Source of the DNA: Hydrogenophaga sp. BPS33
Lineage (GTDB): Bacteria > Pseudomonadota > Gammaproteobacteria > Burkholderiales > Burkholderiaceae_C
Direction of reading: 5' to 3'
DNA length: 64,000 bases
NCBI RefSeq assembly: GCF_009859475.1
Contig: NZ_CP044549.1
Location: forward strand, 5,642,001-5,706,000
The notes below the pieces were generated by a model. That model did not search any database. It saw nothing but the letters and a program-made list of their open reading frames with translations, and was not told the DNA's origin. A program made the translations under genes and the position numbers. Below are positions 1 to 64,000 of this stretch, piece after piece. Each line of letters opens with the position of its first letter. Position 1 is the stretch's first letter.

Positions 1-381
1 CAGGGCCGCCAGGTCGTCCTGCATCTGGCGGTGTTCGGCGTGGCCGGTTTCCGCATAGCCCGAGGCGTAGACGATCGCGCCGCGAATGCCGTGGTCGGCG
101 CAGTCCTGCGCCACGGCCTGCACCGCGTCGCGCGGCACGGCGATGACCGCGCAGTCCAGGCCGCGAGGCAATTGCGCCACCGAGGGCACGACCCGTTCGC
201 CGCCGTCGCCCGCACGCTTGGGGTTCACCACCCAGACGTCAATGCCGCTGCCGGCCAGGTTGGCCGCGGTGCGTGCGCCGAAGGAGAAAGGCTTGGACGA
301 GAAGTCCACCACCGCCACGCTGCGGGGTTGGAGCAAGGGACGGAGTTCGGAAGCGGCGAACAGGTCGCGGTGAAAGGTCAT
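1..381 (-). CDS. NDP-forming acyl-CoA synthetase, N-terminal part (cut by window edge)
   Basis: Only the first 127 codons are inside the window and the frame is open to base 1. The visible part is a CoA-binding Rossmann domain of the acetate-CoA ligase (ADP-forming)/succinyl-CoA synthetase alpha type: LLQPRSVAVVDFSSKP, then VWVVNPK, CAVIAVP and GIRGAIVYASGYAETG. The same landmarks occur in the complete paralogue at 12931-15096, so the family call is firm. The usual VxGAS nucleotide-loop sequence reads VVDFSS here, a degenerate CoA-binding loop. The gene follows a Bug binding-protein gene after 39 bases, probably in one operon. I see no good Shine-Dalgarno before the ATG. Confidence 0.8.
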   Translation of the reverse strand, partial: MTFHRDLFAASELRPLLQPRSVAVVDFSSKPFSFGARTAANLAGSGIDVWVVNPKRAGDGGERVVPSVAQLPRGLDCAVIAVPRDAVQAVAQDCADHGIRGAIVYASGYAETGHAEHRQMQDDLAAL

Positions 382-421
382 GGGGAACAACAAAAGGATC
401 AGGAAAAGGAACGACGAAGCG

Positions 422-1399
422 TCATTGCGGCTTGATGCCCAGGGACCGGATGAGTTCGGCCCAGGTCTTCATGTCGGCGTCGATGTCCTTGCGGAAATCG
501 GCAGGAGCACGCCAGTCGACCTGCAGATCGCGATCAGCCCACTCGCGCTGGAACTCGGCATCGCGCGTGATGGCATGGGCCGCTTGCGTCAGCTTCGCCA
601 GCACCGGCTGTGGCGTGGCAGCGGGCGCGAACAGGCTCAGCCACACGCCGGAAGAGCGGTAGCGCGGGTAACCCTGGTCGGCCAGCGAGCGCACGTCCGG
701 CATGGACGCGATGCGACCGGTGGACAGCGAACCCAGCGCCTTGACGCGGCCATCCTTCACCAGCCCCTTCACCGACGGGATCGAGAAGATGCCGCCCTGA
801 ACCTGGCCACCCAGCACGTCGGTGATGGCGGCGGACTCGCCCTTGTAGGCCACCACCGGCAGGTTCAGACCGTTGTCCTGGATGAAGGCGCGGCTGAACA
901 CGTCGCCCGCCGAGGCCGTGGCATAGGTGCCGAGCGACCAGGACTTGTTGGCCTTGGCTTCCTCAATGAACTCCTTCATGTTGTTCGCCTTGACCTGCGG
1001 GTGCACCACGAACACCAGCCCGGTCGTGCCCAGTTGGCCGATGGGCGCGAAGTCGCGCACCGTGTCGTACGGCAGGTTGGTGCTGAGCGCGGCCTGCTGG
1101 ATGTGGGTGGTCGACGTGAACAGCAGTGTGTAGCCATCGGCCGGGGCCTTGGCCACCGTGGCCGCGCCCAGCTGGGTGCCGGCGCCCGGTCGGTTCTCCA
1201 CCACCACCGGTTGCCCCAGGCGGGTGGAGAGGCGGCCCGCGAAGACGCGCGCCCAGTTGTCGGTGCCGCCGCCAGCGGCAAACGGCACGACGATACGAAT
1301 AGGCTTGTCGGGGAAAGTGCCTTGTGCCTGCGTGGCACCGGCCATGGTGAGTGCGGTCAGCAGCAGCAGGCCGCGTCGCGTCGAGCTCATACGCTTCAT
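422..1399 (-). CDS. Bug/TctC-family periplasmic solute-binding protein
   Basis: Extracytoplasmic binding protein of the tripartite tricarboxylate transporter (Bug) family, predicted to capture an organic acid in the periplasm. Starting at MKRMSSTRRG it has a signal peptide of about 25 residues ending TQA, then the family hallmarks FPDKPIRIVVPFAAGGGTD, VVENRPGAGTQLG and DGYTLL; about 325 aa is normal. The frame is open further upstream, but that extension crosses an operator palindrome and has no signal-peptide character. It is a close paralogue of 16392-17357 (both end in LGIKPQ). No TctA/TctB permease gene is nearby. The promoter region is shared with the divergent thiolase-like operon. Confidence 0.9.
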   Translation of the reverse strand: MKRMSSTRRGLLLLTALTMAGATQAQGTFPDKPIRIVVPFAAGGGTDNWARVFAGRLSTRLGQPVVVENRPGAGTQLGAATVAKAPADGYTLLFTSTTHIQQAALSTNLPYDTVRDFAPIGQLGTTGLVFVVHPQVKANNMKEFIEEAKANKSWSLGTYATASAGDVFSRAFIQDNGLNLPVVAYKGESAAITDVLGGQVQGGIFSIPSVKGLVKDGRVKALGSLSTGRIASMPDVRSLADQGYPRYRSSGVWLSLFAPAATPQPVLAKLTQAAHAITRDAEFQREWADRDLQVDWRAPADFRKDIDADMKTWAELIRSLGIKPQ

Positions 1400-1423
1400 C
1401 TGGTTTCCATAAATTTCGTTGAT

Positions 1424-1527
1424 TGGGTGATCCATTATGATGGAGCCAAAATTCCACGTCAACACGGCGCCAGCGCCGGGCATGGTCATTGGGGTTTTCT
1501 CGCAATTGCCCTAGACTGGATGACCCA
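1424..1527. promoter_or_regulatory. Two FadR/GntR-type operator palindromes in a divergent promoter
   Basis: TGGGTGATCCA at 1424-1434 and TGGATGACCCA at 1517-1527 are copies of an odd-centred palindrome that recurs only at divergent starts in the first 30 kb. They flank the divergent Bug (422-1399) and thiolase-like (1565-2731) starts, with centres 93 bp apart. The sequence matches the TNGTNNNACNA style of FadR-subfamily GntR operators. Binding by the regulator at 21376-22254 is inferred. Confidence 0.6.
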
Positions 1528-1564
1528 AACAACCGACAACGAGAGACGAAAGGACGGCCCTCAA

Positions 1565-2731
1565 TTGAGCATCCATGGAAAAGCCTATCTCGTGGGGGCA
1601 TACGAACACCCCACCCGCGAAGCGAAGGACAAGTCGCTCGCCCAACTGCATGCCGAAGTGGCCAAGGGCGCGCTGGACGACGCGGGCCTGACGCACCGCG
1701 ATGTCGACGGCTTCTTCTGCGCCTCTGACGCACCTGGCCTGGGCCCGATGTCGATGATCGACTACCTCGGCCTGCGCGTGCGCCACCTCGACTCCACCGA
1801 CATCGGCGGCGCCTCGTACCTGGCGCACGTGCACCACGCGGCCCAGGCTATTGCGCTGGGCAAATGCAACGTCGCGCTGGTCACGCTGGCTGGCAAACCG
1901 CGCTCCAGCGGCTGGAGCGGCACGCAGGCCCGCACCTTTGGCGACGAAGCACCCGACGCGGCATTCGAGTACGCCTACGGCATGGGCACGGCCAACGTGT
2001 ATGCCATGTCCGCCAAGCGGCACATGTACGAATTCGGCACCACCAGCGAGCAGTTGGCGTGGATCAAGGTCGCGGCCTCGCACCACGCCCAGCACAACCC
2101 GCACGCCATGCTGCGCGACGTGGTCACGGTCGAGCAGGTGGTCAACTCCAAACTCGTGGCCGACCCCTTGCACAAGCTGGACTGCTGTGTGGTGAGCGAT
2201 GGCGGTGGCGCGGTGATATTGGCCCGGCCCGAGATCGCGCGCGAACTCAAGCGACCGCGCGTGAAGCTGATCGGCGCGGGCGAGTCGCTCAAGGGCCTGG
2301 ACGGTGGCGATATCGACGTGACCCACACCGGTGCGGTGTGGAGCGGGCCGCGCGCCTTCGAAGAAGCGGGCGTGAAGCCATCGGACATCCAGTACGCGTC
2401 CATCTACGACAGCTTCACCATCACGGTGCTGCTGCAACTGGAAGACCTGGGTTTCTGCAAGAAGGGCGAAGGCGGCAAGTTTGTCGCCGACGGTGGGTTG
2501 ATTTCTGGCGTGGGCAAGCTGCCATTCAACACCGACGGCGGCGGGCTGTGCAACAACCACCCGCGCAACCGCGGTGGCATGACCAAGATCATCGAAGCCG
2601 TGCGCCAGCTGCGCGGCGAAGCCCACCCTGCGGTGCAAGTACCCAACTGCCAGCTCGCGCTGGCCCAGGGCCTGGGCGGTTTCCTGGCCGGCCGCCACGG
2701 CAGCGCCACGCTCATCATGGAAAGGGAGTGA
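1565..2731 (+). CDS. Thiolase-like protein (non-thiolytic, Ltp2/SCP-x type), probable retro-aldolase
   Basis: About 388 aa thiolase-fold protein. At the usual nucleophile position the sequence reads TDIGGASYLA (residues 78-86) with no cysteine, so a normal thiolase reaction is unlikely. The Ltp2-like Tyr in IYDSFTITVLLQLE (Tyr281) is present. Such proteins pair with a DUF35 protein, which is the next gene, and in steroid side-chain degradation they act as retro-aldolases; that role here is inference. I chose the TTG start because AAAGGA lies 10 bases upstream and family members begin with SIHGKAYLVG-like sequence. An in-frame ATG at 1520 lies inside the operator and has no ribosome-binding site. 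It heads an operon with overlapping or tightly spaced genes. Confidence 0.8.
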   Translation: MSIHGKAYLVGAYEHPTREAKDKSLAQLHAEVAKGALDDAGLTHRDVDGFFCASDAPGLGPMSMIDYLGLRVRHLDSTDIGGASYLAHVHHAAQAIALGKCNVALVTLAGKPRSSGWSGTQARTFGDEAPDAAFEYAYGMGTANVYAMSAKRHMYEFGTTSEQLAWIKVAASHHAQHNPHAMLRDVVTVEQVVNSKLVADPLHKLDCCVVSDGGGAVILARPEIARELKRPRVKLIGAGESLKGLDGGDIDVTHTGAVWSGPRAFEEAGVKPSDIQYASIYDSFTITVLLQLEDLGFCKKGEGGKFVADGGLISGVGKLPFNTDGGGLCNNHPRNRGGMTKIIEAVRQLRGEAHPAVQVPNCQLALAQGLGGFLAGRHGSATLIMERE

Positions 2732-2735
2732 ACCG

Positions 2736-3152
2736 ATGACCACCATTGCCCAAGACCGCGAACTGCACCCGCCCGCGATCACCCCCGAGACGCAGCCCTT
2801 CTTCGACGCCACCGCGCGCGGTGCGCTCATGCTCAAGTTCTGCGACGCCTGCCAACGTTTCCACCACTACCCGCGCGCCCTCTGCCCGCACTGCTTCAGC
2901 GAGCGCACGCGCTGGGTCGAGACCAAAGGCACGGGCAGCATCTACACCTTCAGCGTGCTGCGCGCGGGCACGCCCACGCCGTTCGCGCTGGCCTATGTGC
3001 AGCTCGACGAAGGACCGCGCATGATGACCAACCTGGTCGACTGCGATCTCGATGCCCTGGACATTGGCCAGCCGGTGCGCGTGGTGTTCAAGCCGGCCAC
3101 CAACGGCGCGATGATTCCCATGTTCACGCCGACGCAAGGCAAGGCGCCATGA
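2736..3152 (+). CDS. DUF35 OB-fold / zinc-ribbon protein, partner of the thiolase-like protein
   Basis: 138 aa. An N-terminal rubredoxin-like zinc ribbon has two CxxC pairs (Cys36, Cys39, Cys50, Cys53) in FCDACQRFHHYPRALCPHC. A DUF35 OB-fold follows (TKGTGSIYTFSVLRAG, then FALAYVQLDEGPRMMTNLVD). Proteins of this architecture bind thiolase-like enzymes and bring CoA thioesters to them (the DUF35 part of ChsH2 with Ltp2). It begins 4 bases after the thiolase-like gene and overlaps the following ACAD gene by 4 bases, so stoichiometric co-expression is expected. High confidence in the family; the substrate is unknown. Confidence 0.88.
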   Translation: MTTIAQDRELHPPAITPETQPFFDATARGALMLKFCDACQRFHHYPRALCPHCFSERTRWVETKGTGSIYTFSVLRAGTPTPFALAYVQLDEGPRMMTNLVDCDLDALDIGQPVRVVFKPATNGAMIPMFTPTQGKAP

Positions 3153-4327
3153 AGCGCGAGAGCGAAGCTTTGCAGGCCTTGCGTGGCGAGATCCGCGCCT
3201 TTCTGGCCGAGCGGTTCGACCCCGATCTGCGCGCGCGCCTGCGCCGTGGCGAGTTTCCCAAACGCGCCGACCTCGTGGCCTGGCAGCGCGCGTTGAACCA
3301 GCGCGGCTGGGGCGCGCCGAACTGGGCGCGCGAATTTGGCGGCACCGGCTGGAACGACTTCGAGCAGCTCGCGTTCCTGGAAGAGTGCTCGGCCGTGTGC
3401 GCACCCGCGCCGCACGTGTTCAACATCACCATGCTCGGCCCGGTGCTGAACCAGTTCGGTTCGCCCGAACAGCGCGCCGAGTGGTTGCCGAAACTGCTCA
3501 ACGCCGATGTGCTGTTCTGCCAGGGCTTCTCCGAACCCGGTTCGGGCTCGGACCTCGCGTCGCTGCGCACCCGTGCGGAGCGGGACGGTGACCACTACGT
3601 CGTCAATGGCCAGAAGATCTGGACCACCGCCGCGCACTACTCGGACTGGATTTTCTGCCTGGTGCGCACCGACCCACAGGCAAAGAAGCAGAAGGGCATT
3701 TCGTTCCTGCTGATCGACCTGAAGTCGCCCGGCATCACCGTGCGCCCCATCATCTCGATCGACGGTCGACACAGCCTGAACGAAGTGTTCTTCGACAACG
3801 TGCGCGTGCCCGCCGGCCAGCTCGTTGGCGAAGAGAACAAGGGCTGGGACTACGCGCGCTTTCTGCTCGGCAACGAGCGCGCCAGCATTGCCGGCGTGGC
3901 CAAGTCGCGAGAACGCCTGGGCTATGCGCGCGAACTCGCGCGTGCCACGCGGCAGGCCGGCAACGGCCGCTCGCTCGCAGACGACCCGCTGTTCCACGCG
4001 CGCGCGCTGCGGCTGGAGGCAGAGATCGAAGCGCTGGACCGCACCCAGTCGCGCATGTTGAACGACAGCAACCCGGCGGGCCGCGTGGCGGGCGCTTCGG
4101 TGTTGAAAGTCAAGGGCACCGAACTGCAACAGCGCGTGCAGGACTTGCTGGTCGACATCAGCGCAACGGCGGGATTGCGCCTGCCCGGCGACAGCGGCTT
4201 CGGCGCGGATGTGCGCGAAGCCCTGGGCGTGGCCCACCTCTACTCGCGCGCGGCCTCCATCTACGGAGGCACCAACGAAGTCCAGAAGAACCTTCTGGCC
4301 AAGCACGTTTTCGACACCACGCCATGA
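3149..4327 (+). CDS. Acyl-CoA dehydrogenase (first of a pair)
   Basis: 392 aa flavoprotein that would introduce a 2,3-double bond in an acyl-CoA. Seen: the N-terminal helical domain with GAPNWAREFGGTGW, the FAD/substrate middle domain FCQGFSEPGSGSDLASLRTRAERDGD with KIWTTAAHYSDW, and the C-terminal helical domain ending IYGGTNEVQKNLLAKHVF. The position that holds the catalytic Glu in the classical YEGT motif is Gly here, as in FadE/ChsE-type subunits. It overlaps the next ACAD gene by 4 bases, which suggests an alpha2-beta2 heteromer such as ChsE1-ChsE2. The heteromer is an inference from the pairing. Confidence 0.92.
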   Translation: MKRESEALQALRGEIRAFLAERFDPDLRARLRRGEFPKRADLVAWQRALNQRGWGAPNWAREFGGTGWNDFEQLAFLEECSAVCAPAPHVFNITMLGPVLNQFGSPEQRAEWLPKLLNADVLFCQGFSEPGSGSDLASLRTRAERDGDHYVVNGQKIWTTAAHYSDWIFCLVRTDPQAKKQKGISFLLIDLKSPGITVRPIISIDGRHSLNEVFFDNVRVPAGQLVGEENKGWDYARFLLGNERASIAGVAKSRERLGYARELARATRQAGNGRSLADDPLFHARALRLEAEIEALDRTQSRMLNDSNPAGRVAGASVLKVKGTELQQRVQDLLVDISATAGLRLPGDSGFGADVREALGVAHLYSRAASIYGGTNEVQKNLLAKHVFDTTP

Positions 4328-5424
4328 GCACACTTTCCACCGAAGACAGCGCATCGCTCGGCGACGCATTGCAACGCCTGCTGCAGGACCGCTACGGCTT
4401 TGCCGACGCGCGACGCCGCGACCTCACCACGCCGGCAGAGCGCTTGCCCGTCATCTGGGCTCCGCTGGTCGAACTCGGCCTTACCGGCCTGGTGGTGCCC
4501 GAAGCCCAGGGTGGCTTTGGCGGCGGCCCGGCCGACGTGCAGCGCGTGCAACGCGAACTGGGCCGCGCGCTCGTGGTCTCACCCTGGCTGGGTGTGGCGC
4601 TGTGCGCGCACGCCATCCAGCACGCGGCCAGCGCCGCACAACAAGGCGCATGGCTGCCGGCGATCGCCGAAGGCCGCATGACCGTGGCCCTTGCGCGCGA
4701 CGACGTGCAGGCCCTGAACGAGACGCCGGTGCCCGCACTCGCACAAGCAGCGAACGGCGGTTGGCGGCTCGATGGCCGCAAGGCCAACGTGCTGCACGCC
4801 AGCGCCGTGAGCCACCTGCTGGTTTCTGCTTGCCTGACCGATGGCAGCGCCGCGTGGTTCCTGGTGGACGCGGCGCAGGCGGGCGTCGAGCGGCAAAGCC
4901 ACCGGTTGGTGGACCACGCGTGGTCGGCCGATGTGTCGTTCGCGAACGCGCAGGCCGAGCGTCTCGACGCGCCTGCGCCGAACCTCGACGGTGGATTGCG
5001 CGCGCTGGAAGTGGCTGCCTGCTGCGCCGAGATGGTGGGCGGCGCCGAAGCGGCGCTGGAACTGACCGTGCAATACCTGCGCACGCGCCAGCAGTTCGGC
5101 CAACCCTTGGGCGACTACCAGGCGCTGCGCCACCGCGTGGCAGAAATGGCCATCGCCCTGGAACAACTGCGCAGCGCCGAGGCGCTCGCACTCGAAGCCA
5201 CCGAAGCGCAAGCGCCGGCAGAACAGACGCGTCTCGGTGCGCAGGCGCTGCTGGTCGGCAGCGAGTCTGCCACCTGGGTCCAGCGCCAGGCGATCCAGTT
5301 GCACGGCGGCATGGGCATGACCGAGGAGTTCGCGGTCGGCCACCACTACCGGCGCCAGCTGGTGATCAATGCGCTCACCGGTGGCGAAGCCGCCGCGCTG
5401 TCCGCCTTGGCCGGGAACGCGTGA
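4324..5424 (+). CDS. Acyl-CoA dehydrogenase (second, divergent subunit)
   Basis: 366 aa, shorter and more divergent than its upstream partner. The N-terminal domain has PVIWAPLVELGLTGLVVPEA and GGFGGGPADVQRV. The middle domain is weakly conserved. The C-terminal domain is clear: RTRQQFGQPLGDYQALRHRVAEM and QLHGGMGMTEEFAVGHHYRR. It lacks the YEGT catalytic motif. This is the usual look of the non-catalytic or FAD-sharing partner in heterotetrameric ACADs. It overlaps the first ACAD gene by 4 bases, and the following MaoC gene starts at its stop codon. Family confident; the partner role is inferred. Confidence 0.88.
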   Translation: MSTLSTEDSASLGDALQRLLQDRYGFADARRRDLTTPAERLPVIWAPLVELGLTGLVVPEAQGGFGGGPADVQRVQRELGRALVVSPWLGVALCAHAIQHAASAAQQGAWLPAIAEGRMTVALARDDVQALNETPVPALAQAANGGWRLDGRKANVLHASAVSHLLVSACLTDGSAAWFLVDAAQAGVERQSHRLVDHAWSADVSFANAQAERLDAPAPNLDGGLRALEVAACCAEMVGGAEAALELTVQYLRTRQQFGQPLGDYQALRHRVAEMAIALEQLRSAEALALEATEAQAPAEQTRLGAQALLVGSESATWVQRQAIQLHGGMGMTEEFAVGHHYRRQLVINALTGGEAAALSALAGNA

Positions 5425-5426
5425 CG

Positions 5427-6275
5427 ATGGCGATCGACCCGCAACGCCTGAAAGCCCTGGTGCTGCCCGAGACAGAGCAGCACTACAGCGCGCGCGACGC
5501 GATGTTCCACGCCCTGGGCGTGGGCTACCACCCGGACGCTGACCGCGAGCTGGACTTCGTCTATGAGAAAACCTTGAAGGTGGCGCCTTCGCTGGCGCTG
5601 ACCTTGTGCGTGCGCTCGCTCTCGACCATGGACCTGGGCATCGACTTCCGCAAGGTCGTGCACGCCGCGCACGCCCTGCACCTGCACACGCCCTTGCCCA
5701 ACGAAGCCACCGTGGTCTGCCAGACGCGCATCACCGAGGTGTGGGACCTGGGCGCGGACAGGGGCGCGCAACTGGAGCTGGACCGCGAGCTGCGCGACAA
5801 GGCCAGCGGCGCGCGGCTGGCCACCTCGCGCATGTCGGTGCTGTGCCGGGGCGATGGCGGCTTTGGCGGTGATGCGCCGCCGGTGCGCAAGGCCGCGATG
5901 CCCACGGGCCAGCCCGACCACGTGTTCAGCTGGAAGACACTGCCGGAACAGGCCGCGCTGTACCGCCTGCAGGGCGACATGAACCCGCTGCACATCGACC
6001 CGGAACGCGCACGCGCCGTGGGTTTCGAGCGGCCCATCCTGCATGGCCTGGCCACGTTCGCCGGCTGTGTGCGCGCGGTGCTGGCCACGGCGCTGGACCA
6101 CGAGCCTGCGCGGCTGCGCTCGGTGCAAGGGCGTTTCAGCGCGCCGTTCTTTCCGGGCGAGACCTTGCAGGTCGAGCTGTGGCGCACCGGTGCCGGTGCA
6201 CTGGCTTTTCAGGCGCGTTCGCTGGAGCGCGATGTGCCCGTGATCAAGGATGGGGTGGCCGCCACAACGTCCTGA
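5427..6275 (+). CDS. MaoC-like (R)-specific enoyl-CoA hydratase 2
   Basis: 282 aa double-hotdog hydratase. The C-terminal half carries the hydratase-2 motif with catalytic Asp/His: YRLQGDMNPLHIDPERARAV followed by GFERPILHGLATFAG. The N-terminal half (residues 1-130) is the non-catalytic hotdog common in multifunctional-enzyme-2 and ChsH-like proteins. It would hydrate the enoyl-CoA made by the two preceding dehydrogenases, giving the beta-hydroxyacyl-CoA that a retro-aldolase could cleave. A GTG two codons upstream (5421) overlaps the ACAD stop and is an alternative start. The long open frame further upstream is only a shadow of the ACAD gene. Confidence 0.88.
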   Translation: MAIDPQRLKALVLPETEQHYSARDAMFHALGVGYHPDADRELDFVYEKTLKVAPSLALTLCVRSLSTMDLGIDFRKVVHAAHALHLHTPLPNEATVVCQTRITEVWDLGADRGAQLELDRELRDKASGARLATSRMSVLCRGDGGFGGDAPPVRKAAMPTGQPDHVFSWKTLPEQAALYRLQGDMNPLHIDPERARAVGFERPILHGLATFAGCVRAVLATALDHEPARLRSVQGRFSAPFFPGETLQVELWRTGAGALAFQARSLERDVPVIKDGVAATTS

Positions 6276-6333
6276 TGTCTGGCCCATTCCGGGCCGTCCC
6301 TTGCAACCAAGCGAAGAAAACACAGGAGACAAC

Positions 6334-7320
6334 ATGAGAAGACGCACAGCCATTGCCGGCGGGATCGGATCGCTGCTGGTGAGCAGCGGCGTGGCCCACG
6401 CCCAGACCCCCGACGCGGCGCGGCCCTTGCGCTTGCTCATTCCGTTTGGCCCCGGGTCCGGGCTGGATGCGATGGGGCGTGCGTTGAGCCTGTACCTGAA
6501 AGTGCCTTCGGCGGGCGCCATGGTGGTGGAGAACCGGGAGGGCGCTGCGGGTGCGATCGGCGCCCGCGCAGCCGCCAGCGCGCCACCCGATGGCCACACG
6601 CTTCTGTTGGCCGCGAGCCCGCCGTTCGCGGTCACCCCCACCTTGCAGAAGAGCCCGTCGTACCACCCGGTTCAGGACTTCACGCCCATCGCTCGCATCG
6701 CCGAAATGCCGATGGTGCTGGTGGCGTCGCGCAGCAGCCCGGTGGGCACGTTTGCGGAGCTGGTCGCCTACGCGAAGGCGCAACCGGGCAAGCTGGACTA
6801 CGCGTCTGCCGGTGCAGGCGTGCCCAGCCATCTGTTCATGGAACAACTCAAGCGGTCTCTGGGGCTCAATCTCACCTACGTGCCCTACAAGAGCACAGGC
6901 CAGATGTACACCGACGTGATCTCCGGCCTTGTGCCGCTGGCCACGGTGTCGTTGGGTGTGGCCAAGCCCCATCTGGCCTCGGGTGCATGGAAGGCGTTGG
7001 CGATCGGGCTCGACAAGCGGCATCCGCTCTTTCCGGACATTCCCACCATCAGGGAAGTTTCTCCCACCGTCGATCTCGCCAGCAACATGAAGGTCTGGTA
7101 TGGGCTGCTGGGGCCGAAGGGCCTGCCACGTCAGACTGTCGATGCCCTCTACCAGGGCGTCGAAAAAGCCGTGCAGACACCCGAGTTTGCCGCCTCCGTG
7201 CGGGCCCAGTTCGCAGAGCTTGCGTTGCAAGGGCCGCGTGAATTCACGGACAGCCTGGCGTCGCACTACCAGATGAATCTTCAGCTCATCAACAGCCTGG
7301 GCCTGGCGGCCACACTGTGA
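6334..7320 (+). CDS. Bug/TctC-family periplasmic solute-binding protein
   Basis: 328 aa. It begins MRRRTAIAGGIGSLLVSSGV with a signal peptide ending AHA before QTPDA. Hallmarks follow: RLLIPFGPGSGLDAMGR, VVENREGAAGAIGAR, DGHTLLL and SYHPVQDFTPIARI. The ribosome-binding site AGGAGACAAC directly before ATG is the same leader seen ahead of several other Bug genes in this window. It lies in the thiolase-like operon between the MaoC hydratase and a crotonase, so its ligand is probably the substrate that pathway degrades. No membrane permease subunit is present. Confidence 0.9.
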   Translation: MRRRTAIAGGIGSLLVSSGVAHAQTPDAARPLRLLIPFGPGSGLDAMGRALSLYLKVPSAGAMVVENREGAAGAIGARAAASAPPDGHTLLLAASPPFAVTPTLQKSPSYHPVQDFTPIARIAEMPMVLVASRSSPVGTFAELVAYAKAQPGKLDYASAGAGVPSHLFMEQLKRSLGLNLTYVPYKSTGQMYTDVISGLVPLATVSLGVAKPHLASGAWKALAIGLDKRHPLFPDIPTIREVSPTVDLASNMKVWYGLLGPKGLPRQTVDALYQGVEKAVQTPEFAASVRAQFAELALQGPREFTDSLASHYQMNLQLINSLGLAATL

Positions 7321-7348
7321 CAGGCGTTGCGGTTGCCCCCACCACACC

Positions 7349-8122
7349 ATGACGCATTGCCGGGTGGACACACAAGGGCCCTTGCTTGTGGTCACCATCG
7401 ACCGGCCGCAGGCCATGAACGCGCTGCCGCCAGACGCCAGCGCGGAAATGGCCGAGGTGTTCGATGCCTTCGCCGCTGACCCGGCACAGCGTGTTGCGAT
7501 CCTGACCGGCGCGGGTCAACGCGCGTTCTGCGCCGGCACCGATCTGCGCCAGCATGCCGAAGGTGCGAGCGTCGGTTTGCCGTCCAGCGGGTTCGGCGGC
7601 CTCACCGCCAGAACGGGTCTGCACAAGCCGGTGATCGCCGCGGTCAATGGCGCGGCGGTGGGGGGTGGGTTCGAACTGGTGCTTGCCTGCGATCTGGTGG
7701 TGGCGGCCGCACATGCTTGGTTCAGCTTGCCCGAGGTGCGCGTGGGCCAGATCGCGCGGGCGGGTGGCCTGGTGCGGCTGCCGCAACAGATACCGCAGAA
7801 GGTGGCCCTTCACATGGCACTGACAGGCCGGCGCATGCCCGCACAGGAAGCGCTGCACCTGGGTCTTGTCAACGAGGTCGTGCCCGAAGATGGCGATGTG
7901 ATGGTCGCTGCCCGCGCGTTGGCGCACCGGTTGCTGGAAGCCGCGCCGTTGGCGGTGCAGGCCACAAAGGAGATCGCATCGCTCGCGGCACGCGGCGCAC
8001 ACGGCGATGCGGGGTGGGGCGAGCAAGACGCACTGGCCTTGGTGCGGGCCTGGCGGGCATCGGGCGAACGCCAGGAAGGCGCCCAGGCCTTCATGGAGAA
8101 GCGGCCGCCACGCTGGTCCTGA
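7349..8122 (+). CDS. Enoyl-CoA hydratase/isomerase (crotonase)
   Basis: 257 aa, standard crotonase length. The oxyanion-hole segments are AFCAGTDLRQHAEG and VNGAAVGGGFELVLACDLVV. Both classical catalytic glutamates are in place, one in GGGFELVLACD and one in FSLPEVRVGQIARAGG, so active syn-hydratase chemistry is likely. It is the last gene of the thiolase-like operon, 28 bases after the Bug gene, and converges on the minus-strand operon ending at 8182. It could act on a product of the MaoC step or on an isomeric enoyl-CoA. Confidence 0.9.
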   Translation: MTHCRVDTQGPLLVVTIDRPQAMNALPPDASAEMAEVFDAFAADPAQRVAILTGAGQRAFCAGTDLRQHAEGASVGLPSSGFGGLTARTGLHKPVIAAVNGAAVGGGFELVLACDLVVAAAHAWFSLPEVRVGQIARAGGLVRLPQQIPQKVALHMALTGRRMPAQEALHLGLVNEVVPEDGDVMVAARALAHRLLEAAPLAVQATKEIASLAARGAHGDAGWGEQDALALVRAWRASGERQEGAQAFMEKRPPRWS

Positions 8123-8181
8123 GCGCCGGTGCAGTGGCCCCCATGCGCCCTATCGGCGCGCCGCCCGCCCCATCACTGGCG

Positions 8182-9141
8182 TCAGCGCGCGACCTTCATC
8201 GCCTTTCGCGCGCTCTCCTGGTCCTGCGCCAGGGCACGCTCGAAATCCTTCGGCGCCTGCAGTCCGGGCAGGATGCCCTGCCCCTTGAGCGACTGCTGCA
8301 CCGCGTCGCTGCGCAAGGCCGTGGCCATGCTCTCGTACAGGCGGTCCACCGTGGCCTGCGGCATGCCCGCCGGGCCGAGAAAGCCGTACCAGACGCTGGC
8401 GTTGAAGTCCTTGTCGCCGGTGAGCTCGGCCAGCGTGGGCACGTTGGGCATCAGCTCGACGCGCACACCCGAGCCCACGGCCAGCGCACGCAACTTGCCC
8501 GATTCCACCAACGTGGCCACCGCCGGCAACGAGGCGAAGGCCGAGAGGATGTGCCCACCGGCCACGTCCACCAGCGACTGCGGCGTGGACTTGTACAGCA
8601 CTTCATCCATGTTCACACCTTTGGTCGCCTTCAGGCGCTCCATGGCCAGATAGCCCGCCGAGCCCACCCCCGGCGACGCGTACTGCGCCTTGGTCGGGTT
8701 GGCCTTGGCGAAGGCAAGGAACTGGTCAAAAGTCTTGATCTCGCTCTGCGCCGACACCACCAGCACCATGGGCACAGAGCCCACCTTGGCGATCGGCGTG
8801 AAGTCTTTCACCGCGTCGTACAGCGGCGGGTTCTGCGTCAGCGGAAAGGTCACGAAGGGCGGATTGGCGTTGAGCAGGAGCACCGCGCCGTCCGGTTTGG
8901 CGCGGGCCACGCTGGAAGAGCCGATCGCGCCATTGGCACCGACCCGGTTCTCCACCACCACCGGCACCTTCAGCGTGGCTTGCAGCGCAGGCGAGAAGCT
9001 GCGCGCCACAGCGTCCACACCGGTGCCCGCCGCGTGCGGCACGACCAGCATCACTTCGCCGGGCTGGGCATGAACGGCGAACGGCGTCGCCAGCGTGAAC
9101 GAGAGGCCAACGATGCGGGCGATTTGGGTGAGGTTCTTCAT
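8182..9141 (-). CDS. Bug/TctC-family periplasmic solute-binding protein
   Basis: 319 aa from MKNLTQIARIVGLSFTLATP, signal peptide ending VHA before QPGEV. Hallmarks: MLVVPHAAGTGVDAVAR, VVENRVGANGAIGSS, DGAVLLLNANPP and YDAVKDFTPIAKV. The PF/AGG part of the first motif is changed to PHAAGTG. Its leader contains AGGAGACAAGCG just before the ATG. It is the last gene of the minus-strand operon that starts with the acyl-CoA synthetase at 15096. The open frame upstream of the ATG is only a shadow of the intergenic region and the next gene. Confidence 0.9.
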   Translation of the reverse strand: MKNLTQIARIVGLSFTLATPFAVHAQPGEVMLVVPHAAGTGVDAVARSFSPALQATLKVPVVVENRVGANGAIGSSSVARAKPDGAVLLLNANPPFVTFPLTQNPPLYDAVKDFTPIAKVGSVPMVLVVSAQSEIKTFDQFLAFAKANPTKAQYASPGVGSAGYLAMERLKATKGVNMDEVLYKSTPQSLVDVAGGHILSAFASLPAVATLVESGKLRALAVGSGVRVELMPNVPTLAELTGDKDFNASVWYGFLGPAGMPQATVDRLYESMATALRSDAVQQSLKGQGILPGLQAPKDFERALAQDQESARKAMKVAR

Positions 9142-9172
9142 CGCTTGTCTCCTGGGTTTCAGTTTGCAGTTG

Positions 9173-9688
9173 TCACGCAGGCAGGAACGTTGCCAGCGGT
9201 TGCACGTCGTGCGGATCCGGGTCCAGCCCCAAGGGCAGGTACCAAGCTCGCTCGAACGCGATGCGGTGCTCGCTCGCGTGCAAGACGGCACGCTCGATGT
9301 CGCGTTGCGCCGCCGCCACCAGGCTGGCCGATCCGCGCACCACCGCCGACACGGCCGCACTCAGCGCCGCCGTGGCCTGCCGCACGTCGGCGGTGGACGG
9401 GCCTGCGCGCTCCAGCATCTGTTGGGCCGCTTCCATCGCCGCCGCCAGCTCGGGCGCAGAGGACGCAGGCAGTGCCGCGTGCACTTCGCGCGCCATGGCG
9501 AGGTGGTGCGAGAGCTCGAAACGGTCGCGCTGGTGCAGGTGCGGCAAACGCTCGATCACGAAGGCGAGGTAATCGGTGGTCAGGCGCAACTGGTCGCGCG
9601 CCTGCGCATGCTCCTTGCCCACCACGGGTTCGACCACATCGTTCAGCGCACGGATCGCGGCCTGCAAGCCCACATCGGTGTGGTCCAT
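9173..9688 (-). CDS. Helical protein of unknown function, coupled to a phosphotransferase
   Basis: 171 aa, not recognised beyond a likely all-helical fold. It is rich in Ala, His and Arg, with no signal peptide, membrane segment or cysteine. The start overlaps the stop of the phosphotransferase gene (ATGG/TGAT junction near 9688), so the two are translationally coupled and probably work together. The conserved operon position between a kinase-like protein and a Bug protein suggests an accessory role in acyl-CoA catabolism. No function should be assigned. Confidence 0.7.
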   Translation of the reverse strand: MDHTDVGLQAAIRALNDVVEPVVGKEHAQARDQLRLTTDYLAFVIERLPHLHQRDRFELSHHLAMAREVHAALPASSAPELAAAMEAAQQMLERAGPSTADVRQATAALSAAVSAVVRGSASLVAAAQRDIERAVLHASEHRIAFERAWYLPLGLDPDPHDVQPLATFLPA

Positions 9689-10893
9689 CAGAGCACCTCC
9701 TTCAACAGTTCGGCGAGTTCATGGGCTCCCACCGGCGCAATGGCCTTGAGCCGCGCCAGCAAGATGTCCTGGTGCGACTTGCCCAGCTTGGCCACCCGGT
9801 ACATGGTCGCCATCGTGGTAGTGATGACCTGGAAGCAGTTGAGCACTTGGTACCAGCGCAGTCGGTCCATGTCGACGGTGAGGCCCGAGGCTTCCTGGTA
9901 GCGCTGGTAAAAGTCTTCGATCGGGATCAGGCCGCAGACCAGGTATGTCTTGCCGTCTTCGGCCAGGTGGCCCTTTTCGCGTTGGGTCATCCAGGCCAGG
10001 TCGCGGTGGCGGTCGCCGAGGTGGCCGCGCTCCCAGTCGAGCCAGGCGGTGATGCGGCCTTCCTCTTCGTTGAACAGGAAGTTGCCACTGCGGTAGTCGC
10101 CGTGCACCACGCTCACGCGGTCCAGCGTGGGCAGGTTGCGTTGCAGCCAGTTGGCGGCCACGTCCATCAGGGGAAAGTCTTCGCCGCGGTCTTCTTCCCA
10201 CACGCGGCGCGCGCGGTTCAGCTGCCACTGCGCGCCATCGGTGGTGCCGGTGGGCGGCACGTCCATGCTGCTGAAGCGCATGCGGCCGACGTCGGCGGTG
10301 TGGATGGTGGCCAGGTGCTGCAGGAACTGCGGGGCGAGTTGCTCGCGCAACTGCGGGCCGAAGTTGGTGCCCAGGCCCACCACCTGACCGGCGCTGGCGT
10401 TGCGCGGCTTGGCCACGCCAGAGACGAAGGTGTAGACAATGGCGGGCTCGGGAAACCAGCGCGCATCGCGGTCGAGCCAGAACACCTTGGGCACGGGCAG
10501 GACACCTTCGAAGGCGGCGAGCAGTTCCACTTCGCGCACACGGCTGGTGGTGTTCGACGCTTCGGAGGGATCCATGCGCACCACGAGTTTGTCGCGCACG
10601 GCACCGCGACTCGGTGCGTTCCAGCTCAGGTCGAACGCGATCTGCACCTTGGACGCGCCACCGGTGAGCCAGCGCGGGTCGTGCAGCTCGAAAGCGCCTT
10701 CGATGTTTTCGCGCAGCATGGCGTTGAGCCAGCTCACCATCTCGTCGAGCGAGACTTGCCGGTAGGCCGGGCCGGCGCGGCGCTGCATCTTTCGGGTCAG
10801 CAGCTCGTCGGTTTCGCGCTCGGTCGGGAACTGCTCGCGCAGGCCCTGGATGAATGCCTCGCTGGGTTGGTCGCGCAGGTCCACACTCGTCAT
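9688..10893 (-). CDS. Aminoglycoside-phosphotransferase-like kinase (APH/ACAD11-type)
   Basis: 401 aa protein-kinase-like fold. Catalytic loop HGDYRSGN (residues 264-271) and metal-binding Asp in WLDWERGHLGDRHRDLAWM (Asp286) are present, as is the N-lobe Lys strand KLVVRMDPSE. Relatives fused to or encoded beside acyl-CoA dehydrogenases (ACAD11, FadE36) phosphorylate hydroxyacyl-CoAs before elimination, so this is more likely a catabolic hydroxyacyl kinase than a drug-resistance enzyme. It overlaps the DUF7065-like gene upstream by 4 bases. A kinase for 4-hydroxyacyl-type substrates is an inference from context. Confidence 0.82.
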   Translation of the reverse strand: MTSVDLRDQPSEAFIQGLREQFPTERETDELLTRKMQRRAGPAYRQVSLDEMVSWLNAMLRENIEGAFELHDPRWLTGGASKVQIAFDLSWNAPSRGAVRDKLVVRMDPSEASNTTSRVREVELLAAFEGVLPVPKVFWLDRDARWFPEPAIVYTFVSGVAKPRNASAGQVVGLGTNFGPQLREQLAPQFLQHLATIHTADVGRMRFSSMDVPPTGTTDGAQWQLNRARRVWEEDRGEDFPLMDVAANWLQRNLPTLDRVSVVHGDYRSGNFLFNEEEGRITAWLDWERGHLGDRHRDLAWMTQREKGHLAEDGKTYLVCGLIPIEDFYQRYQEASGLTVDMDRLRWYQVLNCFQVITTTMATMYRVAKLGKSHQDILLARLKAIAPVGAHELAELLKEVL

Positions 10894-11873
10894 GATTCAT
10901 TGCGCGCAAGCCGTTGCGCGAGGTAGTTGAGACCGAACAATTTGCCGTGTCCGCCATGGCCCACATGGCCGGCGTACTGGTAGCGCATCAGGGAGACGAA
11001 GGCGGCGATGGACGGGTTGATCGAACCCATGGGCCGCGTGCCGATGGCCGAGCCGAAGAACTCGTGGCGCCGGCCGCGCGCGTCGGTGGCGACGATGTGG
11101 TCGCTGATGGCCAGCATGTCGACCGTGGTGGCTTCCACCGTGGCCGAGATCACCGGCGTGACCACACCATGCTCCACGATGAAGCCGGAGTTGACCTTGT
11201 CGTAGCTCACATGGCCATCGGGCGACACGTCCAGCATGGTGGTCAGCCACATCGACATGGCTTCACCGCAGTTGACCGAGATGTAGCAGGTGGCGCGGTC
11301 CGGCGTTTCGTTGCGCGGCCCCCAACTGCGGTCCATGCCCTCATAACAATCCACCGCGTACTGCTCGCCGCGCACAGTGAGCGTGCCGGTGATTTGCCCC
11401 TTCAGATCGAAGTGGCCATTCGACCATGCGTCGCCCAGCCGAGGGTCGGTGTGCGCGGACTTCTTCGCGGCACCGGGGTTCTCTTTCGGATCGGTCGGGT
11501 CGTAGGGGTGGTGCAGGCCGCGCAGTTGCAGATCGAAGCTGCACGCGCCGAGCTTGTGTTCGTACTGGAAGCGCCAGTCGGTGAGCGACTTCGCCTGCAC
11601 CGACAGGCCGTTGGCCAGTGAAAAGTCCGAGTAGGACGCGGGGCACGGCAGGTGGATCTGCGGGTCGCAGAAGTCCACCTCGTGCGGGCGGCGGCGCACG
11701 CCGCGCGCGATGACCACGGACGACATGGCCACGCCCAGGTTGGGGCGCGCCAGCACATACAAGGTGCCGTGCAGCGCCGCTTCGGGCACATTGAAGGCCA
11801 CGTAGGTGGTCTCGGTCCAGATGCGGTCGTTCGGGTCGCGCGGGTGGAATTCGATGTCGGTGTCTTGGATCAT
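10890..11873 (-). CDS. DUF7064/DUF7065-like protein (AttH/CrtC-type beta-barrel suspected)
   Basis: 327 aa with no signal peptide. The sequence is beta-rich with conserved blocks such as RGVRRRPHEVDFCDPQIHLP, DAWSNGHFDLKGQITGTLTV and DCYEGMDRSWGPRNETPDRA. The last block resembles the HGMGWGDRSWGPR-type signature of AttH/hydroxyneurosporene-synthase-like lipocalin pairs. The biochemical role is unknown; related proteins often sit among terpenoid or steroid catabolic genes. It is translationally coupled to the downstream phosphotransferase (ATGA overlap) and lies 8 bases after the Bug gene stop. Confidence 0.65.
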   Translation of the reverse strand: MIQDTDIEFHPRDPNDRIWTETTYVAFNVPEAALHGTLYVLARPNLGVAMSSVVIARGVRRRPHEVDFCDPQIHLPCPASYSDFSLANGLSVQAKSLTDWRFQYEHKLGACSFDLQLRGLHHPYDPTDPKENPGAAKKSAHTDPRLGDAWSNGHFDLKGQITGTLTVRGEQYAVDCYEGMDRSWGPRNETPDRATCYISVNCGEAMSMWLTTMLDVSPDGHVSYDKVNSGFIVEHGVVTPVISATVEATTVDMLAISDHIVATDARGRRHEFFGSAIGTRPMGSINPSIAAFVSLMRYQYAGHVGHGGHGKLFGLNYLAQRLARNES

Positions 11874-11881
11874 CGTGGTGG

Positions 11882-12886
11882 TCAGTCGATCTGCAGATTG
11901 CGCTCACGCGCGAGCTTGGTCCACATGGCCTGCTCGGTGCGCAGCTTGCGGTTGAATTCGTCGGGCGTGGTACCGCTCGGGTCGAAGCCCAGCGCCGAAG
12001 AGCGCTTGGCCACCTCGGGGTCTTTCATGATGGCTATCACGGCCTCACCGAGCCGGTCCACGATGGGCTTGGGCGTGCCGGCGGGTGCGAGCAGGCCGAT
12101 CCAGGCGGTGATGTTGAAGTCCGGGAAGCCGGCCTCTTCCACCGTGGGCACGTTGGGCAGCAGCGCCGAGCGCTTGTTGCCGGTGACGGCCAGGCCGCGC
12201 AGGTTGCCCGCTTCCACCTGCTTGTGCAGCGTGTACACCGGGTCCGCCACGAGCTGGATGTCACCCGCCATCACGGCAGCCACGGCCTCCGCGCTGCCCT
12301 TGTAGGGCACATGCAGCATCTCGATGTTGGTGAGCGACTTGAGGTATTCGAAGATCATGAAGGACGTGGTGCCCGCGCCATTGGTGCCGAACGACAGATC
12401 CTTCGGACGTTCGCGCGCAAATTTCACCAGTTCGGGCACGGTCTTGAACGGCCGCGCGGTCTGCGTGGCAATCAGGAAGGTGCTGCGCACCATTTCGCTG
12501 ACGGGCGCGAGGTCGCGCTCCAGGTTCACGTCGAACTTCTTGTTCACCGCCGCCTGAATGGTGAGCGCCGAGCCGGTGAACAGCAGCGTGTACCCGTCCT
12601 TGGGCGCGCGGATCACCGACTGTGTGCCGATCAGGCTGCCCGCGCCCGGCCGGTTCACGACCAGCACGGGTTGCCCCAGCGTGTCCTTCAGTTGATCGGC
12701 GAGCAGGCGCGCCAGCGCATCGCTCGCGCCGCCCGGCGGGTATGGCACGACGACGGTGACGGGCTTGCTGGGGTAAGGCTGCGCCAGCGCGGGTGCCGAA
12801 ACGCCCAGGCCTGCCACGGCGGCACAGGCCAGCAGCACGCTGAAGGCGCGCCGCTGGAGGCGGCGGATGGGGGTGTGGTTGATCAT
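11882..12886 (-). CDS. Bug/TctC-family periplasmic solute-binding protein
   Basis: 334 aa from MINHTPIRRLQRRAFSVLLA, signal peptide ending APALA before QPYPSKPVTV. Hallmarks: VVPYPPGGASDALARLLAD, VVNRPGAGSLIGTQ, DGYTLLFTG and VNLERDLAPVSEM. The ATG is preceded by AGGAGACAAGAC, the leader shared with other Bug genes here. An in-frame ATG upstream (12934) lies inside the acyl-CoA synthetase gene and is rejected. It is the second gene of the minus-strand operon, with no permease subunits encoded beside it. Confidence 0.9.
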   Translation of the reverse strand: MINHTPIRRLQRRAFSVLLACAAVAGLGVSAPALAQPYPSKPVTVVVPYPPGGASDALARLLADQLKDTLGQPVLVVNRPGAGSLIGTQSVIRAPKDGYTLLFTGSALTIQAAVNKKFDVNLERDLAPVSEMVRSTFLIATQTARPFKTVPELVKFARERPKDLSFGTNGAGTTSFMIFEYLKSLTNIEMLHVPYKGSAEAVAAVMAGDIQLVADPVYTLHKQVEAGNLRGLAVTGNKRSALLPNVPTVEEAGFPDFNITAWIGLLAPAGTPKPIVDRLGEAVIAIMKDPEVAKRSSALGFDPSGTTPDEFNRKLRTEQAMWTKLARERNLQID

Positions 12887-12930
12887 GTCTTGTCTCCTGT
12901 TGCTGGGGTGGATGGAAGCGCCTTCGCCAC

Positions 12931-15096
12931 TCAAGAGGTGGCGTTCGGACGCAGGATCACCAGGGCGTCCAGCGCCATGGCCTTCCCGTTCGAGATGGCA
13001 AGCGGGTTCACGTCGACTTCTTCGATGCGGTCCGCATGCGAGGCCATCAGGTGGCTCACGCGGCTGATCAGGCTCGACAGTTCGTCCAGGTCGGCCGGTG
13101 CCGCACCACGGAAGCCTTCAAGCAAACGCCTGCCGCGCAGGCGCGAAAGCATCTCGCGCGCATGCGCTGGCGTGACGGGCGCCAGGTCGACCACGGTGTC
13201 CTGCAACACTTCCACGAAAACGCCGCCCAGGCCGACCACGACCACCGGGCCGAACAGCGGGTCCTGGCGTGCGCCGACGAAGAGCTCGAAGTCCTTTGTC
13301 GCCATGGGCTGCACCGAGACGCCCAGGATGTTCGCGTTGGGCGCGTAGGCGCGGGCGTTGCGCATCACCTCGTCGAAAGCGTTGCCCACCTCGTCGTCGC
13401 TGCGCAGACCCAGTCGCACCGCGCCAGCCTCGGTCTTGTGCGGGATGTCGGGCGAATCGACTTTTAGGACCACCGGGTGGCCCGCGCGGCGCGCCACGTC
13501 GACGGCGGCTTGCCGCTCCGTCACTGTGGTACCGGCCACCACCGGAATGCCGCAGGCCTGCAACACGCGCGCCGACTCGGATTCGGACAACACGGTGCGA
13601 TCACCCACCGCCAGCAGCGGCCCCACGCCCGCCATCGGCACCGCGCCCTGGCCCACGTCCTGGGCCTGCGCGCTGCGCAGCCGGTGGAACTCGTGCCAGG
13701 CGCGGATGGCCTGCATGCAACGGTCCATGGAACGGAACAGGGCCAGGTGGCCGTGCTGTTCCACGTCCTTCGCACCGGGTCCGTCCAGCCATTGCGACAG
13801 CCACACGCAGCACACCACCTTGCCGGTTTCACGACCCACGTCGCCCAGCGCCTTCAGCCGCGCCACGCCGACCTCGGTCGCGGTCATGTGCGGCACCACC
13901 ATGGTGCTGTAGTCGTCTTCGCGCAGGATCGCGCGGGCACAGGCCGGCAGCGATTGAGGGTTCGACAGGATCTGTGCGGTCACATCGCAAGGGTTGCGTG
14001 CGGAGCCGAACTCGGGAATGTGCTGGCGCAGTTCTCGCGCGACAGCTTTGCTGGGCTGCGGCATGTGCACGCCCGCCTGCTCGGCCTTGTCGGCAATCAG
14101 AATCGCCGCGCCCCCCGACGTGGCCAGACTCGCAACGCCGCTGGACGACGGATGCCCTGCCTTGGCCAGAAAGGCACAGGTTTCAAGAATCGCTTCGAAG
14201 CTGTGAACCTCGATGAAGCCGTGGCGCGCAAACGCCGCGCGGTAGACATCGGCGGCACCTGCCAGGCTGCCGGTGTGCGACTGCGCCGCGATGCTGCCCT
14301 CTTCCCCGGTGGCCAGCTTGAACACCACCACTGGCTTGCCCGCCTGCAATGCGCGCGCGCCGGCGGCCATGAGGCGCGATGGATCGGCCATGCCTTCGAA
14401 CACGCAGGCGATGACATCGCAGTCGGGCTGGTCCACCAGATACGACACCTGGTCGGCCACGTCGACGTCGCAGGCGTTGCCAGTGGTCAGCACATAGGAG
14501 AAGGCGTAGCCGTGCGTGGCGGCCTGCCCGAGTGCAAATCCCATGCCGCCAGACTGGCTGACAAGGCCAATGCGCGAATGGCTGGCTTGGCCCAGGTCGG
14601 GCGCGTCACCAAAGAATGTGAGGCGCAAGCGCCCCTGCTCCGACATCAAACCCATCGTGTTGGGGCCGAGGATGCGCATGCCGCTCTCGCGCGTCAGATC
14701 GGAGAGTGCCTGTTGCAGCGCGACGTCTTGCGGACGGCCGGTCTCGGCAAAGCCCGATGCGTAGACGATCGCACCGCGAATGCCTTTGGCCGCGCACTGG
14801 CGGGCCACGTCGAGCACGGCGTCGCTCGCAACCGCGATCACCGCGCAGTCGGGCACCACGGGAAGATCGGCCACTTGGCGGAAGGTAGGACGGCCATCGA
14901 TGGGCTCGCCCTTGGGATGGACCAGGAAGGTGGTCACGCCACCCCGCTCGAGATTGCGCAGGGTCTGGTTGCCAAAGGAGCCAGGGCGCGCGGAGGCCCC
15001 GACGATGACGACGCTGCGCGGACTCAGCAGAGGCTGCAGCGCAGCAGAGGCATGGAGCGGCCGGGCGGTGGACCGCGTTCCTTCATGAACAGACAC
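12931..15096 (-). CDS. NDP-forming acyl-CoA synthetase (fused alpha-beta, acetate-CoA ligase family)
   Basis: 721 aa. Domains in order: CoA-binding Rossmann domain (about 18-150, VVIVGASARPGSFG), two succinyl-CoA-ligase-like flavodoxin domains (about 170-480) with the phosphohistidine loop QSHTGSLAG (His274), and a C-terminal ATP-grasp domain (about 500-715, GHPVVLKVDSPDIPHKTEAG). This is the normal architecture of bacterial ADP-forming acyl-CoA synthetases. It activates a carboxylic acid to its CoA thioester with ATP. It is first in the minus-strand operon running to 8182 and has two operator palindromes immediately upstream. The substrate is unknown. Confidence 0.92.
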   Translation of the reverse strand: MSVHEGTRSTARPLHASAALQPLLSPRSVVIVGASARPGSFGNQTLRNLERGGVTTFLVHPKGEPIDGRPTFRQVADLPVVPDCAVIAVASDAVLDVARQCAAKGIRGAIVYASGFAETGRPQDVALQQALSDLTRESGMRILGPNTMGLMSEQGRLRLTFFGDAPDLGQASHSRIGLVSQSGGMGFALGQAATHGYAFSYVLTTGNACDVDVADQVSYLVDQPDCDVIACVFEGMADPSRLMAAGARALQAGKPVVVFKLATGEEGSIAAQSHTGSLAGAADVYRAAFARHGFIEVHSFEAILETCAFLAKAGHPSSSGVASLATSGGAAILIADKAEQAGVHMPQPSKAVARELRQHIPEFGSARNPCDVTAQILSNPQSLPACARAILREDDYSTMVVPHMTATEVGVARLKALGDVGRETGKVVCCVWLSQWLDGPGAKDVEQHGHLALFRSMDRCMQAIRAWHEFHRLRSAQAQDVGQGAVPMAGVGPLLAVGDRTVLSESESARVLQACGIPVVAGTTVTERQAAVDVARRAGHPVVLKVDSPDIPHKTEAGAVRLGLRSDDEVGNAFDEVMRNARAYAPNANILGVSVQPMATKDFELFVGARQDPLFGPVVVVGLGGVFVEVLQDTVVDLAPVTPAHAREMLSRLRGRRLLEGFRGAAPADLDELSSLISRVSHLMASHADRIEEVDVNPLAISNGKAMALDALVILRPNATS

Positions 15097-15145
15097 ATTG
15101 TCTCCTGATCAGGTGATCGGCCCGCTGAGGCCGATCGTTGTCTTT

Positions 15146-15176
15146 TGGATCACCCTTTATTTTTATGGGTGACCCA
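15146..15176. promoter_or_regulatory. Tandem FadR/GntR-type operators upstream of the acyl-CoA synthetase operon
   Basis: TGGATCACCCT at 15146-15156 (10 of 11 match) and TGGGTGACCCA at 15166-15176 (perfect palindrome). Their centres are 20 bp apart, about two helical turns, which favours cooperative binding of two dimers on one face. They lie 50-80 bases before the ATG at 15096, where a promoter would be. Confidence 0.62.
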
Positions 15177-15245
15177 ATGAATTCTGCGCAAAAATCGGCG
15201 GCGAGTCAACCATGCGACACCCGGGGGAATTCCCTGCCCCGAAAT

Positions 15246-15276
15246 GCAAACGGCCGGGACGAGCCCGGCCGTTTGC
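15246..15276 (-). terminator. Strong hairpin downstream of the SDR gene
   Basis: A perfect 13-bp inverted repeat (arms 15246-15258 and 15264-15276) with a 5-base loop ACGAG, beginning 15 bases after the SDR stop codon. The stem is GC-rich in its inner part. No long T-run follows on the minus strand, so it may act as a weak intrinsic terminator, as an RNA-stabilising 3' hairpin, or with Rho. Confidence 0.7.
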
Positions 15277-15290
15277 TTATCTGGTGATGC

Positions 15291-16208
15291 TCAGATAGGG
15301 TCCCAGGCGTAGTGCTGCGAGCTGGACTGCAGCGACATGAAGCTGGACTGGAAGGCCGGCATCGCGTGGTCGGCGATCGACTCCGGCGTCCAGCCCTCAG
15401 CTCGGTGCACGCTGCGCAGCATGCGCGACTGGCTCATGAGGTAGATCTCGTGCAGGCGCACCGCGAAGATCTGTGCGTTGACGTGTTTGGCCGCGTCGGA
15501 CGCGAGGAACACCGCCAGCGGCGCGTTCTTCTCGGGTGTCATCTTCTTGAGCTTGTCCACCAGCGCCTTTTTCTCCGGCGTGTCTTCCGGGATGGAATTG
15601 GTCATGCGGCTCCAGGCAATCGGGGCGATGCAGTTGGAGCGCACGTTGTAGCGCCCCATGTCGAGCGCGATCACCTTGGACAGCGCGGTGATGCCCAGCT
15701 TGGCCGCCGAGTAGTTCGCCTGCCCCACCATGCCGATGAGGCCCGAGCCGCTGGTCATGTGCACGTAAGCACCGCTCTCCTGCTTGCGGAAGTGTTCGGC
15801 CGCCGCGCGGCTCACGTTGAAGGTGCCGTGCAGGTGCACGTCGATCACGGCGCGCCAGTCGTTCGGGTCCATCTTGTGGAAGATCGAATCGCGCAGGATG
15901 CCGGCGTTGTTGACCACGATATCGATGCGGCCGAAGTTGTCCAACGCGCATTGCACGATTCTCTGGGCGCTGGCCCACTCGGACACACTGTCGGTGTTGA
16001 TCGCGGCGCGGCCACCGGCAGCTTCGATCAGCGCCAGGGTCTCCTGCGCCGGGCTGCCTGACAGGCCTTCGCCCTGCAACGAGGCGCCCACGTCGTTGAT
16101 GACCACCGATGCGCCCGCCTGGGCCATGGCCACCGCCACCGCTCGGCCAATGCCGCCGCCCGATCCGGTGACGACGGCAACTTTTCCTGATAGGTCCACG
16201 CTGGCCAT
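15291..16208 (-). CDS. SDR-family NAD(P)-dependent oxidoreductase, hydroxyacyl-CoA dehydrogenase type
   Basis: 305 aa short-chain dehydrogenase. Cofactor loop TGSGGGIGRA, NNAG in VVNNAGILRDS, and the catalytic Ser with YxxxK (MTSGSGLIGMVGQANYSAAK). The C-terminus is about 50 residues longer than a minimal SDR, as in peroxisomal multifunctional-enzyme-type hydroxyacyl-CoA dehydrogenases. It would oxidise a (3R)-hydroxyacyl-CoA. The start chosen is MASVDLSG; in-frame ATGs at 16226 and 16250 exist, the latter lying in an operator. It is divergent from the Bug/CoA-transferase operon. Confidence 0.88.
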   Translation of the reverse strand: MASVDLSGKVAVVTGSGGGIGRAVAVAMAQAGASVVINDVGASLQGEGLSGSPAQETLALIEAAGGRAAINTDSVSEWASAQRIVQCALDNFGRIDIVVNNAGILRDSIFHKMDPNDWRAVIDVHLHGTFNVSRAAAEHFRKQESGAYVHMTSGSGLIGMVGQANYSAAKLGITALSKVIALDMGRYNVRSNCIAPIAWSRMTNSIPEDTPEKKALVDKLKKMTPEKNAPLAVFLASDAAKHVNAQIFAVRLHEIYLMSQSRMLRSVHRAEGWTPESIADHAMPAFQSSFMSLQSSSQHYAWDPI

Positions 16209-16238
16209 GTGCAATGCTTCTTTCATAAACGAGATTAT

Positions 16239-16371
16239 TGGGTGATCCATTAATTGTGCAACGGATGCGGGCGGTGGTCAAGCCAGCTGCAGCGACGCGC
16301 CGATCGCACGGGCACTGCCCACATTTCCCGTTTGACAAGCGGCTGCGTGCAACTTCATAATGGGTCATCCA
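16239..16371. promoter_or_regulatory. Two FadR/GntR-type operators in the SDR / Bug divergent promoter
   Basis: TGGGTGATCCA at 16239-16249 and TGGGTCATCCA at 16361-16371, centres 122 bp apart. The first precedes the minus-strand SDR start, the second precedes the plus-strand Bug start. The arrangement copies that at 1424-1527, including a short AT-rich stretch between operator and coding start. Confidence 0.62.
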
Positions 16372-16391
16372 ATACAACGATGGAGACAAGC

Positions 16392-17357
16392 TTGAAACTT
16401 TCAACCTTCTTTCGCCGCGCCGTCCTTCTCGTCTGCGCGCTCGGCTGCACTGCCGCCATGGCGTTCCCCGACAAGCCGATTCGCATCATCGTGCCGTTTG
16501 CGGCCGGTGGCGGCACCGACGTCTGGGCGCGCACCTTCGCGACGCGCCTGTCCGCCCGACTTGGCCAACCGGTCATCGTCGAGAACCGTGCGGGTTCGAA
16601 CACGCAGATCGGCGCCAACGCCGTCGCCAAGGCGGATCCCGACGGCTATACGCTGCTGTTCACCAGCGGCACGCACGTGCAGGTTCCGGCCTTGTCGCTG
16701 ACCGTTCCCTACGACGTGGTGCGCGACTTTGCCCCCGTCGGCAGGCTGGGCACCACAGGCCTGGTGTTTGTGGTGCATCCCTCCGTCAAGGCCACCAACA
16801 TGAAGGAGTTCCTGGCAGAGGCCAAGGGTGCCGAGAAATGGTCGCTGGCGACGTATGCCGCTGGCTCGACGGGCGACGTCTTTTCGCGCGCCTTGATGCA
16901 GGACCACAACCTGAACATTCCCGTGATTGCCTACAAGGGCGAAGGCGTGGCCATCACCGATGTCATCGGCGGCCAGGTGCAGGGCGGGTTCTTCTCCATC
17001 CCGACGACCAAGCAGCTGGTGGCCAGCGGCAAGGTCAAGGCGCTCGGGTCGCTGTCGACCGGCCAGATTCCCTCCATGCCAGCGGTGCAGTCGCTGCCCG
17101 ACCAGGGCTTGACGAACTACCGCTGGCCAGGCATCTGGCTGGGCATGTTCGCCCCGGCCAAAACCCCACAGCCGGTGCTGGACAAGCTGAGCCAGGCCGC
17201 ACAGGCCATCACCCAGGACCCCGAGTTCCAGCGCGATTGGGCGTCTCGGGATTTGAACGTGGGCTGGCGCGGCCCGGCCGACTTTGCCCAGGACATCCAA
17301 GGCGAGATCAAGACGTGGGGCGATCTGGTCAAGGCCCTGGGCATCAAGCCGCAGTGA
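16392..17357 (+). CDS. Bug/TctC-family periplasmic solute-binding protein
   Basis: 321 aa from a TTG start. The start was chosen because GGAGACAAGC lies directly upstream, matching the leader seen before other Bug genes, and because it gives a clean signal peptide MKLSTFFRRAVLLVCALG ending AMA. An in-frame ATG at 16380 would place the ribosome-binding site inside the coding sequence. Hallmarks: FPDKPIRIIVPFAAGGGTD, VVENRAG-like IVENRAGSNTQIG and DGYTLLFTSG. It is a close paralogue of 422-1399 along its whole length. It leads an operon with the two-subunit CoA-transferase-like genes. Confidence 0.9.
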   Translation: MKLSTFFRRAVLLVCALGCTAAMAFPDKPIRIIVPFAAGGGTDVWARTFATRLSARLGQPVIVENRAGSNTQIGANAVAKADPDGYTLLFTSGTHVQVPALSLTVPYDVVRDFAPVGRLGTTGLVFVVHPSVKATNMKEFLAEAKGAEKWSLATYAAGSTGDVFSRALMQDHNLNIPVIAYKGEGVAITDVIGGQVQGGFFSIPTTKQLVASGKVKALGSLSTGQIPSMPAVQSLPDQGLTNYRWPGIWLGMFAPAKTPQPVLDKLSQAAQAITQDPEFQRDWASRDLNVGWRGPADFAQDIQGEIKTWGDLVKALGIKPQ

Positions 17358-17403
17358 GCGTGCATCGGCTGAACACTTCGAACCCCGCCGAGCGGAAACT
17401 TCC

Positions 17404-18186
17404 ATGCCCCCTGAACCCACCATGGCCGAGACCATGGCCATCCTCCTGGCGCGCGACATGGCCAACGGAGAGAAGGCGATCATCGGCACCAACTCCGACA
17501 TCCAGGTGGCGGCGTGCAACCTCGCCCGCCTGATGCACGCACCCGACCTCTGGTGGATATCGGGCCCCGGCGGCATGGTCAATCCCGAGCGGGACCATCT
17601 CGTGTCCACCGCAGACCACGGCAACATCGCGTCGGCAGAGGCCTGGATGGACCTGCCCAACATGATCGACTTCATTGACTGGAAGATCCACTTCTTCGAC
17701 TTCGCCATCCTGTCGGCGCTGCAGGTGGACCAGTACGGCAACATCAACACGGTGGTGGTGGGCGACCAGACGAAGCCGAAGCTGCGCGGCCCCGGCACCG
17801 TCGGCATCAGCGCCTTGTGCGGACTGTCGCGCTACTTCAACGTGGTGATGGCCCATCACAGCAAGGCCGCCTTTGTGCCACGGGTGGATTTTCTCTGCGG
17901 CCCCGGCCACATGGAGGGCGGCACCTCGCGCGAAGACCGAGGCCTGCCACCCGGAGGCCCCCGGCTGGTCATCTCGCCACTGGGCGTGTTCGACTTCGAA
18001 CCGGGTTCCCGCCGGATGCGCATCCGGTCGCTGCACGCGGGCGTGGAGGTTCAGAAGGTCATCGACGCCACCGGGTTTGAGCTGGTCGTGCAGGGCGAAC
18101 CTGCGGTCACGCCAGCGGTGACGCCACAAGAGATCGAGCTGCTGCGATCGCGCGTGGACCGCGCGCAGGCCCTGCGCAAGGGTTAG
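17404..18186 (+). CDS. Class I CoA-transferase-like beta subunit (IpdB-like)
   Basis: 260 aa. Family I CoA-transferase beta fold: LLARDMANGEKAIIGTNSDI, ARLMHAPDLWWISGPGGM, FFDFAILSALQVDQYGNINT and FLCGPGHMEGG. At the place where true transferases have the SENG-type catalytic Glu, the sequence reads ISGPGGMV with no Glu. IpdAB of Mycobacterium, a ring-opening hydrolase in steroid catabolism, likewise lacks that residue. So hydrolytic C-C cleavage of a cyclic CoA thioester is possible; this is inference. The beta gene precedes alpha, with 34 bases between them. Confidence 0.82.
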   Translation: MPPEPTMAETMAILLARDMANGEKAIIGTNSDIQVAACNLARLMHAPDLWWISGPGGMVNPERDHLVSTADHGNIASAEAWMDLPNMIDFIDWKIHFFDFAILSALQVDQYGNINTVVVGDQTKPKLRGPGTVGISALCGLSRYFNVVMAHHSKAAFVPRVDFLCGPGHMEGGTSREDRGLPPGGPRLVISPLGVFDFEPGSRRMRIRSLHAGVEVQKVIDATGFELVVQGEPAVTPAVTPQEIELLRSRVDRAQALRKG

Positions 18187-18220
18187 GCCGAATCACAGAA
18201 CCCCATTCGCCAGAAGCACC

Positions 18221-19087
18221 ATGAAAAAACCTGTGTTCGTTTCACTGTCCGAGGCCATGGCCGACATACCCGATGGCTCGCGGGTGGCCTTGGGCGGATG
18301 GATTTTCAACGGGCAACCCATGGCCCTGGTCCGCGCCCTGATCCGCAAGGGCGCGAAGAATCTCGACCTGGTGCCAGCACCCGGATCGATCGCGCCCGAC
18401 ATGCTGATCGGTGCGGGATGTGCGCGCTCAACGTGCTGCGTGTTCATCAGCTTCGAGCAGTTCGGCCTGGCGCCGCACTTTCGCAAGCAGGCCGAGGCCG
18501 GGACGTTGAAGGTATACGACCTGGATGGCCCTGCGATCGCCGGCGGGCTGCGCGCCGCCATCTGCGACTTGCCGTACATGCCTGTGCCGGACCTGGGCAC
18601 CGACCTGCCCCGGCATGCGCCTGAACACTACCGGGAACTGCCCACTGCGCCGGGCGAGCGCAAGTTGCTCGCGGTCACGGCCATTCACCCCGATGTCTGT
18701 CTGCTGCACGCGCAGCAGGCCGACGATCTGGGCAATGTGCAGTACCTGGGCACGCCATTTTTCGACGCGATGCTGGCGCAAGCCTCGCGCAAGGTCATCG
18801 TCTCGGTGGACCGCATCGTCTCCCGGGAAACAGTCAGGGCGTCCAACCACCTGACCAAGCTGCCCCGGTCCATGGTGGACATGATCGTGGAGGCGCCTTT
18901 CGGCGCGCACCCGACGTCATCACCGTCTCTCTACCGCAACGACGAGGCGCATCTGCGCGCGTATGTGGAGGCGAGCCGGACAGACGAGGCCTTTCAGGCG
19001 TACTTGCGGCACTACGTTCACCCCGAACGCCACGACGCGTACCTGGACGCGGTGGGGGGCAGCATGCTCGCGGGCATTTCACACTAA
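18221..19087 (+). CDS. Class I CoA-transferase-like alpha subunit (IpdA-like)
   Basis: 288 aa. Family I alpha fold: SLSEAMADIPDGSRVALGGW, ALVRALIRKGAKNLDLVPAPG, VYDLDGPAIAGGLRAAI and LLHAQQADDLGNVQYLGTPF. The last block is the QADxxGNV signature of the family. It should form a heterodimer with the upstream beta-like subunit. It ends the operon and overlaps the convergent CaiB/BaiF gene by 4 bases (19084-19087). The length fits IpdA-type proteins. The catalytic identity (transferase or hydrolase) cannot be settled from sequence alone. Confidence 0.83.
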   Translation: MKKPVFVSLSEAMADIPDGSRVALGGWIFNGQPMALVRALIRKGAKNLDLVPAPGSIAPDMLIGAGCARSTCCVFISFEQFGLAPHFRKQAEAGTLKVYDLDGPAIAGGLRAAICDLPYMPVPDLGTDLPRHAPEHYRELPTAPGERKLLAVTAIHPDVCLLHAQQADDLGNVQYLGTPFFDAMLAQASRKVIVSVDRIVSRETVRASNHLTKLPRSMVDMIVEAPFGAHPTSSPSLYRNDEAHLRAYVEASRTDEAFQAYLRHYVHPERHDAYLDAVGGSMLAGISH

Positions 19088-20220
19088 GAGCGCCACATCG
19101 ACCCGATGTCGTTGCGCGCGTGTGCCGCGCGTGCGACATCAGAGTGTTCGCCCAGCGCGGGCACCCGACCGGGGTCGGTGCGCAGACCATCGAAGCGAGG
19201 GGCCGGCGATGCCTGGAGCATGCCTTGCCGCTCGAAGAAGGTGCCGCGCGCCGCCATGTGCGGGTGCGATCCGGCCTCCTGCGGTCTCAGCACCGGCGCA
19301 AAGCAGGCATCGCTGCCATCCAGCAATTGCGACCATTCGGCGCGCGTGCGCTCGGCGATCCGTTGCGCCACATGTGCCTTCAGCGTCGGCCACAGCGCGC
19401 GGTTCCACTGGGCCGTGAAACGCGCATCCCCGGACAGGCCCAGCTTGTCCAGCATGACCTGGTAGAACGCGGGCTCTACCGCAGCGAACGTGATGAACTC
19501 GCCGTCCCTGCAGCGGTAGGTGGCAAAGAAGTGAGATTCATCGTGCATGTTGCCGCCGCGGTTCAAGCCGGTCATGCCCTTGGCCTGCGTGCCCAGCAAC
19601 ACGTGCAGCATGTGGGCGCAGCCGTCCACCATGGCGGCATCCACCACGATGCCAAGGCCGGTTGCGCGCGCCCTCAGAAGGCCGGCAAGGATGCCCACGG
19701 CGAGGTAGAGAGCCCCACCGCCGATGTCACCGACCAGGGACACCGCCGACACCGGCGGCTCCGCCGCGGTGCCGTTGAAATAAAGCGCCCCGGCCAGGGC
19801 GGCGTAGTTGTTGTCGTGCCCTGCGGCGCGGGCCAGCGGCCCCTCTTGCCCCCAGCCGGTCACGCGCCCGTAGACCAGGCGCGGGTTGCGCGACATGCAC
19901 AGCTCGGGCCCGAGGTTCAGGCGCTCCATCGCGCCCGGCCGCATGCCCTCGATCAGCGCGTCGGCACCGTCCAGCAGTGCCAGCACCAGCTCGCGGTCGG
20001 CCGGGTCCTTCAGGTCGGCAACCACCGAACGCTTCCCACGCCGCACGGGTTGCAGCGCCAGGCGGGTGTCGGCGCGTTCGATGGAGATCACATCGGCCCC
20101 CAGATCGGCCAGGTGCATGGCACAGAACGGCCCGGGGCCGAGGCCACTGATCTCCACGATGCGCACACCGCTGAGGATGCCAGGTGCGGCGACAGGCGCC
20201 GTCTGCGAAGACTCAGGCAT
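19084..20220 (-). CDS. Alpha-methylacyl-CoA racemase-like protein (CaiB/BaiF family)
   Basis: 378 aa family III CoA-transferase fold with racemase rather than transferase signatures: VEISGLGPGPFCAMHLADLG near the N-terminus, AGHDNNYAALAG with the acid/base His (His135), and SLVGDIGGGALYLAVG with the partner Asp (Asp165). Amacr/MCR enzymes epimerise 2-methylacyl-CoAs so that (S)-specific ACADs can act. This fits a pathway for methyl-branched side chains. The ATG at 20220 overlaps the end of the upstream CaiB/BaiF gene by 8 bases. The longer open frame upstream is rejected. Confidence 0.88.
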   Translation of the reverse strand: MPESSQTAPVAAPGILSGVRIVEISGLGPGPFCAMHLADLGADVISIERADTRLALQPVRRGKRSVVADLKDPADRELVLALLDGADALIEGMRPGAMERLNLGPELCMSRNPRLVYGRVTGWGQEGPLARAAGHDNNYAALAGALYFNGTAAEPPVSAVSLVGDIGGGALYLAVGILAGLLRARATGLGIVVDAAMVDGCAHMLHVLLGTQAKGMTGLNRGGNMHDESHFFATYRCRDGEFITFAAVEPAFYQVMLDKLGLSGDARFTAQWNRALWPTLKAHVAQRIAERTRAEWSQLLDGSDACFAPVLRPQEAGSHPHMAARGTFFERQGMLQASPAPRFDGLRTDPGRVPALGEHSDVARAAHARNDIGSMWRS

Positions 20221-21379
20221 GGCCGTCTCCTGCGCCCATGCCGATTTCTGCCAACACTTCTTCGGTGTGCTGGCCCAGCAGCGGCGGCGCCAAGCGGACA
20301 CGGGCAGGTGTGCCCGAAAGCTGCAGCGGATTGGCAAGGACGCGCACCTCGCCAGCCGTCGGATGGGCGATGCGAACCACCATGTCGCGCTCGATCTCCG
20401 GGTCGGTGAACACCTCTTCGAAGGAGCGCACCAACGAGAAAAGAACGCCCTCGTTGGTCAGCCGCCGCATCAACTCGTCAACGCACACGGCTCGGCATGC
20501 CTGGGCGATCAGGGCGTTCACATCGGCCCGGTGCGCGAGGCGGCCTTTGCCGGTGGCGAAGCGCGCATCGTCCAGTTCGGCATGCGCCAAGGCCCGGACC
20601 AGCGCAGCCCAGTACTTGTCGTTGTGCGCAATGATGAAGACTTGGCGCTGGTCGCTGGTTTCGTAGGCGCCGTAAGGCACGATCTGGTAGTGCTCATTGC
20701 CGTGCCGCTCGGGCGTGCGGCCCGTGGCGAAGTAGTAGCCCTCGCGCGGCACCATGGCAGCCACCGTGGCATTGAGCATGGACAGGTCGATGCGCTGGCC
20801 AGATCCGTTGCGCTCCCGGGCCAGCAGGGCCAGTGCCACGCCATAGGCAGCGAAGATCGGTGTGGAGAAGTCCGACACCGCGAAGCCGGTGCGCAGCGGT
20901 CCCGTCTGCGCGGTGCCAGACAGTTGCATGACGCCAGACATCGCCTGGATCACCGGGTCCAGTGCCGGCCGGTCCCGGTTGACGCTGTCCTTGCCAAAGC
21001 CAGAGAGCGAGCAGTAAACGATCTTGGGGTTGACGGCCCGCACCGCTGCGTAGCCAATGCCGAGCCGATCGGCCGTGCCCGGTCTGAAGTTCTCGATCAC
21101 GACATCGGCGGTCTGCATCAGCCGCATCGCAGCTTGCAGGCCATGTGCGGACTTGAGATCGAGCACGACGCTGCGCTTGTTGCGGTTCACACTCAAATAG
21201 AACTCGGTTTCGCCGCCGATGCGCGTCTCGCCGGTGTTGCGCATCGCGTCGCCCTCGGGCGGTTCGATCTTGATCACGTCGGCGCCAAAGTCGGCGAGCA
21301 TCGTCGCGCACAGCGGGCCCGCCATCATCTGAGAGAAGTCGAGGACGCGAAACCCCTCGAGTGCGCCAGGTGCGATCAT
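20213..21379 (-). CDS. CaiB/BaiF family III CoA-transferase
   Basis: 388 aa. N-terminal VLDFSQMMAGPLCATMLADF and VIKIEPPEGDAMRNTG bind CoA. The catalytic Asp is kept (Asp141 in RPALDPVIQAMSG), so a CoA-transfer reaction between two carboxylic acids is expected. It overlaps the GntR regulator gene upstream by 4 bases and the racemase-like gene downstream by 8 bases, forming a regulator-transferase-racemase operon. Donor and acceptor acids are unknown. Confidence 0.9.
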   Translation of the reverse strand: MIAPGALEGFRVLDFSQMMAGPLCATMLADFGADVIKIEPPEGDAMRNTGETRIGGETEFYLSVNRNKRSVVLDLKSAHGLQAAMRLMQTADVVIENFRPGTADRLGIGYAAVRAVNPKIVYCSLSGFGKDSVNRDRPALDPVIQAMSGVMQLSGTAQTGPLRTGFAVSDFSTPIFAAYGVALALLARERNGSGQRIDLSMLNATVAAMVPREGYYFATGRTPERHGNEHYQIVPYGAYETSDQRQVFIIAHNDKYWAALVRALAHAELDDARFATGKGRLAHRADVNALIAQACRAVCVDELMRRLTNEGVLFSLVRSFEEVFTDPEIERDMVVRIAHPTAGEVRVLANPLQLSGTPARVRLAPPLLGQHTEEVLAEIGMGAGDGHA

Positions 21380-22254
21380 GGTGCGCCCTTCCTCTTCATC
21401 GGCTGGCCGCCTGTGGTTTCAGCCGCGCTCAAGCGGGCGGCCTCTTTGAGATACAGCGTCTGCTGCCGCAAGAGATGGCGACGGATGGCGTCGGTGCTGG
21501 CCACCGCGTCCCGGGCCCGAAGGCTTCGCAGCAAGCGGCGCCGAAACGGCATCACCAGGCTGCTGGGCGTGCGTTCGATGCGGCTCACGAACTCCCGGGT
21601 GATGGCGATCACCGCGTCGGTGATGGCCACCAGCAGTGCATTGCCTGTCATGCGCGCCAGCAGCTTGTGGAACTCCAGGTTGAGCTCCGTGCGCCTGGCC
21701 AGATCGTTCTGGCGAATGGCCTCTTCGGCAGCGGCCACGTTGGCCTCCAGCTGATCGAACTCGGCTTCGCTGGCACGCTGGCACGCCAGATGAACGACCT
21801 CGGTACCGATCAGCACGCGCACCTCCGTCAGGTCCTGGGGCCGTATCGTGCCCAGCGAGAACAGGTCGCCCAAAACCGCTTCCACCGCCGTGCCGCCATT
21901 GCTGCGGATCACCGCACCACCGGCAGGGCCATGCCGAATCTCCAGAAGCCCCTGCTCCTGCAGCGATCGCAGCGCCTGTCGCACCGTGTTGCGGCTGACC
22001 TGCAACTGTTCTGCCAGCTCCCTTTCGGGCGGCAGCCGATCGCCCGACTGAAGCTCCTGACTGCGCAGCATGCTGCGCACCTGTTCAATGATTTCGGCCG
22101 CCGGTCGCGCGCCGGTCACGGGTTGGAAGTGCGGGCGTTTCGCACCCCTTTCTGCGGTGCGCACAGGCGGCTGGCGTGGTGTCGCCACGCCATGCGCAGA
22201 AAGACCTGTGGCACGGCGTCCGGCCGGCACGGTTCGGCTTGAAATGCTGAGCAT
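21376..22254 (-). CDS. GntR-family regulator, FadR/FCD type
   Basis: About 292 aa. A basic, Pro-rich N-terminal tail of about 45 residues precedes the winged helix-turn-helix (about 50-120; RLPPERELAEQLQVSRNTVR with the recognition helix at 87-98), then an FCD ligand-binding domain (about 135-270, NLEFHKLLARMTGN). It is divergent from a CaiB/BaiF gene, with two operator palindromes between them, so autoregulation is likely. The recognition helix matches that of the second GntR at 28776-29573. The ATG at 22284 is an alternative start but lies within an operator. Ligand presumably an acid or acyl-CoA of this pathway. Confidence 0.9.
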   Translation of the reverse strand: MLSISSRTVPAGRRATGLSAHGVATPRQPPVRTAERGAKRPHFQPVTGARPAAEIIEQVRSMLRSQELQSGDRLPPERELAEQLQVSRNTVRQALRSLQEQGLLEIRHGPAGGAVIRSNGGTAVEAVLGDLFSLGTIRPQDLTEVRVLIGTEVVHLACQRASEAEFDQLEANVAAAEEAIRQNDLARRTELNLEFHKLLARMTGNALLVAITDAVIAITREFVSRIERTPSSLVMPFRRRLLRSLRARDAVASTDAIRRHLLRQQTLYLKEAARLSAAETTGGQPMKRKGAP

Positions 22255-22272
22255 CGGTTGACTTTCCAAAAA

Positions 22273-22305
22273 AGGGTGACCCATAATATCACTATGGATG
22301 ACCCA
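22273..22305. promoter_or_regulatory. Two FadR/GntR-type operators between gntR and CaiB/BaiF gene
   Basis: AGGGTGACCCA at 22273-22283 and TGGATGACCCA at 22295-22305, centres 22 bp apart. They sit in the 39-base gap between the divergent regulator and CoA-transferase starts; the second overlaps the CoA-transferase start codon. This placement is the strongest sign that the adjacent GntR protein binds this motif. Confidence 0.68.
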
Positions 22306-23463
22306 ATAAAATCCCCAGCACAGACCGCCAGCAGCGAGCCGAACGAAGCGCCACTCGCAGGCATTCGCGTCATTGATCTGAGCAGCTACATGACCGGACC
22401 ATTGACTTCCACCACGTTGGCAGACCTTGGCGCCGAGGTGATCAAGGTGGAGCCGCCCGGAGGCGATGGCTTTCGCGGGTTTGGCCACAAGGTCAACGGC
22501 TGGAGCGCGCTGTGGTCGACCTGCAACCGCGGCAAGCAAAGCATCGTTCTGGATCTCAAGCAGGACACCGGCCTGGCCACGCTCAAGCAGCTCCTGCTGG
22601 AGGCGGACGTCCTGGTCGAGAACTGGCGCCCACATGTCGCCGCTTCGCTGGGTCTGGGACGCGAGGTGCTGGAGGCGTTGTTCCCACGCCTGGTCCACCT
22701 GTCCATCACGGGCTACGGGGAAAGTGGTCCGCTGTCCGAGGAGCCTGCGTACGACTCGCTCATTCAGGGCTACAGCGGCATGGCGCATCTGCACGGTGGC
22801 GGTGGAACGCCGGCCGTGGCGGCCTATTGGGTGGTGGACAAGGTGGTCGCCGCCTATGGCGCGCAGGCGGTTCTGGCGGCCCTGGTGCAGCGCGGCCGCA
22901 CCGGCAAGGGCGGACATGTTGCCCTGCCGATGCTCGATGTGACGGCCTACTTCAACTTCTGCGACATGGCGCAGCACCGCACCTTCGTCGGCGACGAGAC
23001 GCCCTGGAAGGAGCCCTTCAACCCGGTCGTGCGCACCGCCGATGGGCACCTGATCATTGCGCCTGTGAATGGCGGGCAGCTCTCACGCACGCTCAAGGCT
23101 GTTGGCCGCTCCGACCTCAAGGAGCAGATGCTGTCGATGAAGAACCACGGCGAGATGATCGACTTCTTCTACCGCCATCTCAACGAGATCCTGTCGGCCC
23201 GGCCAAGCGCCCATTGGCTGGAAGCGTTCCGCCAGTTCGACGTTCCCGCCGCGCCGGTGCGCACGCTGGACGAACACCTGTCGGATCCCCAGGTGGTGCA
23301 CAACCGCATCTACCACGAGGTGCCCTCCCCGGCCGGCATGCCCCTGCGTGTCACCCGGTACCCGGCGCGATTCGACGGCGCCATGCTGCGCCCGGCTGGC
23401 GCCCCTCCCGCGGTGGACGCCGACGCCCAAGCCATCCGCGAGCGCCTGAGCCCTCTTCCTTGA
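22294..23463 (+). CDS. CaiB/BaiF family III CoA-transferase
   Basis: 389 aa. CoA-binding N-terminus VIDLSSYMTGPLTSTTLADL and VIKVEPPGGDGFRGFG. The catalytic Asp is present (Asp154 in EEPAYDSLIQGYSGM). The start codon is embedded in an operator and there is no visible Shine-Dalgarno, so the transcript may be very short-leadered. It heads a plus-strand operon: CoA-transferase, crotonase, CaiB-like, Bug, ACAD, Bug. It probably activates a carboxylic substrate or intermediate by CoA exchange. Confidence 0.9.
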   Translation: MDDPIKSPAQTASSEPNEAPLAGIRVIDLSSYMTGPLTSTTLADLGAEVIKVEPPGGDGFRGFGHKVNGWSALWSTCNRGKQSIVLDLKQDTGLATLKQLLLEADVLVENWRPHVAASLGLGREVLEALFPRLVHLSITGYGESGPLSEEPAYDSLIQGYSGMAHLHGGGGTPAVAAYWVVDKVVAAYGAQAVLAALVQRGRTGKGGHVALPMLDVTAYFNFCDMAQHRTFVGDETPWKEPFNPVVRTADGHLIIAPVNGGQLSRTLKAVGRSDLKEQMLSMKNHGEMIDFFYRHLNEILSARPSAHWLEAFRQFDVPAAPVRTLDEHLSDPQVVHNRIYHEVPSPAGMPLRVTRYPARFDGAMLRPAGAPPAVDADAQAIRERLSPLP

Positions 23464-23478
23464 AAGACAGACAAGTCC

Positions 23479-24384
23479 ATGAACACCACGACATCTGCAA
23501 CCAGCGATCCCCAAACGGCCGTGCTCTTCGAGAAGAAGGATGGCAAGGCCTACATCACCTTCAACCGCCCCGAAAAGCGGAATGCGCTGAGCTATGCGTC
23601 TTTCGACAGGATGATGGAATGCCTGTCGGATGCCGAGCGGGACGACGACATCCGTGTGGTCGTCATCCAGGGCGCAGGCGGGCACTTCTGTGCCGGCCAC
23701 GATCTGGTCGAGATCGGCAGCGAATACGGTTTCGATCCGAGTGGCAAAGCACGTCGACCCAGCCAGCGGGCGCGGCTCGACTTCGATCGCCGGCATCTCA
23801 ACCAGTTTCGCGACCTGCTCTACTGCAGCAAGCCGACCGTTGCTCTGGTGCGGGGATATTGCGTGGGTGCGGGCCTGCACATCGTCGAGGCGTGCGATCT
23901 GGCCATTGCCAGCGATGCGGCCCGCATCGGACACCCGGAACAGAAGTCGGGTCTGGCCGGCGCGGCCTACATGACGGCCTGGAACATCCTGGCCGCTGGC
24001 CCGAAGAAGGCGCGGGAACTGCTGCTGATCGCCGACGTGCTGCCGCCACAGGAAGCGGTGCAGATGGGCCTGGTCAACAAGGTGGTTCCAGACGACCAGC
24101 TCGATGCCGCAGGCGAGGACTGGGCCGACCGCATTGCGCGGCTGCCGCGCGACGCCATTGCCATCGGCAAGGCAGCGGCACACGTGGCGCTCGATTCGCT
24201 GGGCATGACGAGCCAGTTCACGCATGGGTACGTGATGCATGCGCTGTCCACCAACATCCGCTATGAAGAAGACGAATACAACTTCATGAAGCAGCGCCGA
24301 GAGAAGGGCGTGCGCGCGGCCTCTCACGGACGCGAGGAACGTTTTGACCAAAAGGGTGAGAAGCGCCCGGGACAGGGCGAATGA
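23479..24384 (+). CDS. Crotonase-family protein (atypical active site)
   Basis: 301 aa, longer than a standard crotonase. Oxyanion-hole segments FCAGHDLVEIGSEYGF and YCVGAGLHIVEACDLAIASD are present. At the first catalytic Glu position (GGGxE in hydratases) it has GAGLH; the second keeps Glu (IGHPEQKSGLAG). The C-terminal tail YEEDEYNFMKQRREKGVR resembles the tail of 33481-34341, so the two are paralogues of one subfamily. Isomerase, hydrolase or lyase chemistry is possible. It overlaps the next CaiB/BaiF gene by 4 bases. Confidence 0.88.
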   Translation: MNTTTSATSDPQTAVLFEKKDGKAYITFNRPEKRNALSYASFDRMMECLSDAERDDDIRVVVIQGAGGHFCAGHDLVEIGSEYGFDPSGKARRPSQRARLDFDRRHLNQFRDLLYCSKPTVALVRGYCVGAGLHIVEACDLAIASDAARIGHPEQKSGLAGAAYMTAWNILAAGPKKARELLLIADVLPPQEAVQMGLVNKVVPDDQLDAAGEDWADRIARLPRDAIAIGKAAAHVALDSLGMTSQFTHGYVMHALSTNIRYEEDEYNFMKQRREKGVRAASHGREERFDQKGEKRPGQGE

Positions 24385-25580
24385 CAAGCCCGCATGCCGC
24401 AGCAGGCGTGCTGCGAGGCCTGCGGGTGGTGGACTTTTCCACCATGATCGCAGGCCCATACTGCACGCGATGGCTGTCCGACCTGGGCGCCGAGGTGATC
24501 AAGGTGGAGCCGCCCGAGGGTGACCACATGCGCCACCGACCACCGCTGCGCGACGGACACAGCGCCTTCTTTGGCCATCTCAATGCGGGCAAGCGCTGCA
24601 TCTCGCTGGACCTGAAGCAGCCGGCCGGGCTGGGCCTCGCCCGTTCACTGGCGGCCTCGGCCGATGTGGTGGTGGAAGCCTTTCGCCCGGGCGTGATGCA
24701 GCGCCTGGGACTGGGCGCGCAGGCGTTGCGCGAGCAACGTCCTGCGCTGATCTACTGCTCCATTTCCGGCTTCGGACAGGACACCGACTGGTCGGCCCGA
24801 CCGGCCTACGCGCCGGTCGTGCACGCCGCCAGCGGGTTCGACATGGCGCTGGGAAAAGGCCCGAACGGCGAGCCCATCAGTGCGTCCATGCCGATGGCCG
24901 ACATGCTCACCGCGATGTTTGCGGCGATGTCCATCCAGACGGCGTTGCTGCAGCGCCAGCGCACCGGACGGGGCACCGTGATCGACGTGAACCTGATGGA
25001 CAGCGTGCTCAACGTGATGCCCTACGAGTTCCAGAGCGCGCAACAGGCGCAGCAGCAGCCACGGCCGGTGTACCGGCCGATGCGTGCCAGCGATGGCTGG
25101 GTGCTGGTCACGCCCATCAACCACCGCAACTTCCTCAACCTCTGCGACGCCGTGGGGCAGCCGCAATGGCGCGAGGACCCGCTGCTGGCGACCGATGCGG
25201 ACCGCTTTCAGAACTGGGACACCTTCATGGACCGCATCGAGGACTGGACCCGCCACCGCAGCGCCGTGGAATGCGAGCGCACGTTTGCCGCACAGGGTGT
25301 GCCTTGCGCCCGCTACCGCGACTTGCGCGAGGTCATCCAGGACCCGCAGTTCCAACAGCGCGACAGCTTCGCATCGGTGCAGGACCCCGCCGGCAGCTTC
25401 CTCACGACCCGACTGCCGTTTGCGCTGGACGGTGTGCGGCCCGGCACGGGCGCGCATGCGGCGCCGTTTGGCGCCGACACGCAGGCTGTGCTTCGCGACG
25501 AACTGCGCCTGACCGCAGAACAGATCGACGCACTGGTTCGCCAGGGCGCTGCCTTCCGCCTCGCCACACCACACCCCTGA
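24381..25580 (+). CDS. CaiB/BaiF-family protein lacking the catalytic aspartate
   Basis: 399 aa. The fold is clear: VVDFSTMIAGPYCTRWLSDL and VIKVEPPEGDHMRHRP, then AGKRCISLDLKQPAG. At the nucleophile position, where family III transferases have Asp in YDPVVQAxSG, this protein reads PAYAPVVHAASG (Ala144). Without that Asp a glutamyl/aspartyl-CoA intermediate cannot form there, so it may be a racemase-like, non-catalytic or differently acting member. It overlaps the crotonase gene by 4 bases and precedes a Bug gene. Confidence 0.85.
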   Translation: MTSPHAAAGVLRGLRVVDFSTMIAGPYCTRWLSDLGAEVIKVEPPEGDHMRHRPPLRDGHSAFFGHLNAGKRCISLDLKQPAGLGLARSLAASADVVVEAFRPGVMQRLGLGAQALREQRPALIYCSISGFGQDTDWSARPAYAPVVHAASGFDMALGKGPNGEPISASMPMADMLTAMFAAMSIQTALLQRQRTGRGTVIDVNLMDSVLNVMPYEFQSAQQAQQQPRPVYRPMRASDGWVLVTPINHRNFLNLCDAVGQPQWREDPLLATDADRFQNWDTFMDRIEDWTRHRSAVECERTFAAQGVPCARYRDLREVIQDPQFQQRDSFASVQDPAGSFLTTRLPFALDGVRPGTGAHAAPFGADTQAVLRDELRLTAEQIDALVRQGAAFRLATPHP

Positions 25581-25596
25581 ACACAAGGAGACAAAC

Positions 25597-26556
25597 ATGT
25601 TGAACCGTCGAACCGTTTTAAGTGCATGCCTGATCTCGGCTCTGGCATGCACCCCTGCGTTGGCCCAGAACCCGCCCGAGGGGCCGCTGCACATCGTCGT
25701 GCCCACGACACCCGGGTCCACGCCCGACCTGCTGGCGCGGTTGATCGGCCCGAAGCTGTCGCAGCGCCTGGGCCGCCCGGTGGTGGTCGAGAACCGCACC
25801 GGCGCGTCCGGCAACATCGGCGCCGAGGCGGTCGCCCGTGCGGCGCCGAACGGCTCCACCGTGCTGATCGCGGCCAGCACGCTGGCCACCGGGGCCATGC
25901 TGCAACCGTCTTCCACGTTCGAGGCGACCAAGGACCTGGCGCCTGTGATGCTGATGGGCTGGAGCCGACTGGTGCTGGTGACGCACACGGGAACCGGCTT
26001 CAAGTCCATCGACGATCTGCTCCAGGCCGCGCGCAAGGCACCGGGCAAACTCAACTACGGCAGCCCCGGCAACGGCACGCCCAACCACCTGGCCGCCGAG
26101 CTGTTCAAGACGGCCACGAAGACCTACATCATGCACATCCCCTACCGGGGGTCGGCCCAGCAGTTGACCGATCTGGTCGCCGGGCAGATCGACATGGCGC
26201 CGCTGACCGCCAGCGCCGTCGCGCCGCACGTGCGCAGCGGCAAGCTCGTGCCGCTGGCGGTGACGGGCGACAAGCGCTCACCGCTCCTGCCGGGCGTGCC
26301 AGCCTTGTCGGAACAAGGCATTCCGGGCGTGGACGGCAACATCTGGTACGGCATGTTTGCGCCACGCGGAACACCCACCGAATTTGTGTCGCGGCTCAAC
26401 ACCCTCATCAGCGACATTCTGCGCGGTGAAGAAGCTGCCCTGTCCGCGCAAGGCTTCGAGCTGGAGACATCCACTCCGCAGGACCTGCAACAGCTTCTCA
26501 CGCGCGACACGGTGCGCTGGGGTGAGCTGATCAAGCTGCAGGGCATCAAACCCTAG
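25597..26556 (+). CDS. Bug/TctC-family periplasmic solute-binding protein
   Basis: 319 aa from [20 protein letters not shown], signal peptide ending PALA before QNPPEG. Hallmarks: [46 protein letters not shown] and [13 protein letters not shown]. The leader AAGGAGACAAAC precedes the ATG. The first-motif AGG is replaced by TPGST, suggesting different ligand contacts from the other paralogues. It is fourth in the plus-strand operon and ends LQGIKP, similar to other Bug C-termini here. Confidence 0.9.
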
Positions 26557-26593
26557 TCCGGGAAGTCATCGCAATGGAAACGAGACGCTGAAC

Positions 26594-27736
26594 ATGCAAT
26601 TCAACGAAGAACAGACCGCCTTTCAGGACACCGTGCGCCGCATGGTCGCGCGCCACGTGGCGCCCATCGCGGCCGAGATCGATGAGACCGATCGCTTTCC
26701 CCTCGAGCTGGTCAAGCTCTTTGGCGAAATGGGATTGATGCAGTTGCTCGTGCCCGAGCAATACGGTGGACCCGATGGAAACCTCACCATGATGTGCATT
26801 GCGCGGGAAGAGATCTCGCGCGCCTCGCCGGCCTGCGCCACGCTCGCCGGCCTCAACACGATGTTTGCCATGCCCCTGCTGCACTTCGGCAGCGAAGAGC
26901 AGCGGCAGCGCTTCCTTCCCCAGCTGGCCGCAGGCGGTGTGGTGACCGCCACCGCCATTTCCGAACCGCAGGCCGGCTCGGACGTGAGCGCCATCGCCAC
27001 CCGTGCCGAGCGCAGAGGCGACGGCTACGTCCTGAACGGCAGAAAGCAGTGGTGCAGCTACGGCTGCGAGGCCGAATACATCATGCTGTACGCGCGCACC
27101 AGCGACGAACCCGGGGCTGCCGGCATCAGTGCCTTCGTGATCGAGCCCAGGAAGATGAAGGGCGTGACCTTCGGGCGGCATGAGCGCAAGATGGGATTCC
27201 GGGGTGCGCCGAACACGCCCATCTTCCTGGACGAGGTGCACGTCCCCGCCGAGAACCTCGTGGGCGAGGAGGGAAAGGGCTTCCGCGCCTCCATGCGCGC
27301 ACTGGACATGAACCGGCCCACCATCGGCGCGCAGTGCGTCGGCCTGGCGCAGGGCTCACTCGATGCGTCCCTGGCCTATGCGCGGGAACGCAAGCAGTTC
27401 AAGAAGAGCATCGCGGAATACCAGGGCATCCAGTTCATGCTGGCCGACATGGCGATCCAGACCGAAGCGGCGCGCTGCCTCGTCTACGAATGCGCCCAGG
27501 CCGCAGACGCCGGTGACTGGAAGCGCTTGAGCTACTTCGCCAGCATGGCCAAGTGCTTCGCCAGCGACATGGCCATGAAGGTCACCACCGATGCGGTACA
27601 GATCTTCGGCGGCTATGGCTACACGCGCGACTATCCCGTGGAACGCTGGATGCGCGACGCCAAACTCACGCAGATCTTCGAAGGCACCAACCAGATCCAG
27701 CGGCTGGTGGTGGCCCGTGAACTGCTGAAAGCCTGA
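26594..27736 (+). CDS. Acyl-CoA dehydrogenase, short-chain/butyryl-CoA type
   Basis: 380 aa classical ACAD. All landmarks are present: [78 protein letters not shown] and the catalytic Glu in [15 protein letters not shown]. It therefore looks fully active as a homotetramer, unlike the paired ACADs at 3149-5424. Substrates are probably short or branched acyl-CoAs made by the CoA-transferases of this operon. It lies between two Bug genes. Confidence 0.93.
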
Positions 27737-27761
27737 CACCCCACACCCCCAAGGAGACAAC

Positions 27762-28748
27762 ATGACCAGCACCTTGCGAATCCTGAACGCAGCCATCCTG
27801 GCCTCTTCGGCTCTGATGGGCATGCAGAGCGCGCTTGCCCAAAAATTCCCCAGCGACCGTGTGACCCTGATCGTGCCTTACTCGCCCGGCAACGGCCTCG
27901 ACCTGTTGGCGCGCGAACTGGCGGGCGAGCTGCAAACGCAGGAAGGCGTTCCCTTCGTGGTGGAGAACCGGGAGGGCGCCGCCGGCGTGATCGGCACGCA
28001 GCACGCCGCCCGCGCCAAGGCGGACGGCTACACCCTGCTGTTCACCGCCAACCCGCCCTTTGCCACGTCCCCCTTTTCGCTCGACAAGCCGCCCTACGAC
28101 CCGCTGAGCTCCTTCGTGCCGGTCGCGCGGGTGGGTTCGGTGCCGCTGGTGCTCGTGACCGCGCCACAGTGGCCGATCCAAAACCTCGAGCAGCTCAAGG
28201 ACTACGTGGCCAAGAACCCGGACAAGGCCAACTACGCGTCGTCGGGTGTGGGCTCGCCCGGCCAGCTGTATGGCGAAAAGCTCAACCAGGCCATGGGCAT
28301 CCGGTTGCAGGACGTGCGCTACCGCGCCACCGGCCAAGCCCTGCTGGACGTGGTGGCGGGCAGTGTGCTGGTGAGCATCGTGTCGGTCACCGCTGCGGAG
28401 CAACACGTCAAGGCCGGCAAGTTGCGGATGCTGGCGGTCGGCTCCAGGAAGCGCCTGAGCAGCTTCCCGGATGTGCCCACACTGGCCGAGGCAACAGGCC
28501 AGCGGGACTTCGAGGCGGGCGTCTGGTACGGCTTCTTTGCCCCCGCCGGAACGTCGAAGGAGCGCGTGACCGCCCTTTTCGCGTCCGCATCGAAGGCCGC
28601 CTCCTCACCACGGGTGCAATCCTTCATGGACCGGGTGGGCATGGTGCCCGAGCTGCTGGATCCCGACGCGTTTTCGAAGCAGCTGCAAGCGGACGTCAGT
28701 TCCTCGAAACGCCTGGTCGAAGAAGCCAGGTCCCGACCTGAGCGCTGA
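27762..28748 (+). CDS. Bug/TctC-family periplasmic solute-binding protein
   Basis: 328 aa from MTSTLRILNAAILASSALMG, signal peptide ending SALA before QKFPSD. Hallmarks: VTLIVPYSPGNGLDLLAREL, VVENREGAAGVIGTQ, DGYTLLFTANPPFA and YDPLSSFVPVARV. The leader AAGGAGACAAC abuts the ATG. It is most like the Bug proteins at 6334-7320 and 8182-9141 (shared NPPFA/SPPFAV segment). It is last in the operon and converges on the second GntR gene. Confidence 0.9.
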   Translation: MTSTLRILNAAILASSALMGMQSALAQKFPSDRVTLIVPYSPGNGLDLLARELAGELQTQEGVPFVVENREGAAGVIGTQHAARAKADGYTLLFTANPPFATSPFSLDKPPYDPLSSFVPVARVGSVPLVLVTAPQWPIQNLEQLKDYVAKNPDKANYASSGVGSPGQLYGEKLNQAMGIRLQDVRYRATGQALLDVVAGSVLVSIVSVTAAEQHVKAGKLRMLAVGSRKRLSSFPDVPTLAEATGQRDFEAGVWYGFFAPAGTSKERVTALFASASKAASSPRVQSFMDRVGMVPELLDPDAFSKQLQADVSSSKRLVEEARSRPER

Positions 28749-28775
28749 CGCGACGCATGCGGCTGAGCAACGGGC

Positions 28776-29573
28776 TCAGCCGCCGTTCTTGCCCGCCTTG
28801 CTCGACGCCTTGCTGCGCACCGCCACTTCGTCCAGGTAGATCTTCTGCAATCGGAGCAGGTGGTCGCGCATCAGCGTGGCCGAGGCCTCGGCGTCGCGCT
28901 TGCGCAGCAGCACCAGCAACTCGCGCCGAAACGGCATCACCGTGATGTTGGAGGTGCGCATGAAGTCCTCCACGAATTTCAGCGTGATCGCCATCACCGC
29001 GTCGGTCACGATGACCAGCAAGGGGTTGTGCGTCATGCGCGCGAGGATGCGGTAGAACTCCAGATTGATGGCGGTGCGGCGCGGCGCATCGCCCGCTTTC
29101 GCGGCGGCCTGAGCCTCTTCCACGTTCTTCTCGAGCTCGACCAGCTCTTCCTCGCTCCCGCGCTCGCAGGCCAGGCGCACCACTTCCACGCCGATGAGCA
29201 GGCGCGTCTCGGTCAGGTGCTGGGGCTGGATCGCGCCAAGCGAATACAGGTCGACCATGCCGGCGCGCACCGCATCGCCCCCACCGCCACGGATGAACGC
29301 GCCACCAGTGGCGCCCTTCTTCACCTCCAGCAAGCCGCCATCGGCCAGCGAACGGATCGCCTGGCGCACGGTGTTGCGGCTGACTTCCAGCTGTTCCGAC
29401 AGTTCGCGCTCGGTCGGCAAGCGGTCACCCTGCTTGAGTTTGTGCGACGCGATGAGCTTGCGGATCTGCGCCTGAATCGCCTCGGCCGGTCGCGTGCTGT
29501 TGACCGGCTTGAACGCCAGGCGGCGCGACTTGCGGGCGGCGGTGGTTTTGGAGGTGTCGCTGGTGGTGGCCAT
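28776..29573 (-). CDS. GntR-family regulator, FadR/FCD type (second copy)
   Basis: 265 aa. Winged HTH at about 30-100 (RLPTERELSEQLEVSRNTVR) and FCD domain at about 110-245. The recognition-helix segment VSRNTVRQAIRSL differs from the other GntR regulator by one residue, so the two probably read the same operator. In the FCD domain the segment NLEFYRILARMT has Tyr where the paralogue has His, so metal or ligand binding may differ. It is divergent from the PaaX-like gene; a degenerate operator lies between them at 29631-29641. Confidence 0.9.
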   Translation of the reverse strand: MATTSDTSKTTAARKSRRLAFKPVNSTRPAEAIQAQIRKLIASHKLKQGDRLPTERELSEQLEVSRNTVRQAIRSLADGGLLEVKKGATGGAFIRGGGGDAVRAGMVDLYSLGAIQPQHLTETRLLIGVEVVRLACERGSEEELVELEKNVEEAQAAAKAGDAPRRTAINLEFYRILARMTHNPLLVIVTDAVMAITLKFVEDFMRTSNITVMPFRRELLVLLRKRDAEASATLMRDHLLRLQKIYLDEVAVRSKASSKAGKNGG

Positions 29574-29630
29574 GGAAGAGAGTGGTTGCGGATTGGGGTG
29601 CCCGTGGGCATGCCGTCAGTATCATGTCAT

Positions 29631-29641
29631 ATGGTCATCCA
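29631..29641. promoter_or_regulatory. Degenerate FadR/GntR-type operator
   Basis: ATGGTCATCCA, 9 of 11 positions matching TGGGTCATCCA, in the gap between the second GntR gene and the PaaX-like gene. It may allow autoregulation and coupling of the two clusters. Weaker than the other sites. Confidence 0.35.
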
Positions 29642-29656
29642 TTTTCCAGTTCGCGC

Positions 29657-30553
29657 ATGAGCGCAGCGCCGGGCCGCCCCAAGCAAGCTCGCGCCGCAGC
29701 CCGACAGGGCGAAGGCATCCCAGTGAGCGCCAACCCGCCGCCCGCCGCGCCTGCGGCCAGCGCACGCTCGCTGCTGCTCACCCTCCTCGGCGAATACGTC
29801 TACCCCTCCACCGAAGGCGTGTGGACGCAGACCTTGCTGCAGGCCTTCGCCTTGGTGGGCATTGCCGAAAAGGCCGCCCGGCAGGCGCTGGCGCGCGCGA
29901 ACACCGCGGGCTGGATCGAAGGCGGCAAGGAAGGCCGGCAGGCCTGGTGGGCGCTGTCGCCAGGCGGCTCGGCACTGATCGCCGAAGGGTCCCGCCGCGT
30001 GCTGGGCCTGGCGCAGAACAAGCACGAGTGGGCCGGCGGCTGGTTGTTGCTGCACGTGACCCTGCCCGAAACGCGCCGTGCCGATCGACTGCGGCTCTAC
30101 CGCGTGTTGCACTGGATGGGCTTTGGCTCGCCCACGCCGGGTCTGTGGATCTGCCCGCACGCCGACCGTGCCGACGCGGTGCGCGCGCAACTGCGGGAAC
30201 TGGGCCTGGAGGACGACACGCTGGCCTTCCAGGCGCGCTCGCTGGACTTCGGCATTCCCCAGCCCACGCTGGTGCAAAAGGCGTGGGACGTGCCCGCGCT
30301 GGCCGAGCACTACCTGGAGCTCGAATCGCGCTTCAGTGCCCTGCGCCCGCGCAACGCCGAAGACCACTTCCAGGCCCACGCCCAGCTGGTCAACGCGTTC
30401 CAGCGTCTGCCCGCGGTCGACCCAGGCTTGCCGCATTCCTTGCTGCCCAGCGACTGGGTGGGCACGCGCGTGACGAAACGGCTCAACGAATTGCGCGCGC
30501 GCTGGCGTGAGCCCGCGCACGCGCAGTGGCAGGCCATGAGCGAGATCGCCTGA
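29657..30553 (+). CDS. PaaX-family transcriptional regulator
   Basis: 298 aa. After a Pro/Ala-rich tail comes a PaaX N-terminal winged helix (about 35-105: SLLLTLLGEYVYPSTEGVWT, EKAARQALARANTAGWIEGG), a central Cas2-like domain (GWLLLHVTLPETRRADRLRL, LWICPHADRADAVRAQL) and a C-terminal domain (AEHYLELESRFSAL). PaaX represses phenylacetyl-CoA catabolism by binding acyl-CoA ligands, so this probably senses a CoA thioester for the adjacent ligase/CaiB/crotonase genes. A GTG at 29723 is an alternative start. It converges on the acyl-CoA ligase gene. Confidence 0.87.
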   Translation: MSAAPGRPKQARAAARQGEGIPVSANPPPAAPAASARSLLLTLLGEYVYPSTEGVWTQTLLQAFALVGIAEKAARQALARANTAGWIEGGKEGRQAWWALSPGGSALIAEGSRRVLGLAQNKHEWAGGWLLLHVTLPETRRADRLRLYRVLHWMGFGSPTPGLWICPHADRADAVRAQLRELGLEDDTLAFQARSLDFGIPQPTLVQKAWDVPALAEHYLELESRFSALRPRNAEDHFQAHAQLVNAFQRLPAVDPGLPHSLLPSDWVGTRVTKRLNELRARWREPAHAQWQAMSEIA

Positions 30554-30578
30554 ACGGGGCGCCCCATACGAAACCGTT

Positions 30579-32168
30579 TTAGCCGCCGCGCCAATCTGCC
30601 TTGAGCTCGGCCTTGGCGATCTTGCCGGTGGCGTTGGTCGGCAAGGCTTCGCGGCGCAACCACCAGCGGCTGGGCACCTCGAACTTGCCCAGCAACGATT
30701 GCGCATGCGCCGCAAGCTCTTCGGCGCTGGCGCTCTGGCCTTCGCGCAGCACCACCACCGCCGCCACTTCTTCACCCAGATCCGCGTGCGGCAGCGGCAC
30801 CACCGCCACCTCCTGCACCGCCGGGTGGCGCAGCAGGCAGTGCTCGACGTGCGCGCAGGCGATGTTTTCGCCGGCGCGGATCACGATGTCCTTCGAACGT
30901 CCGCTGAGGTAGAGGTAGTCGCCCTCGACCCGCCCCAGGTCGCCGGTGCGCACCCAACCATCTTCGTCGGTCGCGCCTTCGGCCTCGCCCCACACCCCGA
31001 GCGTGACCGTGGGCGTGCGCGCCTGGATCTCGCCCACACCGCGCTCGTCCGGGTTGGCGATGCGCAGTTCGACCACCGGCAAGGCCTTGCCCACACAACC
31101 GGGCCGCTCGCGCAGCGTGTCCGCGCTGCCGGCCGCGAGAATGCCACCGGCCTCGGTGCAGCCATACAGGCTGCCCACGCTTTTCTTCACGCCGGGAAAC
31201 ACCTGCGGAATGCGCGCGCGCAACTCGGGCGAGATCGCCGAGCCGCCCATGGGAATGGAGCGCAGGCTCGACACGTCGTAGCGGACCGCGTCGGGATGCT
31301 CCAGCACGCGCGAGACCATGGTGGGAATGCTGCCCCACACGCGCACGCGCTCCTGCTGGATGAGGCGCAGCACCGCGCCGGCATCGAAGCGACCTTCCTG
31401 CAGCACCAGCTTGCCGCCGGTGAGCAGGGTCGAGATGCTGACCTGCACGCCGGCCAGGTGGAACAGCGGCACCGTGAGCAGGCTCACCGTGCCGGGCTGG
31501 TCCAGCGACATCTCGCTGGGCAAACGCCCGGTGAGCACCAGCAGGTTCTGCAGGTTGGCCACCACGCCGCCTTGCGACATCAGCGCACCCTTGGCGCGGC
31601 CGGTGGTGCCGGAGGTGAACATGATGATGGCCAGCGCGTCCTCGGCCACCTCGGGCAAGGGCGGCAACGGTGGACGCTCACCGCCATTCACCCATTCCCG
31701 CACCGTGGCCATGTCGATCACGTTCGGGTCGTCCTGCAGGCCGCGCTTGGCGAGCCAATCGGCCAACACCCAGGCGGGCTCTACGTCGGCGATGGCTTCA
31801 CTGGTTTCCTGCGCGCTCCACCAGGCGTTGCACAGCACCGCGACAGCGCCCAGCGACTGCACGGCCCAGAAGGCCGCGAGCCATTCGATGCTGTTGTAGG
31901 CCAGCAGCACGATGCGCTCGCCTGGGCGCACGCCGCGCGACTGCAGTTGCTCCGTCACACGCGCCACCGCCGCTTCGAACGCGCCAAAGCTCAGGCGGCG
32001 TTCGCCCTCGACGATGAAGGTGCGGGCGCCTTCTTGCCAGCGGCGCGCGTCGCGCAAGAGCGCGCCCACCGAACGCGGGCGGTTTGCATAGAGGCGGCAC
32101 GGGTGCCCCTGGACCCGGCCCGCTTCGACCTCGCGACCCCAGAGCGGCGTTTCAACGACCGCGTTCAA
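30579..32168 (-). CDS. AMP-forming acyl-CoA synthetase/ligase (ANL superfamily)
   Basis: 529 aa. ANL core motifs: IIMFTSGTTGRAKGALMS (P-loop, about 205-222), YGCTEAGG, RTGDLGRVEGDYLYLSGRSK and the catalytic Lys in LPTNATGKIAKAELK near the C-terminus. It makes acyl-CoA from a free acid, ATP and CoA. It overlaps the CaiB/BaiF gene upstream by 4 bases in a two-gene operon. Closest in style to medium-chain, cyclohexanecarboxylate or feruloyl-type ligases; the substrate is not predictable from sequence alone. Confidence 0.92.
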   Translation of the reverse strand: MNAVVETPLWGREVEAGRVQGHPCRLYANRPRSVGALLRDARRWQEGARTFIVEGERRLSFGAFEAAVARVTEQLQSRGVRPGERIVLLAYNSIEWLAAFWAVQSLGAVAVLCNAWWSAQETSEAIADVEPAWVLADWLAKRGLQDDPNVIDMATVREWVNGGERPPLPPLPEVAEDALAIIMFTSGTTGRAKGALMSQGGVVANLQNLLVLTGRLPSEMSLDQPGTVSLLTVPLFHLAGVQVSISTLLTGGKLVLQEGRFDAGAVLRLIQQERVRVWGSIPTMVSRVLEHPDAVRYDVSSLRSIPMGGSAISPELRARIPQVFPGVKKSVGSLYGCTEAGGILAAGSADTLRERPGCVGKALPVVELRIANPDERGVGEIQARTPTVTLGVWGEAEGATDEDGWVRTGDLGRVEGDYLYLSGRSKDIVIRAGENIACAHVEHCLLRHPAVQEVAVVPLPHADLGEEVAAVVVLREGQSASAEELAAHAQSLLGKFEVPSRWWLRREALPTNATGKIAKAELKADWRGG

Positions 32169-33403
32169 GGCTGTTCTCCTGGCGCCGCCACGGCGCTGAG
32201 CCGCTGCACCTCTTCGGCCGTGAAGCCATAGTCGGCCAGCACCTGCGCGGTGTGTTCACCGGTCTGCGGCGCGCGCGGCGCTTCGCCGCGCGGCATGAAA
32301 TCAAAGCGCACCGGCGCGTCGACCGACTGCTTGCCCTCCACCGTGGTCCAGGCGCCGATCGCTTCGGCCTGCTGGTCGTTCAGCACTTCCGCCGGCACCT
32401 GGATCGGCGCCCACCACACCTCGTGGCGGTCGAGTTGCTCGGCCCAGTACGCCATGGGCTGGCTGTTGAAGGCCTGGTCGAACAGCGCGATCAGCTCGGC
32501 CGCGTGCGTGCCGATACCACGCCCATCCTTGAAGCGCTCGTCGTCCACCAGATCTTCGCGGCCGATGGCGCGCAACACCGTGGGCAGGTGCCGGCGCGCT
32601 TCCACTCCGACGAGGAAGAACCAGCGGTCGTCGGCCGTGCGGTAGGAGTTGTACATGGGCGTGCGCGATTGTTCGCGTGGCTTGGGTGGCTTGGGGTTGC
32701 CGCCCAAAGCCTGCTGGCCCAGTTCTCCCCCCAGCGCCCACATGCCGGTGCGCATGAGCGAGGCCTCCACCACGCGGCCCTGGCCGGTCTGGTGGCGCTC
32801 CATGAGCGCGGCCAGGATGCCGGTGGTCGCGGTCATCGCGGTGAACGCATCGCCAATGCCTTGCAGCAGGGCGGGCGGCGGCGTGCCGGCGGTGGTGATC
32901 TCGTGCGCCACGCCGGTGCGACCGTAGAACGCGGCGATGTCGTAGCCCGGCCGGTCCTGGTCCGGGCCGCCCCAACCGTATGCGCTGACCGAGCAGTAAA
33001 CGAGACGCGGGTATTTCTGGCGGATCTCGGCCGCGCCCAGGCCCAGGCGCTGCAGTGCATCGGGGCGCAGGTTGGTCAGCAGCACGTCGGCGTTGGCCAG
33101 CAGCTTGCCCAACGCGGCCAGGCCTTCGTCGGTCTTCACGTCGAGCACCAGCGAGCGTTTGCCGCGGTTGGCCAGCGTGAAGGCCGCGTTCGGCGTTCCG
33201 GCGCGCGCGCCCATCTTGGCAAAGATGGTGCGCATGGGTTCACCACCCGGTGGCTCGACCTTGATGACGTCGGCGCCCCAGTCGGCCAGCAGGCCGCCCG
33301 ACAGGGGGCCTGCCATCCAGTGGGCAAATTCGATCACGCGCACGCCCTTCAAGGGCTGTGCAGGTTGATCGGAAAGAGGCAATACAGCGTTTGATGAAGT
33401 CAT
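32165..33403 (-). CDS. CaiB/BaiF family III CoA-transferase
   Basis: 412 aa. VIEFAHWMAGPLSGGLLADW and VIKVEPPGGEPMRTIFAKM form the CoA site; the catalytic Asp is kept in RPGYDIAAFYGRTGV (Asp155), a BaiF/BbsF-like sequence. Its predicted promoter (TTGACC-17-TAGCAT on the minus strand) would start transcription about at the ATG, and no Shine-Dalgarno is visible, so the mRNA may be leaderless. It is first in an operon with the AMP-forming ligase and divergent from two crotonase genes. Confidence 0.9.
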   Translation of the reverse strand: MTSSNAVLPLSDQPAQPLKGVRVIEFAHWMAGPLSGGLLADWGADVIKVEPPGGEPMRTIFAKMGARAGTPNAAFTLANRGKRSLVLDVKTDEGLAALGKLLANADVLLTNLRPDALQRLGLGAAEIRQKYPRLVYCSVSAYGWGGPDQDRPGYDIAAFYGRTGVAHEITTAGTPPPALLQGIGDAFTAMTATTGILAALMERHQTGQGRVVEASLMRTGMWALGGELGQQALGGNPKPPKPREQSRTPMYNSYRTADDRWFFLVGVEARRHLPTVLRAIGREDLVDDERFKDGRGIGTHAAELIALFDQAFNSQPMAYWAEQLDRHEVWWAPIQVPAEVLNDQQAEAIGAWTTVEGKQSVDAPVRFDFMPRGEAPRAPQTGEHTAQVLADYGFTAEEVQRLSAVAAPGEQP

Positions 33404-33409
33404 GCCGAA

Positions 33410-33450
33410 ATGCTACAACCGATTGACGTTACGGTCAAACGATGTATCAT
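33410..33450. promoter_or_regulatory. Back-to-back promoters sharing one palindromic operator
   Basis: Plus strand: TTGACG (33423-33428), 16-base spacer, TATCAT (33445-33450), serving the crotonase genes. Minus strand: TTGACC (33438-33433), 17-base spacer, TAGCAT (33415-33410), serving the CaiB/ligase operon. The two -35 boxes are the arms of one palindrome, TTGAC-N6-GTCAA (33423-33438). A single bound dimer could shut both promoters. The PaaX-like protein is the obvious candidate. Confidence 0.65.
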
Positions 33451-33480
33451 TTCACCCAGATTCATTCAGGAGATACGCCC

Positions 33481-34341
33481 ATGGACGATGCTGTGATCGT
33501 CGAGAAACAAGGACCCGTCGCGCGGCTGGTGATGAACCGCCCGGACAAACACAACGCGCTGCGCTTCGACGACCTGGACCGCCTGGTCGCCGCGCTGCAC
33601 GAAGCCGAGGAAGACGACGACGTGCGCGTCATCGTCCTCAAGGGCAATGGCCCCTCGTTCTGCGCCGGGCACGACTACAACGACGCGCTGAAGTCCTACG
33701 GCCTGGAGCCCGCAGCCGACGGCAAGAAGCCGCGCCGCCCCAGCCAGCGCACGCGCCTGCTGCGCGACCGCAAGCTGGGCATGAACTACATGGCGTTCCA
33801 GAACTCGATGAAGCCGGTGATCGCGCAGGTGCACGGCCACTGCACCGGCGTGGGCATGTACCTGGTGGAGCTGGTGGACCTCGCGGTGTGCGCGCACGAC
33901 GCGCAGTTCAGCCACGCCGAGCAGCGCCTGGGCCTGGCCGGCAACACCTGGCACATGAACAGCCAGATCCTGATGTACGGCGCGAAGAAGGCACGCGAAC
34001 TCATGTTGCTGGGCAACAGCTTCGACGGCCCCACCGCCGAACGCCTGGGACTGGTCAACCTGTCGGTACCTGGCGACACACTGGACGCAGCCGTGAGCGA
34101 TTGGGCGCAACGCATCGCCAAGCACCCGCGCGACGCCCTGGTGACCGGCAAGGCCATGCACCAGATGGCGCTGGAGAGCCTGGGCGGCGCGGCGCAGTTC
34201 TCGCGCGGCTATGTGGGCCACACGCTCGGCACCAACCTGCGCTTCGAAGACGACGAGTTCAACATCCTGCGCAACCGTTCGCAAACGGGCACCACCGCCA
34301 CGTTCAAGCAGCGCGACCAGCGTTTCGACGACACGGAGTAA
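33481..34341 (+). CDS. Crotonase-family protein (atypical active site)
   Basis: 286 aa, preceded by CAGGAGA 8 bases before the ATG. Crotonase landmarks: SFCAGHDYNDALKSYGLEPA and HCTGVGMYLVELVDLAVCAH, then FSHAEQRLGLAG. The first catalytic Glu position is Tyr (GVGMY) and the second keeps Glu (HAEQR), as in the paralogue at 23479-24384, and the C-terminal tail FEDDEFNILRNRS is shared with it. The chemistry may be something other than hydration. It is followed 6 bases later by another crotonase gene. Confidence 0.88.
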   Translation: MDDAVIVEKQGPVARLVMNRPDKHNALRFDDLDRLVAALHEAEEDDDVRVIVLKGNGPSFCAGHDYNDALKSYGLEPAADGKKPRRPSQRTRLLRDRKLGMNYMAFQNSMKPVIAQVHGHCTGVGMYLVELVDLAVCAHDAQFSHAEQRLGLAGNTWHMNSQILMYGAKKARELMLLGNSFDGPTAERLGLVNLSVPGDTLDAAVSDWAQRIAKHPRDALVTGKAMHQMALESLGGAAQFSRGYVGHTLGTNLRFEDDEFNILRNRSQTGTTATFKQRDQRFDDTE

Positions 34342-34347
34342 TACGAC

Positions 34348-35187
34348 ATGGAGCTCAAGGTCACCGAATCCAGCGTGCAGGACGGCGTGGCGCTGGTGCG
34401 CCTGAACCGGCCCGAGCGCGGCAATTCCTGGACGCACCGCATGAACGCGGAATACCGCTGGTTGATGCAATCGCACGACGAGAACCCGGAGGTGCGCGTG
34501 ATCGTGGTCACCGGCGCGGGGCGCCAGTTCTGCGTCGGCGCGGACTTCCGCGCGCTGGAACACCACCAGGCCTCGACGAAGGACTACAGCAAGGCGACGG
34601 AAGAGCTGGAACTGGCCGAACCCGGCAAGGGCGTGCACGAGGAGTTCGAACACGAGCTGGTGTGGCACTGGGGCATGAACAAGCCGGTGATCGCCGCCGT
34701 GAACGGCGCGTGCGCGGGCATCGCGGTCTCGCTCACCGCGTTCTGCGATCTGCGCTATGCCGCGGCGGGCGCAAAGTTCACGGCAGCCACGTCCAGGCTG
34801 GGCCTGCCCGCCGAGTACGGCCTGTCGTGGGTGCTGCCGCGCCTGATCGGCTTGTCGCCGGCGGTGGAGATCCTCTTCACGGGGCGTGTGGTGCTCGCGG
34901 AGGAAATGCAGACCCTGGGCTTCCTGCACGGCGTGCTGCCGGCCGAAGACTTCGAAGCGCAGGTGCTGGCGCGTGCCCGCGCCTTGGCGGCCACGGTCTC
35001 ACCGGTCGCGGTGCGCGCGGCCAAGCGGCAGGTCTATGCGGAACAAATGCACCTGCAACCGGGCCGCTCGGTGGAAGACGCCAAGCGCCTGACCGGGGAA
35101 CTGCTCAAGCACCCCGATTGCAAGGAAGGGGTGAAGGCGATGCAGGAGAAGCGTGCGCCGGCGTTCCAGCCCTTGGGCAAGCCCTGA
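34348..35187 (+). CDS. Enoyl-CoA hydratase/isomerase family protein
   Basis: 279 aa. VTGAGRQFCVGADFRALEHH and VNGACAGIAVSLTAFCDLRYA form the oxyanion hole; the substrate loop reads SRLGLPAEYGLSWVLPRLIG. The GGGxE glutamate is Ser here (GIAVS), a pattern of the isomerase-leaning crotonase branch whose acid residue is Glu in PAEYG. It is translated with the preceding crotonase (6-base gap). The C-terminus KEGVKAMQEKRAPAFQPLG is typical. It converges on the YCII-like gene. Confidence 0.88.
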   Translation: MELKVTESSVQDGVALVRLNRPERGNSWTHRMNAEYRWLMQSHDENPEVRVIVVTGAGRQFCVGADFRALEHHQASTKDYSKATEELELAEPGKGVHEEFEHELVWHWGMNKPVIAAVNGACAGIAVSLTAFCDLRYAAAGAKFTAATSRLGLPAEYGLSWVLPRLIGLSPAVEILFTGRVVLAEEMQTLGFLHGVLPAEDFEAQVLARARALAATVSPVAVRAAKRQVYAEQMHLQPGRSVEDAKRLTGELLKHPDCKEGVKAMQEKRAPAFQPLGKP

Positions 35188-35206
35188 GTCTGCACGACGT
35201 CAGCCT

Positions 35207-35566
35207 TCAAGTCCTCGCCGCGCGCACGGACGGTGGCGTCTCGCACGTCGTGCTGAGCGCGTTGCAGCGCTCGTCGTCCACCGGCCGAACCTCCAGTTGC
35301 AGGCCGAAGGCCAGGAAGAACCAGTAGCCCCCGACGATTTCCTTGGCTTCGGTGAAGGGGCCGTCGATCACGCCCTGGCGGCTGACCAGCTTGGTCGGCA
35401 TGGCCAGGCGCTGGCCGCTCTTCATCCGGCCTTCGGCCACGAGCCGGTCGTGCCAGATATAGAAGTCGTCGATCGCCCGCTGAATGTCCTCGGGGGACGC
35501 GTCGGCGTCCCATTGACCGCGCGAGAGCACGAGGTAATCGGACACGGTGTTGGACTCGGTGGTCAT
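35207..35566 (-). CDS. YCII/DGPF-domain protein with an internal deletion
   Basis: 119 aa. The conserved block VIDGPFTEAKEIVGGYWFF identifies the YCII-related DGPF family (small dimeric ferredoxin-like fold, biochemical role mostly unknown). In family members about 20 residues of helix follow before the final strand. Here FFLA runs straight into FGLQLEVRPVD, so the helix seems to be deleted in frame, and the C-terminal 20 residues look unrelated. The gene is 27 bases upstream of the TSUP gene on the same strand. It may encode a non-functional or altered protein. Confidence 0.75.
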   Translation of the reverse strand: MTTESNTVSDYLVLSRGQWDADASPEDIQRAIDDFYIWHDRLVAEGRMKSGQRLAMPTKLVSRQGVIDGPFTEAKEIVGGYWFFLAFGLQLEVRPVDDERCNALSTTCETPPSVRAART

Positions 35567-35593
35567 GGAATGGGGGCTCCTTCGTTCGTTCGT

Positions 35594-36340
35594 TCATGAA
35601 AGCAGGCGCGGCACCGCCGACACCAGCATGGCCACGCCAGAGAAACTGAGCAGCGTCAGCACCAGCTTGCGAAACGCCGCTTCGCTCAGGCCCACGTACA
35701 GGCGGGTGCCCAGCAGCACGGGCACCAGCAACGCCCCCGCCACCCAGGGCAGCAGTGGCCACAGGTCGCGCGTGACGGTGCCGGTAAGCACGTAACCCAG
35801 CATGGTGCAGGCCAGCGCCGCGAGGTTGAAATTCTGGATGGTCGCGCGCTGCTCGTCTTTCGCCCAGCCGCGCAGGGTGCACCACAGCGTGGGCACCACG
35901 CCGGTGAAGCCCCCGATGCCGCCCATGAATCCGCCGGCCGCGCCCGCCACGCCATCGGCGAGACGCCCGCCCGCCTGCACCTTGGGCAGATGGGAGGAGA
36001 ACAGCATCACCGGGCACCAGAGCACCAGCACGCTGCCCAGCACCAGCTTGAACAGATCGGGATTGAGATGCGGCAGCACCGCGATGCCCAGCGGAATGCC
36101 CAGCGCGCCGCCCATCAGGAACGGGGCCAGCGCCCGCCACTGGAAAGCGCGCCGGCTCGACACCACGGCCACGATCTGCCCGGTGAGCGAGCCGAACACC
36201 GCCATCACCGCCGCCACGCGCGGCTCGATGCCCCAGACCCAGAACGACATGGCGACCATGCCGAACGCAAAACCGGAGAGCCCCTGGACGAAGCCCGCCA
36301 CGGCCGCGCCCAGCACGAGCAGGGCGAGCTCAGGTGGCAT
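35594..36340 (-). CDS. TSUP (TauE/SafE) family membrane permease
   Basis: 248 aa, about seven or eight membrane segments with the duplicated TSUP pattern: GFVQGLSGFAFGMVAMSFWV in the first repeat and GGFMGGIGGFTGVVPTLWCT in the second. Family members export sulfite, sulfonates or similar organic anions across the inner membrane. It follows the YCII-like gene on the same strand. Nothing nearby defines the substrate. Divergent from the glutaredoxin gene. Confidence 0.85.
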   Translation of the reverse strand: MPPELALLVLGAAVAGFVQGLSGFAFGMVAMSFWVWGIEPRVAAVMAVFGSLTGQIVAVVSSRRAFQWRALAPFLMGGALGIPLGIAVLPHLNPDLFKLVLGSVLVLWCPVMLFSSHLPKVQAGGRLADGVAGAAGGFMGGIGGFTGVVPTLWCTLRGWAKDEQRATIQNFNLAALACTMLGYVLTGTVTRDLWPLLPWVAGALLVPVLLGTRLYVGLSEAAFRKLVLTLLSFSGVAMLVSAVPRLLS

Positions 36341-36436
36341 GGGACGGCGGTGTCAACGGACACCCCTTCGAAGGACGTGGAAACATCCGTCGGACTGTAC
36401 CCGGGTGCACCGGGGCAACCCGTAAACTCCGGCCCT

Positions 36437-36679
36437 ATGTCACTCAAAATCACCGTCTATTCCAAGTCCGCCTGCCCGCAATGCGAGTCGGCCAAGATGC
36501 TGCTGAAATCGCGCTCCTTGCCGTTCGAGGAAATCAAGATCGACGACGAGGCCGAACGCCTGGCGTTCTATGAGAAATGCGGCCCGTCCGTGCGGCAGAT
36601 GCCGCAGATCTTCATCAACGACCAGCGTGTGGGCGGCCTCACCGGCTTGCAGGCGGCGTTGGTGCAGATGGGAAAGTAA
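36437..36679 (+). CDS. Glutaredoxin-family protein
   Basis: 80 aa, a complete one-domain glutaredoxin. Redox motif CPQC (Cys13 and Cys16) in VYSKSACPQCESAKMLL; the cis-Pro loop RQMPQIFINDQRVGG contacts glutathione or thiol substrate. Closest in style to NrdH/GrxC-like small oxidoreductases in the cytoplasm. It stands alone between the divergent TSUP gene and the convergent kelch-type gene. Its partner is not evident. Confidence 0.9.
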   Translation: MSLKITVYSKSACPQCESAKMLLKSRSLPFEEIKIDDEAERLAFYEKCGPSVRQMPQIFINDQRVGGLTGLQAALVQMGK

Positions 36680-36802
36680 GCCCGTTATTTCAGTGCATGC
36701 CCGCACCGGCGCTCCACCAAGAATGTCTGGGAGGCGCAACCGCGGCGGCCATGAACAGGGGGACCGGCACCCGCGGTAGTCGCACGCCGGTCTCGAAGCG
36801 AT

Positions 36803-38170
36803 TCAAGGGATATAGCGTTCGCTCGCATCTACCATGCCGAGCCCAATACCGCTCACCATGAGCACGCTGCCATCGCCCAACAAGGTGGCCGCAGCCCGAT
36901 TGCGCTCGACAGCCACGGGCGCTGCGGCGGTCCAGCGATTGACGTCCGGGTTGTAGATTTCGGCGGTGTTTGTGGCAGCCCCACCAGCCACGAGCACGCG
37001 GCCATCAGCCAACGCCGTCATGGTTGGGAAGATGCGTTCGCCGTACAGCGGGGTGCTCGTGGTCCAGCTCGACGTGAGCGGGTTGAACCGTTTCGACTGC
37101 CCGGCGCAAATGACCAAGACACTGCCATCGTCCAATTTCACCGCCTGGTGTTGGAAGCCCTCGAGACCGTATGGAATCACTTTGGTGGCGCTGCCGTCCA
37201 CCTTGTAGAGCTCAGCCGTCGTGACCCCGTTGCCCCCCGCCACCAGCAGCGTCGTGCCACCCGGGAGCAACGCTGAGGCGTGCAGGTACCGCTCGGTCGA
37301 TAAGCGCGTGGGCAGTGGGGTCCAGCCCTCTGTGCTCGGGTCATACAGCTCGGCGGTGTCGATGGGTTCACCCGTAAACGGATTTTGCCCACCCACCACC
37401 AGCACCTTGCCGCTGGCCAACAGATGCGCCGTACACCTATCGCGCGCCACGTTCAGACGGCCAGTTTCCGTCCAGCTCGATGTGTAGGGATTGAAGATCT
37501 CCGTGGCGCCGGGATCGGCACTGGTGAGGTCACCGCCCAGGACGAGCACGCGACCATCGCGCAGCGCCACGGACAAAGGGAGATTGCGAGGCTTCAGCAT
37601 GGCGGCTGCAGAACTCCAGGTGGCCGACGAGGCATCGTAAATGGCGGCCGTTTCTGTCACACCCCCGCCGGCCATCAGCCCACCTGCCACCAGAAACTTG
37701 CCTCCGGGCAGCGGCGCGATGGTGGTGGAATACCTGGCGCCGGGCACCGTCGCCACAGGAACCCAAGCACCTCGGCCCGTCACCGTGATGCGCACACGTG
37801 TCTCTGCGGTGCCCCGGTTGTTGCGGGCCGAGACCGTATAGCTGCTCTGCCGCTGCAGCTGGGTGGGCGTGCCGGAGATCACACCGGTCTGGGCATTCAG
37901 CGCCAAGCCGATGGGCAGTGCCGGCTTGACGGAGAACGTAGGCGCGGTGTGGCCGGCGGTGATCTGGTTTTTGGTGGCCAGTTCCGGAATGTTGGGCGTG
38001 ATGGGCTCATCCACGAAATACAGCGCCTGCTCGGTGTCGTAGCTCAGATCGGCACCGCCACCGCAAGCGGTGAGCGCCGGCAGTGCGCAGGCGGCCGGTA
38101 GTGCCAACAGCAGTCGGCGGTTGCGCTGGGTGGGCGTGGCGGTGGATGCGTGGGAAATGGGGCGGGTCAT
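36803..38170 (-). CDS. Kelch/galactose-oxidase-like beta-propeller lipoprotein with Ig-like domain
   Basis: 455 aa. A signal sequence ends in a lipobox (ALTACGGG, Cys about 36), so the protein is probably lipid-anchored on the periplasmic side or outer membrane. A cadherin/putative-Ig domain follows (about 70-130, LPIGLALNAQTGVISGTPTQ). Then come about six kelch-like repeats (about 140-455), each with a GGKFLVAGG- or DGRVLVLGG-type strand and a later TAELYDP/TAEIYNP element. Ligand-binding or adhesive function is likely, but no catalytic residues of galactose oxidase are seen. Function unknown. Confidence 0.82.
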   Translation of the reverse strand: MTRPISHASTATPTQRNRRLLLALPAACALPALTACGGGADLSYDTEQALYFVDEPITPNIPELATKNQITAGHTAPTFSVKPALPIGLALNAQTGVISGTPTQLQRQSSYTVSARNNRGTAETRVRITVTGRGAWVPVATVPGARYSTTIAPLPGGKFLVAGGLMAGGGVTETAAIYDASSATWSSAAAMLKPRNLPLSVALRDGRVLVLGGDLTSADPGATEIFNPYTSSWTETGRLNVARDRCTAHLLASGKVLVVGGQNPFTGEPIDTAELYDPSTEGWTPLPTRLSTERYLHASALLPGGTTLLVAGGNGVTTAELYKVDGSATKVIPYGLEGFQHQAVKLDDGSVLVICAGQSKRFNPLTSSWTTSTPLYGERIFPTMTALADGRVLVAGGAATNTAEIYNPDVNRWTAAAPVAVERNRAAATLLGDGSVLMVSGIGLGMVDASERYIP

Positions 38171-38417
38171 GGGAGATCACTCCAGTGGGCATTGGCTGAA
38201 CCGGCCCTTGCGCCGGGGTCTGCACCGCCACCGCCTCGGACCGCCTATGTGCTGCTGACCACGCTGCATAGGCGCCCTGCCGTCAGCCCTCCCACGGGCG
38301 AAATCTTGCGCCTGCCATCGCCTTTCGAATCCCCGCCTCATGGCCGCTTTGAGCCCCGTCCGAAGGCTTGCCGTTTTCACCGACCTCGGTGCTATCCCCG
38401 TGGGGCTCCGCGCGGCC

Positions 38418-40001
38418 TCATCGCTCGGCGATGTAGTGCGACATGCGCGCACTCTCGCCTTCGGCCAGAAATGCACGCACCTCGGTTTCGATCGCGTGGT
38501 CGGCCACCGTGGCGCGGGCGCGCTGGTGCAGGTAATCGGCCCAGGAGGTCACGATGAAGCGTTCGACATAGCGCGAGGGCTCGCCCAGGTCCTTGTAGAC
38601 GCGCCAGAAGGTGGCACCGTCGCGGCGTCGCGGGTCCTTCATGCGGGCGATGGTGTCGAGAAACGCGGTGTCCACGCCCGGGCGGATGCGGTAGCCCACC
38701 TCCACCGCGATGGGGCCGGCCTCGGGGTTGGGCTCGTCGACGATGAACAACTCGTCCCACGGCGTGCCCTGCGTCACCTCTTGGTCGCCGCCCACGCGCA
38801 AGGGGAAGGGGCGCACGAGCAGCAGGCCGGCGGCCATGGCCACGGCGGCGGCCACCAAGGCAGCGCTCAGGCCGATCACGTCGGACACGGCGCCCCAGAA
38901 CGCCGAGCCGATGGCGAATGCGCCCAGGGCCGAGAGGATGTGCATGGCCACCGCGCGCGAGCGTACCCAAGCGGGCGCGCTGGCCTGGGTGGCCGTGTTG
39001 ATGGTGGACATGGTGGCCATCCAGGCCGCGCCGCCAAACGTCATGGCGACATAGACCACGGCGGGAATGCGCACCCAGGCCGCGATCAGCATCACCGCTG
39101 CGAAGACCACGCAGGCGAGGGCCACCAGGCGGTCCAGCGGGAAACGCGCGCGCAGCCGGCCGATGACCAGGCCCGAGGCTACCGCGCCGGTGCCCAGGCA
39201 GCCCATGAGCAGCCCGAAGCCTTCGGCACCGGTGCCGAGCTGGCGCTGGGCGATCACCGGCAACAGCGCCCACAAGGCCGCGCCGGCGGCGCTGAACGCC
39301 ATCACCCGTACCAACTGCGCCAGGATGATGCGCGAATGCCAGGCGAAACGCAGGCCGCTGAGCGTGCCGCCCCACAGACGCTCGGGCGGCAAGGACGACG
39401 GCGGGTGCGCGCGCGGCGGCCAGCGGCGGATGCCTTCCCACATTACCGCCGTCGTCATCACGGTGACGGCGAACACCCAGCCCGCACCCAGCTGGGCAAA
39501 CAGCAGGCCGGCCAGCGTGGGGCCGATGGCGCGTGCGGCGTTGTAGGCAATGCCGATGGCGGTGATGGCCTGAGACCATTCGCCGCGCGGCACCGGATCG
39601 ACCACCGAGGAGTTCCAGGCGGGCGTGAGCGCCGCCGTGCAGCAACCGGCCACGAACACCAGGAACAGCACCGACGCGGGACCGCCCTTGCCGGCGAGCA
39701 CCAGCACGGCCAGCAAGAGGCTGGCCACCCCCTGCGCGATCAGTGCGCCAGACATCAGGCGCCGGCGGTCGGTGGTGTCGGCTAATACACCAGCGGGCAG
39801 GGCCAGCAGGAACATGGGCAGGAACACCGCGGTCTGCACCAGCGCAGCCAGGAACGAAGAGCCGGTGAGCTCGACCATGAGCCAGGCGGCCGCCATGGTC
39901 TGCATGCCGTTGCCGATGAAGAAGACCGCGCCACAGATCCAGAGCCAGCGGAAAGCGGGTTGGCGAAGAGGACTCCAGATCGAGGTGGATGGCGCGGGCA
40001 T
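38418..40001 (-). CDS. MFS exporter (MFS_3/EntS type) with C-terminal soluble domain
   Basis: 527 aa. Residues 1-405 form a 12-segment major facilitator of the EntS/MFS_3 branch: WLWICGAVFFIGNGMQTMAA, LPAGVLADTTDRRRLM (loop 2-3 motif) and GPTLAGLLFAQLGAGWVFAV. Residues about 425-527 are soluble: GPIAVEVGYRIRPGVDTAFL and RRRDGATFWRVYKDLGEPSR, YVERFIVTSWADYLHQRARA. The tail resembles an antibiotic-biosynthesis-monooxygenase-like ferredoxin fold. MFS_3 proteins with such tails are common in proteobacteria; the substrate is unknown. Confidence 0.87.
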   Translation of the reverse strand: MPAPSTSIWSPLRQPAFRWLWICGAVFFIGNGMQTMAAAWLMVELTGSSFLAALVQTAVFLPMFLLALPAGVLADTTDRRRLMSGALIAQGVASLLLAVLVLAGKGGPASVLFLVFVAGCCTAALTPAWNSSVVDPVPRGEWSQAITAIGIAYNAARAIGPTLAGLLFAQLGAGWVFAVTVMTTAVMWEGIRRWPPRAHPPSSLPPERLWGGTLSGLRFAWHSRIILAQLVRVMAFSAAGAALWALLPVIAQRQLGTGAEGFGLLMGCLGTGAVASGLVIGRLRARFPLDRLVALACVVFAAVMLIAAWVRIPAVVYVAMTFGGAAWMATMSTINTATQASAPAWVRSRAVAMHILSALGAFAIGSAFWGAVSDVIGLSAALVAAAVAMAAGLLLVRPFPLRVGGDQEVTQGTPWDELFIVDEPNPEAGPIAVEVGYRIRPGVDTAFLDTIARMKDPRRRDGATFWRVYKDLGEPSRYVERFIVTSWADYLHQRARATVADHAIETEVRAFLAEGESARMSHYIAER

Positions 40002-40040
40002 CGGGGGATTATCCGCAGCTGGCTGGATCTGCGCTGGCGG

Positions 40041-40063
40041 TTGGCTTGCTTGGCTTGCTTGGC
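40041..40063. repeat. Short tandem repeat
   Basis: Unit TTGGCTTGC repeated 2.6 times just upstream of the MFS gene start. Potentially slippage-prone, but non-coding. Confidence 0.7.
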
Positions 40064-40120
40064 GCTGGCGTAGCTTTATCTCTTTCGTGGCAAGCCGGGT
40101 CTCGGCCCGGCGGCCGACTC

Positions 40121-40148
40121 ACTTTTCTTTGCTTCGCCAAAGAAAAGT
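40121..40148. repeat. Perfect hairpin element
   Basis: Arms ACTTTTCTTTG (40121-40131) and CAAAGAAAAGT (40138-40148) around a 6-base loop CTTCGC. I recall this element as a common dispersed intergenic palindrome in Comamonadaceae genomes. It could act as a bidirectional terminator or RNA-processing site. Confidence 0.6.
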
Positions 40149-40337
40149 AAGCAAAAGAAAGGCGAGCCGAAGACCGGGCCCCTTCGGGGTTCCTTGCGCT
40201 GCTCGGTGTGCGGGGAGAAGTTCGCAAACTCGCCCGCTGCGCGGACTCAAACACGCGAACTTCTTTTTCCCCGCACCCCTGCGCTGCTCAGCCCGGCCCA
40301 ACGGCAGAAGACGGGATCGGGGTCACCCTCACCCCAA

Positions 40338-40358
40338 CCCTCCCCAGAGGGGCGAGGG
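40338..40358. repeat. GC-rich hairpin
   Basis: Sequence starting CCCTCCCC pairs with GGGGCGAGGG around a tiny loop. Part of a C-rich intergenic element preceding the 107-bp repeat; function unknown. Confidence 0.45.
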
Positions 40359-40393
40359 AGCGAAGACACAGCCGCCGGAGCGAAGTGCCCCAT

Positions 40394-40500
40394 CCAGAGG
40401 CATCGAGGGACAGCTCAGCCGGCCCAAGGTGTCGTCCCCCCTTCGAAGCGCCGAAGGCGCGCCACAGAGGGGGGAAGCCGCGCAGCGGCGCAGGGGGGTG
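40394..40500. repeat. Dispersed intergenic repeat, copy 1
   Basis: About 107 bp, with a second copy (about 90% identical by eye) at 63433-63538. It contains the hairpin GCGCC-GAA-GGCGC. Both copies end 1-3 bases from the stop codon of a minus-strand gene (here the response regulator), in the same orientation, so it forms the 3' end of those transcripts. Confidence 0.75.
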
Positions 40501-40501
40501 C

Positions 40502-41131
40502 TCACACGATTCCATTGCGGATGGCGTAGACCGTGAGTTCGGCGTTGTTCGTCAGGTGCAGCTTCTCCAGCACCCGCGCGCGGTACACGCTCACGGTCTT
40601 GGGGCTGAGCATGAGCTCTTCGGCGATGTCCGAGAGTTTCTTGCCCGAGGCGATCTTCTGCAGCGTCTGCAGTTCGCGCTCGGACAGGCTGGCGTGCAGC
40701 TCCTCGCTCTCGGGCGCGTTGAGCGTGTCCACCAGCATCTGCGCCACCTCGGGGGTCACGTATTTGCGCCCCTGCATCACGGTGCGGATGGCGGCCACCA
40801 GTTCGGCCGGTTCACCGGCCTTGTTCAGGTAGCCCCGCGCGCCCGCGCGCAGGCAGCGGATGGCGTACTGGTCTTCCGGGTACATCGAGACCACCAGGGT
40901 CTTGACGGGCGAGCCCTCTTCTTTCAGCGTGCCCAGCACCTCCAGCCCCCCGCGCCCGGGCATGTTGAGGTCGAGCACCAGCACGTCGCATTCCACCTTG
41001 CGCATGACCTCGCGCAGCTCCGGATAACTCGCCGCCTCGCCCACCACCTGGATGTCGGTGGCCTCCGAGATGGTGTCGCGGATGCCCCGGCGCACCATCG
41101 CGTGGTCGTCACACAAAATCACTTTGATCAT
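40502..41131 (-). CDS. NarL/FixJ-family response regulator
   Basis: 209 aa. Receiver domain (1-120) with the acidic pocket at Asp8/Asp9, phospho-acceptor Asp54 in VLVLDLNMPG and Lys in GYLNKAGEP; LuxR-type HTH (about 145-205) with LSERELQTLQKIASGKKLSD and LMLSPKTVSVYRARVLEKLH. It is probably activated by the kinase encoded directly upstream, whose 3' end overlaps its start by 23 bases. Start chosen at MIKVILCDD; an ATG four codons earlier is possible. Target genes unknown. Confidence 0.92.
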   Translation of the reverse strand: MIKVILCDDHAMVRRGIRDTISEATDIQVVGEAASYPELREVMRKVECDVLVLDLNMPGRGGLEVLGTLKEEGSPVKTLVVSMYPEDQYAIRCLRAGARGYLNKAGEPAELVAAIRTVMQGRKYVTPEVAQMLVDTLNAPESEELHASLSERELQTLQKIASGKKLSDIAEELMLSPKTVSVYRARVLEKLHLTNNAELTVYAIRNGIV

Positions 41132-42257
41132 TCGATTCCTCATCGGCCTTGGCCGCGTTGTCCGGGTTCTGCGCCAGTTGCAAGGGCACCGACAGGATCA
41201 CCGAGGTGCCCTTGGGCGACGAGCTCACGTCGAGCCAGCCGCCCACCTTGGCCGCGCGCTCGCGCAGGCCCAGCAGCCCGAACGACTTGGCCTTGCGCAG
41301 CGCGTGCGCGTCCAGGCCCTTGCCGTTGTCGCTCACTTCCAGCGTCAACACGCCTTCGCCGTCGCTCAGATCGATGTCCACCGCGCTGGCCTGCGCGTGC
41401 TTGTTGATGTTGGTCAGGGCTTCCTGCGCGGTGCGGTAGGCCACCAGCTGCACCTCGCGCGGCACGTCGATCGTGGCGGCCGAGCGCCGCACCACCACGC
41501 GCAAGCCGGTGCGCCGCTCGAAGCCCGCCGCCAGCCAGTCCACCGCCGCCACCAGCCCCTGGTCCAGAATGGGCGGGCGCAGGTTCATCATGATGCGCTG
41601 GCTCGCATCCAGCGCGTGCTGCACCATTTCCAGCGCCGAGCCCAGGTGGCTCTGCATGCTGGCGTCGTCCGCACGCCGGGCGACCAGCGCCAGATCGAGC
41701 TTGACGGAGGCCAAGGCGCCGCCGATGTCGTCGTGGATCTCGCGCGCAATGTCGGCGCGCTCCTGTTCGATGCTGGTCTGCAGGTGTTCGGCCAGTTCGG
41801 CCAGGCGCCGGCGCGACTCGGCCAGCTCGGCCCCGGCGGCATCGGCGGCCCGCCGCGTCTGCGCCACTTCGATCGCACGCTGGATCACGTGCGAGAGCCG
41901 GTGCATGCTGTCCTTGAGGATGTAATCGCTGATGCCTCGGTGCATGGCGTCCACCGCCGCCGCCTCGCCGATCGCGCCCGACAGGACGATGAAGGGCAGG
42001 CGCAGGCCCATCTCGCACACCACGTCCCAGGCATCCATGCCGGTGAAGCCGGGCAGGTGGTAGTCGGCCAGCACCGCGTCGAAAGGCGCGGTCTCCAGCT
42101 CGCGACGGAAATCCTCCAGGGTGTCCACCAGCACCATGTCGCTGGCGAGCTGGCTGCGCTGCAGCGCGAACTTCACCAGCGCGTGGTCGACCCTCGAATC
42201 TTCGAGGTGCAGGATGCGCACGGGTGCTTTGTCCGGGGTTTGAGGCGTTCCGCTCAT
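41109..42257 (-). CDS. Hybrid sensor kinase: receiver + NarX/HisKA_3 histidine kinase
   Basis: 382 aa cytoplasmic protein with no membrane segment. An N-terminal receiver domain (about 12-130, Asp65 in VLADYHLPG) is followed by a coiled coil (about 130-168) and a HisKA_3 dimerisation domain with phospho-His175 (AREIHDDIGGALASVKLDL). A HATPase_c domain ends the protein (TAQEALTNINKHAQA, VSDNGKGL, SFGLLGLRERAAKVGGW). A receiver at the N-terminus suggests it is driven by another phosphodonor rather than a direct signal. Cognate regulator is the overlapping downstream gene. The longer open frame upstream is antisense to the CheZ-like gene and rejected. Confidence 0.9.
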   Translation of the reverse strand: MSGTPQTPDKAPVRILHLEDSRVDHALVKFALQRSQLASDMVLVDTLEDFRRELETAPFDAVLADYHLPGFTGMDAWDVVCEMGLRLPFIVLSGAIGEAAAVDAMHRGISDYILKDSMHRLSHVIQRAIEVAQTRRAADAAGAELAESRRRLAELAEHLQTSIEQERADIAREIHDDIGGALASVKLDLALVARRADDASMQSHLGSALEMVQHALDASQRIMMNLRPPILDQGLVAAVDWLAAGFERRTGLRVVVRRSAATIDVPREVQLVAYRTAQEALTNINKHAQASAVDIDLSDGEGVLTLEVSDNGKGLDAHALRKAKSFGLLGLRERAAKVGGWLDVSSSPKGTSVILSVPLQLAQNPDNAAKADEESNDQSDFV

Positions 42258-42324
42258 GGTGTGGAAAGAGGAGCGGCGGCCCTGGGAGCCCCAGGCGCCG
42301 CCATGGCAAGCGGGAAATTGGTCC

Positions 42325-42351
42325 TGAATTCGGCCCGTTATCTGCCGATAC
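42325..42351 (+). promoter_or_regulatory. Sigma-28 (FliA)-like promoter
   Basis: TGAA, 15-base spacer, GCCGATAC: 3 of 4 and 7 of 8 matches to the FliA consensus TAAA-N15-GCCGATAA. It lies 66 bases before the CheZ-like gene start. Confidence 0.55.
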
Positions 42352-42416
42352 AGCGACAAGCAATTGTTGAAAATTGTAATACCCCACACCCCTTCTCGGC
42401 ACCGCAAACGACCACC

Positions 42417-42860
42417 ATGGAAACCACAACGACGCAGCAGACACCTCCCTCTGTCTCCGTGCCCGTGAATCTGGTGGCCGATCTCCAGGACGCGCTGCTC
42501 ATGGCCATGACCGACCTCCAGCGCCTCGAAGGCCTGCTGGACCATGCCACGAGCAATCTGCTGGAACGCTTCGGCTCGGCCAACCAGGCATTGAGCGACC
42601 TGAGCGCCGATCGCGCCGAGGAACTCGGCCCGATCCGCCACAACCTGCACCAGGCCGTGACGGAGCTGCAGTTCCACGACATGGCCACCCAGCTCATCGT
42701 GCACACCGGCAAGGTGCTGCAGAGCTGCGCCTGGCGTCTGGCCGACCAGGCCATGGAGCCCGAGGAAGGGGAGTTGCCCCTGGAGCTCGATCCGATGCCC
42801 GAACGCCCCAGCCCGGTGACGCAAAGCGAGATGGACGCCGGCTCCATCGACCTGTTCTGA
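42417..42860 (+). CDS. Small chemotaxis-cluster protein, CheZ-like
   Basis: 147 aa, predicted all-helical. The segment LHQAVTELQFHDMATQLIVH resembles the catalytic helix of CheZ-type CheY-P phosphatases (acid/amide pair on a long hairpin), and the C-terminal AGSIDLF is like the terminal CheY-binding or CheB/CheD-style tail (CheD here also ends GGSVDLF). It directly precedes a cheY gene. It is shorter than CheZ (about 210 aa), so I call it CheZ-like only. A sigma-28-like promoter lies upstream. Confidence 0.65.
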   Translation: METTTTQQTPPSVSVPVNLVADLQDALLMAMTDLQRLEGLLDHATSNLLERFGSANQALSDLSADRAEELGPIRHNLHQAVTELQFHDMATQLIVHTGKVLQSCAWRLADQAMEPEEGELPLELDPMPERPSPVTQSEMDAGSIDLF

Positions 42861-42877
42861 CGGGGACAGGGGCCGAT

Positions 42878-42904
42878 TCAAGCCGCGGCGTCACGTGCCG
42901 ATAT
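42878..42904 (+). promoter_or_regulatory. Sigma-28 (FliA)-like promoter upstream of cheY
   Basis: TCAA, 15-base spacer, GCCGATAT: 3 of 4 and 7 of 8 matches to the FliA consensus. It lies 20 bases before the cheY ATG. Confidence 0.5.
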
Positions 42905-42924
42905 TTGAACCATTGGAGTAAATC

Positions 42925-43287
42925 ATGCAATCGATTCTTGCCGTAGACGACTCGGCTTCCATGCGAAAGATGGTGACCTTCACCCTCACGGGGGCGGGCT
43001 ACCACGTGGTCGAAGCCGTGGACGGACAAGATGCCTGGGAAAAGGCCCAGAAGCACAGCATCGACCTGGTGCTGACCGACCAGAACATGCCCAACCTGGA
43101 TGGGCTGGGCTTGACGCGCAAGCTGCGCGAGCACCCGAAATTCAAGACCGTGCCGATCCTGATCCTCACCACCGAGTCGAGCGACCAGATGAAGCAACTC
43201 GGCCGCGCCGCAGGCGCCACGGGCTGGATGGTCAAGCCCTTCGATCCGACACGCCTCCTGGAAGTCATTCAAAAAGTCATGCGGTGA
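42925..43287 (+). CDS. cheY: Chemotaxis response regulator CheY
   Basis: 120 aa single receiver domain. Acidic pocket Asp8-Asp9, phospho-acceptor Asp52 (VLTDQNMPNLDG), Thr and Lys switch residues (ILTTESS, MVKPFDP). With no output domain it acts by binding the flagellar switch. It is preceded by GGAG seven bases upstream of the ATG. The next gene is cheA, its phosphodonor. The sequence is of the CheY type found beside cheA in Burkholderiales. Confidence 0.92.
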   Translation: MQSILAVDDSASMRKMVTFTLTGAGYHVVEAVDGQDAWEKAQKHSIDLVLTDQNMPNLDGLGLTRKLREHPKFKTVPILILTTESSDQMKQLGRAAGATGWMVKPFDPTRLLEVIQKVMR

Positions 43288-43317
43288 TGCCAACCGCCAA
43301 GCAAGCAAGGAAATTCC

Positions 43318-45408
43318 ATGGGTGAAACGATGAACGAGGGCCAGGGCCTGGGCAACGACATCGACCTGAGCCAGTTCTACCAAATCTTCTTCGAGGAAGC
43401 CGGCGAGAACCTGGACCAGATGGAGCAGATGCTGCTCGCGCTCGACGTCGACAAGGCCGACGACGAGGAACTCAACGCCATCTTCCGCTGCGCGCATTCC
43501 ATCAAGGGCGGCGCGGCCACCTTCGGCTTCGCCGACGTGGCCGAGCTCACGCACCAGATGGAGTCGCTGCTGGACAAGCTGCGCCGCCACGAACTGACGC
43601 CGACCGCGGCCATGGTGGATGTGCTGCTGGAATCGTCCGACGCGCTGCGCGGCCTGCTCGGCGCGCACCAGGGCCGGGGCGGGGAAGCGCCGGCCACGGC
43701 CGACCTCGTGGCGCGCATCAGCGTGCTGGCCCACGGTGAAGACGCTCAGAATGGCGAAGACGTGGCCCTGGCGGCGCCCGTCATCGTGGTCGCGCCGCCC
43801 GCGCCGCAGCCACGCAAGGCCGCCGCCAAGAAGACCGAGCGCGACCTGGAAATCCACATCGGCCCGCTGGACAACCCGGCCCAGGCCGATGGCATCGCCG
43901 AGCTGTTCCGCGACATTCCCGGCCTGGGCACCGTCGAGCCCATGGCCTGCGACCTCAGCACCCACCGGGTCTGGCGCGCGCGCACCAGCGCCACCGACAG
44001 CGACCTGATGGACCTGTTCACCTTCCACGTCGGCAAGGACGAGATCCGCATCGTCGACAACAGCGTGGCGGCTGCGGCATTCGTGGAAGAGGAAGAGCCC
44101 GTGGGCACCGGCCACCCCCACCCCACCACCGAGGGCCGCGACTACGGCTTCTTCGAGGGTGCGCCCGGCGTGCCGACCCCGGCCGTGGCCAAGGCCGCGC
44201 CCAAGGCAGAGGCGCGAGCGCCCACCGCAGCGGGTGCCGGCCTCGAATCGAGCACGCTGCGCGTCTCGGTGAGCAAGGTCGACCAGCTCATCAATCTGGT
44301 AGGCGAACTCGTCATCACCCAGGCCATGCTGGCGCAGAAAAGCCGCGAGCTCGACGATGCCAGCAACCAGCCGCTGCTGGCCGGTCTGGCCGACCTCGAC
44401 CGCAACACCCGCGACCTGCAGGAAGCGGTGATGTCGATCCGCATGATCCCGATGTCGGTCGTGTTCAACCGCTTCCCGCGCATGCTGCGCGACCTGGCGA
44501 GCAAGCTGGGCAAGAAGGTTGAACTGGTCACGCAGGGCGAATCGACCGAACTCGACAAGGGCCTGGTGGAGAAGATCACCGACCCGCTGACCCACCTGAT
44601 CCGCAACAGCTGCGACCACGGCATCGAAATGCCGGAGGAACGCCGCGCCAAGGGCAAACAGGAGCACGGCACGATCACGCTGTCGGCCACGCACGAGGGG
44701 GGATCCATCCTGATCGAGGTGCGCGACGACGGCAAGGGCCTCTCGCGCGAGAAGCTGCTGAAGAAGGCGCGCGAGAAAGGCATCGACGCGCCCGACTCGC
44801 TGAGCGACAGCGAGGTGTGGAACCTGATCTTCGCGCCCGGCTTCTCCACCGCCGACACCGTCACCGACGTCTCCGGCCGTGGCGTGGGCATGGACGTGGT
44901 GAAGAAGAACATCGCCGCGCTCAACGGCACGGTGGAAATTGCCTCGGCCGAAGGCGTGGGCATGCGCGTGTCGGTGCGGCTGCCGCTCACGCTGGCCATC
45001 ATGGACGGCATGTCGGTGCGCGTGAGCGACGAGGTGTACATCCTGCCGCTGTCCAACGTGGTCGAGTCGTTCCAGATCAAACCCGAAGACATCAACACCA
45101 TGGCGCAGGACGCGCAGGTGGTGAAGGTGCGCGACGAATACATGCCGGTCGTGGAGCTGGAGCGCGTGTTCCAGGTGCCGCGCGTCAAGAGCAGCGACAG
45201 CAGCCCCATCATGGTGGTGGTGGAAGCCGAAGGCTCGCGCGTGGCGCTCATGGTCGACGAGCTGCTGGGCCAGCAACAGGTGGTGATCAAGAACCTGGAG
45301 TCCAACTACCGCAAGGTGCCCAATGTGTCGGGCGCGACCATCCTGGGCGATGGCAAGGTGGCCCTGATTCTGGACACCTCCGGCCTGGTGCGACGCTCCA
45401 GACATTGA
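43318..45408 (+). CDS. cheA: Chemotaxis histidine kinase CheA
   Basis: 696 aa. Hpt domain with phospho-His60 (CAHSIKGGAATFGF), a linker containing a second small domain (about 175-250, LEIHIGPLDNPAQADGIAEL), dimerisation helices (about 310-375, VDQLINLVGELVITQAMLAQ), HATPase_c (HLIRNSCDHGIEMPEER, GVGMDVVKKNIAAL) and a CheW-like domain (about 560-690, ILPLSNVVESFQIKPED). It autophosphorylates under receptor control and feeds CheY and CheB. An ATG four codons later is an alternative start. No cheW or receptor gene follows. Confidence 0.94.
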   Translation: MGETMNEGQGLGNDIDLSQFYQIFFEEAGENLDQMEQMLLALDVDKADDEELNAIFRCAHSIKGGAATFGFADVAELTHQMESLLDKLRRHELTPTAAMVDVLLESSDALRGLLGAHQGRGGEAPATADLVARISVLAHGEDAQNGEDVALAAPVIVVAPPAPQPRKAAAKKTERDLEIHIGPLDNPAQADGIAELFRDIPGLGTVEPMACDLSTHRVWRARTSATDSDLMDLFTFHVGKDEIRIVDNSVAAAAFVEEEEPVGTGHPHPTTEGRDYGFFEGAPGVPTPAVAKAAPKAEARAPTAAGAGLESSTLRVSVSKVDQLINLVGELVITQAMLAQKSRELDDASNQPLLAGLADLDRNTRDLQEAVMSIRMIPMSVVFNRFPRMLRDLASKLGKKVELVTQGESTELDKGLVEKITDPLTHLIRNSCDHGIEMPEERRAKGKQEHGTITLSATHEGGSILIEVRDDGKGLSREKLLKKAREKGIDAPDSLSDSEVWNLIFAPGFSTADTVTDVSGRGVGMDVVKKNIAALNGTVEIASAEGVGMRVSVRLPLTLAIMDGMSVRVSDEVYILPLSNVVESFQIKPEDINTMAQDAQVVKVRDEYMPVVELERVFQVPRVKSSDSSPIMVVVEAEGSRVALMVDELLGQQQVVIKNLESNYRKVPNVSGATILGDGKVALILDTSGLVRRSRH

Positions 45409-45421
45409 ACATGAGCTGAAC

Positions 45422-46345
45422 ATGAGCACCCCCGCCGCGCTTCGCGCGACCCCCTCAAGGGGGCAACACCAGCGGCCCGGCGGAGCCGGTTCCGCGGTGT
45501 TTCTGGATGGCATGGCTTCTGCCGGCGATGGGCCTGTAGAAGAAGGCCGCGAGTTCGTCTGGTCCGACGCGGACTTCACGCGCATCAAGGCGCTGATCTA
45601 CAAGAAAGCCGGCATCAGCCTGCACGACGGCAAGCACGCCATGGTCTACAGCCGCGTCTCGCGCCGCCTGCGCGAGACCGGCCACGGCAGCTTCAAGAGC
45701 TACCTCGATGGGCTCGAACAACACGACGGCGCGGAATGGCAGGAGTTCATCAACGCGCTGACCACCAACCTCACGGCGTTCTTCCGCGAGCAGCACCACT
45801 TCGGCGTGCTGCACGAGCTGATGGCCGCCAGGCGTTCGCATCCGTGGCGCATCTGGTGCTCGGCCGCCTCCACCGGCGAAGAGCCCTACTCGATCGCCAT
45901 GACGGCCACCGAAGCGCTTGGCCCCTCGGGCTCGTTCGAGATCGTCAACAGCGACATCGACACCAAGGTGCTGGCGGCCGCGCAGCGCGGCGTCTACAAG
46001 CTCGACGGCGTCAAGGGCCTGAGCCCCGAGCGCCTGCAACGCTTCTTCATGCGCGGCAAGGGCGGCAACGCCGGGCTGATGCGCGTCAAGCCCGAGCTGC
46101 AGAAGCACATGCAGTTCCTGAGCGTCAACCTGATCGAGAACCTGCCCTTTCGGGAACCCTTCGACGCCGTGTTCTGCCGCAACGTGATGATCTACTTCGA
46201 CGCGGCCACGCAGCGCGCGGTGCTGGAGCGCATCCACCGCGTAATGAAACCGGGCGGCATGCTGTTCGTGGGCCATGCGGAGAACTTCAGCGACGCGCGC
46301 AACCTCTTCGTGTTGCGCGGAAAGACCGTCTATGAAAGGCTTTGA
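45422..46345 (+). CDS. cheR: Chemotaxis methyltransferase CheR
   Basis: 307 aa if read from this ATG. CheR N-terminal helical domain begins at about residue 43 (FVWSDADFTRIKALIYKKAG). The SAM-binding domain has CSAASTGEEPYSIAMTATEA and FREPFDAVFCRNVMIYFD. It methylates receptor glutamates. The first 30 or so codons coincide with a GC-rich repeat (45428-45510), so the native start may be ATG 45512. It overlaps cheD by 14 bases, which suggests coupled translation of the adaptation enzymes. Confidence 0.92.
   Translation: MSTPAALRATPSRGQHQRPGGAGSAVFLDGMASAGDGPVEEGREFVWSDADFTRIKALIYKKAGISLHDGKHAMVYSRVSRRLRETGHGSFKSYLDGLEQHDGAEWQEFINALTTNLTAFFREQHHFGVLHELMAARRSHPWRIWCSAASTGEEPYSIAMTATEALGPSGSFEIVNSDIDTKVLAAAQRGVYKLDGVKGLSPERLQRFFMRGKGGNAGLMRVKPELQKHMQFLSVNLIENLPFREPFDAVFCRNVMIYFDAATQRAVLERIHRVMKPGGMLFVGHAENFSDARNLFVLRGKTVYERL
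45428..45510. repeat. GC-rich dispersed-type repeat at the cheA-cheR junction
   Basis: About 83 bp with three internal hairpins (GCGC-TTC-GCGC, CCCCCTCAAGGGGG and CCGGC-GGA-GCCGG). It resembles intergenic repeats I know from Comamonadaceae. It lies between cheA and the conserved part of cheR. Only one copy is in this window, so its dispersed nature is inferred. Confidence 0.5.
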
Positions 46346-46961
46346 GCGCTCCCCGCTGGACGCCTTGAAGGCGCGCACGCCCAAGCCCGGCGAAGCGAGT
46401 TTCTTCTACCACGACCACCACTTCAAGCACGACGCGGTGAAGGTCTTGCCCGGCGAGTACTTCGTGACGCCCGACGACCTGGTGGTGATGACGGTGCTGG
46501 GCTCGTGCATCGCCGCCTGCATCTGGGACCCGCGTGTGCGCGTGGGGGGCATGAACCACTTCATGCTGCCCGACGGCGGCAGCGACGCCAGTGGCCGTTA
46601 CGGCTCGTACGCCATGGAATTGCTGATCAACGAAATGATCAAGCTTGGCGCACGGCGCGAAACCATGCAGGCCAAGGTCTTTGGCGGCGGACAGGTGATG
46701 AGCAGCTTCACCAGCATCAACGTGGGCGAACGCAACACCCAGTTCGTGCTCGACTACCTGCAGACCGAACGCATTGCCGTGGTCTCCAAGGACGTGCTCG
46801 ACATCCACCCGCGCAAGGTCTGCTACTTCCCGGCCACGGGCAAGGCCATGGTCAAGCGGCTGGCGCACTCGCACCCAGAAACCCTCGAAACACAGGAACG
46901 CAAAGGCAGCGCGGCCGTGGTGGCGAAAGCCACCGCCGGCGGCTCCGTGGACCTGTTCTGA
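46332..46961 (+). CDS. cheD: Chemoreceptor glutamine deamidase CheD
   Basis: 209 aa. The Cys-His catalytic pair is visible in [13 protein letters not shown] and [28 protein letters not shown] follows. It deamidates receptor glutamines and helps adaptation, working with CheR and CheB. An extension of about 35 residues precedes the CheD core ([24 protein letters not shown]). The C-terminus GGSVDLF recalls the tail of the CheZ-like protein. Start overlaps the cheR stop. Confidence 0.93.
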
Positions 46962-46989
46962 GCCGGCTGCGGCGAAGAGAGAAAACGAC

Positions 46990-48087
46990 ATGGCCAAGAT
47001 CAAAGTGGTGGTGGTGGACGACTCGGCTCTGGTGCGCAGCCTGCTCACCGAAATCATCAACCGCCAGCGCGACATGACCTGCGTGGGCGCGGCCAGCGAC
47101 CCGCTGGTGGCGCGCGAAATGATCCGCGAACTCAACCCCGACGTGATCACGCTCGACGTGGAAATGCCGCGCATGGACGGGCTCGAATTCCTCTCGCGCC
47201 TCATGCGCCTGCGGCCGATGCCGGTGGTGATGGTCTCCACCCTCACCGAGCAGGGCGCCGAGACCACGCTGCGCGCGCTCGAGATGGGCGCGGTCGACTT
47301 CGTGGCCAAACCGCGCATCGGCATCAGCAGCGGGCTCAACGAGCTGGCGGGCGACATCGTGGAGAAGATCCGCACCGCCGCCGCCGCGCATGTGAAACGC
47401 ATCGCCATGCCGGCCCCCGGGACCAGCAGCCCGGCACCGCATGGGCCCGCCGCGCACGACGCACCGCGCGCCGCCCTGCCGCGCGTGGCCACGGAAAAAA
47501 TCATCTGCATCGGCGCCTCCACCGGCGGCACCGAGGCGATTCGCGAAGTGCTGGTGCCCATGCCGGCCGACGCGCCGGCGATCGTCATCACCCAGCACAT
47601 GCCGCCGGGCTTCACCACCAGCTTCGCGCACCGGCTCGACACGCTGTGCCGCATCCGCGTGGCCGAGGCGCGCGATGGCCAGCGCATCCTGCCGGGCCAT
47701 GCCTACATCGCGCCGGGCGGTCGGCACCTGCGCATCGACCGCAGCGGCTCGAACTACGTGGCCGTGGTCGAAGACACCGAGCCGGTCAACCGCCACCGCC
47801 CCTCGGTGGAGGTCCTGTTCAAGTCCGCCGCGCGCGTGCTCGGCCCCAACGCGCTGGGCATCATGCTCACCGGCATGGGCGCGGATGGCGCGACCGCGAT
47901 GCGCGAAATGAAGGACGCCGGCAGCTACAACTACGTGCAGGACGAGGCCAGCTGCGTGGTGTTCGGCATGCCGCGCATGGCGATCCAGCACGGCGCGGCG
48001 CACGAGGTGCTGCCGCTGAACCAGATCGCCAATGCGGTGCTGACGCGCTTGGCCAGCTCGCCCTCAGGCGTGCGCCACCGGATCTGA
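46990..48087 (+). CDS. cheB: Chemotaxis methylesterase/deamidase CheB
   Basis: 365 aa. Receiver domain (1-125, phospho-Asp56 in [16 protein letters not shown]), a linker of about 40 residues, and the CheB methylesterase domain with the Ser-His-Asp triad in [22 protein letters not shown] and [11 protein letters not shown]. It removes methyl groups added by CheR after activation by CheA. It is last in the che operon and its stop lies 4 bases from the end of a convergent gene. Confidence 0.94.
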
Positions 48088-48090
48088 CCC

Positions 48091-48807
48091 TTACACCCGT
48101 TCGTCGACGATGCTGCCGGCTTCCAGGGGTGCCAGGCTGCTCACACCACGCTCGTCGTAAGCGATCACTTCGGCGGGATTGATTAACGGGTCTGCCATCG
48201 CGACGGTACCGTCCTCGCCGTCGATCGCATCGGAAGCGCCTGACCAAGCCAGGGCGGGCGGCTCCTGCGCCGGTTTGTCCAGGCGTTGCGACACCGCCAG
48301 CTTGCGCGGCACCAGCGCGCCGGTGACCGCCGACAGGTCGGGCGCGGTATCGCTCTGGTTGCCCAGAGCATCGGTTTTCGAGGGCTCGATGCCCAGCGCG
48401 CGGTCGACCACGGCGGCGCTGGCTTCCCACATGCTGGAGAGCACCTGCTGCAAGTGCTCTACCGTCTTCTTGCCCTTGGCCTGTTGCTGCTCGGCCGCGG
48501 CAGTGGCTTCCTGCCGCGCCTGCCGCTGAGCCACCGGATCGTGTGCCGGGGCCTGCGGACCCGCCGGGATCGATGGGGGTGCGGCGCTGTTGTCGGTCGA
48601 CGGCGCACGCGCGCCCTCCCCGCCCATGCGCACCACAACGCCCTGCTGTTGCTCCGCCTGACGCTCACGGCCGAACCCTGTCTGAGACTTGCCATCGTGG
48701 CCGCCGGCCTGCACCGGCTGCACGGCGGCGGCAGGCGACACCGGCGCGACGGCGGTGGACGCGGGCGTCGGCCAAGACACGGCGGTGGTGCTCGAAATGT
48801 TCAGCAT
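48091..48807 (-). CDS. Unknown protein, low-complexity, convergent with cheB
   Basis: 238 aa, not recognised. It is Ala/Gln/Pro-rich with a predicted disordered N-terminal half and one helical stretch (about 85-130; RQARQEATAAAEQQQAKGKK, then EHLQQVLSSMWEASAAVVDR). No signal peptide or membrane segment. This composition is reminiscent of flagellar accessory proteins such as FliK- or FlaG-like hook/filament proteins. Its place next to the che operon supports a motility link, but this is only a suggestion. Confidence 0.55.
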   Translation of the reverse strand: MLNISSTTAVSWPTPASTAVAPVSPAAAVQPVQAGGHDGKSQTGFGRERQAEQQQGVVVRMGGEGARAPSTDNSAAPPSIPAGPQAPAHDPVAQRQARQEATAAAEQQQAKGKKTVEHLQQVLSSMWEASAAVVDRALGIEPSKTDALGNQSDTAPDLSAVTGALVPRKLAVSQRLDKPAQEPPALAWSGASDAIDGEDGTVAMADPLINPAEVIAYDERGVSSLAPLEAGSIVDERV

Positions 48808-49038
48808 GGGCTTCCCCTCACGGCGGCCGCCGAGCGCAAACAGGCCCGGCGTTCAGATTCCTTTTGTCGGCAAGGTTCACCGCAACTTGAGCACTTTTTT
48901 CGACACCCGCCCGCAAGGCCCTCCCTCTGCATTGGTCGGCGCGCCGCCCGCCCGGGCCGAGGGATTGCGGGCACCCGACTGCAGCCCAGGCCCGGTGGCG
49001 AGAAAATACCAGGCAGCCCCAAGACCAGGAGATCCGTT

Positions 49039-49608
49039 TTGCCATTGCCCCCAGCAGCCCCCCGCCAGCCCATGCACACCCGCCGGGTGACCTACCAGGG
49101 CTTTCGCCGCGACGACGGCCTGTGGGATATCGAAGGTGAACTGCACGACAGCAAGCCCCACGACATCCAGATACGCGGCGAAGGCGAATGGAAGGCGGGC
49201 GAGCCTATCCACCACATGCACATCCGCGTCACCTTCGACGAAACCATGGTGATCCGCGCGATCGCCGTCGCCATGGACGCCTTCCCTCACGACCACTGCA
49301 CCCATGCCCCGCCCAACATGCAGCGCATGGTGGGCGAAGTGCTCGGGCGCGGCTGGCGCCACACCATCCAGCGCCACCTGGGCGACATCCAGGGCTGTAC
49401 ACACCTGCGCGAACTGCTGTTCAATCTCGCCACGGCGGCCTTCCAGACGCGCACGGGGTCCTTCACCCCGTCCACCGAAGGCCTGCCGCCCGCGCACCTG
49501 GGCCAATGCGTGGGCTGGGATTTCAACGGGCCGGTGGTCGAGAGGGTGTACCCGATGTTCTTCCGCTGGCAGCCGCCGGATAGGAAGAAGCCGCGCGTGA
49601 ACACCTGA
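49039..49608 (+). CDS. DUF2889 family protein
   Basis: 189 aa from a TTG start, chosen because AGGAG lies 7 bases upstream and because family members begin with PLPPxxPRxxxHTRR. Conserved blocks: HTRRVTYQGFRRDDGLWDIE, HMHIRVTFDETMVIRAI, QRHLGDIQGCTHLRELLFNL. The biochemical role is unknown. The 231 bases before it (48808-49038) are an intergenic region between divergent genes, with no clear element seen. Confidence 0.82.
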   Translation: MPLPPAAPRQPMHTRRVTYQGFRRDDGLWDIEGELHDSKPHDIQIRGEGEWKAGEPIHHMHIRVTFDETMVIRAIAVAMDAFPHDHCTHAPPNMQRMVGEVLGRGWRHTIQRHLGDIQGCTHLRELLFNLATAAFQTRTGSFTPSTEGLPPAHLGQCVGWDFNGPVVERVYPMFFRWQPPDRKKPRVNT

Positions 49609-49685
49609 GCCGTTCGCCTGCCCGCCCACGGGGACGGTGGGAACTCCAGTCTCTTGACGAACGAAGAACGAACGAGGAGCAAGAC

Positions 49686-50594
49686 ATGGCGGCAGCAGGA
49701 AGATCTTGGGTGCGGTTTGTGCTCGGTGGCTTGGTGGGCCTGGCGGTATTCGCGGCCCTGCTGGTCGGCGTAGGGCTGTACCTTTCCAAACAGAAGATGC
49801 AGCGCACCGTGGAGGTGCCGGTGCAGCCCGTGGCGCTGCGCGACGATGCGGCGTCCATCGAGCGCGGCAAATACCTGTTCAACTCGCGCGGCTGCGTGGA
49901 CTGCCACGGCAAGCAAGGCACGGGCGCCCTCTTCCTGGACGACGGCAAGGGCTTGCGCATCGGCGGCCCCAACCTCACCACCGGCGCGAACAGCGTGGTG
50001 GCGGCCTACCAACCGGTGGACTGGGTGCGCAGCATCCGCCACGGCGTGAGCCCCACCGGGCGCGCGCTGCTGATCATGCCGAGCGAGGACTACAACCGCT
50101 TCACCGACGACGACCTGGCATCGCTCGTGGCCTACATCCGCTCGCTGCCCGCCGCGTCCGGCCAGGGCGCGATCGTCGAACTGCCCCTGCCCTTGCGCGT
50201 GCTCTACGGCTTCGGCGTGATCCCGGACGCCGCCGCGCGCATCGACCACCGCGTGCCTCCGCAACAACCGGTGCCCGAAGGCGTGACCGTGGCACACGGC
50301 GAGTACGTGGCCAACATGTGCCTGGGTTGCCACGGCGTGGGCTTCGCAGGCGGCAGGGTGCCCGGCGGCCCGCCCGACTGGCCGCCGGCGGCCAACCTCA
50401 CCCCGGGAGAAGGCAGCGTGATGGGCCGGTATCCGACGGCCGAATCGATGATCGCGATGTTCCGCAGCGGCAAGCGGCCCGATGGGAGCGAGGTACAGGT
50501 GATGCCGTTTGGCTCGCTGGGGGCGATGAGCGAGACGGATCTGCGGGCGCTGCATCTGTATCTGAAAGGATTGCCGGCGAAGCCGCATGGGTGA
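49686..50594 (+). CDS. Membrane-anchored dihaem cytochrome c
   Basis: 302 aa. One N-terminal membrane helix (about 10-32) then two class I haem c domains: CVDCH (70-74) with axial Met131 (LIMPSEDY), and CLGCH (212-216) with a probable axial Met in VQVMPFGSL. It would face the periplasm and carry electrons for a dehydrogenase or oxidase. A good AGGAGCAAG leader lies before the ATG. No partner oxidoreductase is adjacent. Confidence 0.9.
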   Translation: MAAAGRSWVRFVLGGLVGLAVFAALLVGVGLYLSKQKMQRTVEVPVQPVALRDDAASIERGKYLFNSRGCVDCHGKQGTGALFLDDGKGLRIGGPNLTTGANSVVAAYQPVDWVRSIRHGVSPTGRALLIMPSEDYNRFTDDDLASLVAYIRSLPAASGQGAIVELPLPLRVLYGFGVIPDAAARIDHRVPPQQPVPEGVTVAHGEYVANMCLGCHGVGFAGGRVPGGPPDWPPAANLTPGEGSVMGRYPTAESMIAMFRSGKRPDGSEVQVMPFGSLGAMSETDLRALHLYLKGLPAKPHG

Positions 50595-50649
50595 CGGAGC
50601 GCGGACAGAAAGCGAATAAGACAGATCCCCGCGATCTAACACGCCCATG

Positions 50650-50682
50650 TTTACAACCACGGACATGTTAGATAACATGTCC
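50650..50682 (+). promoter_or_regulatory. Promoter overlapped by a 22-bp palindromic operator
   Basis: TTTACA (50650-50655), 17-base spacer, TAACAT (50673-50678) form a sigma-70-like promoter. GGACATGTTA-GA-TAACATGTCC (50661-50682) is a perfect palindrome with a 2-base spacer; its right arm contains the -10 box. Half-site-like CATG words also flank it. A dimeric repressor bound here would block transcription; the winged helix in the first gene is the likely binder. Confidence 0.68.
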
Positions 50683-50696
50683 GCGTTACATTGAAC

Positions 50697-51869
50697 ATGC
50701 CCATGTCTCAGCACCCTCCAACCACACGCGGTCAAGAAGCGGAAGAATTTGTCGCCAACTGGCTCGAGGGCAAAGGTTGGAGAGTGGAAGCGCATCCCGC
50801 CGGGCCTCTGAGCGGTGCAGATCTGGTCGCTCGGGAAGGCACCAAGGTCTATGTCGTCGAAGTCAAGTCGCTCGGCGAAGGCCGGCCCGATCGCGTCATT
50901 CCCAGCCTTTCCCAAGCGGTCCTGCAGGCTCAAACGCATGCCGCCAAGAAACCTAACGCGAAGCCTTTGGCGGTGGCCTATGTGGAACAGGCATCCCCGT
51001 CCCTCTTGAAGCAGGCCGCGCTATTTGCAGAACAGTACGTCCAAGGCGCAGGCGTGGGTATCGTGTCTTCCAATGGGTTGAGCCTCTGGCGACCGGGCCC
51101 CAATGGGCCTGTTGAAATCAGCGATACCCCGCAGAGCCGGACACGGAGCCGTTGGCAGGAAAAACCGCCGGTGCCCGAGGTTCTCAACCTCTTCTCGGAT
51201 CTCAACCAGTGGATGCTGAAAGTCCTGCTGGCGCCCGACATTCCGCCGGAACTGCTGCACGCGCCTCGAGGCCGTTATGACTCCGGAGCGGCATTGGCAG
51301 AGGCAGCGTTGGTTTCGAACATGAGCGCATCGAGGTTTCTCAAAGCCCTGCGCCGCGAGAAGTTTCTAGACGAATCCAAGAACCACATAGCGCTGGTTCG
51401 ACGAGAAGAGCTCTTCATGCGTTGGCGCGCAGCAGGCTTGCGCAGTTGTCCCGAGATTCCCATGCGCATCTCCATCAGGTCCACGGCGCAGCAGCAGATC
51501 CACAGGTTCATTGGCGAGCAAAACGGACAGGCCTGCCTCGGCCTCTTCGCGGCGGCTGACGGCCTGGGGCTGGGACATGTCAGTGGAGTCCCTCCCTACA
51601 TCTGCGTGGCCAAGCTGCCCCAACTGGGATCCCCAGGCATTGCAGTGCCTATGGTGGCTTACCCCGAAGGCGTGCCGGACTTCATCCTCCGACAAACCTT
51701 GTCGCCCCAATCCACGTTTCGCGGGGCGGTTCGGCGGGACGGCACAGCCTACGCAGATGTCATTCAGACCTGGCTCGATGTGTCCAACCATCCATCGCGC
51801 GGCCAAGAGCAGGCGGACCACATCCAACGCAGTTTTCTGCGCAAGGTGATCGAGGCAAAGCACACATGA
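50697..51869 (+). CDS. PD-(D/E)XK nuclease domain fused to an AbiEi-like winged helix
   Basis: 390 aa. The N-terminal domain (about 8-130) has a Mrr/RecB-type PD-(D/E)XK core: GADLVAREGTKVYVVEVKS gives Asp42, Glu55 and Lys57, with Gln residues in LSQAVLQAQTHA. A winged helix at about 193-225 (RYDSGAALAEAALVSNMSAS, then FLKALRREKF) and a C-terminal domain follow, resembling AbiEi-type antitoxins. It is coupled by an ATGA overlap to a nucleotidyltransferase. The promoter palindrome suggests autorepression. Start is ATG 50697 or 50703; neither has a Shine-Dalgarno and the leader is only about 12 bases. Nuclease activity is inferred from motif only. Confidence 0.65.
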   Translation: MPMSQHPPTTRGQEAEEFVANWLEGKGWRVEAHPAGPLSGADLVAREGTKVYVVEVKSLGEGRPDRVIPSLSQAVLQAQTHAAKKPNAKPLAVAYVEQASPSLLKQAALFAEQYVQGAGVGIVSSNGLSLWRPGPNGPVEISDTPQSRTRSRWQEKPPVPEVLNLFSDLNQWMLKVLLAPDIPPELLHAPRGRYDSGAALAEAALVSNMSASRFLKALRREKFLDESKNHIALVRREELFMRWRAAGLRSCPEIPMRISIRSTAQQQIHRFIGEQNGQACLGLFAAADGLGLGHVSGVPPYICVAKLPQLGSPGIAVPMVAYPEGVPDFILRQTLSPQSTFRGAVRRDGTAYADVIQTWLDVSNHPSRGQEQADHIQRSFLRKVIEAKHT

Positions 51870-52681
51870 ACGACCTCGGGGCCTTCGCCCAACTGGTTCG
51901 GGCTGTGGCGCCTTGGAGAGGTCAACTCGTCTTCATTGGCGGATGGGGGCACCGATTGCACACCTTGCACCCATCGGCCGGGAACGTGGACTTCGCACCC
52001 GTCTTCACCCGAGATACCGACTTGGCATTTGCGGACAAGCGTCCCTTGCAAGGCGACATCAAGTCTGCGCTGCTTGACCAAGGCTTCCACGAAGAACTTT
52101 CGGGCGATTTCAAGCCGCCGACAGCGCACTACACCCTGGGGAACGATCAAGGGGGCTTCTATGCCGAGTTCCTGACGCCGCTGGTGGGCAGCGGCTACAA
52201 ACGCAATGGGGAAAAAGATGCCACCGTGAAAACGGCTGGCATCTCAGCGCAGAAAATCCGGCACCTCGACATACTCATGGTCGACCCCTGGGCCATCACG
52301 GTGAGCAAGGCCAATGGCTTTCCTCTTGAAAACCCCGTCGACGTCCAGGTCGCGAACCCGCTGTGCTTCATGGTGCAGAAGCTCCTCATCAAGCAAGATC
52401 GCCCTCCGCGAAAGCAAGCGCAGGACCTGCTCTACATCCACGACACCATCCAGCTCTTTGGCCATCGACTGCCCGCCTTCAAAAAAAGCTGGGAGGACAC
52501 CGTCGGCCCGGCACTCGCAGCCGCGAGCAAGACGGTCTTGCGGGAATGCATGGAGTCGTTCTCGCAAGTGACCGACACCGTGCGGCAGGCCGCAGCCATT
52601 CCACAGGATCGCAAAATCTCCGCCGAAGAGTTTCAGGCGACTTGTCGCTACGCGTTCTCCGAAATCCTGGGGATGGGGTGA
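51866..52681 (+). CDS. Nucleotidyltransferase (NTP_transf_8 / AbiEii-like)
   Basis: 271 aa polymerase-beta-type nucleotidyltransferase. The GG motif (Gly25-Gly26 in LVFIGGWGHRL) and DxD motif (Asp50 and Asp52 in FTRDTDLAFADK) are visible, followed by NPLCFMVQKLLIKQDRPPRK, typical of the GSU2403/AbiEii group. In type IV systems such enzymes are toxins that modify tRNA or other RNAs with nucleotides. Paired with the upstream winged-helix protein it forms an AbiE-like module. Target unknown. Confidence 0.75.
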   Translation: MNDLGAFAQLVRAVAPWRGQLVFIGGWGHRLHTLHPSAGNVDFAPVFTRDTDLAFADKRPLQGDIKSALLDQGFHEELSGDFKPPTAHYTLGNDQGGFYAEFLTPLVGSGYKRNGEKDATVKTAGISAQKIRHLDILMVDPWAITVSKANGFPLENPVDVQVANPLCFMVQKLLIKQDRPPRKQAQDLLYIHDTIQLFGHRLPAFKKSWEDTVGPALAAASKTVLRECMESFSQVTDTVRQAAAIPQDRKISAEEFQATCRYAFSEILGMG

Positions 52682-52693
52682 CGAGGTGGCGTG

Positions 52694-53128
52694 ATGAACG
52701 ACAACACCTCTTCTGCTTCACTCGAACGTTTTGTTCAGGCACAGCAGCGCGATTACGCGCAAGCCCTGGCAGAACTGCAGGCCGGGCGCAAGCGCACGCA
52801 CTGGATCTGGTACGTGCTGCCGCAACTGCGTGGGTTGGGACACAGCGCGATGGCGCAGCGGTACGGCATCGACGGGCGTGCGGAGGCCGAAGCGTATGTG
52901 GCGCACCCGGTGCTGGGGCCTCGGCTGGTGGCTTGCGTGCGGGCGTTGCTAAGCCACCCGGAACTCAGTGCGCAGGAGATGCTGGGTGAGGTGGACGCGA
53001 TGAAGTTGCGGTCTTGCCTGACGCTGTTTGCGGAGGTGGCGCCTGGAGAGGGGTGTTTCGCTGAGGCGTTGGACACGTTCTATGGCGGCCAGCGAGACGC
53101 GAGCACGTTGGCGCTGCTGGCGACATAG
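52694..53128 (+). CDS. DUF1810 family protein
   Basis: 144 aa. Signature FVQAQQRDYAQALAELQAGR and KRTHWIWYVLPQLRGLGHSA are characteristic of DUF1810, small helical proteins of unknown function. A GTG one codon upstream (52691) overlaps as an alternative start; GAGG precedes both. It follows the nucleotidyltransferase by 12 bases, possibly in the same transcript. Confidence 0.85.
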   Translation: MNDNTSSASLERFVQAQQRDYAQALAELQAGRKRTHWIWYVLPQLRGLGHSAMAQRYGIDGRAEAEAYVAHPVLGPRLVACVRALLSHPELSAQEMLGEVDAMKLRSCLTLFAEVAPGEGCFAEALDTFYGGQRDASTLALLAT

Positions 53129-53312
53129 CGGGTCGGTTCGCAAGCCGCCGCCGCACTTGCGAACTACGTCACGCAATCGCCAGCCAATCGCACACCCGTT
53201 CTTCTTCCACCGGCAATCTCCGCAGTGATTGAACATGGTCTCGCATACGATTTGCAACCGATGCACCTAGCGACGCAAAGCACAGCGCACCCGTTGCACC
53301 GAGATCGCCAGG

Positions 53313-53531
53313 ATGAAAAGAACCATTGCCCTCATCGCATTCACGCTATTGACGCTGGGTGGTGCATCCGCATCAGACCCGTGGGTGTCCCTGTGCGATG
53401 CGCAGGACGCGCTGCAGCACGGCGGAGGGCTCAACGCATGCGGGTGCCATTTCAACCGCAAGACGGGTGACTGTCATTGCCACCAGCGCAGAGGATGCGG
53501 GTGTGCGTGTCAGCCGGCGAGCTGCGGATGA
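53313..53531 (+). CDS. Small secreted Cys/His-rich protein
   Basis: 72 aa. A signal peptide of about 20 residues (MKRTIALIAFTLLTLGGASA) is followed by a mature part of about 50 residues with nine Cys and several His, containing GGGLNACGCHFNRKTGDCHC. This resembles the GCHxNRKTGxYHCH element seen at the end of some secreted nucleases and small periplasmic proteins. Metal binding is likely. The last codons overlap no other gene; the frameshifted gene starts 8 bases later. Function unknown. Confidence 0.6.
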   Translation: MKRTIALIAFTLLTLGGASASDPWVSLCDAQDALQHGGGLNACGCHFNRKTGDCHCHQRRGCGCACQPASCG

Positions 53532-53538
53532 ACCGCTG

Positions 53539-54265
53539 ATGGCGGCTGATCTTGCGCGCCTTCAAAGTCCCGCAGCTGTTCAAGCAGCGTTGGACGAGTT
53601 TTCTCGCCTCGGCCGCACGGCCTTCCTCTCCCGATACGGGTTTGGCAAGTCTCGTGACTTTCTCGTGCGCGATGGCAAGACGGGGCAGCTGTGCGACTCC
53701 AAGGCCATCGTTGGTGCCGCGTTCGGCCATCAATTCCCGGACGAAGGTCCCCTCAAAACTGCCGACTTTTCGGGTGGCGAAGCGACCGTCGTTCCGCGCC
53801 TGCAACGTCTTGGCTTCGAAGTGGTGCGCATCGGTGAGGACTGGACATCGGACGGCCCAACGCGATGAGGCCAACCGAACACTGGGACGCGCGGGCGAGC
53901 AATGGGTGATCGGCTTCGAGCAGCGGCGACTTGTCGATGCGGGGCATCCGGAGCTTTTCCAGAAGTTGGACTGGGTGTCGGACCGGCTTGGTGATGGCAC
54001 CGGGTACGACATCCTCTCGCACGACGGGCCGGGTGTGCATCGCTTCATCGAGGTCAAGACCACGAACGGTGGCTATGCTTCGTCCTTCATCATCAGCCGC
54101 AACGAGTTGGATTTTGCGAAAGAGGCGGAGGATGCGTTCCATCTCTACCGAGTCTTTCAATTCCGAGAAGAGCCGAGGCTCTATATTCTGAAGGGGCGGT
54201 TGGCAGAGCAGCTTCATCTGGAGCCCATTGACTACAGGGCGTCGTTTCGGCGCTTGGCGGGGTGA
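53539..54265 (+). pseudogene. Frameshifted McrA-head / DUF3883 restriction-type gene
   Basis: The N-terminal half (53539-53868) has ALDEFSRLGRTAFLSRYGFG and GHQFPDEGPLKTADFSGGEA, the ScoMcrA-type head domain that recognises modified DNA. It stops at TGA 53866-53868. The C-terminal half continues one frame later, from about codon 53864 (DEANRTLGRAGEQWVIGFEQ), as a DUF3883/NOV_C domain (GYDILSHDGPGVHRFIEVKT, a PD-(D/E)XK-like core). No start codon suits the second part alone. One extra base near 53850-53868 would explain the break. Total about 241 aa. A sequencing error cannot be excluded. Confidence 0.75.
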
Positions 54266-54376
54266 TCGAAATGACGCAGCGGTATCGGCCAACGAAAGAC
54301 CCGCTCAGACTGACAGCGGAAGTTCGCCCTTGCTGTCCTCGCCGGTAGATTTCGCCCCATAGCAGACCTCAGAAAT

Positions 54377-55159
54377 CTAGACCGTGGGCACCGTCCCACC
54401 ATCGATCACATGTTCCGAGCCCGACACCGATGCCGCGCGCGGAGACACCAGGAAGGTGATCAGGTCTGCGACCTCCTGCGGCTTGGCGGGACGCCCGACC
54501 GGAATCCCGCCGAGCCAGTCCATGACCATCTTCTTGCCGCCCTCGTAGTCTGTGCCCGCTTGGGCCGCCATTCGCTCGGCGAATGCAACCGAGGCCTCGG
54601 TCTCAATCCAGCCTGGCGAGACGCGCAGAACGCGAACGCCCTTGGGCGTGACCTCCTTCGACAGGGATTTGCTGTAGGTCGAGAGGGCGCCCTTGGCCGC
54701 GGCATAGGCGGTGGTGGACGCCGGAAGCGGAAGCACACGTTGAATCGAGGTCACGTGCAGGACGACGCCTGCGCCCTTTGCCAACATGGCGGGCAGCAGT
54801 GCGCGGTCAAGACGGACCGCGGACATGAAGTTCAGGTTCAGCTCACTGAACCACATCGCGTCGTCAAGGGCCGCAAAACCCCCTGCCGGCGCGTTCGATC
54901 CACCGAGAGAATTGATCAAGATGTCGACGCCGCCCCAGCGCTCGGTTACTGTGCGCGCGAGCCGTACCACGCCTTCTGCGGTCGTCAAGTCGGTCTGTAC
55001 GTAGGACACACCTTCAAGCGGCTTCTCGGGAGCAGAGCGCGCAGTCGTCATCACTTCTACGCCGGCATCCTGCAGGCTCTTGACGAGAGCCGCGCCCAGG
55101 CCCTTGGTGCCACCCGTCACCAGGGCACGCTGCCCTTTCAGTTGGAGGTCGAAGCTCAT
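54377..55159 (-). CDS. SDR-family oxidoreductase
   Basis: 260 aa classical SDR. Cofactor loop [16 protein letters not shown] in place of the usual NNAG ([14 protein letters not shown]), catalytic Ser in LHVTSIQ and YxxxK in [14 protein letters not shown] preference is likely from TTARSAPEK after beta-2. It forms a two-gene unit with the SnoaL-like gene (4-base overlap) divergent from a LysR regulator, the usual layout of LysR-controlled detoxification genes. Confidence 0.9.
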
Positions 55160-55482
55160 GCCGTGATCTCCAGCGATGCGATCAGGCCGCGCTCGAGTCG
55201 AAAGCGGTAAGACAGATCGATAGGGCTGCCCGGAAAGTTGCCCGTGACGTTTGCGCGGACAACCTGGAAGCCGTCCTCCCGCTCCAGCGCGAGCGGCACG
55301 GTGGTTGCGCTGTATTTGGCGGATGCCGCCGCCATAAAGGCCTTGATGGCGTCAACGCCCGTGTAGGTGCGCCCATCGTCCTTCATCACGGCTTGCGCTG
55401 TGAAGCAATACGCCAAGGCCTCGGGGTTGTGTTCGGCCGCAAAGTACGCGGCAATTGGTTCGGGAAGGGTCAGGGTGTGCAT
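55156..55482 (-). CDS. SnoaL-like / NTF2-fold small protein
   Basis: 108 aa. One NTF2-like domain: [40 protein letters not shown] and the final beta strand [15 protein letters not shown]. Such proteins are ketosteroid-isomerase-like enzymes or ligand binders. It is co-transcribed with the SDR gene. LysR regulation is inferred from the divergent LysR gene 102 bases away. Confidence 0.83.
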
Positions 55483-55584
55483 GCTTTGGGGTCCATCTGG
55501 TGAATGAAGCCCTTAGGATGCGCGCCGAGATGAATTTAGAGAATGGCCTAGAATGTTTATGAGCTGTGTAGAAAGAAATACATA

Positions 55585-56523
55585 ATGCGCGGAGCCGAAT
55601 TCGCGGAGCTGAAGGCCTTCGCGGCCGTGGTCGAACGAGCGAGCTTCGCCCGGGCGGCAGAGCATTTGGGCCTATCGCCTTCTGCGCTCAGCCAGACCAT
55701 TCGGCAACTTGAAAGCCGGATCGGCGCACGCCTTCTCAATCGCACGACACGAAGCGTCGCGCCATCGGCCACTGGCGAACTGCTCTACAAGCGCATCGCC
55801 CCACTGTTCCGCGAGATGGCTGTTGCAGTAGCCGAAGCCAGCGAAGCCGCAGGACAGACCACTGGCACGCTTCGCATCAACACGCTGGGAATCGCCGCTA
55901 GAACCATCATTGCGCCCAGGCTTTCACGCTTTCATCAGGCGTACCCAGACGTGGTGCTCGACATCGTGGTCGATGACGCATTGGCCGATATCGTCGTTGG
56001 TCGTTTCGACGCCGGCATCCGCGTGGGTGGGCGGCTTGAGAAGGACATGGTTGCCGTCCGTCTCACGCCAGACCTCAACATGGTTGCAGTGGCGTCTCCC
56101 GAGTACCTGGCTGCTCGGGGTGTACCCAAGACACCCGCCGATCTGCACAGCCATGCATGCATCAACTGGCGGCTCCAGATGGATGGCAGGCACTACCGCT
56201 GGGAGTTCGAGAAAAGGGGAAAAAGACTTGAAGTCGCGGTCGACGGCCCCGTCGTCACCAATCACGCCGACATCGGCATTGCGGCTGCGCTGAACGGCCT
56301 CGGTATCGCTTATCACTTCGAGCAAGACGGCGTGGGCGACCTCCTGGCCCAGGGCCGGTTGGTCCAGGTCCTGGCGGACTGGTCAATCTCGCGGCCGGGG
56401 ATGTTCCTCTACTACCCGAACAGGCGGCATCGACCAGCCCTCCTTGGTGCTTTCATCGACTGTCTGTTGGACAAGGACCTGGAAGGCATCCCCCGCAAGC
56501 CCCGGGTCGCCAGATCGACTTGA
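55585..56523 (+). CDS. LysR-family transcriptional regulator
   Basis: 312 aa. N-terminal winged HTH (about 1-60: ELKAFAAVVERASFARAAEH, LSPSALSQTIRQLESRIGAR) and a periplasmic-binding-protein-like effector domain (about 90-300, IDIVVDDALADIVVGRFDAG-like). It is divergent from the SDR/SnoaL pair and probably regulates it. The gap 55483-55584 should hold its binding site, but I could not define a unique T-N11-A box. Confidence 0.9.
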   Translation: MRGAEFAELKAFAAVVERASFARAAEHLGLSPSALSQTIRQLESRIGARLLNRTTRSVAPSATGELLYKRIAPLFREMAVAVAEASEAAGQTTGTLRINTLGIAARTIIAPRLSRFHQAYPDVVLDIVVDDALADIVVGRFDAGIRVGGRLEKDMVAVRLTPDLNMVAVASPEYLAARGVPKTPADLHSHACINWRLQMDGRHYRWEFEKRGKRLEVAVDGPVVTNHADIGIAAALNGLGIAYHFEQDGVGDLLAQGRLVQVLADWSISRPGMFLYYPNRRHRPALLGAFIDCLLDKDLEGIPRKPRVARST

Positions 56524-56878
56524 CCATAAGGCTTCGAGGTCGGTTCAAGACTGAACCCGGTCCTCCGCGCCTAGCTTCATGAATGACCGCTGATTCGAAG
56601 AGCGGTCAGTGCGCCTCCACCTCACCGACTTAGCGAAGACCGCCCGTTACCGGTCTTTGCGCTGGTGCGGCCGGGAGGGTCCATCTGGACGACTACCGTT
56701 GAGTTTCCAGATGGGGTGAGTCATACAGCCGGCTTGGGAAAGGAAGGCGTCGGACTTCAGTGCGAGTTCATCCACGTGATCCGCTTCTTGTCATCGGCGA
56801 CGACGCTCTGAGGTGTAGGGACGTCCTGCATGGAATTTCCTTTCCGGAGAAAGATTATTCCCACGGCCCGAAGTGTTG
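56524..56878. other. 355-base non-coding gap with hairpins
   Basis: No gene supported. It holds a small hairpin just after the LysR stop (GGTTCA-AGAC-TGAACC, 56542-56557, possible terminator) and a 9-bp inverted repeat (CCATCTGGA 56681-56689 with TCCAGATGG 56706-56714). The rest shows no coding pattern. Confidence 0.6.
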
Positions 56879-58186
56879 CTACTGCAACAGCTCATGCCCA
56901 TGCGACACCAGAAACAACAGCACCCCAATGCAACACCCCACGGCCGTGCCGCTGATGCGGATGTATTGCAGGTCCGGGCCGATGCTCACTTCGATCTGCC
57001 GCGACATGGCCTTCGCGTCCCACTGGCGCACGGTGTCGCGGATGTGGCGCGTGAGAAAGTCGGCGAACGGCGGCGCGGCCGATGCGGCGATGGACTGGAT
57101 GTGGTCGTTGAGGGAGGTGCGCAGCTCGGCGTCCTGCGCGATCTTTTCGCCGAGCCACACGCCGATGCGCTCAACACGCCGCTGCAGCTCGGGTGAGCTG
57201 GAGGCCAGGTCGTTGGACAGCCAGGTTCTGAGCGCCTTCCACAGGCTGCTCGCGTACGCCGCCAGCTCCGGGTTGTTCAGCACATAGGCCTTGATCTCTT
57301 CGCCCTTGCGGCGGAAATCCTCGTCCGTCTTGAGCTTGCCCACCAGGGTCTGCAAGGCTTCGTCGAAGGCTTCGCGCAATTCGTGCGCCGGGCTGTTCGC
57401 CACCTCCGCCAGAAAGCGCTTCACGCCCGCGCTGGCTGCCTGGGCGGCCTGGTTGCCGATCCATTCCGTGGGCAGAAGCATCTGCTTGTACTTGTGGTCT
57501 TCCTTCAGCCAAGCCACGACGCGGGCGGCGATCTCGTCGCGCACCTCGGGCCGGCTCAGCCACTGCGCCAACTGGGTCAACCCGGCGTCGAGCAACTGCT
57601 GGTGCCGCCCGCCTTTGGTCAGCATCTCGAGCACCGAGCCCAGGGCGGGCGAGAAGTCCAGCCGGCCCACCACGGTGCGCGCGGCATCGCTGATGAAGCT
57701 CTGGATGCGCCGGTCGTCCACGAGGTCGAGCCAGCCGTTCACCAGATCTGCCGTGTGCCGGCCCACGCGCCGCGCGTTGGTGGGCTGTCGCAACCAGTCG
57801 GCGAAGCGCTGGACGGGATCGCTCTGCTGTATCAGCGCCGCCAAGGCCTGCGGGTTGAGGAATTTGTCGCGCACAAAGTCGGCCAGGTTGGCCGCGATGC
57901 GGTCCTTGTTCTCCGGAATGATGGCGGTGTGGGGAATCGGCAGTCCCAAGGGGCGGCGGAACAAGGCCACCACCGCGAACCAGTCGGCCAGGCCGCCGAC
58001 CATCGCGGCCTCTGCGCCCGCTTTGAGCAAGCGCATGGCGAAGGTGGGCGGAAGGAAGAGCGTGGCAACGAAGACGGCCGTGGCGACAGCCAGGCAACCC
58101 AGCGCGACCAGCTGCATGCGCCGCAGCCGCACCTCCGCACCGAACCCGCTCGGGTCCCTCCCCTGACGCATCTGCTTTTCGACCAA
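56879..58186 (-). CDS. DUF445 family membrane-associated protein
   Basis: 435 aa. An N-terminal membrane hairpin (about 25-65: LGCLAVATAVFVATLFLPPT, AGAEAAMVGGLADWFAVVAL) and a C-terminal membrane helix (GCCIGVLLFLVSH) bracket a long helical region (about 85-410). The blocks LADWFAVVALFRRPLGLPIP and IPENKDRIAANLADFVRDKF identify DUF445 (YjiN-like). Function unknown; some members affect envelope integrity. Monocistronic, with two alternative Met starts inside the first 25 codons. Confidence 0.88.
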   Translation of the reverse strand: MVEKQMRQGRDPSGFGAEVRLRRMQLVALGCLAVATAVFVATLFLPPTFAMRLLKAGAEAAMVGGLADWFAVVALFRRPLGLPIPHTAIIPENKDRIAANLADFVRDKFLNPQALAALIQQSDPVQRFADWLRQPTNARRVGRHTADLVNGWLDLVDDRRIQSFISDAARTVVGRLDFSPALGSVLEMLTKGGRHQQLLDAGLTQLAQWLSRPEVRDEIAARVVAWLKEDHKYKQMLLPTEWIGNQAAQAASAGVKRFLAEVANSPAHELREAFDEALQTLVGKLKTDEDFRRKGEEIKAYVLNNPELAAYASSLWKALRTWLSNDLASSSPELQRRVERIGVWLGEKIAQDAELRTSLNDHIQSIAASAAPPFADFLTRHIRDTVRQWDAKAMSRQIEVSIGPDLQYIRISGTAVGCCIGVLLFLVSHGHELLQ

Positions 58187-58306
58187 GCGCTCACCTCCTC
58201 GACGTTCGCCCTGAGCGGCGCAGTGCGCGCCGCAGAGCTACATTCTTGCGCTTTTGTGCCCGTCGGTTTTCGAGCGGGGTGTGGCGCAGCGGCTGCGCAG
58301 GCCGCC

Positions 58307-58807
58307 TCAGCGTTTCCCGTTGGGATGGCCGGGCGCCGGTTTCGGCGGCACCGCGTCGCCCTCAGGCTCTTCACCCCCCGGCGCTTCGTCGGCCTCCTCT
58401 TCTTCGCCCGGCGGTGCGTCGGTGATGGCTTGTGCCCCATCCATGAAGGACAGGTCCAGGTCTTCTTCCGCATCGGCATCGGCGTCACCGCCGCCCGGCG
58501 CAAAAACCCGGTCCACGCCGATGTCCCAGCCGTCCTGCCTGCCGCCGTCGCCCGTGGCACTGCGGCTCTCTCCGGTCCCGGAAGCGTCGCTGGAAGAATC
58601 GAGCGCTTCGGGCGTGAGCGGCGCGGCGCTCTCGTCCTCGCGGGCCGCGACATCGGCAGGAATGTTGGGATCGCCGCCCTCGCTGTCGTCGATGCCCATC
58701 ATGTCGCTGCCGCTGTCGGAGGAGTCGCCGGGGCCGAGGGCGGCGGTGTCGCGGCCGGCGGGTTCGGTGGGCGCAAGGCTCGCGCCTTGGATGCTGCTGC
58801 GTGCCAT
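58307..58807 (-). CDS. Acidic, intrinsically disordered protein of unknown function
   Basis: 166 aa, extremely rich in Asp, Glu, Gly and Ser with almost no aromatic residues (FMDGAQAITDAPPGEEEEAD is typical). No signal peptide, helix bundle or motif. The ATG has GGAAAC upstream. The frame has clean codon usage and no competing long frame, so it is probably real, but its function cannot be guessed. It follows the DUF445 gene on the same strand. Confidence 0.55.
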   Translation of the reverse strand: MARSSIQGASLAPTEPAGRDTAALGPGDSSDSGSDMMGIDDSEGGDPNIPADVAAREDESAAPLTPEALDSSSDASGTGESRSATGDGGRQDGWDIGVDRVFAPGGGDADADAEEDLDLSFMDGAQAITDAPPGEEEEADEAPGGEEPEGDAVPPKPAPGHPNGKR

Positions 58808-58959
58808 GGTGTTTCCTTTCCAATCTTGTTGGCGATGGACAGGAAAAGGGCAGTTGGCGTGCCCGGCGGCACGGCGGGCCTTGGCGGGGGGTGGTACGCC
58901 GCGTTCGGCAACTCTTACGGAAATACATCCGCGCGCAGCCGACACAAGCTGCCAGCGAT

Positions 58960-59931
58960 CTACCTCAACAACTCCCGCCGCGCGAACCGCACCACCGTCA
59001 CACCCTTGCGCGCCTGTCGGGTGGAGGGCATCACGAGCACGCAGTTGTCGTACGGCGTCTTCACGGGTTCGCCATCGTTGGCGCCGATCACCGTGCCAGC
59101 TTCGGGGATCACTTCGAGGCCTTGGAAGGTCTCGCTGAAGGCAAAGCGCTCACTTCTCGCGACCACGGCATCCGTCACATGCAGGGCCCACTGCAAGGGA
59201 GCGTCGGGCTGCCGCCAGCCCGGCATCCAGCGCTGCTCGCACGCCTCGGCAACCGTGCCCGCTGCCAGCAGAAAGCGAGCGCACTGGTCGCGCGCCACGA
59301 CAAGGCTGGCGCGGTCGCCGTGGTGGCCGCACTCGATCAGCAGCGAGCGGGTGTCGGGCTGCTCGGCATCGGACTGGCCGAAACGACCGTAGTCGCGCAT
59401 GCGCACGCCGTCCTGGTGGCCGGCGTCCACGACCACGTGCGCCGGGGCACGCAGAAGGCGCGCCAGTGCCAGGTTGCGCGCGTGGGTGCCCACCAGCGAG
59501 AGCGGCAGGCCGGGTTCGTGCATGGAATGGAGGTCGAGCAGCCAGTCTGCACGCTGGACGAAGGGCTCCAGCACGGCCGCGCGGCGGCGTTCGCGCGAGT
59601 CCGCCTGGAACAGGCGCGCAGGCGCCCATTGCCGGTTCATGTCTTCGTCAACGAAGCGCGAGGCGTCGCCGTTGTTCGCGTCGAAGCGGTCGAAGGCGTC
59701 GAGGTTGCAGAACGCCAGGGTGAGAGATCCGCATGCGGGGCGCACGCCGGCTTCGAGCAGTTCCTTCAAGGCCCATGCGCCACAGAGCTCGTTGCCGTGC
59801 ACCAGTGCGCTCAACATGACGCGGCGCCCGGGTCGCTCGGCGTCGAAGTGCCACACGCCTTCGACGCCGGTGTTGCCCGCACGCCAGGGGCCCAGATCGG
59901 GAGGGGTCAGCGAGAACACGGTGCCACTCAC
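58960..59931 (-). CDS. Succinylglutamate desuccinylase/aspartoacylase-family zinc hydrolase
   Basis: 323 aa. Zinc ligands are visible in SALVHGNELCGAWAL (HxxE) and WLLDLHSMHEP (His); the Arg/Asn substrate segment DEDMNRQWAPARLF is present. Family members hydrolyse N-acyl amino acids in the cytoplasm. It overlaps the Bug gene upstream by 4 bases, so the Bug ligand may be its N-acylated substrate or a related acid. The C-terminal domain (about 225-320) is a typical beta barrel. Confidence 0.88.
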   Translation of the reverse strand: MSGTVFSLTPPDLGPWRAGNTGVEGVWHFDAERPGRRVMLSALVHGNELCGAWALKELLEAGVRPACGSLTLAFCNLDAFDRFDANNGDASRFVDEDMNRQWAPARLFQADSRERRRAAVLEPFVQRADWLLDLHSMHEPGLPLSLVGTHARNLALARLLRAPAHVVVDAGHQDGVRMRDYGRFGQSDAEQPDTRSLLIECGHHGDRASLVVARDQCARFLLAAGTVAEACEQRWMPGWRQPDAPLQWALHVTDAVVARSERFAFSETFQGLEVIPEAGTVIGANDGEPVKTPYDNCVLVMPSTRQARKGVTVVRFARRELLR

Positions 59932-60908
59932 TCCTTGATGTTCGCGAAATCAACGATCTTCTGGTACTTCGCCGTCTCTTCCACCAGGAACTTGCCCATG
60001 TCGACGTTGAGCGGCGCCACAGTGGAGCCGGCGTCTTCCATCTTCTTGCGGAAATCCGGCGTCTGCAGGACTTCGGCCAGCGCCTTGCGCAGGCGGGTGG
60101 TGATGGCCTCGGGCAGGTTGGGCGGTGCCATGAGGGCGAACCAGACGCTGATGTCCAGATTGCTGAGCGCGGGGTGATCGGCCAGCGGGGCGATCTCCGG
60201 TGCCACGGCGGAGCGCTTCTTTTCGGTGACGCCCAGCGCGACCACCTTGCCGCTGCGGATGTGCGAGAGCCCGCTGGAGAGCACGTACACGCCGAAGTCG
60301 ACCGTGCCGCCATACAGATCCGTCGTGAGCGGCCCGACGCCGCGGTACGGAATGTGCGACATGAAGAGACCGGCCTGCTGCTTGGCCATTTCGGCGGCGA
60401 GGTGCAGCGCGGTGCCCACGCCCGAGCTGCCGTACATGTATTTGCCCGGCCTGGACTTCACCGTGCCCACGAATTGGTCCACCGTCTTGATGCCGCTTTG
60501 GGTAGAGGCCACCAGCACCATGGGGGTGGAAGCGACCAGACCGACGGGCGTGAAGTCCTTGTAGCTGTACTTCACCGACGCCGAGATGAGCCGGTTGATC
60601 GCGATCTCGTTGTTGGCCCCCAGCAGCAGCGTGTAGCCGTCCGGCGCCGCGCGGGACACCTTGTGCGCGCCGATGGCGCCACCCGCGCCGCCCACGTTCT
60701 CCACCACCACCGGTACGCCGAGCTTCTTCGAGAGTTGATCGGCCACCGCGCGGCCGGTGAGGTCCGTGCTGCCGCCGGGCGGATAGCCGACCACGACGGT
60801 GATCGGACGGTCCGGGTAAGTGTCGGTTTGTGCATACGCCGGGGGCATCAGGCCGGCGGCGACCACCAACGGCAGAAACGGGGCAAGGCGCTTGGGGTTG
60901 AATCGCAT
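59928..60908 (-). CDS. Bug/TctC-family periplasmic solute-binding protein
   Basis: 326 aa from MRFNPKRLAPFLPLVVAAGL, signal peptide ending PAYA before QTDTYPD. Hallmarks: PITVVVGYPPGGSTDLTGRA, VVENVGGAGGAIGAH, DGYTLLLGANN and VKYSYKDFTPVGLV. The leader AGAGGAGACACCC precedes the ATG. It lies outside the acyl-CoA cluster and pairs with the aspartoacylase-like gene, divergent in role from the other seven. A LysR gene is upstream on the same strand. Confidence 0.9.
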   Translation of the reverse strand: MRFNPKRLAPFLPLVVAAGLMPPAYAQTDTYPDRPITVVVGYPPGGSTDLTGRAVADQLSKKLGVPVVVENVGGAGGAIGAHKVSRAAPDGYTLLLGANNEIAINRLISASVKYSYKDFTPVGLVASTPMVLVASTQSGIKTVDQFVGTVKSRPGKYMYGSSGVGTALHLAAEMAKQQAGLFMSHIPYRGVGPLTTDLYGGTVDFGVYVLSSGLSHIRSGKVVALGVTEKKRSAVAPEIAPLADHPALSNLDISVWFALMAPPNLPEAITTRLRKALAEVLQTPDFRKKMEDAGSTVAPLNVDMGKFLVEETAKYQKIVDFANIKE

Positions 60909-61013
60909 GGGTGTCTCCTCTTTGAATAGCTGCGATTCTTGGTTCGCTGTCTCGATGTGAATGTGCCAGAACGGCACCGACCCGTGCTTTTTTGAAATAT
61001 CGACGCGGGCCGG

Positions 61014-61907
61014 TCATTGCGCCGTGGAGGCGTCCCACAGCGATTCGGCCAACGGAGACAGGCGGCGCTTGGTGCGGACCATGCGCACCTCGAACGCGAT
61101 TTCCAGGGCCTTGCCCGCCAGCGGCGCAAGCTTGCCTTCCCGGTGCGCACCCACCGCCAACGACCACGGCAGCCAGGCCACGCCGAGGCCCTTGAGCACG
61201 TATTCGAGCAGCGCGTCTGCGGAATCGCACTGCAACACGGGTTTCAACCGCGGGGCCTGCGCGTGGTTCGAGAGGTGGTCGGACACCAGTTGCCCCAAGG
61301 CCAGGGTGTTGGCGTAGGCCAGGTAGGGCACGGGTTTGCTGGCGGAAAAGCGAAAGAGCGTCTTGCCGCCGGCCTGGGCGCGTGAGACGGGTACCAGCCG
61401 GTCGTGCGCCATGGTGTGTTGCAGGTACAGGGACGGCTGCAGGCGCTGCGTGACCGCGGGGTGGTAGTAGGTCAGCATGAAGTCGGCCTCACCGCGCTCG
61501 AAGCGCTGCAGCGTCTCGGCCATGGAGCCGGTGCGCACCTGGACACGCGCGGCGGCGGTGTGCGATCGCATGCGCCACAGCCAATCGGCGGCGAGGGTTC
61601 GGGCCAGGGTGCGCCCCGTTGCCAGCGTGACCACGCCCTGCCCCGGCACGGCGTCGTCCTGGATCTCGCTGCGCGCGAACGCAAGCGCCTCGACCGCCTG
61701 ACGGGCGTGCTGAAGCAAGGTCTCACCCGCGGCGGTGAGCGTCACCGGGCCCGCGTCCCTGAGCACCAGCTCGACGCCGGCCCATGCCTCCAGGCTCTTG
61801 ATCCGCCGGCCGAACGCCGGGTGCGTCACATGGCGCTGTGCGGCGGCTCGCACGAAGCTGCGGGTCTCGGACAAGGCGATGAGGTCTTCCAACCATTTGA
61901 TCTGCAT
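61014..61907 (-). CDS. LysR-family transcriptional regulator
   Basis: 297 aa. N-terminal HTH (MQIKWLEDLIALSETRSFVR, AAAQRHVTHPAFGRRIKSLE) and a substrate-binding domain (about 90-290, VTLATGRTLARTLAADWLWR). It lies 105 bases upstream of the Bug/hydrolase pair in the same direction and divergent from the halogenase-like gene, so either could be its target. The ATG chosen is the one giving the standard HTH register; the longer open frame upstream is rejected. Confidence 0.9.
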   Translation of the reverse strand: MQIKWLEDLIALSETRSFVRAAAQRHVTHPAFGRRIKSLEAWAGVELVLRDAGPVTLTAAGETLLQHARQAVEALAFARSEIQDDAVPGQGVVTLATGRTLARTLAADWLWRMRSHTAAARVQVRTGSMAETLQRFERGEADFMLTYYHPAVTQRLQPSLYLQHTMAHDRLVPVSRAQAGGKTLFRFSASKPVPYLAYANTLALGQLVSDHLSNHAQAPRLKPVLQCDSADALLEYVLKGLGVAWLPWSLAVGAHREGKLAPLAGKALEIAFEVRMVRTKRRLSPLAESLWDASTAQ

Positions 61908-62073
61908 GGGCTTCCCCCGTTGAGCGACTGGGACCGGTGCGCACTGGGCGCGCGCAGTGCCCCGGCGCTGACTGTATCCGGCCGTGCTTCGCGTTCCATG
62001 TTCCCGGGCCGATCCACGCCGCCGTGGTATTTTTCGCCTGCCCATTCGCACCTCAACAACGGGAGACGATTCG

Positions 62074-63420
62074 ATGCGATCAGACGAAGTGACGAAGCCG
62101 AACGAAGAAGCCTGTGATGTCCTGGTCGTCGGCGGCGGCCCCGCCGGCTCTACCATCGCCACCCTGCTCGCGCGCGAAGGCCGCAAGGTGGTGCTGCTGG
62201 AGAAGGACCACCACCCGCGCTTTCACATCGGCGAGTCGCTGCTGCCCGGCAACGTGGCCTTGTTCGACCAGCTCGGCGTGCGCGATCAGGTGGAGAAAAT
62301 CGGCATGCCCAAGTTCGGCATCGAGTTCGTGCCACCCGATCTGGACTACTGCAGCTATGTCGACTTCGCCGAGGGTTGGGACCCCTCGATGGCCTCGGCC
62401 TGGCAGGTGCGCCGCTCCGAGTTGGACGAGCTGCTGTTCCGCCATGCCGCGAGCCAGGGTGCCCAGGCGCTGGAAGGTGCGAAGGTCACCGACGTGGCGT
62501 TCGACGACGCGGGCGTACGGGTTGAGGCGAAGCTGGAGAGCGGCGAAGCCCGCCACTGGCGCGCGCGCTTCGTGGTCGACGCCTCGGGCCGCGACACGCT
62601 GCTGGCCAACAAGTTCAAGTGCAAGGAAAAGAACAAGGACCACAACAGCACCGCCCTGTTCGGCCACTTCCACGGTGCGCGGCGTCTGCAAGGCAAGCGC
62701 GAAGGCAACATCAGCATCTGCTGGTTCGAACACGGCTGGTTCTGGTTCATCCCGTTGGCCGACGGCACCACGAGCGTGGGCGCGGTGTGCTGGGCCTATT
62801 ACCTGAAGGCACGCGACAAGCCGCTGAAAGACTATTTCTTCGACACGATCGCCCTGTGCCCAGAGCTGCACGACCGCCTGAAGGACGCCACGCTGGTGGA
62901 CGACAAAGTGCATGCCACGGGCAACTTCTCGTACTCCAGCACGCACGCCACGGGCGATCGCTACCTGATGGTGGGCGACGCCTACACCTTCATCGACCCG
63001 ATGTTTTCTTCGGGCGTGTTCCTGGCGATGCAGAGTGCCTTCGATGGCGCGCAGCTGGTGGCGACGGCGCTGGACCGGCCGCAAGCGCTGGCCGCGGCAC
63101 GCGCCGCGCTGGAGAAGCGCATGCGCGTGGGTCCGCGCGACTATTCCTGGTTCATCTACCGCGTGACCAACCCCACCATCCGCGACATGTTCATGCACCC
63201 GAACAACCGCTTCAAGGTGAAACAGGGCCTCATGTCGCTGCTGGCGGCCGACATCCACCACGGGCCGGCCTACCGCATGTCGCTGGTGATGTTCAAGCTG
63301 ATCTACTACGTGGTCTCGGTCGCGAACTGGCGGCGCACCTACGCGGGGTGGAAACGGCACCGCTTCAACATCCGAGAGATGGGACCTCTGCGCGGCGAGA
63401 CCATCATGAAAGCGGATTGA
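62074..63420 (+). CDS. Flavin-dependent halogenase-like FAD oxidoreductase
   Basis: 448 aa. FAD-binding VLVVGGGPAGSTIATLLARE near the N-terminus, then RFHIGESLLPGNVALFDQLG and the halogenase signature WxWxIP (WFWFIP, 222-227). A Lys at position 80 (MPKFGIEF) sits where FDHs have the catalytic Lys that carries the hypohalous acid adduct. Final C-terminal helices LMSLLAADIHHGPAYR and YAGWKRHRF are present. It may halogenate or epoxidise an aromatic or polyene. GGGAG lies 8 bases upstream of the ATG. The neighbouring methyltransferase hints at a pigment or secondary-metabolite locus. Confidence 0.75.
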   Translation: MRSDEVTKPNEEACDVLVVGGGPAGSTIATLLAREGRKVVLLEKDHHPRFHIGESLLPGNVALFDQLGVRDQVEKIGMPKFGIEFVPPDLDYCSYVDFAEGWDPSMASAWQVRRSELDELLFRHAASQGAQALEGAKVTDVAFDDAGVRVEAKLESGEARHWRARFVVDASGRDTLLANKFKCKEKNKDHNSTALFGHFHGARRLQGKREGNISICWFEHGWFWFIPLADGTTSVGAVCWAYYLKARDKPLKDYFFDTIALCPELHDRLKDATLVDDKVHATGNFSYSSTHATGDRYLMVGDAYTFIDPMFSSGVFLAMQSAFDGAQLVATALDRPQALAAARAALEKRMRVGPRDYSWFIYRVTNPTIRDMFMHPNNRFKVKQGLMSLLAADIHHGPAYRMSLVMFKLIYYVVSVANWRRTYAGWKRHRFNIREMGPLRGETIMKAD

Positions 63421-63432
63421 AGGGGAGTTGAA

Positions 63433-63538
63433 CCAGAGGCACCGAGGGACGGCTTTGCCGGCCCAAGATGCCGTCCCCCCTCGAAGCGCCGAAGGCGCGC
63501 AACAGAGGGGGGAAGCGGCGCAGCGGCGCAGGGGGGTG
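63433..63538. repeat. Dispersed intergenic repeat, copy 2
   Basis: About 106 bp, matching 40394-40500 with some substitutions, including the hairpin GCGCC-GAA-GGCGC. It abuts the stop codon of the minus-strand methyltransferase gene in the same way as copy 1 abuts the response-regulator stop. This fits a transcript-end element. Confidence 0.75.
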
Positions 63539-63541
63539 TTC

Positions 63542-64000
63542 TTATTTCACTGCCGTGTATTCGGAAAACACCCCCAGCTCGGTGTGGCGCTGCACCTGGA
63601 TAAAACCCGCGCGTTCCATGGCCTGGAGAATCTGCGCAGGCGGAATGCAGCTCTCGATGGTGTCCCAGTAGTAGCGCCACAGCTCGGCGCTGTTGCGCTC
63701 ACGGGAGACAAAACGCGCCAGGGTCGGTACGATGCGCCGCATGTAGAACTTCACGCAGGCGCGCGAGAGGCGGCTCTCGGGCTGGCTGATTTCCAGAATG
63801 AGCAGCTTGGCGCCGGGCCTGAGCACGCGGTGGAATTCGCGCAAGGCAGCGTCCACGTCCGACACGTGGCGAAACGCATAGCCAAAGCTCAGAAAGTCGG
63901 CCTCTCCATCGGCGCACGGCAGCGCTTCCGCGCGGCCAGCCCGCAGCTCGACGCCGGGCAGGTTCACCTGCGCGAGCATGCCCGGGCTGGGGTCGACGCC
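63542..64000 (-). CDS. UbiE-type class I SAM methyltransferase (cut by window edge)
   Basis: 153 codons visible; the N-terminus lies beyond the window. The segments GVDPSPGML, AEALPCADGEADFLSFGYAF, RVLRPGAKLLILEISQPE and VKFYMRRIVPTLARFVSRER are of the UbiE/COQ5 menaquinone/ubiquinone methyltransferase group. It could be a true ubiE or a relative acting on a secondary metabolite, because it sits beside the halogenase-like gene. The two converge with the repeat between them. Start not visible. Confidence 0.82.
   Translation of the reverse strand, partial: GVDPSPGMLAQVNLPGVELRAGRAEALPCADGEADFLSFGYAFRHVSDVDAALREFHRVLRPGAKLLILEISQPESRLSRACVKFYMRRIVPTLARFVSRERNSAELWRYYWDTIESCIPPAQILQAMERAGFIQVQRHTELGVFSEYTAVK

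Follow-up and report, generated by a model that had tools for sequence, protein, structure and literature searches.

A two-gene module that pairs a nuclease-fold, AbiEi-like protein with a PF12281 nucleotidyltransferase: a probable toxin-antitoxin system behind a phased putative operator array

What does a nuclease-fold domain do in the first protein of a gene pair that resembles a type IV toxin-antitoxin system? The question is raised by two overlapping genes (g1 and g2; Table 1) of Hydrogenophaga sp. BPS33 (genome size 6.77 Mb), located in the 64-kb stretch of contig NZ_CP044549.1 that we analyzed (the window). The initial annotation, made from the sequence alone, described a PD-(D/E)XK domain fused to an AbiEi-like winged helix and coupled to a nucleotidyltransferase, with a perfect palindrome over the promoter, and suggested that the fusion could make the first protein an effector as well as a repressor. 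Our preferred reading, to which we give a probability of roughly 0.6, is that the pair is a toxin-antitoxin module of the AbiE/MenAT kind, in which g2 encodes the toxin and g1 encodes an antitoxin and autorepressor with a mainly non-cleaving nuclease-fold domain. Both open reading frames lie where they had been placed. The description of g1 draws on its open reading frame, family models, a fold search, and 80 related loci; three start codons are candidates (TTG 50691, ATG 50697, and ATG 50703; stop 51869), and the triad first numbered D42, E55, and K57 from ATG 50697 is D40, E53, and K55 from ATG 50703, the numbering used here.

Table 1. Features of the locus, in window positions.
Feature	Position	Strand	Remarks
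Putative operator site 1	50638..50651	+	matrix score 17.9
Sigma-70-like promoter match TTTACA-17-TAACAT	50650..50678	+	consensus match only
Putative operator site 2	50656..50669	+	matrix score 15.6; 18 bp past site 1
Palindrome of the initial annotation	50660..50683		made up of the inward-facing halves of sites 2 and 3; CGGACATGTTA-GA-TAACATGTCCG
Putative operator site 3	50674..50687	+	matrix score 14.4; 18 bp past site 2
Putative operator site 4	50694..50707	+	matrix score 11.6; 20 bp past site 3; covers start codon
Gene 1 (g1)	50703..51869	+	388 aa; nuclease-fold domain at the N terminus; putative antitoxin and autorepressor
g1 PD-(D/E)XK-fold domain	50724..51101	+	residues 8-133; D40, E53, K55 present
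g1 winged-helix region	51183..51467	+	residues 161-255
g1 AbiEi-like C-terminal domain	51468..51860	+	residues 256-386
g1 stop/g2 start overlap, ATGA	51866..51869	+	read from the sequence
Gene 2 (g2)	51866..52681	+	271 aa; PF12281 nucleotidyltransferase, putative toxin; ATG 51866

The coupling of the two genes, as first proposed, is evident from their ATGA overlap, their adjacency, and their co-occurrence. Scanning public genomes, we identified 94 relatives of g1 and retained 80; a g2 match adjoins g1 in 72 of these 80 loci, a count that includes partial g2 (e.g., in L008, L010, L015, L075, L079, and L085). Seven of the remaining eight loci have no g2 anywhere in the genome (several are MAGs); the eighth, L046, extends only 357 bp past g1, and the same genome contains part of g2 (residues 48-270), with no g1 on the 2175 bp fetched. 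Of 12 genomes selected because g2 was absent or damaged, seven lack it entirely; loss at the locus runs towards loss of the putative toxin. Counting genomes with both genes, a check suggested by the initial annotation, found the neighborhood conserved: in 379 genomes from the class to which one Bryobacterales genome belongs, each gene being searched for on its own (the first-look stage scored at most six candidates per genome for g2 and at most five for g1), g1 is present in 26, g2 in 24, and both in 21 (P about 8e-27). All 15 g2 matches in these genomes that span at least 240 of the 271 positions without a stop adjoin g1, and near-full-length g1 is without g2 in two of 21 cases (one of the 21 has an internal stop); partial g2 without g1 is found in G1027, G1065, and G1083, and partial g1 without g2 in G883, G942, and G1138. 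Among uninterrupted copies in that class, g1 is kept when g2 is lost and never the reverse, as a toxin-antitoxin pair predicts.

Eight plasmid records match g1; four of them have g2, always beside g1, and the other four have a partial g1 and no g2. Over 60 rows (the window and 59 loci), the matrix of pairwise g1 distances is correlated with that of g2 (Mantel r 0.82, p 0.001). When 399 genomes were drawn from the window's own order, g2 was found in one and g1 in two; no match was found in phage records, nor in viral contigs (short conserved patterns). No recurrent third gene or defense neighborhood emerged from 125 of the 150 flanking proteins listed, where each Pfam or PADLOC family was matched in at most two members at E 1e-8; restriction, RmrA, and PD-T4-6 models each gave single matches.

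The protein encoded by g2 matches PF12281 (NTP_transf_8) at 118.5 bits (cut-off 26.3), its sole family match, and a PF08843 search of its own genome gave no match at g2. The nucleotidyltransferase assignment stands, with the GG and DxD motifs at G25 G26 and D50 D52, whereas the AbiE-like label fails for g2 at the family level: the protein belongs to PF12281, not to PF08843, and is not an AbiEii. Its predicted fold has matches over most of the chain, the closest being MenT3 and MenT1, with 10-15% sequence identity in the structural alignments. The nucleotidyltransferase motifs continue with K172-x6-R179 and D187, and the active-site set is complete in 176 of 180 sequences (T48 is kept in 179, D50 in 178, K172 in 179, and D187 in 179). 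T48 is located two residues before the DxD motif, the position of the MenT phospho-acceptor Ser/Thr; T48, D50, K172, and D187 were matched to MenT1 T39, D41, K137, and D152 by spacing, not by residue-level alignment.

The palindrome upstream of g1 is real and is the longest perfect inverted repeat (gap of at most 4) in the window; because the 2-nt centre between its perfect 11-bp arms is not self-complementary, the '22-bp perfect' palindrome amounts to 22 paired bases. As had been noted, it covers the −10 hexamer and part of the spacer (13 bp) of a promoter match that agrees with the consensus at 9 of 12 positions (shuffles give a mean of 0.5 such sites). It is also part of a four-site array (50638-50707) that the initial annotation had not noticed. 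Across 79 rows (the window and 78 loci; the matrix was trained on these same rows), 226 sites are predicted upstream of g1, against 2.8 per shuffled set; at least one site is present in 77 rows and at least two in 76 (none in L010 and L071, one in L044), and the site-to-site gap is exactly 18 bp in 140 of 149 cases. The putative operator unit derived from 125 site pairs is TAaCATGGCCATGtTA plus two A/T-rich bases; its dyad symmetry is 0.74 with the GGCC centre and 0.63 with the AT centre, as compared with 0.73 and 0.60 in column shuffles. By their record titles, the rows span Burkholderiales, Xanthomonadales, Acidobacteria, and Gemmatimonadetes (many are MAGs). The array also occurs in five of six loci outside the training set that were chosen as having a g1 start and being no mere fragments (L161, L163, L172, L178, and L187, and not L174), few of which are independent: L161 repeats the sites of the training locus L040, L189 is L178 again, and the sites of the frame-split L187 are nearly those of L172.

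The promoter match lies inside the array and the last site lies over the start codon, an arrangement that suits repression. The initial proposal of palindromic DNA of the autoregulatory type is thus borne out by a phased array around the promoter match, and strong sequence evidence points to autorepression by g1, which would bind this DNA; in its winged helix, S205, M207, and R211 are invariant in 38 rows. No regulon was found in the own genome: the 16-bp core recurs at seven further places with one or two mismatches, and the array is present in none of the three scanned (L121-L123).

The structural search suggested by the initial annotation found matches of g1 to PD-(D/E)XK and a likeness to AbiEi. 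The predicted fold suggests a winged helix and an AbiEi-like C-terminal domain; at the sequence level the AbiEi likeness stays below threshold. AbiEi family models have no match in the window protein, AbiEi_2 is matched below its cut-off by two of the 38 members of set A4 and by L085 outside it (the sub-threshold match of L057 spans profile positions 2-142 of 143), and hhalign was negative. Our searches found no sequence link between g1 and nuclease-free partner proteins, and no convincing relative emerged when solved structures were searched by sequence.

The N-terminal PD-(D/E)XK fold was correctly recognized. The fold search matches it to CdiA-CT (9.2), PaqCI (8.8), XisH (8.6), AF1548 (8.5), and Hjc (7.6), Foldseek ranks Hjc first, and the Mrr_cat and Hjc models score over their cut-offs in relatives (L040 and L042, respectively). 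Its catalytic residues are less constant: among 79 rows (L071 is absent from the alignment), 56 have an intact D40-E53-K55 triad, 20 a broken one, and three a gapped one, the last omitted from the counts that follow. On a tree built without the triad columns, the 20 broken rows require at least 16 changes, or 11 when only well-supported branches are counted; if D/E swaps are allowed, 17 rows are broken and require at least 14 changes (10 on well-supported branches), and 12 of these 17 keep a full-length g2. The broken-triad label is weakly clustered on the tree (61 and 83 of 500 shuffles were as low), as scattered loss predicts. The triad is broken in all of the g2-less loci L026-L029 and intact in the g2-less L044 and L084. 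Mean column conservation is 0.40 in the nuclease-fold domain, 0.57 in the winged helix, and 0.48 in both the C-terminal domain and g2; residues 8-56, at 0.32, belong to the most weakly conserved stretches of g1. R61-x-D63-R64 of the same domain is invariant in 38 of 38 rows.

An effector role for the first protein, as the fusion had suggested, is not supported because the triad has been lost at many places on the tree while the nucleotidyltransferase site stays fixed; repeated triad loss likewise weakens the nuclease as an essential effector. The simplest reading is that the nuclease-fold domain is kept for binding, not for cutting, with cleavage optional. A dual-effector defense system, in which protein 1, besides acting as the regulator, is a working nuclease that on release cleaves invading or host DNA, with protein 2 as a further effector or as the activator, we regard as unlikely. 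It would account for the triad that is present in the window, in 56 of the 76 gap-free rows, and in 97 of 119 near homologues (101 if D/E swaps count as intact), as well as for the fold similarity with active enzymes of the nuclease class, PaqCI and Hjc among them; however, it sits poorly with the scattered triad losses beside full-length g2 and with the low conservation of residues 8-56 relative to the winged helix. Reversed roles, that is, a nuclease toxin encoded by g1 and a nucleotidyltransferase antitoxin that modifies it, have a precedent in HEPN/MNT pairs (in the portion of that literature accessible to us) and would agree with the nuclease fold of protein 1 and the more constant active site of the nucleotidyltransferase. 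This arrangement is nevertheless very improbable: g1 persists in seven genomes without g2, which is unexpected for a nuclease toxin (four of them, L026-L029, are triad-broken), and broken triads are frequent in loci that retain g2. Finally, the pair may not be a toxin-antitoxin system at all; it could be a self-regulated operon in which the nucleotidyltransferase modifies a small molecule or antibiotic and protein 1 is its transcriptional regulator. We consider this distinctly unlikely, given that MenT toxins score clearly higher in the fold comparison, the K-x6-R and TxDxD spacing of g2 follows the toxin motifs, and loss of g2 with g1 kept, together with scattered, plasmid-borne occurrence, fits a toxin-antitoxin pair better.

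In the preferred toxin-antitoxin reading, g2 would be a MenT-like nucleotidyltransferase that is toxic, probably by adding nucleotides to RNA such as tRNA, as its fold and motifs suggest. The winged helix of g1 would bind the palindromes, phased at 18 bp, that overlie the g1 promoter, and the AbiEi-like C-terminal domain, judging from fold and pairing, would neutralize g2, plausibly by promoting phosphorylation at the conserved Thr48; phosphorylation-based neutralization has been described for MenT1 and MenT3 in the accessible part of the literature. The nuclease-fold domain would be an addition conserved mainly for something other than cleavage, more likely for binding DNA, joining neighboring subunits along the array (assembly), or sensing foreign or damaged DNA. 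We also entertain, as possible but improbable, a toxin-antitoxin system that carries its own DNA sensor, in which invading or broken DNA at the nuclease-fold domains frees the nucleotidyltransferase. Antitoxin subunits would line up on the 18-bp array via their winged helices, with the nuclease-fold domains along the DNA; recognition through the invariant R61-x-D63-R64, not cutting, would then draw the antitoxin off both promoter and toxin. If so, a former nuclease would have been turned into the trigger of an abortive-infection switch.

The AbiE type IV system consists of AbiEi (COG5340/COG4861) and AbiEii (DUF1814, PF08843). As far as the accessible AbiE texts go, the pair shares with it the order of the genes (regulator, then nucleotidyltransferase), a winged helix with a C-terminal domain (predicted in g1), inverted repeats in the promoter, and the motifs hGG, DxD, K-x6-R, and D; these are motifs I-IV in the excerpts of PMC3985639, with 15 residues between GG and DxD there and 23 in g2. 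Unlike AbiE, g1 has an extra N-terminal PD-(D/E)XK-fold domain, g2 is in PF12281, and the putative operator consists of 16-bp palindromes every 18 bp; the excerpts of PMC7319586 give two 23-bp repeats 3 bp apart for AbiEi and four repeats with 13- and 4-bp gaps for Rv2827c. The available text of PMC12988326 does not describe a nuclease fusion for AbiE, and the accessible accounts of MenAT3 and MenAT1 of M. tuberculosis do not mention a nuclease-fold domain for the Men antitoxins. The fold and the D...ExK motif of g1 are those of the Mrr, Hjc, and UPF0102 (YraN) nuclease domains, from which g1 differs in the fusion to a winged-helix, antitoxin-like protein, in the frequent loss of the triad, and in the invariant R61-x-D63-R64. 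Long PF12281 proteins ('GSU2403 family') share the Pfam family of g2 in longer frames (mostly 315-404 aa) and occur in 53 of 398 genomes of the phylum; no g1 homologue was found beside them in 30 short loci (L088-L117), two of known length below 3 kb. Searches of the literature for PF12281, NTP_transf_8, and GSU2403 found, in the text accessible to them, nothing beyond PMC7962754, whose expression table carries GSU2403 as a hypothetical protein, and no title on a nuclease-fused AbiEi/nucleotidyltransferase toxin-antitoxin system was among the matches listed (subscription journals and preprints were outside the scope).

The module would tie PF12281 to the MenT toxin fold and offers a better annotation lead for proteins now named RpiR regulator or hypothetical protein. 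A strictly phased putative operator that is common to distant bacteria makes autoregulation directly testable; the accessible AbiE and MenAT literature does not settle what releases the toxin, and the nuclease-fold domain is a concrete candidate sensor.

PADLOC names no system for g1 or g2 (g1 weakly matches PDC-S02, E 0.001). The GC content is 0.61 in g1 and 0.60 in g2, as compared with 0.66 for the window; per kb, it is 0.607-0.622 from about 51000 to 57000 and 0.638-0.705 on both flanks, so this low-GC stretch, the pair included, is perhaps acquired DNA. The upstream neighbor is, by reading, a cytochrome-c-like open reading frame with two CxxCH motifs. Downstream, a DUF1810 gene (52691-53128, +; present in 3 of 14 family genomes) begins 10 bp past g2, and about 0.9 kb from the pair is a NO VEIN C-terminal (NOV_C) protein (53552-54265, +) that matches the PADLOC candidate PDC-S36 at 9.1e-54. 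In two of the related loci, which may be one species (L026, 6001-11046, and L118, 227-5302), a g1 with a broken triad and without g2 is followed by a 1274-aa protein that, by eye, is SIR2-domain-effector-like. The own genome also has another overlapping pair (L005, 1375-2605; C1 near 107.5 kb), a MarR-like protein of 182 aa with no nuclease domain and a nucleotidyltransferase of 237 aa at the edge of AbiEii (PF08843; 21.8 bits against a cut-off of 22.5); this borderline nucleotidyltransferase aligns with the g2 profile (hhalign P 1.3e-6).
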